Shown: in pieces, positions 1 to 36,686 of the stretch
Layout: the number at the start of each line of letters is the position of its first letter
How positions within the stretch are numbered: position 1 is the stretch's first letter
Assembly (NCBI GenBank): GCA_013375485.1
Contig: JABXKB010000007.1
Span: 1 to 36,686, forward strand
Direction of reading: 5' to 3'
From: Promethearchaeota archaeon
GTDB taxonomy: Archaea > Asgardarchaeota > Lokiarchaeia > Sigyniarchaeales > SOKP01
Length of the DNA stretch: 36,686 bases
Notes under the pieces: model-generated
What the model saw: the letters and a program-made list of their open reading frames with translations, nothing else
Database searches by the model: none
Told to the model about the DNA's origin: nothing
Position numbers and translations under genes: made by a program

Positions 1-2
1 TG

Positions 3-950
3 TATCAAGAGATTGTTGAAGCTTCTTCTAATAGGACAGGTATTGAACTCAACAGTTATGACTATATTCAATACAAAATAGTATTTTCATTTGATCAAGA
101 ATTAGGATTAATGTTTATGTTTATAACTGATCTTAATGATGAACTTAGGCATACAAAACGTCAATTAGAAACCTTGCAAAAAGAATTTTTAGATACATTT
201 GGAGAAAGCACAGATAATTTGGATCCTTCTCTTATGGAGTTACTTGATCCTATAATGGATTCTATTCATAGGAATCTTAAAACAAAAATTTCCTTAGTTG
301 GGTTTTCAGGAGTAGGAAAAACAACGACCACAAAACTGATTTGCGCTACTGAAATTCCTTCTGTACATATTCCTACAATAACAGGAAAGATTTCAACCGT
401 AAAAATTGGTAAATTATATTTTCATTTATGGGATTTTGCAGGACAAGAACAATTTAGTTATTTATGGAATGATTTCATTCTCGGTAGCGATGCCGTTCTC
501 ATTATTACAGATTCTACATTAGAAAACGTGGAGAAAAGTAGGTTTTTTATTGAATTAATAAAAGAACACGCCCCTTATTCTCACACAGCTATAATAGGAA
601 ATAAGCAGGACTTACCTGACGCTTTAAATGTTGAAAAAATTGAAGAGATCCTTGGGTTAAAAACATATTCAATGGTCGCTATTGAACCAAATAATCGAGA
701 TAAAATGATCCAAATAATTGCAGATATCTTAGGGATAAGTACTGATGCTTCTCCCTTATTAAAACCTTTATTTGAGAGAGATCAACTAATCCATCAAGCA
801 AGAGTTAGCTTAGAAAATGGTGATATTGCTCAAACTGCTGAATATTTTGAAAAAATCTCTGATTTATGTCTTGAATTAGGAGATGATTCCCTTTATAAGG
901 ATTTTTATGAAAAAGCTAAGAAATTGAAAGGATATTTGACTAATCAATAA
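3..950 (+). CDS. Small GTPase (Arf/Rag-like) with N-terminal longin/roadblock-like region, 5'-truncated by window edge
   Basis: P-loop GFSGVGKTT, WDFAGQEQ, NKQD. The frame is open from position 3 (YQEIVEASSNRTGIELNSYDYIQYKIVFSFDQELGLMFMFITDLNDELRHTKRQLETLQKEF), so the M at 111 is internal. C-terminal TPR-like helices. Confidence 0.85.
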   Translation, partial: YQEIVEASSNRTGIELNSYDYIQYKIVFSFDQELGLMFMFITDLNDELRHTKRQLETLQKEFLDTFGESTDNLDPSLMELLDPIMDSIHRNLKTKISLVGFSGVGKTTTTKLICATEIPSVHIPTITGKISTVKIGKLYFHLWDFAGQEQFSYLWNDFILGSDAVLIITDSTLENVEKSRFFIELIKEHAPYSHTAIIGNKQDLPDALNVEKIEEILGLKTYSMVAIEPNNRDKMIQIIADILGISTDASPLLKPLFERDQLIHQARVSLENGDIAQTAEYFEKISDLCLELGDDSLYKDFYEKAKKLKGYLTNQ

Positions 951-1015
951 ATATTAAGCTTCTATTTAATCTTTCTATTATTAAATAGACAAAAAAAAAA
1001 AATTAAAAAAAAAAT

Positions 1016-2122
1016 TTATTCTTCTTCTTCAGTTAATAGTTTTGTCGATCGATAGTTGTCATCGAGAACGTTTAGATATTCAATCAAAACACCCTCTGAT
1101 TTTGATTTTACTCCATATTGATGAATAATTGTGTTTAACATGTATTTAGGATAGAGTAATGAATTATAAAAATCAGTAAGTAAAGCATAATACTCATTTC
1201 CTTTAGTATCTTGAAATACGTGAATCATTTGATTATTCCATAATTTTTTTAAGCCACCATCTATATCATCTACTCCCTTTTTTCTAAGTTTCTCTAATAC
1301 ATTCTTGGTTACAATTGAAATTCGTAAAAGCTTCAATATTTCATAGATTTGGGGATCAGCAATAACTTGATCTAAAATCTTGGTGTTATCTTCATCGGTT
1401 GGACGATATTTTTGAAAAAAATTCCGTATAGCAACATTATATTCCTCAACAAATCTTTCAGGGAGTCCTCGTTCTACTGGATTCTTGAGTAACTTGATCG
1501 GAGGTCTTCTAATCATAAAAAGATCATTAATTAAAAAGATTAATTCAGAAGGCATTCCTTTTACTGATGTTTCTTTAATGATTTCCTTTTTAATTAATTC
1601 CATCAAAATCGCATCTACGTCAAAAAATCCCTCTCTATATCTATCTTTTAGCCATATTTTTAATTCAGATTTAGTAATCACGCCTTCTTCTCTAAGTCTA
1701 TTAATTATCAAACGATTGACACTATCCAAATACGTAATGGCTAAACTCTGTTCTTCATTTAAATTAGGATAAGTAGATAGTCGTTGGAACAGGAAGGGAA
1801 TCATTTCCAAATAAGCATCATCTTCGAAATTTTGGAAAATAACCCGTGAAATATCTGATAATCCCCCTTCATAAGCATCAGCATCCTCATCCAAATTAAG
1901 AAGTAAAATGATATAAAGAGGTTTCTCTCGACCTGTATAATATGAAGCAATATTTAGTGGACCTACTAATAGACTAATCATCCCTGGTTCTCCTGTATAT
2001 TCATGTGCTGCATAAATTTGCATTAAAGTTTCATCGCTAATAATGAGTTCTTCAGGGTATTTTGTAAGAATTTCAGTACTAACCTTAATATCCCATCTCA
2101 TTATAACTAATCCTATTGGCAT
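1016..2122 (-). CDS. Asgard-type protein, probable longin/roadblock-like N-terminus plus winged-helix-like C-terminus, unknown function
   Basis: MPIGLVIMRWDIKVSTEILTKYPEEL...YYTGREKPLYIILLLNLDEDADAYEGGLSDISRVIF; start overlaps the stop of the upstream gene (TAATG). Confidence 0.7.
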   Translation of the reverse strand: MPIGLVIMRWDIKVSTEILTKYPEELIISDETLMQIYAAHEYTGEPGMISLLVGPLNIASYYTGREKPLYIILLLNLDEDADAYEGGLSDISRVIFQNFEDDAYLEMIPFLFQRLSTYPNLNEEQSLAITYLDSVNRLIINRLREEGVITKSELKIWLKDRYREGFFDVDAILMELIKKEIIKETSVKGMPSELIFLINDLFMIRRPPIKLLKNPVERGLPERFVEEYNVAIRNFFQKYRPTDEDNTKILDQVIADPQIYEILKLLRISIVTKNVLEKLRKKGVDDIDGGLKKLWNNQMIHVFQDTKGNEYYALLTDFYNSLLYPKYMLNTIIHQYGVKSKSEGVLIEYLNVLDDNYRSTKLLTEEEE

Positions 2123-5100
2123 TACTCAATATCACCTCTTTGTTCTGTTATTTTATCTTTTATTGCTAATTTCTTTTTTGATTCTTCAATTCCTAGTGAT
2201 TTCTCAATTGATAGACCAATTTGCTTCCAATCATTCCCAAATAATTTTGCAATCATTTGCTCTTTTGAGGGAATAGATATTAATTCCTCAATCTTCTTCT
2301 TAGATTTTATTAAGCCCTTAACTTTCCTAATTTTCTTTACGTGGTTAGGGATTCTAGCCTGTTGAATAACTCGATATGCCACTACGCTACCTAAAACTCC
2401 GATTATGGACAAAGTTATCAAAATAAAATAAAAAGTAGGCATTCCAGGAAATATTTCTGCCATTTTAATCTCAATTGTAATTGATACTATTTCTTTTTTA
2501 AAATTAGTCTTTTGGAATGTAATTTCTCCAGATAGAGTTTTCGAAGAAGTAAATGCTTCTGGATAAGAGAGAAAAGTAATAGCATAAGTTCCATCTCCAT
2601 TATTAACAATACTGATATCTTCATATAATCCACCACCGATGAAAATGTTGATAGTTCCGTCTGTTATTGGAGATCCATCATAGGAATCAATAAGTGTGAT
2701 ATCAAAAGATAGTCTATCTCCAGAAATTATTCGAATAAGATTATTTCTAAATGGCTCTGTTATTGAAATGTTAAAAAATCTATTCTGTAAGAAAATAGTA
2801 GTCGCAATTATCTGTGAAGTGAAATTAACTTTAGAAATGATAATCTGAGTGGTTGAGGTAGTCGAGGTTTCATCCTCAGTTAATCGAGTATAATCTATTA
2901 CATTTACTGAGTAAGATCCATTTACACCTTCAGAGAACGTATAATTGTTATTTTGATAAACCATTGAAATTGTAGCATTTTGTAGTGGAATATCTCTTGT
3001 CAGATCATGAAGAATTATATCGAGATCTAAAGGATCTCCATTCCTGAGCGTAAGAATACCTTCCACAATTTTTTCCGTAGGAAATGTGTAATTGAAGATT
3101 CTTGACATAATTTCTAAATTAATTAGAGCGGATTTAGCTTTATAATTCTGTTTGTGTAATGTAACATATAAATAATAAAATCCAATCGATTTTAATTCTG
3201 TGTGAAAATCTAAAGTATGTGTGTTGTCACCGTTTTGAACTAAGAACCCAGTACCAGATACTCCAGGAATTCTAGATCCATTTGAATATAATTCTTCCCA
3301 AGTATAAGAAGCAGTAGTTAAATTACCTATATTCTCCTCTGAAATTATATCTTGATATATAAATTCAAAGGGATTAGGATCCTGAACCCAGACTTTTGAA
3401 TTAATGTAGACTAAGTCAGATTCGCCATTTAAAGTTGTTGGCCTTTCAAGAACCTGTAGAGAAGAAAAAATAGTCTGTGATGTGTAATTTTCTTTCGATG
3501 CAGTAATAGTGATTGGGTATGTACCTACATTTATAGCCGGAGACGTGTCAATTTCACAATAATAATATCCATTATGAACAGGATCTTCAACAAAATATTT
3601 GGTCGGTTGATTAATCCATTTGAATGTAATTATTGGATCTTCTAATGGATTATCAGGTAGACCATAATATCTAACTGTTATATTTATTAATTCACCAAAT
3701 TCCTTTTTGAGATCAGATACAATAAGGCGTGTTTCATAATCATATAAGTTTATAGATGTTGAGGATGCATTCACTTGGACTTGCTGATAATATGGTTCTG
3801 GAGGTTCATATCCCGGTATCTCACCATCAATTATAAACCAATACTTTTTGAAATTATATCCTGCGGATAATCTGCTTGAATTTATTGTAAAGGAATAGTT
3901 TTGCAAATTGGGACCATCATAATTTGGGGTCAAATCTTCGATTAATACTATTTCACCTGTTATCCAATCTTCTACATAGCAAGTAAAAGTTCCCTCATCA
4001 AGCACTTGAATCCAATTAATACCATCTGTTGAATATGATACATTTATTGTTACATGTAGATCTCCAATATTCCACACTGCTTGAGAAATATCCGCCAGTA
4101 ATTCTATTTGAGTTTCCAGAGCAGGTGGAGCGGCAGCTTCTTGAAAATCAAGTATAACTGTAGAATTTTGATATAACGTGTAATTATATATATTAACATC
4201 TGTTAGAGGCCCCCATTGGTATGGATCGGTGTAATTAACATAGAAATCAGCAAGAACACCAATTCTTCTGAGAGTTATGTTATATCTATAACCAATTAGA
4301 AAAATGAATGGTTTATAGGTTGCTTCATAATGAGATGCCCATCCATCATCATAAGTAGTTAGGGTTGTAATTAAGGAACTACCATTCCAAATTCTAACAC
4401 TAACATAAGGAACAGGATCATATGAATAAGCATCATCAATAACTCTAATATGCATCTTAGATAAAGCTGTTTTGTTATAAACATTTGTTAATTCTGTTGT
4501 GTTAATTTTTATTAATCCATTATGAGCACCAATACGATATCCCTTAACATCAATTAAAATTCCATAAGCCTCATAATTTTCTCCTTTAAGTTTATCATTA
4601 TCTACAGTTCCAATATCTATTGATTTAAAGAACTCAGTACCTGACATACTATTATTTTGATAAATGACATTTCCTACAGTTTGATTATTTTTATCTATGT
4701 AATAAATTGTCATGTTATCAATTCGGTCATCCATAGTTTCTAAGGTTATATTAAAATTAATCAACTTCTTATGAGTGAAATCTGACATTGAACCATTTGT
4801 ATAGATTCGTTCATAAACCCTATAATAATTTCCAGCTTCTTGGTCATAAGTACTTACAGGTAAAAGATGATCATAAAACTTTTCATTTTGGACATAATTA
4901 GATCGGTAGATATAGCTTGAATTCAAAAGAAATTCATTAACATTATATTTTGTGTTATCGAAATAAACTTCATAATAATAAAATGAAGCATTATTCCATC
5001 GAAATCTTGCTGTTCCATTAACCAATGATAGTTGTTTTAATAGTGTCCCTCCATTATCATCAAAAACTTTAACATATCCGTCATTGAGAAGATCTTCATC

Positions 5101-6777
5101 CCAATCAACGATTTCAAAGTCTATTGTCCATACATCTAAATATAATTCAAAAGTATGATCTAATTCAGAAACATTATAGAGATTCCATTTTGCGGTTCCA
5201 AAATTTTCAAGGTAACTATTAAATACTTCATCTTCATAGCTTGGAGAAAAAGTATAATTTACAGTAAAGTTATATATCCCAAAATTTAACCCAGTAAAAA
5301 TAGTCGTACCAGATTCATCAGTGATTTGTTTTTTCATTAAAGAACCATCCTGTACTAGCGATACTTCTGCATTTGAAATAATTCTACCATCAATATCGCG
5401 TGTAATAACTGTAATATCCGATTGTTGTATCTGGGGATCATTTAACACGATTGTTAAATCATCGTTGTAAGTAAATTCAACATCATCAACTTGGACAAAA
5501 CCAGTGTCATAATTACCCACTGTGTTTTCATCTCCATACATTCCTAATTCAAGTGATATATTTTGTCCCATATAATTACTTAGATCAAATGATACAAAAC
5601 CCGTTAATTCACCTAAATCTGTATCAAAAGTTCCTGTTACCGTGCCAAGGGTATAGTTTTGTAATGAATAACCACCTTTATTATTATGAGTGATTCCCTT
5701 AAAATACCCTAAATATTGACCTAGTTGTTGATGGTCATCAGGATCACCAAATAAATCACTTGAAGCATTAATTACTCGAACAAAATAACCATCATTGTAG
5801 GCTTTTGAAGAACTACCATCAAAACCCCAAATTCTAACGTTTTGCCAGAGTCTAAGATAAATTTTTCCACTACCATCATCTACAATTGGAACAACAAATG
5901 GGTTTGTGTATAAAACTCCACCATATTGATTATCAGGTCCAGTAGAATCAGTTATCGAAGTTTGGTTTGATCCCCATTTATAAGTATATGTCCCTCTCAC
6001 TTGAGTGTCTCCCACCGCAGTGGCAATCAAACAATTTTGCCACCATTCTGTTGCTTGATCTTCTGTCTGTGAATCTTCACCTACATCAGGGGGTCTCGGT
6101 GCAATATCATCCGGTATATCATCAGACCAATTCCAACCTACAGGATTATAGTAATGAGGTGAAACTGAAGGATTTCCAGTAGGATCATCATCGATAGGAA
6201 CATATTCAAAATCTCCATTTTTTATCGATCCAAGACCATAATCTACCGCTGTACTTTGAACTTGCATATTTCCAAAATATATGTATGTATCAGTTTGAGG
6301 AGAGCTGGAAGCAGTAAGATTTGTATTGAAGTAGATGGTTGCTTTTACTGCTGAATCATCGCCTAAATCTCCATCAAAATCCTTAAAAATGTAATACTCT
6401 CTTTCTATAGGCTCATTATTTATGTATTCAATCACTCTTATATCTTTTAATGAGTCATTTACTTTACCTTGATAATCATCATCTCTATATGGCAAAACTA
6501 CACTCACACCATAATTCTCTAAATCAACTCCAGCTTGATTCGTTATATTTACTAAAGTTCTATAAGGCCAATTAGAATCCCACCAAGGATGTTCACCGAA
6601 AACACTTAATTCTGGACTAATTCCATTGATGCCATCGATATCTTCGTTTGAATTCTCTTTAGAATATTCTATGCTAGAAAAATTCAATAAAAACGTAGGG
6701 AAAAGACCTATTAGGAGTAAGGTAAGTATCAAAGTTCCTTTCCTTTTCCGAATTTTATGTATTTTTTGTGATTTCAT
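2122..6777 (-). CDS. Large surface-exposed type I membrane protein, DUF2341 domain plus Ig-like repeats, single C-terminal TM and basic cytosolic tail
   Basis: N-terminal signal GTLILTLLLIGLFPTFLL; WWDSNWPYRTLVNITNQ...DTYIYFGN (DUF2341-like); many NxS/T sequons; TM FYFILITLSIIGVLGSVVAYRVI near the C-terminus. Confidence 0.8.
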   Translation of the reverse strand: MKSQKIHKIRKRKGTLILTLLLIGLFPTFLLNFSSIEYSKENSNEDIDGINGISPELSVFGEHPWWDSNWPYRTLVNITNQAGVDLENYGVSVVLPYRDDDYQGKVNDSLKDIRVIEYINNEPIEREYYIFKDFDGDLGDDSAVKATIYFNTNLTASSSPQTDTYIYFGNMQVQSTAVDYGLGSIKNGDFEYVPIDDDPTGNPSVSPHYYNPVGWNWSDDIPDDIAPRPPDVGEDSQTEDQATEWWQNCLIATAVGDTQVRGTYTYKWGSNQTSITDSTGPDNQYGGVLYTNPFVVPIVDDGSGKIYLRLWQNVRIWGFDGSSSKAYNDGYFVRVINASSDLFGDPDDHQQLGQYLGYFKGITHNNKGGYSLQNYTLGTVTGTFDTDLGELTGFVSFDLSNYMGQNISLELGMYGDENTVGNYDTGFVQVDDVEFTYNDDLTIVLNDPQIQQSDITVITRDIDGRIISNAEVSLVQDGSLMKKQITDESGTTIFTGLNFGIYNFTVNYTFSPSYEDEVFNSYLENFGTAKWNLYNVSELDHTFELYLDVWTIDFEIVDWDEDLLNDGYVKVFDDNGGTLLKQLSLVNGTARFRWNNASFYYYEVYFDNTKYNVNEFLLNSSYIYRSNYVQNEKFYDHLLPVSTYDQEAGNYYRVYERIYTNGSMSDFTHKKLINFNITLETMDDRIDNMTIYYIDKNNQTVGNVIYQNNSMSGTEFFKSIDIGTVDNDKLKGENYEAYGILIDVKGYRIGAHNGLIKINTTELTNVYNKTALSKMHIRVIDDAYSYDPVPYVSVRIWNGSSLITTLTTYDDGWASHYEATYKPFIFLIGYRYNITLRRIGVLADFYVNYTDPYQWGPLTDVNIYNYTLYQNSTVILDFQEAAAPPALETQIELLADISQAVWNIGDLHVTINVSYSTDGINWIQVLDEGTFTCYVEDWITGEIVLIEDLTPNYDGPNLQNYSFTINSSRLSAGYNFKKYWFIIDGEIPGYEPPEPYYQQVQVNASSTSINLYDYETRLIVSDLKKEFGELINITVRYYGLPDNPLEDPIITFKWINQPTKYFVEDPVHNGYYYCEIDTSPAINVGTYPITITASKENYTSQTIFSSLQVLERPTTLNGESDLVYINSKVWVQDPNPFEFIYQDIISEENIGNLTTASYTWEELYSNGSRIPGVSGTGFLVQNGDNTHTLDFHTELKSIGFYYLYVTLHKQNYKAKSALINLEIMSRIFNYTFPTEKIVEGILTLRNGDPLDLDIILHDLTRDIPLQNATISMVYQNNNYTFSEGVNGSYSVNVIDYTRLTEDETSTTSTTQIIISKVNFTSQIIATTIFLQNRFFNISITEPFRNNLIRIISGDRLSFDITLIDSYDGSPITDGTINIFIGGGLYEDISIVNNGDGTYAITFLSYPEAFTSSKTLSGEITFQKTNFKKEIVSITIEIKMAEIFPGMPTFYFILITLSIIGVLGSVVAYRVIQQARIPNHVKKIRKVKGLIKSKKKIEELISIPSKEQMIAKLFGNDWKQIGLSIEKSLGIEESKKKLAIKDKITEQRGDIE

Positions 6778-6924
6778 AAAATCATCATATTAAATTAATA
6801 TTTTTTGAATAAATTGTTAAAAATATTATATGAGAAGATAAATAAAACATTATGCTTATAGTCAAATTCTTATATAAAGAATTAGGGAAGAATCGATCTT
6901 ATTTATGGATACAATTTTTACTAA

Positions 6925-7560
6925 TTATGTCTCTTTCTCTAATAAAAGATAGATTTTTCGCTTCCTTTGGCTATTTGGATGATCTATTATGAAATTTCCA
7001 TGAAAACCTGTGCTTTCTGTAATAATTTTACCGATATTTTCTAAGATTTTCTTACTTTTAGGATAAAATTGAATGACAACTCGGGAATTAGGTTTTAAGA
7101 TCTGAAAAAAAGATTTAGATAAACTTTTTAACATCAAACTCATTTGTTGGTTTTCAATGTCTCTATATATCCATTGTAATGCTGAAATAGATATAATAGC
7201 ATCAAATGTGCTTGGTTTAAAAGGAGGAAGACACATATCTGCAACAATTGGGTTTAATTCTTTTATATCATAATAATTTAAGAATTCAGAAATGAGATCA
7301 ATAGCCACTGTTTTATATCCTATCTCATTTAAATACATCGCAGTAAATCCTGGACCACTACCGGCGTCTAAGATTAATAAATCGTCTCTTTCAAGATTTA
7401 AAAGTTCTAAAGCTCTGATCGTAATTTCTTCTTGTGTTTTCATAATACTTTTAGAGGATGCATATTGTTCAAGGATTTCTCCTTTAAAGTAATCTGAGAC
7501 ATCACTATATATCTCTTCTGGTCTTTTCCTTTTTACATTAAAATCGTAATTATTACTCAA
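6925..7560 (-). CDS. Bud23/WBSCR22-like class I SAM methyltransferase (18S/16S rRNA guanine-N7 type)
   Basis: SAM motif LILDAGSGPGF; N-terminal RPEEIYSD...Y...ALELL; SISALQWI; C-terminal DHPNSQRKRKIYLLL, matching the eukaryotic Bud23 signature (DYPNSxKAKKxYL). TTG start. Confidence 0.75.
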   Translation of the reverse strand: MSNNYDFNVKRKRPEEIYSDVSDYFKGEILEQYASSKSIMKTQEEITIRALELLNLERDDLLILDAGSGPGFTAMYLNEIGYKTVAIDLISEFLNYYDIKELNPIVADMCLPPFKPSTFDAIISISALQWIYRDIENQQMSLMLKSLSKSFFQILKPNSRVVIQFYPKSKKILENIGKIITESTGFHGNFIIDHPNSQRKRKIYLLLEKET

Positions 7561-7707
7561 ATTTATTGAATTTTAATATTTTACTTAGCCATTCAACGCT
7601 GAAATTAAACTTTCAATAATAAATCAAAAATTTTATTAAATTTTAAATATTTATAATTTCATTCAGCTAATATTCTTTAAAATTTATTAAATATAAAGTG
7701 ATTTCTA

Positions 7708-8007
7708 GTGTCGGAAAAAGAAGAAAAACAAATAGTTAGAAAAACTACACTAAATCTTAGAAGAAAATACGGAAGAACAAAACAAATAAATATTGTTGAG
7801 AGAGATGCTTTTATTCCTAAAAATATAGAAAAAGAAATAAAAGAAGCGATCATGAAAAAGAAAACAATTTTAGCAACTGACATTGCAATGAGGTATGATA
7901 TAAGAGTATCGACAGTAAAATTACTTTTAAAACAATACGAAGATGAAGGTTTAATCAAATTGTTTGATCCATCCTTAAAATTAAAAATTTATGTTCCTTC
8001 ATCTTAA
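7708..8007 (+). CDS. rps25e: Ribosomal protein S25e
   Basis: GTG start; basic N-terminus then winged helix KTILATDIAMRYDIRVSTVKLLLKQYEDEGLIKLFDPSLKLKIYV, typical of S25e. Confidence 0.85.
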   Translation: MSEKEEKQIVRKTTLNLRRKYGRTKQINIVERDAFIPKNIEKEIKEAIMKKKTILATDIAMRYDIRVSTVKLLLKQYEDEGLIKLFDPSLKLKIYVPSS

Positions 8008-8160
8008 AAGTATCAATCTATTACTTACAATCCTACATTTTTAAAGAAACCAAAAATTTGCTTTTACTGCTTTAGAAAGGAAATAAATTTATATACATAG
8101 GGTTTTAAGATCATTAAAGTATTTTATGAAAATAAACTGACATATTTCATTTTACTTGAA

Positions 8161-8265
8161 GCAGATGTAGCCTAGCTGGTAAGACGCCGGCCTCGAGTGT
8201 TAATAGTGATGATCAAGAAAGCCGGTGCGCGTAAGCGCTCGGGGGTTCGATTCCCTCCATCTGCG
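8161..8265 (+). tRNA. tRNA-Ser(CGA) with intron after the anticodon (approx. 8198-8219)
   Basis: Acceptor GCAGATG/CATCTGC with G73; anticodon stem CCGGC(8187-8191)/GCCGG(8221-8225) with loop CT-CGA-G...A; long variable arm GCGC-GTAA-GCGC; T arm GGGGG-TTCGATT-CCCTC. Class II with G73 indicates Ser. Confidence 0.85.
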
Positions 8266-8278
8266 TTTTTATTACAAT

Positions 8279-9214
8279 TTACTGTATTATCTGTAGAATT
8301 AAATTCTCCATTTGAGGTTTGGCGGCTTCAATTTTGTCTAGAATTGAGATAGTTTTTTCTAAATCTGCCTTATCTTCTTCTACAATGAATAACAAATAGA
8401 AATCCAATTTTCCAAATTTAAGAACTTCAATTATACCTGAGAACCTCTCTCCGCTTTCAAATTTATCGGAAAATTCTAATAAAGTTCTATTTTCGGTAAC
8501 AACACGTTTTTGTAATTCAATATATTTTTCATATATCTTTAATTTCTCATTTAATTGAAGATGGGGTCTATAGTATTCGCCAAGAGTTATTCCTTTGGCA
8601 TCAAATAATGCAATTAAGATGGAATTATAGTTTTTACTTATTTCAGAAAATAATTGAGAAACCATTTCCATCTTTTCGAATAACATTGATAAACCGCTTG
8701 AAAATGCATCCATAATAGATTTTATGTCGAAAATTGTTGTTTCAAAGAAAAATATATCAAAAGCATTTGAATATCTTGTTAAAGCTTGCTTTAATGTAAG
8801 AATCCGTTTATTGATATCTCTATCATTAACAAGTTGAGGGTCGAATTTATGAAAAAGAATGCATATCGGCACATATTCTTGTTCTTCCTTGAAGAAAAGT
8901 AATACTTCTTCCAAATAATCTATAGATTCAATATATCGGTTAAAATCTTGAGCATCTATAACATAAAATAATAAATCTGTTCCCATTAGATATTTTTCTG
9001 GATGTTTTAAATATTCTTCTCTATATTGCTTCTGACCTCCAAAATCCATCCTTGTAAATTCTATGCCTAAAAATTTGAAAGAATCACGAGCAATTCTTCT
9101 TGTAGGTGTTAATCTAGCAATCTCTTCTTCAAAACCAAAGCGATTTGTTATTGCTGTTATGATACTGGTCTTACCTGCATTATCTAAGCCCATTACACCA
9201 ATCTTTTTTGAAAT
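8279..9214 (-). CDS. Rag/Gtr-like GTPase with C-terminal roadblock-like region; probable ATT start at 9214 (first ATG at 9193 is inside the beta1 strand)
   Basis: GLDNAGKTS, MDFGGQKQYREEYL, FHKFD (as in Rag HKMD), ETTIFDIKS; C-terminal SILIALFDAKGITLGEY...FYLLFIVEEDKADLEKTISIL. Confidence 0.8.
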   Translation of the reverse strand: MSKKIGVMGLDNAGKTSIITAITNRFGFEEEIARLTPTRRIARDSFKFLGIEFTRMDFGGQKQYREEYLKHPEKYLMGTDLLFYVIDAQDFNRYIESIDYLEEVLLFFKEEQEYVPICILFHKFDPQLVNDRDINKRILTLKQALTRYSNAFDIFFFETTIFDIKSIMDAFSSGLSMLFEKMEMVSQLFSEISKNYNSILIALFDAKGITLGEYYRPHLQLNEKLKIYEKYIELQKRVVTENRTLLEFSDKFESGERFSGIIEVLKFGKLDFYLLFIVEEDKADLEKTISILDKIEAAKPQMENLILQIIQ

Positions 9215-9364
9215 AATAAATCACCAAATCTAGATTTTATTTAGTTTTTAATGAATCTTCTTCTAAATTATTCAATATTAAAAACTCTTAATAAATAATC
9301 GCTTTTAGTAAAAAAAATATGATGATATTCATATTTAAGTTTAACGTTTAAAAAAGCGACCTTT

Positions 9365-9646
9365 TTAGCCCCCTGCTAATGCATAAGACAAATAAAGTTC
9401 ATCTCCATCTTTAAGGCTTGTTTTGTAATTTTTAAGATATTTAATGTTTCTACCGTTCAATAATATTAGAATATGGGTATTAAATTTTTGTTTGCTATTA
9501 TTCAATAATTCCACATCAAGTTTATCTCCATTTTCCTTTAGAAATTGAGATATTATATCTCCAACAGTTTTTCCTTCATAATCTATTGATTTTTTATTAA
9601 TTCTAAGTTGAAAAATATTTAATAAGTTCAATTTCACTTTAGCCAT
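9365..9646 (-). CDS. MoaD/ThiS/SAMP-like ubiquitin-fold protein ending in Gly-Gly
   Basis: TVGDIISQFLKE...HILILLNGRNIKYLKNYKTSLKDGDELYLSYALAGG. Confidence 0.85.
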   Translation of the reverse strand: MAKVKLNLLNIFQLRINKKSIDYEGKTVGDIISQFLKENGDKLDVELLNNSKQKFNTHILILLNGRNIKYLKNYKTSLKDGDELYLSYALAGG

Positions 9647-9805
9647 AGAAAAACCCTTAAAATACTAGAAATCTCGAAATAATTATTTATTTAAAGTTTA
9701 TTCTTTATTTTTATATAAAAAATATGAAATATAAGTTTATTTTTTATTGAAAATAGATGAAATACTAAACTTAGAGTATTTTTCGGATGTATTCTTGCTT
9801 TCCAA

Positions 9806-11407
9806 TTATATAAAAATAGTTATATTATAATTGCCTACGATTTTTACTTGACCAGTTTTTAAGTTGTATTCCTTTAATACAACATTACCTTTTTTATAAA
9901 TTTCAATTTCGATAATAGATTCATCAAAACGTTCAGGGTTAAGGTTTCCTCCATTAGAAAACACTGTATGATCAATTTTAACATTAAAGGAAATACTTGG
10001 GGAACTATTTAAACATAAATCAATTTGGGACCGAGCAAATTGAGAAAGTATATCTCCTGAATCTATTAACTCCGTTCTCCATATGCTTAAAGGCGTAGGA
10101 ATTAAACTATGAAAACAACAAACTCCAAAAATTTTTTGATGGCTAAGAGATAAAACTTTTTCTATAAACTTGCTTAATCTTTTTCGCCCTATAAAACCCT
10201 CTGTAGAATCTTGGGTTGTAGAGTTTAATCCTTGAAAAAATATTTTTTCATTCTCATATAAAGGATCAAAATCACCAAAATAGTGTTTCCAATATTCCCA
10301 AGCTGGGGGTTTCGAATCAGTATATCCTGGTACAATCAAATAAGGATAATCTAATTTACTGATTTTATCTTTTGCTATTCTAAATTCTTCTTTATAACTA
10401 TTTTGAGTTACATTTCCAGTATGTACAACCAAATCTACATCTTTAAATGTATTTATTTTTTCGATAGCCCTATCTAAAATTGTTATCTGATTTTCCGATT
10501 GTTTATTAATTAATGAGTGTGATAATTGCATAAACTTACACAATGGTTTTTGCCCTCGTTCTAATTCTAATGGAAGATAATAATTAATTTCACGATGTAT
10601 TTCACGTTTTGAATTTGAATCTAATATGGGAATTATCTTGAAAGTGAGATTATTTTCTTCCATGTCTATAATTGAATAAGTGAACAATTCTCGATATCTA
10701 GTTTTATTACAACAAAACGTCCCTGCATTAAAAATGTATAAATCTTTTTCACTACTGCTTACAGTATATAAGTTTGAAGTATGTCTATGACCATTCAAAA
10801 CTAAATCGGTTTTTGTCTCTAAAAGCATTCTTAACATATCTCCTGAATCATCAATAGCAGATCTTTCTTTCCCGGTATTTGGAATGGGGATTAGTTGATG
10901 ATGAAAACAAACTACTTTGAATTTATTTTCTCTTTCTGGTTTTAGTAATCTCTTTCTAACAGCATCGATTATATTATGATGAATTATTCCCCCCGGTAAA
11001 TCTGGTTTAGTACTATCTATTCCAATTACATATATATCATCATCTTCATATTCATAATGCCTTCTACCTATCATTTCTTCAAATAATAAGTATCCAACAT
11101 TCATCGCATCATGATTCCCTATTAAAATCATTAAAGGACATTCAGAAATTGGCTTGAACTTCTTGAATTGCTCCATAGCATATTCATATTCTAAAAGAGT
11201 ACCAGTATGAGTGATGTCTCCAAGGTGTAGATAAAGATCAACGTCTTTTATCTTATTTATTTTTTCTATACCTAAATTGAAGGCGTGTAGATTAAAAGGT
11301 CCTCTGGTTCGACTGATATGAGTATCCGATACAATTACAAATCTCTTTTTTGAAGGATTTTTTTCTTCCGTTTTTGTTCTAACACTTTTTTCAGATATCA
11401 TATTCAT
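9806..11407 (-). CDS. Tandem calcineurin-like metallophosphoesterase protein; second domain degenerate
   Basis: First domain: SDTH, LGDITH, GNHD, FHHQ, NGHRHT. Second domain repeats the architecture (LSHSL, HTGNVTQ, PGYTD, FHSLIPTP) without the metal ligands. Confidence 0.8.
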   Translation of the reverse strand: MNMISEKSVRTKTEEKNPSKKRFVIVSDTHISRTRGPFNLHAFNLGIEKINKIKDVDLYLHLGDITHTGTLLEYEYAMEQFKKFKPISECPLMILIGNHDAMNVGYLLFEEMIGRRHYEYEDDDIYVIGIDSTKPDLPGGIIHHNIIDAVRKRLLKPERENKFKVVCFHHQLIPIPNTGKERSAIDDSGDMLRMLLETKTDLVLNGHRHTSNLYTVSSSEKDLYIFNAGTFCCNKTRYRELFTYSIIDMEENNLTFKIIPILDSNSKREIHREINYYLPLELERGQKPLCKFMQLSHSLINKQSENQITILDRAIEKINTFKDVDLVVHTGNVTQNSYKEEFRIAKDKISKLDYPYLIVPGYTDSKPPAWEYWKHYFGDFDPLYENEKIFFQGLNSTTQDSTEGFIGRKRLSKFIEKVLSLSHQKIFGVCCFHSLIPTPLSIWRTELIDSGDILSQFARSQIDLCLNSSPSISFNVKIDHTVFSNGGNLNPERFDESIIEIEIYKKGNVVLKEYNLKTGQVKIVGNYNITIFI

Positions 11408-11413
11408 TTTGTT

Positions 11414-12145
11414 TTATTTTAATTTTGCAGGATGACCCATATATACTGAGTTTTCTTCTAAAACCTCATTAAAATTCGTATATGAGTGGGCAGATAACTT
11501 TGTATTGTGTTTAATGTGAGTTCCTGGCAATAATACGCATTTTGCTCCGATTAGAACGTTATCTTCTACAACTATTCTATTTAAAATAAATTTATCCTGC
11601 TCAATTCCAAAACTCAATAGAGTACTATTCATTCCAATGATTACATTTTTACCGATTGATACAAATTCAGAAGAGATCCAGCTATTATCATGTATTCCAT
11701 TTTTACCAATTTTCACTCCAAAAAATCGAAGTGTAAAACGATTTTTAAACCAGGGAAAAGGATTTGATGCAATAATAAAAAGTGGCCATTTTTTAACAAC
11801 ATTTCTCAAATTCCAGTAAAAATAATCCTTATCTTTTATATTTCTATTGAAATTTCCCTCTTTTGGGGGATAAATTAGCTTTACTACAGTTAAAAATAAA
11901 AATGAAATTAATATAGCACTAAATTGTAGCAAATAGATGATTAATATGATGTTGAGAGGTAATAGTAAAAAGAACAATAAGTAAATTCCTTTTCTCCAGA
12001 AAATACCTAAATACCCATATTCAAATATAACACATGGAATAACACTTAAAATGATGATGATAAAATATAGGATTAGATATTTATTTCTAAATCTCTCATC
12101 TATGGGGGTTGGAGAATCTCCTTTTAAACTTGCTGGCTGAAACAT
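11414..12145 (-). CDS. Membrane-anchored left-handed beta-helix (hexapeptide) acyltransferase-like protein
   Basis: N-terminal TM segments; GVKIGKNGIHDNSWISSEFVSIGKNVIIGMNSTLLS...VVEDNVLIGAKCVLLPGTHIKHNTKLSAHSYT...YMGHPAKL. Confidence 0.75.
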   Translation of the reverse strand: MFQPASLKGDSPTPIDERFRNKYLILYFIIIILSVIPCVIFEYGYLGIFWRKGIYLLFFLLLPLNIILIIYLLQFSAILISFLFLTVVKLIYPPKEGNFNRNIKDKDYFYWNLRNVVKKWPLFIIASNPFPWFKNRFTLRFFGVKIGKNGIHDNSWISSEFVSIGKNVIIGMNSTLLSFGIEQDKFILNRIVVEDNVLIGAKCVLLPGTHIKHNTKLSAHSYTNFNEVLEENSVYMGHPAKLK

Positions 12146-12148
12146 TTT

Positions 12149-13015
12149 TTATTTACGGTCTCCGCTCTTATTTTTACCTCTATTATCGATCTCTTCCAGA
12201 GAATCACCTTTAATTCTCTCTACCTTATTTTGGGATTGTTCCACTGATTGAATTTGAAGTGTTTTATTTACTGGGGTTCCCACATGAATTAAATCTCCTT
12301 CTAGTACTTGGTCTACCCATGTATAACTATTTACCCCTAAAATAGCTCCATCTTGAAGTATAGTCCCAGGACTAATTATGGTTTGAGGCCCAACAATACA
12401 AGTTTTCCCTATCTTTACCTTCTTGATTAAAATTTTATCCTGATATATTAAATGTGAAAATATACAAATATTAAGTGAAGTCATAGTATAATCTTCAATC
12501 TCTACAAACTCAGGATCTATATACCCCTCATAAGCAACTACATTTCTACCTATACGTACCCCTAAAAAACGATAAACAAAAATATCGGACCAAGGTAGCG
12601 GTAATGATCTTGCTAACCAAATTGGAAAATAAGCTGTCCAAAATCTTCGATGGGTATACTTCCATTCTTTACTATTTCTTTCAAAAACACCCTCTATTGG
12701 AGGATACAGTTTGGTTAATATTTTAAATATAGCTGTTGAAAACAAAATAATTGAAAATGCAAATAACAAGAGATTTCCATAAATATTCAAAGGAAGTAGA
12801 AACCATTCCCACCATTGTCCAATTAAAATAAATGATAGAAATCTCTTTCCTGTGAGAAGAAAATATAGGTCATTATAAAACCATAGATTAACTGAAATTA
12901 CTACCATGCATCCAACAAACAATTGTAAAAGGACAATTAGTGTAAATGGGGTTTTATACACTCCGGAAGTCGAAATATATTCGATTCTGAATTGTGAATC
13001 ATTTGTATTTTCCAT
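12149..13015 (-). CDS. Paralogous membrane-anchored left-handed beta-helix acyltransferase-like protein
   Basis: Same layout as 11414-12145: LYPPIEGVFERN..., FLGVRIGRNVVAYEGYIDPEFVEI..., VKIGKTCIVGPQTIISPGTILQDGAILGVNSYT...HVGTPVN. ATG at 13015 preferred over TTG at 13027. Confidence 0.75.
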   Translation of the reverse strand: MENTNDSQFRIEYISTSGVYKTPFTLIVLLQLFVGCMVVISVNLWFYNDLYFLLTGKRFLSFILIGQWWEWFLLPLNIYGNLLLFAFSIILFSTAIFKILTKLYPPIEGVFERNSKEWKYTHRRFWTAYFPIWLARSLPLPWSDIFVYRFLGVRIGRNVVAYEGYIDPEFVEIEDYTMTSLNICIFSHLIYQDKILIKKVKIGKTCIVGPQTIISPGTILQDGAILGVNSYTWVDQVLEGDLIHVGTPVNKTLQIQSVEQSQNKVERIKGDSLEEIDNRGKNKSGDRK

Positions 13016-13219
13016 TGTGTTAATCAAACTTCAATTATGATTTCTTTATAATATATTATAATTTTGAAAATAATTAAATCATCATATTTAATTCTAGTAA
13101 TTGAATCTCAAAAGTAAAAATAATTTAAAACTTATTACACTATGATTTATATATTATTAACAAATTTAATTCATAAAATCAATTCAAAATACAAAAAAAT
13201 TTGAATAAGGTGAAATATA

Positions 13220-14101
13220 ATTAGTATCGACTGGTCAAAAGCAGAAGAAAAGCCCGATAAGAAAATGTCGGTTGAAGGCAGATTCTTACTGGACCTCAGA
13301 GCTAAAGTCAATGACTTAGAAAAACAATTAACTGAAACTAAAAATGAATTAACTCAAACAAAAGATAAACTTGCCGATACAATGAATGAACTCGATGAAA
13401 CTCAATCCAAACTAGAAAAAACTGAAAATGACCTTGAAAAGACTAAAATAGATGATCAAGAAGTAATTAAAAATCTGAATACTGAAAATAATGACCTTAA
13501 GCAAGAATTAGCAGAGTTTAAAACTAAAGCTGACGATCTGGATAACAACTTGGCTCTTAAAGAAGCAAAAGTTTCTGAATCTGAAGAAAAAATAACAAGT
13601 TTAACATCAGAGTTAGAGGTTTCTAAAGAAAAAGGTTCAGACTTAGAAAACCAACTGAATGAGGCAAATAATACTTTATCAACAAAAGTAGGAGAAATAA
13701 ATAATCTCACTTCTCAAGTTGAAGAATTAAATTCGAAACTAGCAACAGCTCAAGGCGAAATTACTCAATTAAATTCTCAATTGAGTGAACTAAATAACAC
13801 ACTATTGCAAAGAGATAACCAAATTCAAGAATTAAGTGATAAAGTCGTTGAGAAAGAACAGGTTTTAGAATCCACTTCAGCACATCTTCATGAAGTTGAA
13901 ACTGAGTTAGATGAATTGAAACCACCAGACATAGGTGCGGGAGGATTCGCCAGTGATGAGCGGATTACTTGCCCGATGTGTGGTGCTGTAGGAACTAATA
14001 TCAAGGTCATAGAAGATAAGACTAAAGTTCTCTCCTACGTAGGACATATCCCTATGTATGCAAAGAAGCATGTCTGTAAGAAGTGCGGCTATGAATTTTA
14101 A
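13220..14101 (+). CDS. Long coiled-coil protein with C-terminal zinc ribbon; probable ATT start at 13220 (ORF track starts at ATG 13265)
   Basis: Continuous heptad-rich region (LEKQLTETKNELTQTKDKL...) then CPMCGAVG...HVCKKCGYEF. Confidence 0.7.
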   Translation: MSIDWSKAEEKPDKKMSVEGRFLLDLRAKVNDLEKQLTETKNELTQTKDKLADTMNELDETQSKLEKTENDLEKTKIDDQEVIKNLNTENNDLKQELAEFKTKADDLDNNLALKEAKVSESEEKITSLTSELEVSKEKGSDLENQLNEANNTLSTKVGEINNLTSQVEELNSKLATAQGEITQLNSQLSELNNTLLQRDNQIQELSDKVVEKEQVLESTSAHLHEVETELDELKPPDIGAGGFASDERITCPMCGAVGTNIKVIEDKTKVLSYVGHIPMYAKKHVCKKCGYEF

Positions 14102-14425
14102 TTTTTTTTTTAGATTTTTTTCTATTCAATTATTTAGACTCTTCTACAATGTAAATTTTGAATAATCTATCTATCTAGGATCTTTAGGGATTAGTTCTAT
14201 GTCTCTAGCTCTTAATTCTTTTATATTAATTATTAAATAATTATTTTATTTAGTTTTACCCAAATAATAGATTATATGATTCCTTTCCATCTTTGTTATC
14301 AACTAAACAATTTAATTCTAAAAGGATTTTTTTTGAATATGAAAAAGAATTATTAAATTAATATATAATAGAATTGAAACTAGTTTTCAAAATTTTAAAA
14401 TATTTTTACATGTTTTATTAAAATT

Positions 14426-15739
14426 ATGAATACGAATCCTAAGCAAAAATTTATTGGAACTTTATCTCAAAAGGAATTACTTAAAATATATTCAAAGTAC
14501 GTTAATAGTCCTAAAGTTCGAATGTTTAAAGGATTTGGGTTAGGAGTTATTCCTGGTGAGAGAGATGGAATTCATTTAAAAACATTAGAAGGTTCCAAAC
14601 TCGGAGATCCCCCAATGGAATTATATAATTGTCGTTCTTCTGGGGGTGTTTTCAATTTAGGCCATAGAAATCCAAGAATTATTCAACGTCTTAAGGAAGC
14701 TTTAGATGGAGGCTTAGATTTGGGTGATCACATGCTTCTATCAGAACAACGAGCTCTTTTAGGAAAGAAGTTAGCAGAATTAATGCCTGGAGATATTAGT
14801 AAAACTACTTTTGGAGTTAGTGGAGGTGAAGTAATCGATACTGCTATTAAGTTTTCAAGAGCGTATACAAAAAGACGTGGATGTATTTCTGCAATTGGGG
14901 GGTATCATGGCCATACAGGATTTGCTTTACTTACGGGAGATCCAGATTTCAGAGATCCGTTTTTATGGAATTCTCCTGATTTTAAACAGATCCCTTATGG
15001 AGATATCGATGCTATGCGAAAAGTTGTAACTGAAGATATAGCCTGTGTAATTATTGAAACCATTCCTGCTACAGCAGGAGTTTTAATTGCTCCAGAGGGA
15101 TACTATCCTGAAGTTCGTGAGATCTGCGATGATAAAGGAGTAATGATGATAAATGATGAAGTCCAGGCGGGTTTAGGCCGGACTGGAAATTTTTGGGCCA
15201 TTTATGGGGGATTGTATCCTAATGAGAAAGTAGTACCAGATTTTATTATATGCGGAAAGGGGATGAGTTCTGGAATATATCCATTATCAACTTGTAGCTA
15301 TAAACCTTTTATAGAAAAAGCAGTTTTCAAAGACGACCCATTTATCCATATTTCTACTACGGGCGGTTCTGATCTAGGGTGTGCCATTGCTCTTGAGATG
15401 TTAGAAATACAATCCGCTCCTACATTTTTAGATAATGTGAAAGAGTTGGGGAAGCTATTTGGTAAAGGTTTGGAAGAGATTGCAGAAGATTATTCCGAAA
15501 TGATCAAAGAAGCTAGAGGAAGAGGGTTGATGTGGGGTTTAGAATTTTATAAGGAGGAGGATAGTCTACTAGGTATGGTTTCAATTATAAAAGAGGGAAT
15601 TCTTCTTAACTATTGTGGAAATAAAAAAGATACCCTTATAATTATGCCTCCTTTAATTGTAAAAAAGGAAGAAATTGAAGAAATTCTTAAAAGAATTCGT
15701 CAGGGTATAATAAACTTAAAAAAAATAAAGAAAAATTAA
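14426..15739 (+). CDS. Class III PLP-dependent aminotransferase (aminobutyrate/ornithine/GSA family)
   Basis: GVSGGEVIDTAIKFSRAYTKR, GGYHGHTG, IIETIPATAGVLIAPEGYYPEVREICD, NDEVQAGLGRTGNFW, ICGKGMSSG. Confidence 0.85.
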   Translation: MNTNPKQKFIGTLSQKELLKIYSKYVNSPKVRMFKGFGLGVIPGERDGIHLKTLEGSKLGDPPMELYNCRSSGGVFNLGHRNPRIIQRLKEALDGGLDLGDHMLLSEQRALLGKKLAELMPGDISKTTFGVSGGEVIDTAIKFSRAYTKRRGCISAIGGYHGHTGFALLTGDPDFRDPFLWNSPDFKQIPYGDIDAMRKVVTEDIACVIIETIPATAGVLIAPEGYYPEVREICDDKGVMMINDEVQAGLGRTGNFWAIYGGLYPNEKVVPDFIICGKGMSSGIYPLSTCSYKPFIEKAVFKDDPFIHISTTGGSDLGCAIALEMLEIQSAPTFLDNVKELGKLFGKGLEEIAEDYSEMIKEARGRGLMWGLEFYKEEDSLLGMVSIIKEGILLNYCGNKKDTLIIMPPLIVKKEEIEEILKRIRQGIINLKKIKKN

Positions 15740-15744
15740 AGAAT

Positions 15745-17169
15745 TTAAATTTTTGATTTTTTTTCTTCATGTAGCTTTTGAAGAACCTCTTTAACTTGTT
15801 TCAACTTCTCACCATGCAAAGGATACTTATAAATTGCAGCGATTGCAATCCCTAAAGCTACAGCAGGATAAACAAACATCAATGTTCGAAGACCCAATTG
15901 TATTTCTGGAGTTATTACGCCAAAAACCTCCCAATCAGCAATAATAAAAACGGGACCTATGCTTATAAATACTATAATGATGCCTAATCGTAAAAAAAAT
16001 GAATTTACGCCATAATAACTTGCGTCTCTCCGAATGCCTGTATTAATCTCATCTTCATCAATGAAATCTGCCATAATTAAATCTATCATGTACCAAGATC
16101 CTGATAATCCAAGCCCAATAAAGAAAAATACAATCATTGCGATTATTTCCATATTTGGTCCAAGGAACATCAATGGTAAGAGTGTAAAGATCCAAATTGT
16201 CATTGAAATCAGCCAAGTTTTTCTATTACCGATTTTTTGTACGATTGGTTTCCATACGAAGGTGATGAAAATAGCGGATGATAGAAATGTACATCCCAAT
16301 AAAATTGAGATCATAAAAGCATCTTCCATTCCTAAAACTGCTTTTGCATAGAGAGGTACTAAGGTTGGTAATATTCCATACACAAACCAATTTGCAATCT
16401 CTGCTGGAATAAACCATCTAAAAGATTTACTTTTCATACACATTTTAATAGATGTTAGAAAACCAGGGGCATTCTTATAATCCTGTTTGAATTCTGCTTT
16501 TTCTCGAGGGGCAAATTTTATAAAAAAACCTCCTATTAAAATAATGATAATAGCCAAAACGATTCCAAAAATTTGATATTCTCCTAATGCAATATCTTTC
16601 TCCGCTGAAGAAGTAGGAGCGTAGTTATTAATAAATAAACTTGGTAAAATAAATGCTATAATTAATCCTAAAATGAGAAATACTTGTCTCACATTATTAG
16701 CTTTCGTCCTCTCTTCTTTAGAAATAAAAGTTTCAGGAAATAGTGCCGTTACATTTAGACTAAACATCGAATAGAATAATTCAAAAATTATTATTATGAA
16801 CATAAAATATATGAAATTCCCTAATTGATTTGCTACACCTATAGGAAAAGGTGGTGTGAATAAAAGAAACATTATTATTCCTAAAGGAACTATTGCAATC
16901 ATAATGTATGGCATTCGACGCCCAAATCTGGTGTGTGTTCTATCTGATAAATGACCTATCATAGGGTCATTGAAGGCGTTCCAAACCGCCCATATTATAA
17001 AACCAACTGTAATCAGTGTAATATTAATTTGAACAATCGCAAAATAGAACGTGAATATTAAAAAGGTAAAGGATTGATATGTAGCTTGATCAGCAATTTG
17101 TCCAGTACCATAACTAGCAGCTTTTTTAAATGAATAATCTTCTTTTTTAACCAATTTTTTCTCTGTCAT
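15745..17169 (-). CDS. GPH-family (MelB-like) sugar:cation symporter / MFS transporter
   Basis: Approx. 12 TM; YGTGQIADQ...NAFNDPMIGHLSDRTHTRFGRRMPYIMIAIVPLGIIMFLLFTPP, typical of GPH family. Confidence 0.8.
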   Translation of the reverse strand: MTEKKLVKKEDYSFKKAASYGTGQIADQATYQSFTFLIFTFYFAIVQINITLITVGFIIWAVWNAFNDPMIGHLSDRTHTRFGRRMPYIMIAIVPLGIIMFLLFTPPFPIGVANQLGNFIYFMFIIIIFELFYSMFSLNVTALFPETFISKEERTKANNVRQVFLILGLIIAFILPSLFINNYAPTSSAEKDIALGEYQIFGIVLAIIIILIGGFFIKFAPREKAEFKQDYKNAPGFLTSIKMCMKSKSFRWFIPAEIANWFVYGILPTLVPLYAKAVLGMEDAFMISILLGCTFLSSAIFITFVWKPIVQKIGNRKTWLISMTIWIFTLLPLMFLGPNMEIIAMIVFFFIGLGLSGSWYMIDLIMADFIDEDEINTGIRRDASYYGVNSFFLRLGIIIVFISIGPVFIIADWEVFGVITPEIQLGLRTLMFVYPAVALGIAIAAIYKYPLHGEKLKQVKEVLQKLHEEKKSKI

Positions 17170-17318
17170 TTAAAGTTTTTAAATATAATTAAATTGATAC
17201 TAGTTCTTTTTGCTTCCTTATAAAGGTTTAATTTGGACAAACCTAGAAGAAAAATAAATATTATTTTAATCTTTAAAGATTATACTTAAATACAAACTAG
17301 TATAATGTTCTGTTTAAT

Positions 17319-18767
17319 ATGGATTTAGAAAAGCTATTTAAGCCAAAGTCAATGTGTGTTGTAGGTATCAGTAAAAAAAATCCCTTAAGCCCCGGAAGAA
17401 TTGTTTTACTAAAGAATGAATTTGAAATGGAGGTAAAAGTTTATGGAATATATCCTAGCGCTGGAGAAATAGAGGGTATTCAATTATATGAACGATTAGA
17501 CAAACTACCAGACATTCCAGATCTTCTTGTGATTGCAGTAAGTCCTGATGATACTTTAGAATATATCCAAGATTGTGCAGATTTAAAAATTCCAGCAGCC
17601 GTGATAATTGGTGGTGGTTTTGCTGAAATTGGGGGAAAGGGTAAAAAGAGACAAGAGGAGTTAATAAAAATAGCATTTGATAATGACATAGCGGTATTAG
17701 GTCCTAACTGCCTTGGAGTTTATGCTCCGCCCCTCGTAGATACAATCTTTCTACCTACAGAACGTATCACAAAACCCCCAAAAGGTTCTGTAGCATTGAT
17801 AAGCCAGAGTGGGGGAGTGCTTGTTGATCAATTTTTTGTTAAGTTCAATGAAAGAAATATAGGTGTGTCAACTGCAGTATCTATTGGAAATCGTGCCGTT
17901 GTAGATGAAGTAATGTTATTAGAATATTTCAGTCAAGTTGATCCAGAAACATCAAATATAGCTTTTTATTTAGAAGGATTTAAAGAAGGTAAAGCAAGAA
18001 AATTCTTACAGCTAGCAAAACAATCAGAAGATACAGTAATTGTATTTTTTGGAGGAAAAACGAGAGAAGGAAAAGTTGCAACACAATCGCACACCGCAAG
18101 TTTAGCAGGGGATTTTAAAATTATTTATGATGCATTAAGACAACACTATATAATACAACCACATTCTGAAAGAGAGTTGTTGACAAGTTTAAAGGTATTT
18201 GATGTATTATCACAACGAAGAAACCCCTTTGGAGAAAATGTAATAACTAATGGCGATGTAGCAATTGTATCCGTTTCTGGAGGGCATGCAGTACTTGCCT
18301 CGGACATGCTAAAGAAATATGGATTGAATGCTGTTCGATTTTCACCACAAGAAAAAAGAGATCTAAAAGAGCTTATGAATCCAGTTGCTAGAGAAATAGC
18401 ATCGTTTAATAATCCCATTGATTTAACAGGTTCTGTATTAGACACGGATATTGAAAATATAATTCGCTACTTATCAGATTTGGAAAAGATAGAATGTATA
18501 ATATTACTTTTACTTCCTTATCCACCAAATATATCGTTTCAAATTGGAAGAAGGATTGCTAATATTATATCATATAAAAATAAACCAACTGTGTGTTTTG
18601 TTCCATATGTTCCAAAATATTCACTGATAATAGAATCATTAGAACTTGCGAATATTCCTGTGTTTCATTCAATTAAAGAGGCAGTCCAAGCTGTATCAGC
18701 ATTAAAAGAAAGAACAAGGGTAGATAACTTAAAATTAAAAAACTTCTTCTGGAAGGAAAAATCTTAA
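17319..18767 (+). CDS. ADP-forming acyl-CoA/acetate-CoA ligase alpha-type subunit
   Basis: CoA-binding LFKPKSMCVVGISKK; GPNCLGVYAP; ALISQSGGVLVDQF; SHTASLAGD phosphohistidine region; no ATP-grasp domain in this ORF. Confidence 0.8.
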   Translation: MDLEKLFKPKSMCVVGISKKNPLSPGRIVLLKNEFEMEVKVYGIYPSAGEIEGIQLYERLDKLPDIPDLLVIAVSPDDTLEYIQDCADLKIPAAVIIGGGFAEIGGKGKKRQEELIKIAFDNDIAVLGPNCLGVYAPPLVDTIFLPTERITKPPKGSVALISQSGGVLVDQFFVKFNERNIGVSTAVSIGNRAVVDEVMLLEYFSQVDPETSNIAFYLEGFKEGKARKFLQLAKQSEDTVIVFFGGKTREGKVATQSHTASLAGDFKIIYDALRQHYIIQPHSERELLTSLKVFDVLSQRRNPFGENVITNGDVAIVSVSGGHAVLASDMLKKYGLNAVRFSPQEKRDLKELMNPVAREIASFNNPIDLTGSVLDTDIENIIRYLSDLEKIECIILLLLPYPPNISFQIGRRIANIISYKNKPTVCFVPYVPKYSLIIESLELANIPVFHSIKEAVQAVSALKERTRVDNLKLKNFFWKEKS

Positions 18768-18777
18768 CTCTTTAAAA

Positions 18778-19593
18778 TTAAGTCACATCTATTATGTGAT
18801 CTAATTCTTTAATAGATTTTTGTACATATTGTACATCTTCAATTAGAAGTTCTATTGCTTTTTGAGGGCATATATCAACACACCGACCACATCCTCTACA
18901 TTCATAATTTATAACAGCGTGGTTATCTATTATCTTTATCGCATCAACGAAACACACTCCTTTAGTACATGTTCCACAGCCAATACATTTGTGAGTAACC
19001 CTAACATTTACTCCCGGTATTTTCTTAATTTTCCGACCAATCTTAGCAGATAAGATTGGAGATACACGCCATAAACAACAACATGGATCGCAATTACAAA
19101 TACTAAGTAGTTTTTCTCCAGGTTTAACACCAAGCCATTGGGCATCTAACCGATTTCTACCAATCATGTGAACCAATCTTGCTTCTTCGCATTTTTTTAA
19201 ATGTAAGAGAGCTTCTTCTTTTGAAACTAACCTTCCTAATTGTGGATTAATACCTATTACAGCATCTCCAAGAAATAGACAACCCAGATCAATTGGATAA
19301 TCTTCACACTTCATGCTTGACCTACAAATGCAGAAATCCATCACCCAATGATGATTAGCTTTCTCAATAAAATATTTTAGTACTTGAGAAGGTAATACAA
19401 TTTCACTGTAGTCACCTAAAGCTTTACCTACTTCAATTATTCTATCTTGAGGAAGATATATTATATCATCATCTCTAAAAAGTAGATAATCAAAAATAAA
19501 ACCAAGAATGGGGAAATTAGTTAATTTGGCAATTAGTTTGATATTTGGAAATGTTTTTTTGAGTAATTTAACAAACCATAAAGGACGAGCCAT
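18778..19593 (-). CDS. Iron-sulfur protein with C-terminal 2x[4Fe-4S] ferredoxin domain and additional N-terminal cysteine motifs
   Basis: CIGCGTCTKGVCFVDA and CRGCGRCVDICPQKA; also CICRSSMKCEDYPIDLGC and CNCDPCCC. Confidence 0.8.
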   Translation of the reverse strand: MARPLWFVKLLKKTFPNIKLIAKLTNFPILGFIFDYLLFRDDDIIYLPQDRIIEVGKALGDYSEIVLPSQVLKYFIEKANHHWVMDFCICRSSMKCEDYPIDLGCLFLGDAVIGINPQLGRLVSKEEALLHLKKCEEARLVHMIGRNRLDAQWLGVKPGEKLLSICNCDPCCCLWRVSPILSAKIGRKIKKIPGVNVRVTHKCIGCGTCTKGVCFVDAIKIIDNHAVINYECRGCGRCVDICPQKAIELLIEDVQYVQKSIKELDHIIDVT

Positions 19594-19688
19594 TCAAACA
19601 CCAATTTCTTAGAAATATTAATTAAATATAATTTTAAGTTAAATTTTATTTAATAATCTTGCTAAATTTGAGGTAAAGAGACTAGTTA

Positions 19689-20579
19689 TTATTCAATAGC
19701 TTCAAGTGCTGCTTGTTTTTGAGCTAATAGAAATCCACTTATTAATATGAGCATAACGCCAATAATAATATAGACTATAGATAAGAAGTTTGGAGGATTT
19801 TTCAAATATACAACAAAATAGAGAAAAATTGGTACAATTTGGATAGGTATTTGCTGAATTGGGCTGATTTTACTAGCATCTCCATATTTAAACGCTTCTT
19901 GAACGAAAAAAACACCAAGAAAACTAGTAGGTACTACTATTATTAAAGAAATGATAAATATAATTATCTCTGCTAACTCCGCGTTACCACTGAACACCAT
20001 TCCCATCGAAATTGTAAACGGCTGAAGCCATATATTACCAATCGCAAAGGGAAGTCCCGCTGAAAATGCCAAGAATACAACTTTTTGGTATTTTTTTCCT
20101 GCCATACGACATCCCATCCATAAAATGCTTAGAATTGTTGTAAGAATTGTAATTCTTATGGTGAAGTAAATATCATAAAAAATATTCAATTCGCCTGAAA
20201 TTGATAATTCACTTAATGCAATTAGAAAAATAGCGATAATAATTAATGCAATTCCAAATATTTCTGATTTTTTTAAGTGTTCTCCAAGTATTTTAATCGA
20301 ACCAATCACAAGAACAATCATTCCCATTGCTGCTAAACCAGGTACTAATGCACCCCCTATGAAAACTTGAGCAGAAAGAAAAAAAATTGCACTAAAAACC
20401 ATTATGAAAATAAATCCTAAAATCCAAAGGGGACTTTTAAACAGAGTCCTAATAAACTTTTCATCTCGATTTTCTTTTGGAATTTCATTCACTACTTTTT
20501 TCTGAAAAATAACTCCAATACTATTAATAACGCCGCCTAAGATTGCTAAGATTACACCAGTAAAATAAGTATTTGCCAT
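19689..20579 (-). CDS. DMT/EamA-like multi-pass membrane transporter
   Basis: Approx. 9-10 TM segments, starting GVILAILGGVINSIGVIFQKKVV; two-repeat organisation. Confidence 0.65.
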   Translation of the reverse strand: MANTYFTGVILAILGGVINSIGVIFQKKVVNEIPKENRDEKFIRTLFKSPLWILGFIFIMVFSAIFFLSAQVFIGGALVPGLAAMGMIVLVIGSIKILGEHLKKSEIFGIALIIIAIFLIALSELSISGELNIFYDIYFTIRITILTTILSILWMGCRMAGKKYQKVVFLAFSAGLPFAIGNIWLQPFTISMGMVFSGNAELAEIIIFIISLIIVVPTSFLGVFFVQEAFKYGDASKISPIQQIPIQIVPIFLYFVVYLKNPPNFLSIVYIIIGVMLILISGFLLAQKQAALEAIE

Positions 20580-20685
20580 AATATCACTCGTTAATAATTA
20601 ATGAATCTAATAAATCGATAATCTGAAAATTAAAAGTAATTCAAAATTTAATAACCTTCTTTAATGGTTATTAATATAATGGTGG

Positions 20686-24101
<3,416 letters not shown>

Positions 24102-24205
24102 TTAAAGTCAATAAATTAAACAAAAACAATAAAGTTTATACTTTTAAATAAAAATAAAGTTAAATTAAATTTAAGAGATATTTCTAAATTCTATAATGAT
24201 ACCTT

Positions 24206-25168
24206 ATGAAAGTAAATATTGAATTGTTAAAAGAATTTGAAAAAACGCTTGATACTATCCATCCAGAAAGAGGAAAAATACCAATTAAAATACTTGGTTT
24301 TGGAGAAATTAGCTTAGTGTTTGAAATTCTTAATGATCCCGCACATTTGGCTTACAAGAGAATCCCTATTTTCGATAACAAGAAGCAAGTTAAAAGACAT
24401 ATTTGGGCTTATAATGAATATTGTAAAATTTTAAGTGAAGATATTGGGTTAAATCTTCCCGAACATGAAGCAATCTGGTTTAGAGATCATAAAGGACAAA
24501 TTCAATTTTATTGTATTCAAAAAAAGATTGATCCTCAAGCTGTTGGGAATAAGGTTATTCAACATATATCCGATGAGGAAATTGAAAACTTAATAATCCT
24601 AACTATGAGAGAATTAAAGAAAGTATGGACATTTAATAGGGAAAATAAGATTTTCGATGTTGGTCTAGACGGGCAAATCTCAAATTTTGTTGTTATTGAT
24701 TATGATCATAATAATCCAGAGATAAGTAACTCCTCAAAATTATTTTATTTAGATACGAGTACTCCACTTTTTCGAAAAAATAATATTGAAGCTATGGAAG
24801 CTGAATTGTTCTTAAAAAGTGCTCCATCATTCTTGAGGTTTTTATTAAAAGCGTTGTTTGTGCAAGAAGTTGTAGATCGATATTACGATTGGAGATTGGT
24901 GACAATTGATTTAATTGCCAATTTTTTCAAAGAACAGAAACCTGAAATTATCCCTAGGCTAATTAGGAGGATAAATAGATTTTTTAAAGAGGAAGCTAAT
25001 GAATTTGAGATAGAACCTATCAAATTTGAAGAAGTGTATAAATATTATAAAAGTGATAAAATGATTTGGGTTGTTTTTCAAAATGCTAGACGATTTGATA
25101 GATATCTAAAAACTAAATTATTAAAGAAAAAATATGACTTCTATCTTCCAGAAAAAATTAAAAGATAA
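24206..25168 (+). CDS. Uncharacterised protein with divergent kinase-like (protein kinase/APH fold) motifs
   Basis: ILGFGEISLVFEI (Gly-rich loop-like), LAYKRIP (Lys), VGLDGQISNFVV (catalytic-loop-like), LFYLDTSTPLFR (metal-binding Asp-like). Confidence 0.55.
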   Translation: MKVNIELLKEFEKTLDTIHPERGKIPIKILGFGEISLVFEILNDPAHLAYKRIPIFDNKKQVKRHIWAYNEYCKILSEDIGLNLPEHEAIWFRDHKGQIQFYCIQKKIDPQAVGNKVIQHISDEEIENLIILTMRELKKVWTFNRENKIFDVGLDGQISNFVVIDYDHNNPEISNSSKLFYLDTSTPLFRKNNIEAMEAELFLKSAPSFLRFLLKALFVQEVVDRYYDWRLVTIDLIANFFKEQKPEIIPRLIRRINRFFKEEANEFEIEPIKFEEVYKYYKSDKMIWVVFQNARRFDRYLKTKLLKKKYDFYLPEKIKR

Positions 25169-25182
25169 TATAATGGAAGGAT

Positions 25183-25338
25183 TTACTTTTCTTTCTTTTT
25201 TTGAGCAGAAATCTTTTTATCTCTAGGTGATTCAGAACAGAACACGTGCATGGTTGTAGGCTCAATCGGGTCAAACTCTTATATTTTAGCCACTCCAGTA
25301 AAGTTTTTTTCACATTCTTGATATTTAACTATAGTTAT
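25183..25338 (-). pseudogene. Remnant of a small Cys-containing (zinc-ribbon-like) protein gene with an in-frame TAA at 25279-25281
   Basis: Minus-strand reading ITIVKYQECEKNFTGVAKI*EFDPIEPTTMHVFCSESPRDKKISAQKKKEK*. Confidence 0.5.
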
Positions 25339-25466
25339 TTTCTATCATCATTAAGATTTTTTAATTAAAAATTAGGTTTAATTTTAATAAATATTGATAA
25401 TAACAAAAATACAAACATTTTAAATTCATAAAAAAAATCAAATATTCAATATTACCGGAAATAGAT

Positions 25467-26600
25467 ATGATTTATAAACCTAAGATATTTTTCACCTCGA
25501 ATGTTTTTTCTGCGAGTGAAATAGGATCTAATGAGAAAGTCTCAGAAAATTATCGTAATACGATTAAAGATTTATGGTATCAATTAGATCAGATATCGAA
25601 ATTAAAATTCTTCAATGGGAGATTTCCCACAGAGGAGCAACTTAAAAAAGATGTAGAAATATTCAATCCTGATATTCTAGGGTGTCATTTAAGTCACTTA
25701 ATATCCTCAAAAATATTAAAAAACTCAGAAATATTTGCAATTTCTACTTCAACAGCAGGATATAATCATATTCAAAGAACTGAAGAAGACAATATTTTAA
25801 TTACGCACACTCCCAGTGTTCTTCACGAGACTGTGGCAGATTACACGATTGCGGTAATTATGGCAAATTTAAGGAATTTAATTGATCTTCATAATTATGT
25901 ATGGAATGAACAATGGACTACTGATAATAAATGGGATTTAGATCAATCTCTTTCCTCGGTATTTACTGATAAAACTCTCGGTATTGTAGGATTGGGTGAA
26001 ATTGGGAAGGAACTAGTAAAACGATTATATCCATGGGGTGTTAAAATTCTATATCATGATATTAAACAAATAAACGAAATTGAGAAAAAATTTCCTTTAA
26101 TTGAATTTAAAGGAGATATTAAAGATATTTTTAGAGAATCAGACATAATAAGTTTGCATATTCCTTTAAATAAATATACAGAAAATTTAGTAAATCGAAA
26201 TCTGTTAAAGTTAATGAAAAGAGGAGCATTGCTTATTAATACTGCGCGGGGAGGTGTTTTAGATTTAGAAGCTCTATTAGATATGTTAGAAAATAAAGAA
26301 ATACAAATTAATATTGCTTTTGATGTATTTCCAATAGAACCTATTGAATCTAAAACTCTTAAAAGGTTAAAAAATATAAAAAAGAGACAACCAGACATTA
26401 GAATGATTTTAATTCCACATAATGCCTCTGCTGATGCAAATACCAGAGCTAAAATGAATATTCTTTTTTTAGAAGATATAATTAAGATTATAAGATCTTC
26501 CTCCTTAGAAGATTTGAAAGAAATTCACATCATTCCTGAACATAAAAAACAACTAACAGAAAAAAAATGGAGAATTTTTAATTACTGGAGAAAAAAATGA
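25467..26600 (+). CDS. D-isomer-specific 2-hydroxyacid dehydrogenase
   Basis: TLGIVGLGEIGKELVKRLYPWGVKILYHD; SDIISLHIPLNKYTENLVNR; GALLINTARGGVLDLEALLDML; AFDVFPIEP. Confidence 0.9.
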   Translation: MIYKPKIFFTSNVFSASEIGSNEKVSENYRNTIKDLWYQLDQISKLKFFNGRFPTEEQLKKDVEIFNPDILGCHLSHLISSKILKNSEIFAISTSTAGYNHIQRTEEDNILITHTPSVLHETVADYTIAVIMANLRNLIDLHNYVWNEQWTTDNKWDLDQSLSSVFTDKTLGIVGLGEIGKELVKRLYPWGVKILYHDIKQINEIEKKFPLIEFKGDIKDIFRESDIISLHIPLNKYTENLVNRNLLKLMKRGALLINTARGGVLDLEALLDMLENKEIQINIAFDVFPIEPIESKTLKRLKNIKKRQPDIRMILIPHNASADANTRAKMNILFLEDIIKIIRSSSLEDLKEIHIIPEHKKQLTEKKWRIFNYWRKK

Positions 26601-27175
26601 AAATGATAAGATCTTTTATAGCTATTGAGTTGAAAGATAAAGGAACAATTGAAAAAATTATCTCATTCACTCAAAGATTAACGCAAAATCAGCCAAAGAT
26701 TAAACTTGTCGAACCCGTAAATCTTCATATGACCATGAAATTTTTAGGAAATATCCCCGAAACTCAAGCACCTAAAATTTACTCAATTTTACAAGAAGAA
26801 ATTAATGACAAATTATTTCCTGGTAAAAATTTTGAATATATCTTAAAGGGAGTTGGTCAATTTAATAAATTTTCTGTTCTTTGGATAAAACTTCTTGGAA
26901 ATATTCAATTTTTACAGAACATTAAAGATTCTTTAGAAGATTTCCTCTTTAATAAACTAAAAATAGAACGTGATAAAAGAACTAAATTTAAGCCTCATCT
27001 GACAATTGGTAGACTTAAAAAAGATAAAATAAATTATAAAACTTTTGATACACTTAAGAATTTAATTACTGAGAATAAAGATTTGGAGTTTGGAGTTTTT
27101 ACTATTAATCAAGTAAAATTGAAGAAATCTCAACTCACTAGTAAGGGTCCAATTTATACAGATCTGAAATATTAA
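26597..27175 (+). CDS. thpR: RNA 2',3'-cyclic phosphodiesterase (2H / LigT family)
   Basis: MIRSFIAIEL; HxTx motifs HMTMKFLGNI and HLTIGRLK; overlaps the preceding stop (ATGA). Confidence 0.9.
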   Translation: MKMIRSFIAIELKDKGTIEKIISFTQRLTQNQPKIKLVEPVNLHMTMKFLGNIPETQAPKIYSILQEEINDKLFPGKNFEYILKGVGQFNKFSVLWIKLLGNIQFLQNIKDSLEDFLFNKLKIERDKRTKFKPHLTIGRLKKDKINYKTFDTLKNLITENKDLEFGVFTINQVKLKKSQLTSKGPIYTDLKY

Positions 27176-27868
27176 ATGCAAAAGAAAAAATCTATTAAAG
27201 CAATTGTTTGGGATCTAGATGGTACAATAATTCATTTTAAAATCGATTATCTAAGAGCACGGAAGACAGCTATAGAAATCTTAAAAAAATATGCAGTTCC
27301 TAAACAACTCCTTACTGTTAATATTTCTATTTTGGAAAATATGAAATTTGCCAGAGAGCATTTTGAAAAAGAAGGTTTACATCAGAAAAAAATAAATGAA
27401 ATAATAGAAGAAGTAGATATTGAGATTATTAAGATAGAATATGAAGCTGCCATAAACGCTATAATGATTGATGGAATAGATCAAGTATTAGAATTCGCGA
27501 AGAAGAAAAATCTAAAACAAGCAATTTTTACTTTTAATACAAAAAAAAATGCTGAACTTTCTCTCAAAAATGTGAATCTATTACATTATTTTAATTTAAT
27601 TGTTGGAAGAGATAATGTCACCAATTTAAAACCCCATCCAGAGCATTTAATTTATATATGTAAACAGTTAAACATAAAATCCGACGAAATTTTAATAATT
27701 GGAGATAATATCCGCGATATTGAGGCTGCTATCAATATAGGTGCTCATTCTATAGCACTGCATACCAAATTAGCTAAAGTTGAAACCCTCCAAATAGCAG
27801 ATAAAATAGTTAAAGAAAATGAAATACCATTAAAATTAATAGAAGAAATTGAAAAACTTATAAATTAA
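27176..27868 (+). CDS. HAD-superfamily hydrolase (phosphoglycolate phosphatase-like)
   Basis: WDLDGTIIHF; AIFTFNTKK; KPHPEHL; IIGDNIRDIEAAINIGAHSIAL. Confidence 0.88.
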   Translation: MQKKKSIKAIVWDLDGTIIHFKIDYLRARKTAIEILKKYAVPKQLLTVNISILENMKFAREHFEKEGLHQKKINEIIEEVDIEIIKIEYEAAINAIMIDGIDQVLEFAKKKNLKQAIFTFNTKKNAELSLKNVNLLHYFNLIVGRDNVTNLKPHPEHLIYICKQLNIKSDEILIIGDNIRDIEAAINIGAHSIALHTKLAKVETLQIADKIVKENEIPLKLIEEIEKLIN

Positions 27869-27951
27869 AAAAAAATTATTAATAAAATATCAATAAAATA
27901 TCCACAAAATCTATTATTGTATAATTACATATAAGGGATTAAAATAAAATA

Positions 27952-28206
27952 ATGAAAGTAGAATTTCTTTTGGATGTTCTAAAACCTCATCAACCTGATT
28001 CATATATTGTGGCTAAAGAATTAATGAAAATTACTGGGGTATCAAGAGTTAGCATTAGAGTTGATGAATTAGATCAAAAAACAGCTTCTTTACATATTCA
28101 CATTGTGGGGAACAATCTCTCCCTTGAAGAAATAACTGAAACACTTGGAACGAATAATTGCGCTTTGCACAGTGTAGATGAGGTTATTTGTGAAGAAATG
28201 GATTAA
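27952..28206 (+). CDS. DUF211 family protein
   Basis: LLDVLKPHQPDSYIVAKELMKITGVSRVSIRVDELDQKTASLHIHIVGNNLSLEEI...ALHSVDEVI. Confidence 0.85.
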   Translation: MKVEFLLDVLKPHQPDSYIVAKELMKITGVSRVSIRVDELDQKTASLHIHIVGNNLSLEEITETLGTNNCALHSVDEVICEEMD

Positions 28207-28314
28207 TTAAATCTTTTTTCCATATTTTTTTTTAATATTGGACTAACCAAAAAAATAAAAATTAGTTATACCGATTTTATTAATAATAAGAAAATATTAT
28301 TTTTCATAAAAATA

Positions 28315-28665
28315 ATGAATCCAAGTGTTATAAAAATCCTCGAAGAACGAGGAGAAATCAATGATGAGTTAGATTATGCTTTAATGAATTATTTACTTAA
28401 AAATCGAGGAGTTGGATATACTGCTTGTCAACCTCAACTCGTTGAATTAGAAGGGAGTAAAAAAGCAATTAAAATGAATATAGATCATACGTTTGTTGAT
28501 AAAGATAATAAATTAATGGGGTTAGGTATTGTAGGGAATATCTATATTGAAGTTGATTCTTTACAAGTTGTGTATTGTACACCTGCTGAAGAGTTAGTAA
28601 AAAATATAGAAAAATTAAAAGAAGCAGGAATTAAACCTCAACCCAGACCGAAAGGGAAATATTGA
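28315..28665 (+). CDS. Conserved-looking hypothetical protein
   Basis: Intact 116-aa ORF in a co-directional run; ATG, no domain recognised. Confidence 0.6.
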   Translation: MNPSVIKILEERGEINDELDYALMNYLLKNRGVGYTACQPQLVELEGSKKAIKMNIDHTFVDKDNKLMGLGIVGNIYIEVDSLQVVYCTPAEELVKNIEKLKEAGIKPQPRPKGKY

Positions 28666-28755
28666 GAGATTCATTCATTTAAAAAAACTGAAAGATATAT
28701 CTTAACTTGGAAAAATAATATAAAATTCAGTTCATTTTTAACCATACTGAATATA

Positions 28756-29304
28756 ATGTCGAGTAAAGAAAATAATATTAAACAACTTATCCAAGATTAT
28801 TTGTTAGATGAGGGATTATTGCGAGGAAAGATTTCTGATCCTAAAGTTGAATTTGGTTTTCAATTTGTATTTCCCCCAGGAAAAGATCCCTTAGGACGCC
28901 CAATTGGCAGGAATATGGTAGTAATTCAACCTAAGAAGAAAAACATAATTGTTGTGAGTTTAGGAGTTCAAATTTCAGAACCACATATAAGAGCTTTAGA
29001 TTCTTTAGAAAATCCTAAAAAATTGAATTTTTTCATGGATTTAAGAAAATCTTTTCTTTTAAAAGACGTTTTCTATCGAATTGATATAAAAAATCATAGA
29101 TATGAAATAACAGATCAAATATTTCTCAATAAGGATGGACATATTTCGAAAAATACTTTTTATAAATGCATTCGAAAGGTATTTAATTGTGCTGCCTATA
29201 GTAATATTATCCTTGGAGAATACTGTGTGGGTAAGATAAAACCAGAAGATTTTATGAAATCTAAAGAATTCTCCGAAGATTCTAATTTTTCTCTCTACAC
29301 ATAA
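28756..29304 (+). CDS. Hypothetical archaeal protein, probably DUF2299-like
   Basis: FGFQFVFPPGKDPLGRPIGRNMVVIQPKKKNIIVVSLGVQIS. Confidence 0.55.
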   Translation: MSSKENNIKQLIQDYLLDEGLLRGKISDPKVEFGFQFVFPPGKDPLGRPIGRNMVVIQPKKKNIIVVSLGVQISEPHIRALDSLENPKKLNFFMDLRKSFLLKDVFYRIDIKNHRYEITDQIFLNKDGHISKNTFYKCIRKVFNCAAYSNIILGEYCVGKIKPEDFMKSKEFSEDSNFSLYT

Positions 29305-29334
29305 TTTCAAACTTAAATTTAATGGTGAACATTA

Positions 29335-29853
29335 ATTTTTAAAAAGTGGCTACAGGCATTAGGAAAATTGGATTATGTTCAAGGAAAAACAAAACCACTC
29401 GTTGATTGTATTTTATGTGCTGTGCGTGATAATGATGAAAGAGTCAAATCTCTAAAAATTTACGAAGATAGTTTATGTTTTATTACTCTGAATTTATATC
29501 CTTACAACCCTGCTCATTTAATGATAGTTACTCAAAGACATATAACTAAATTCCTTGAGCTTACTAAAGAAGAACTCGTTCATATCACAAGAACAATTCA
29601 AGGAATTCAATTATTATTAGACGAGTTATATAATCCTAAAGGGTATAATATAGGTATAAACCAAGGACGAGATGCAGGAGGCAGTATTGAACACTTACAT
29701 TTTCATATAGTTCCGAGATATGGCTCTGAACTTGGATTTATAGATATTGTAGGAGAAATTCGTGTTTTACCTGAAGGTTTGGATTCTGTAAAGGAAAAAT
29801 TAGAGGGATCCATTAAAAATTATTTAAATAGAGAATTCTTCGAGAATTTCTAA
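29335..29853 (+). CDS. HIT-family (histidine triad) hydrolase; probable ATT start at 29335 (ORF track starts at TTG 29368)
   Basis: WLQALGKLDYVQGKTKPLVDCILCA...NLYPYNPAHLMIVTQRHI...GINQGRDAGGSIEHLHFHIVPRY. Confidence 0.9.
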   Translation: MFKKWLQALGKLDYVQGKTKPLVDCILCAVRDNDERVKSLKIYEDSLCFITLNLYPYNPAHLMIVTQRHITKFLELTKEELVHITRTIQGIQLLLDELYNPKGYNIGINQGRDAGGSIEHLHFHIVPRYGSELGFIDIVGEIRVLPEGLDSVKEKLEGSIKNYLNREFFENF

Positions 29854-29905
29854 CAGATAAAAAAAGAAAAAAAAATATTACATTAAATTTTATAATTTGA
29901 TGAGT

Positions 29906-30157
29906 TTACCTTGTAGCATTGCGAATATCGGCAGCAGTTACCCTTTTACGCTTGTCCGCCTTACAAACCTTAATAGCTTCCTTGGTTGCTGTAGCAGCGC
30001 TACCTTCAAGAAAATCTATGAGCTTATCTAATGCTTCCGCAGCTACGAGATCAGCACCTTCTTTCTTCATTAATCTTCTGATTGGAGCTTTAGCAATATA
30101 TCCTTCAGATTTTTTCTTTGCAGGTGCCTTTTTTGCAGGAGCTTTCTTTTTAGCCAT
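29906..30157 (-). CDS. Archaeal histone with Lys/Ala/Pro-rich N-terminal tail
   Basis: Tail MAKKKAPAKKAPAKKKSEGYI; histone fold IAKAPIRRLMKKEGADLVAAEALDKLIDFLEGSAATATKEAIKVCKADKRKRVTAADI. GGAGG upstream of ATG. Confidence 0.92.
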   Translation of the reverse strand: MAKKKAPAKKAPAKKKSEGYIAKAPIRRLMKKEGADLVAAEALDKLIDFLEGSAATATKEAIKVCKADKRKRVTAADIRNATR

Positions 30158-30272
30158 AATTCATCCTCCACTTTTTTTAAAATTAATTAAATTTTTAAAA
30201 TTAGATTATAATTAAGTATAACTACACATTTCTATTATATAAATGTTATGATTCAAATCAATGAAAGACATA

Positions 30273-30297
30273 ATCTCGAGAATTTTCTCGGAGAGAT
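30273..30297. other. Imperfect palindrome ATCTC-GAGAA-TT-TTCTC-gga-GAGAT in long intergenic region
   Basis: Inverted repeat read directly; lies between the histone gene and the TrmB-like regulator gene. Confidence 0.35.
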
Positions 30298-30782
30298 CAT
30301 AGTGAATCGAAAATGAGATCGTTTTATTAATTTGATATTAATTTTTCCGACTAAAATTAAATTTTAATTTTTATTAGGTAAAGGCGTAGTTTCTTTATTT
30401 TTTGAAGTTTTACTTTTATTAGTATTTCAATTTTTTTACTTGATATATTATTAATCGTTAATTAAAATATATTAAAAGTTTAATGAATCGGGGATCAAAA
30501 AAATTTGAAATTTAACCTCCTAAAGCCTTGAATACCACTTTATTTATATTTTTACTGTTATTCACAATTCAATAAGCATTTTTCTGAAAAAATATATTAA
30601 ATCAATTTATCCTATTTTTTTTACATTCATAAAGTTTTAATATAAAAATATTTCAAATCTTAAATTGTTAAAGCTTAAAATTTTGAAGTTTTTTTCAAAT
30701 CTAAAAATTAAAATACTAATTGTTAGATTAGGATATTATAGAAAAATAATAGTTTGAGTTAATCAATACTCCGTAAACATCA

Positions 30783-31625
30783 ATGACCGATTCAAAAAAA
30801 TATAATGACTCTGAAATTGAAGAAGCACTTCAAACATTGGGATTCACAAAAAATGATTCTAAAGTCCTATTAACATTATGTAAATTTAAGATTCTTAGCC
30901 CTGCAGATATCGCAAAACACTCTGGTGTTGATCGAGCAAGAGTATATGATTCTTTAAATAGATTAATAGAGAAAGGTTTCATTCAAAAAGAACCTATAAA
31001 AAGGGGAGCTAATTATCAAGTAATCCCAATAGAAAGAATCTTTAAAGTAATTCGTGATGAATATAAGAATAAAATTGAAGATACATTAATGCTCGAAAAA
31101 ATAATTGGCGAATTAGAGATTAATAAAGAAGAATCAGAACCTAGAGTATGGGCTATAAATTCTAGAGGAAAAATTCGAAAGAAAATCAAGGAATTAATAG
31201 TGTCAGCAAACGAGAAAATATTTTTTATTATTACACCAGATTTACTTATGCAAGAATTAGGCGGTTATGATTGGGTACTAAAGGAACTTTGGAATAAGAA
31301 ATTTTCTTCTAATATCCAACTTATCATCGCTTTAAAATATAATGACATTTTAAAAGAAGAAATTAAAAAGTTATTGAAAATATCGATAACTATTCATTCA
31401 ATTGAGGGAGATAGTGTTATTCCTTTTGGATTGTTAATAACTGATAATCATTTTTTGCTCACGACATTAGATAGCGTAAAAGAGGCACCTGAATATACTT
31501 CTGGATTATGGTTAGAAAATGGTACTCCAAAACAGATCGTAGGATATGAACATTTATTTAAACACTTTATTACAAGCGAATGTAAGTTAATAAAACTTAC
31601 GCCTATCAAAAATACACCCTATTAA
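30783..31625 (+). CDS. TrmB-family transcriptional regulator
   Basis: N-terminal wHTH LQTLGFTKNDSKVLLTLCKFKILSPADIAKHSGVDRARVYDSLNRLIEKGFIQKE; C-terminal sugar-sensor/PLD-like region. Confidence 0.85.
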   Translation: MTDSKKYNDSEIEEALQTLGFTKNDSKVLLTLCKFKILSPADIAKHSGVDRARVYDSLNRLIEKGFIQKEPIKRGANYQVIPIERIFKVIRDEYKNKIEDTLMLEKIIGELEINKEESEPRVWAINSRGKIRKKIKELIVSANEKIFFIITPDLLMQELGGYDWVLKELWNKKFSSNIQLIIALKYNDILKEEIKKLLKISITIHSIEGDSVIPFGLLITDNHFLLTTLDSVKEAPEYTSGLWLENGTPKQIVGYEHLFKHFITSECKLIKLTPIKNTPY

Positions 31626-31724
31626 ATTCTTTAATTTAATTAAAAATAAATAATTAGAAAAATATATAATTAAAAGTCAAAAATACTATTTTAAACATAA
31701 TTAAGAAATTAGGGGAAAAACATT

Positions 31725-32282
31725 ATGTCTTATCGAGGAAAAGTAATTCTTTGTGGAGACGCGGGGGTTGGTAAAACTAGCCTATTAGCTCAATATGTTG
31801 ATAATCAATTTAGTGAAGAGTACCATCAAACGATTGGAGCTAATTTTTTAATAAAGGAAATTGATTTAAGTAAAGTAATTGATAAATTAGACATAAAAAA
31901 CCCGAAATTAAAGAAAGATATTAAACAAAAAGGATTCAAACTATACTTTTGGGATATCGGGGGTCAAACTGACAAACTTTGGGCTAATGAGTATTATTTC
32001 GTCCAAGCAGTTGGAGCAATGGTTATTTTTAGTTTAGATAAAGTTTCTTCCTTTGAACAAATAGATTTTTGGATTTCAAAACTAAAGGAATTAAGTGGAG
32101 ATGTACCATATATAATAATCGGAAATAAAACAGATTTAAAAAGAGAGCTCAATGAAGACAACATTAAAAGTAAGGTTAAAGAATTAGGAGTTGAATATTT
32201 TGAGACATCTGCAAAATTGGATGAGAATGTAGATAAGGTATTCGAGACTTTGTCAGTTCAAATTCTAAATAAACTAAAATGA
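31725..32282 (+). CDS. Rab/Ras-like small GTPase
   Basis: GDAGVGKTSLL, TIGANF, WDIGGQ, GNKTDL, ETSAK: all five G boxes present. Confidence 0.93.
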   Translation: MSYRGKVILCGDAGVGKTSLLAQYVDNQFSEEYHQTIGANFLIKEIDLSKVIDKLDIKNPKLKKDIKQKGFKLYFWDIGGQTDKLWANEYYFVQAVGAMVIFSLDKVSSFEQIDFWISKLKELSGDVPYIIIGNKTDLKRELNEDNIKSKVKELGVEYFETSAKLDENVDKVFETLSVQILNKLK

Positions 32283-32519
32283 ATTTAAAATAAATATAAA
32301 ATAACTAAATAAATTTAAATTGTTTAATTATTAATTAAATAGTTTTACGATAATTTTATCTGAATAAATAACAAATAAAACAATTTGTATTATATTAAAA
32401 TATTCAATATTGAAATTAGACATAAAGTTCTCATTATATTTAAAATTTAAAATATTCTTAGTTATTAATTAAGGTTAAAAAATATTACTGGATTTATTGA
32501 ATATAATCAGTCTTATAAT

Positions 32520-33251
32520 ATGAGTATTTTACTAATTCCCATTGCTCCGTTATCTAGAACTAAATCTCGCTTGAGAGATTGTTTTTCAACTGAACAACTT
32601 AAAGAATTAACAATAGCAATGTTTAAGGATCTCGGGAATATATTAACTAAAGTAAATTGTTTTGATGAAAAAATTGTGTATTGTAATACCAGTAAAATAT
32701 TAGAACTTGCAAATGATTACGATTTAGTAGGGATTAAAGAGACTATATCAACTCCACCTAAATCATTCGATAATGTTATTGAAGATCTTAACAACATCGC
32801 CATAAAAAAATATAAAGCAACCCAAACTGTGTTCTCATTTCTCGATTTAATTTTAATTACTGCTAATAACTTCTATGAAATTTTTTCCCTCTTAAGTAAA
32901 AACCAATTAGTAATATGCCCTGCTATTCATTCCGCTGGAATTTCTATACTTGGAAGAAATCCACCTGATATAATATCTTCTTATTTTTCAGATCCAAATA
33001 TCCCCTCTTTATTAGCTCTATTTAACAATGCTTCAAAAAACGATATTGACAAAATCGCTATATATGATTCTTTTAGAGCTGGTTTTGATATTGATATCAA
33101 ACAAGATTTAGTGTTGGCTTTTGAATATCTAAAGGTATTTAATTTAACGCACACTAATGTCTATAAATTTTTAAAAAGGAATTTAAGACTATCATTTAAG
33201 AAAAGAAATCAGATTAATAATCGATCTTTTGAAATAATAGAAAGAGAATAA
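32520..33251 (+). CDS. cofC: CofC-like guanylyltransferase (2-phospho-L-lactate/PEP guanylyltransferase family)
   Basis: N-terminal LLIPIAPLSRTKSRLRDCFSTEQLKELTIAMFKDL; VICPAIHSAGISILGRNPPDII; AGFDIDIKQDL, as in CofC. Confidence 0.65.
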   Translation: MSILLIPIAPLSRTKSRLRDCFSTEQLKELTIAMFKDLGNILTKVNCFDEKIVYCNTSKILELANDYDLVGIKETISTPPKSFDNVIEDLNNIAIKKYKATQTVFSFLDLILITANNFYEIFSLLSKNQLVICPAIHSAGISILGRNPPDIISSYFSDPNIPSLLALFNNASKNDIDKIAIYDSFRAGFDIDIKQDLVLAFEYLKVFNLTHTNVYKFLKRNLRLSFKKRNQINNRSFEIIERE

Positions 33252-33255
33252 AAGT

Positions 33256-34488
33256 TTATAAAGTAAAAGTTATATTTATTTTTATTTCTTCCTTTAAGAT
33301 TTCTTCTATTAACTTCTGAAATTCTTCCCTTTCAGATTTAAGAGTGCTGAGATATCTGGTGTAATCTTTATTTTTTCGATTGTAATCTGCATCGATATGT
33401 TCAAGTTTTATTGTATTTGAGGAGATTTGATTTTTGAGATCATCTAATTTTTGAGCTAATCCTTCTTCTTCAATTTTTTTTTCTATTCCTTTTATTACTC
33501 CTTTAAGCTGTAAATAATTTTCTATATTTGTTTGTAATAATTTCTCATCAAATATTGCATTTATTTGTTCAATTGTTTTTTGTTTAGTTTCAGATTTAAG
33601 ATTTAATTTGTTTTCTTCTAAAACATGTCGTAATTGTACCATAAGACTCGTAATTTTTGGTAAATCTTTACGTTCATTACTTAGCATTTTAATTGGATTT
33701 TTAAGAAAATCTCTCAAATAATTCATATCTATATTGAGTACATGAATTGTTTCTTTTTCTAATTCAAACTTAAATTTTTTTAAAGCCTTTTTAAATCCAA
33801 TTTCATCATTTATTGACATTTGTAATTGGAATAATTTTTCTTTTTCAGCTTCTAAATCTTTAAAAAGTTCATTTTGTTCTAAGTTAATTAATTCTGAGTT
33901 TAATTCTTCTTGTTTTGTTTTTCGCTCGTCCAATTCATTTTCAAACTCCTCTAAATCTACTTTGGCGTGTTCAATATTTTCTTTTAAAGTGAAGAGTTTT
34001 GGTAATTTCTTAAGTAGATATTCAGCATCTCTAACAGTAGTATATTTTTTTCTCATGAATTCGTTTAGTTGTGCTTGTTTTTTTCCCAGTTTACGAGTAA
34101 GATATTCTAATTCTTTTATTTCTGATTGTACTTCTTTATGAAACTTGGGAAATGATTTTCTAGCGATTTCATTAATGCTAGTAAATAACTTCTTAATTGA
34201 ATTCAGTAAATCTGAAATATTATCATAATTTATTTCTTCTTCTGGAATTTGAATCTCATCAATTTCCTTTCTAATTCGACCAGAAAAAAAGTTCAGTGAT
34301 TTTTGGGCTTTTTGATCAATTTTTTCTTTCCCCGTTTCTATGAAGTGATCCAAACATACCTTTATTTGTATTAAATTCTCTCTAATATCTTGAAGAAATT
34401 TATTTGGGAATTTCTTGATTTTAGAAAATTGAGAATTGAGTTGTTCTTTATAAAAAACTTCAAATTCATCTAGGTCCTTTTCAATCAT
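33256..34488 (-). CDS. Long coiled-coil protein, unknown function
   Basis: Heptad-rich sequence throughout, no recognised domain; directly downstream of serS. Confidence 0.6.
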   Translation of the reverse strand: MIEKDLDEFEVFYKEQLNSQFSKIKKFPNKFLQDIRENLIQIKVCLDHFIETGKEKIDQKAQKSLNFFSGRIRKEIDEIQIPEEEINYDNISDLLNSIKKLFTSINEIARKSFPKFHKEVQSEIKELEYLTRKLGKKQAQLNEFMRKKYTTVRDAEYLLKKLPKLFTLKENIEHAKVDLEEFENELDERKTKQEELNSELINLEQNELFKDLEAEKEKLFQLQMSINDEIGFKKALKKFKFELEKETIHVLNIDMNYLRDFLKNPIKMLSNERKDLPKITSLMVQLRHVLEENKLNLKSETKQKTIEQINAIFDEKLLQTNIENYLQLKGVIKGIEKKIEEEGLAQKLDDLKNQISSNTIKLEHIDADYNRKNKDYTRYLSTLKSEREEFQKLIEEILKEEIKINITFTL

Positions 34489-34506
34489 TTTGCATCCTAT
34501 TAGGTT

Positions 34507-35796
34507 TTATTTTATTGCCTTAATAATCTTTCTACCATTCATGTATTGACGAAGAATATCTGGAATTGTTATTGAATGGTCCTCATTTTGATAATTTTCA
34601 AGTATACAGCAGATGGTACGTTCAGTGGCTATTGCTGTTGAATTTAATGTATGTAATACCTCTTTAGCTTGCTGAGAACCAACTTTTCCCATCCGAATTT
34701 TTAATTTTCTTGCTTGATAATCTAAGCAATTACTACATGATACTAATTCGCGATAAGTTTCAGATGCAGGAAACCATGCTTCCAAATCATACTTTTTGGC
34801 AGCATTATCATTTAATTCGCCAGACGCTATATTAGCTACTCGATAAGGGATATTTAATTCTCTAAAAAGTTCTTCTGAATTTGTAATTAACTCTTCAAAA
34901 TATTTCCACGAGTTTGTTGGTTTGCTGAAAATAAACTGCTCAACTTTTTCAAATCGATGAACTCTGAATATCCCAAGGGTATCTTTGCCATGTGATCCTG
35001 CTTCCCTTCTAAAACAAGAGGAAATTCCCGCATATTTGATTGGTAATCTTTTGGGGTCAACAATTTCGTTATAATGATAAGCAGCTAAAGATTGTTCCGA
35101 TGTTGCAATCATATATAAGTCTTCATCTTGAATTTTGTATAATTGCTCTTCAAAATCTACTAATTCTGCAGCAGCTTTCATAACTTCATATTTAGTAAAG
35201 AAGGGAGTCCACATAGGGGTAAAATTTTTGCTTATCAATTTATCTAAAGCATATTTCAAAAGGGCTAAATTAAGTAAAACCAGATCTCCTTTTAAATAAT
35301 AGAATCTTGAACCTACAACTTCAGAAGCTTTTTTAGTGTCTACACCATCAATTTTTTCAATTAAATCAACATGAGATAATGGTTTAAAATCAAATTCAGG
35401 TAATTTTCCAAAAACCCTTACAATTTCATTATCATCTTCTGTTTCACCAATGGGAACAGATTCATGTAAGATATTACCTATCTTATAACGATACTCTTCT
35501 CGCTGTTCAAGGTATTGAGCTTTTAGTTTTTCTAAATCTTCAATTTTATCCTTTATTTCTTTTGATTCCTTTATTGCTTCTTCAGCTTTTTTACTGTCTT
35601 TTGATTTTTTAAACTCTCCAATTTTAGTTGAAATTTCATTTCTATATTTCCTTAATTCTTCTATATCTTGTAGAGCGGTCCTCCATTTTATATCGTATTC
35701 TAAAACTCTTTCTGCAATTGATGGATCTTTAAACCTTTTTTTCTCCGATTCGATTATTATATCAAGATTCTTTCTGAATAATTCAATATCAAGCAA
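34507..35796 (-). CDS. serS: Seryl-tRNA synthetase (standard type)
   Basis: MLDIELFRKNLDII N-terminal arm; TPFFTKYEVMKAAAELVDFEEQLYKI; SSCFRREAGSHGKDTLGIFRVHRFEKVEQF; LNSTAIATERTICCILENYQ. TTG start with GGTGC 6 nt upstream. Confidence 0.95.
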   Translation of the reverse strand: MLDIELFRKNLDIIIESEKKRFKDPSIAERVLEYDIKWRTALQDIEELRKYRNEISTKIGEFKKSKDSKKAEEAIKESKEIKDKIEDLEKLKAQYLEQREEYRYKIGNILHESVPIGETEDDNEIVRVFGKLPEFDFKPLSHVDLIEKIDGVDTKKASEVVGSRFYYLKGDLVLLNLALLKYALDKLISKNFTPMWTPFFTKYEVMKAAAELVDFEEQLYKIQDEDLYMIATSEQSLAAYHYNEIVDPKRLPIKYAGISSCFRREAGSHGKDTLGIFRVHRFEKVEQFIFSKPTNSWKYFEELITNSEELFRELNIPYRVANIASGELNDNAAKKYDLEAWFPASETYRELVSCSNCLDYQARKLKIRMGKVGSQQAKEVLHTLNSTAIATERTICCILENYQNEDHSITIPDILRQYMNGRKIIKAIK

Positions 35797-35893
35797 GTTT
35801 TAGCACCTTCAATTATATTGGAAAAATAAATATATTGTTAGATTTATAAAATTATCATTTTATTAAAATATGAAGCTGATTCAAAAATTTAAA

Positions 35894-36079
35894 TCATTCA
35901 TGCTGAATCCTATCAACAATAGTGGAACGAGCCAAGGCGGTTTTAATCTTCCTTTTATCATAACCCACCGTATCGATAATCTTCATTATTTTTATTCTTC
36001 TAGCCTTTCCTTTCAGACCTTCTTCAAGCATAAACTCTTTTGCAAAATCTTCCTTCTTTTTCTCTTCTACCTCAGACAT
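35894..36079 (-). CDS. Small basic protein, unknown
   Basis: 61-aa ORF MSEVEEKKKEDFAKEFMLEEGLKGKARRIKIMKIIDTVGYDKRKIKTALARSTIVDRIQHE with ATG; plausible composition, upstream of and co-directional with serS. Confidence 0.45.
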   Translation of the reverse strand: MSEVEEKKKEDFAKEFMLEEGLKGKARRIKIMKIIDTVGYDKRKIKTALARSTIVDRIQHE

Positions 36080-36350
36080 AATATTAAATAATTATTTTTT
36101 CAATAAAAAATTCACGAGAAGATCTTAATACAATTATCAAAATTAAGTCCAATCATCTAAAAATATCTTATTAAAAACAAATATCTAAGATTTTCTTTTT
36201 TTTTAGAGAATTCTATTATCAAAATCAATATTATGAAAACTAATAAGAAAAAATAAATTATTTCAATAATTTCATAACGCAATAAGATTTAATGTTATAT
36301 TTCAAATCAATATAAAAGTAATGGTGAAGTTTTACAAAAAGGTGAAATAA

Positions 36351-36686
36351 TTGTCTGAAAGTCAGACCACTGTTAGAATAGGAGTCTATGTATGCGAGTG
36401 AGGAGTAAATATTAAAGCTTCCGTTGATTGTGATGCTGTTAGAGATGCTGTGGAACATATTCCGAATGTAGTGGTTGCTAAGGTGAATTCTTTTACGTGT
36501 TCTGATCCAGGACAAAACATAATACGGAATGATATTTTAGAGCAAGATTTAAATAGAATAGTTGTGGCTGCATGTACACCAAAAATCCATGAACCCACCT
36601 ATAGAGCAGTTTTAATTGAGGCAGGTTTAAGCCCATATTATTTCCAGATGGTCAATTTAAGAGAACATTGCTCTTTTGTCCATAGA
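36351..36686 (+). CDS. hdrA: Heterodisulfide reductase subunit A (HdrA), N-terminal part, with in-frame TGA (probable selenocysteine) at 36399-36401; truncated by window edge
   Basis: TTG start after GGTGA; reads MSESQTTVRIGVYVCE[TGA]GVNIKASVDCDAVRDAVEHIPNVVVAKVNSFTCSDPGQNIIRNDILEQDLNRIVVAACTPKIHEPTYRAVLIEAGLSPYYFQMVNLREHCSFVHR. HdrA N-terminal signature on both sides of the TGA. Confidence 0.88.

Follow-up and report, generated by a model that had tools for sequence, protein, structure and literature searches.

At the right-hand end of a stretch of Promethearchaeota DNA, a reading frame for HdrA is interrupted by a TGA. How is this codon read, and what could be the role of the residue that it encodes? 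The stretch (the window, 36,686 nucleotides) corresponds to contig C123 in a draft genome of 4.6 Mb with an estimated contamination of 9%. The features that bear on the question are the following.

36340..36345, plus strand: AGGTGA, likely ribosome-binding site of hdrA, a role read from the sequence.
36351..36686, plus strand: 5' part of hdrA (codons 1-112 of 665) with TTG start, HdrA by PDB and NCBIfam matches; the rest is on contig C361.
36393..36395, plus strand: TGC, Cys15, first Cys of CxU; UGA in no relative.
36399..36401, plus strand: TGA, read as Sec17; its counterpart in 5odc_A is Cys13, and it is predicted to ligate the N-terminal [4Fe-4S] cluster.
36498..36500, plus strand: TGT, Cys50; UGA in 27 of 121 relatives, aligns with Cys46 of 5odc_A, predicted ligand.
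36573..36575, plus strand: TGT, Cys75; UGA in 37 of 121 relatives, aligns with Cys71 of 5odc_A, predicted ligand.
36543..36686, no strand: exact 144-nt match to C361:1-144, through which the window is joined to the remaining hdrA, mvhD, the putative SECIS and an frhB/fdhB-like gene.

From the TTG at 36351 to the end of the window, the frame is broken only by the TGA at 36399-36401 (codon 17), in the context RIGVYVCE[U]GVNI. The 112-residue product matches 5odc_A in the PDB (E=4e-37) as well as the NCBIfam models HdrA2 (E=4e-43) and HdrA (E=1e-22), while a Pfam search with this N-terminal stretch gave zero matches. When aligned, all five solved HdrAs have a Cys at the position of UGA17. The first-pass annotation had described an HdrA frame with a TGA exactly at the second Cys of a CxC motif, and these matches and structures bear it out. 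Just upstream of hdrA, on the minus strand (34507-35796), lies an apparent seryl-tRNA synthetase gene, as judged by its translation. This is the type of enzyme that charges tRNA-Sec with serine; its position next to hdrA is probably a coincidence.

The explanation that is preferred here, with a probability of about 0.8, is that the window ends in the beginning of a Lokiarchaeia-type Asgard hdrA-mvhD operon for selenoproteins, in which a SECIS would direct Sec insertion and Sec17 and Sec201 are predicted cluster ligands. By homology and gene order, the HdrA would be the flavin-based electron-bifurcating subunit, acting with MvhD and probably with an FrhB/FdhB partner.

The remainder of the gene is found on C361, whose start is an exact overlap with the last 144 nt of the window. 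Joining the two contigs completes an hdrA of 665 codons with a TAA stop and with TGA at codons 17 and 201. Extension of the contig to the right had been suggested as a way to find more Cys-aligned TGAs, and codon 201 was indeed found in this manner. It lies in the context DDCGI-U-VLAP, and the matching site in 9sfi_A is a non-standard residue. Downstream of hdrA follows mvhD, which contains two in-frame TGAs (CDKUGYSA and IISUKEGECEF) and ends with TAG at L009:2256. The FrhB/FdhB-like gene begins at L009:2346, past mvhD and a SECIS-like hairpin. Since orthologues on unbroken contigs carry the same two hdrA TGAs, both the join and the gene order are supported. The HdrA domains (N-terminal cluster, FAD, inserted and C-terminal ferredoxin) were assigned by comparing the full-length product of a paralogue on contig C310 of the same genome with 5odc_A and 9sfi_A; the completed hdrA displays the same motifs.

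Which positions carry UGA was analyzed for 121 aligned HdrAs. By reference residue, UGA occurs at 17 (120 proteins, in a set that was selected for Cys15-x-Sec17, so that those two residues are fixed by construction), 50 (27), 75 (37), 201 (108 of 115), 300 (2) and 303 (4), and it is absent from the 24 other Cys columns. Residues 300 (L032, L091) and 303 (L046, L057, L068, L124) are Cys positions of the ferredoxin motif in the inserted domain. Two other UGAs fall elsewhere within the protein, at residue 164 of L076 and residue 531 of L058, and the rest are located in C-terminal tails or fusions. The two internal ones stand in non-Cys columns and are likely due to sequencing error, decay or frameshift. 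UGA at residue 15 was searched for separately and was found in none of 232 Asgard genomes and in none of 28 HdrAs chosen for Sec201. The latter set contains one additional UGA, at Cys596 (L209) in the C-terminal ferredoxin domain.

On a rough FastTree phylogeny, built without the Sec-variable columns, the state has changed between Cys and Sec at least eight times at residue 50 and at least ten times at residue 75. Sec at 17, 50, 75 and 201 together is observed in 19 proteins, which include a paralogue from the same genome:

L011, nt 249-2288, minus strand: paralogue hdrA on contig C273, with four UGAs (CQU, FLU, SAU, DDCAIU).

Three of its UGAs lie in the N-terminal domain and one at the canonical site, and the neighboring mvhD has two internal UGAs. 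The same genome also contains an hdrA with three UGAs followed by an mvhD with two (contig C214, L013, minus strand) and an hdrA with two UGAs followed by an mvhD with two (contig C36, L012).

As a rule, a [4Fe-4S] cluster has four ligands. Residues 17, 50, 75 and 201 align with Cys13, Cys46, Cys71 and Cys197 of 5odc_A, respectively. In the published structure, Cys197 of one HdrA ligates the N-terminal cluster of the partner HdrA, this cluster sits on the path to ferredoxin, and the ferredoxin motif of the inserted domain (sites 300 and 303) belongs to the same branch (PMC9012536). The source organism is given as M. wolfeii in that paper, and as M. thermolithotrophicus for the related entry 5ODH in PMC12350162. 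Because Cys197 is a published ligand and the four Sec-variable sites match the usual number, we infer that residues 17, 50 and 75 together with 201' of the partner ligate one inter-subunit [4Fe-4S] cluster, and that Cys11 of 5odc does not. Cys15 is conserved too and could be a cluster ligand. Where HdrAs of sulfate reducers are fused, a Cys at 201 is missing from the half that carries Sec17, as the trans arrangement predicts, and in L072 the other half has Cys at 201.

It is moderately likely that the inter-subunit cluster of Asgard HdrA is held by Sec in this way. In the present HdrA, Sec17 and the partner's Sec201 would supply two of the four ligands and Cys50 and Cys75 the other two, while all four would be Sec in the subfamily to which the C273 paralogue belongs. 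The cluster would lie on the low-potential branch, by which electrons reach ferredoxin, and the selenolate ligands presumably tune its potential, the rate of electron transfer or its resistance to damage.

In the main rival explanation, Sec17 would be a redox-active or protective selenol that is paired with Cys15 (CxU) and has no role in the cluster. It can draw on the many selenoproteins in which Sec stands beside Cys in a redox motif, as well as on Cys15 being invariant across the sets examined. However, Sec also occurs at 50, 75 and 201, which are distant in sequence, and the four sites are otherwise always Cys; residue 201 has already been published as a cluster ligand; and the rare Sec at 300 or 303 falls within a ferredoxin motif. 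A pure selenol pair is therefore considered unlikely, and the assignment of Sec17 as a predicted cluster ligand is retained.

That UGA17 is decoded as Sec, via the archaeal/eukaryotic pathway, is strongly supported at the level of sequence. The first-pass annotation had named the Sec machinery as a check, and the genome proves to contain it. The gene for tRNA-Sec (anticodon tca) adjoins that for SepSecS, and two tandem selD genes on contig C97 (9618-11724) each have an in-frame TGA (FGUNCKL and HGUSCKLG). The candidates for SelB (240.5 bits, curated cut-off 242.25) and PSTK (148 bits, curated cut-off 290.5) were assigned by best match and sequence. The TGA at codon 17 is kept in orthologues from other genomes that are 83-95% identical. 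When codons 18-112 were compared with six orthologues, a dN/dS of 0.046-0.073 was obtained. Such strong purifying selection beyond UGA17 implies that the protein is made past it. The proposal that this UGA stands for Sec is thus upheld by the machinery, by a SECIS-like hairpin and by conservation of the TGA across independent genomes, chromosome-level ones included.

Could UGA17 instead be a true stop, leaving HdrA truncated, frameshifted or started anew at a downstream codon, or is it simply a sequencing error? UGA does end three of the 31 genes in the window, but coding constraint persists 3' of UGA17, 84 Asgard genomes and two chromosome-level assemblies have UGA at the same codon, and Cys columns alone are affected, which makes either option highly improbable. 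A genome-wide reassignment of UGA (e.g. to Trp or Cys) without SECIS would have parallels in other lineages with an altered UGA meaning, yet it can be dismissed almost entirely, given that UGA is still the stop of three of the 31 window genes, is confined to Cys columns and occurs in a genome that encodes the complete Sec pathway, with SelDs of the Sec type.

The SECIS element that decoding as Sec calls for had also been proposed as a check, and a candidate is present after mvhD. At L009:2258, directly 3' of the mvhD stop, an eSECIS-like hairpin with an AUGA_AA core was found (ATGA-C-CTTTTCAA-loop-TTGAAAAG-AA). It conforms to the eSECIS-like type with AUGA_AA core that PMC11227280 describes for hdrA/frhD of Lokiarchaeia, and is regarded as a putative SECIS. 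This single eukaryote-like element would direct Sec insertion at UGA17, at UGA201 and at the two UGAs of mvhD.

In a set of 94 genes (89 related genes and five from the same genome), SECIS-like hairpins were detected downstream of 53, as against 0.8 of 94 dinucleotide-shuffled stretches at the same score. No candidate was seen in 30 of the 94 downstream stretches, some of which are short contigs or come from bacteria with another SECIS type. Across 44 hairpins, 94.7% of the stem cells are paired and changes on both sides occur at nine of nine pairs, a covariation that is supporting only, as the finder favors pairing by design. The hairpin of the gene itself has a folding z of -2.07 when taken alone, and an Rfam scan for the SECIS family at the loci of this genome returned nothing useful. 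On C310 (L010, 5168-7201, plus strand), an hdrA with two Sec codons has no mvhD recognized directly behind it, and its SECIS-like hairpin is located about 20 nt or less from the hdrA stop.

It had further been suggested that the N-terminal position of Sec may be less usual. This does not hold for the Asgards, where it is common. The pattern CxUGxNI was found in at least 116 stretches of GTDB genomes, mostly from Lokiarchaeia and other Asgards and some from Desulfobacterota; the matches listed include CP070831.1 and CP070805.1, both titled chromosomes. Of the 232 genomes of the Asgard phylum, 84 contain a degenerate CxU motif and 98 contain the motif of the canonical Sec201 site. The same patterns read backwards occur in 0 of 232 genomes each, so that the CxU motif cannot be attributed to chance. 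Sec17 is also present in 23 of the 28 HdrAs that were picked for Sec201 and missed by the strict CxU pattern, and N-terminal Sec is thus normal for Asgard Sec-HdrA. The methanogen site does lie deeper in HdrA, as the first-pass annotation had stated, and the present gene has that site, codon 201, as well.

A few CxU HdrAs come from genomes with other names. A Euryarchaeota-titled genome (L083, JAMOPO010000027.1, G232) encodes an HdrA with Sec17 and Sec201, a tRNA-Sec over the cut-off (contig C27) and SepSecS; either the genome is misnamed, or this may be a euryarchaeon outside the known orders that decodes Sec. The CxU HdrAs L144 and L060 were found in bins titled Euryarchaeota and Bathyarchaeota, respectively, and possibly represent misbinned contigs. 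Both tRNA-Sec and SepSecS were detected in the L060 bin, and neither scored over the cut-off in the L144 bin.

Sec-containing HdrA and FrhD/MvhD were reportedly described in Asgard archaea by Mariotti 2016. That study, or the supplements of Huang 2024, may already document HdrAs with more than one Sec. The latter study reports both families as Asgard selenoproteins (PMC11227280). In the literature examined, HdrA and FrhD are presented as multi-copy selenoproteins and some FrhD/VhuD as having multiple Sec. As far as the main text of Huang 2024 goes, that system resembles the present operon in its families, the hdrA-frhD order, the shared AUGA_AA eSECIS-like element and the machinery. The number and position of Sec in HdrA are not given in that main text, whereas the present analysis places Sec at 17, 50, 75 and 201 and links all four sites to one predicted cluster. 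A literature search for Sec-ligated iron-sulfur clusters in HdrA yielded nothing relevant, and the Sec ligand pattern in HdrA is unmentioned in the main text of Huang 2024 and in the other literature examined.

In the Methanococcales, Sec is known in HdrA and VhuD (PMC2933860). PDB entry 9sfi_A is probably a Methanococcales Sec-HdrA with the canonical site: like the present gene it has a non-standard residue (X) at the site matching codon 201, but it has Cys at the codon-17 site (CYC). The likeness to methanogen HdrABC-MvhAGD (5odc, 8rvu, 7bkb) is close, as full-length C310 HdrA matches 5odc_A with E=1e-202 and all domains aligned. In these methanogen HdrAs, however, each of the four predicted ligand positions is a Cys, unlike in the present HdrA, and the present operon has a separate mvhD followed by an FrhB/FdhB-like gene. 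C310 HdrA also remains below the curated CoB-CoM cut-offs (NCBIfam equivalog or HdrA2; 798 of 1100 and 587 of 1400 bits), so that the natural disulfide substrate need not be that of CoB-CoM HdrA. Sec-containing HdrA is also known from sulfate reducers such as Desulfobacterium autotrophicum (PMC2702500). They share the Sec HdrA and MvhD gene pairs, and CxU is also found in some Desulfobacterota fusions, but their Sec system is bacterial, and in the Sec17 half the counterpart of residue 201 is a Tyr.

Most discussions of Sec deal with its roles in catalysis and in binding Ni, Mo or W. In these HdrAs, the position of Sec tracks, from one gene to the next, the predicted ligands of a single cluster for electron transfer, with repeated swaps of Cys and Sec among near relatives. 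If this is true, the low-potential branch of a bifurcating enzyme would contain a naturally encoded all-selenolate iron-sulfur cluster, and the ligand set of a cluster would be readable from the placement of UGA. HdrAs with one to four predicted Sec ligands, along with Cys-only paralogues, form a natural series that could serve as a tool to study the effects of selenium on potential and stability. Standard gene callers truncate the Sec-HdrA proteins at the UGA. The operons have at least four Sec codons per identified eukaryote-like SECIS, and the first UGA comes only 17 codons in; both features bear on the efficiency of Sec insertion in the archaea nearest to eukaryotes.
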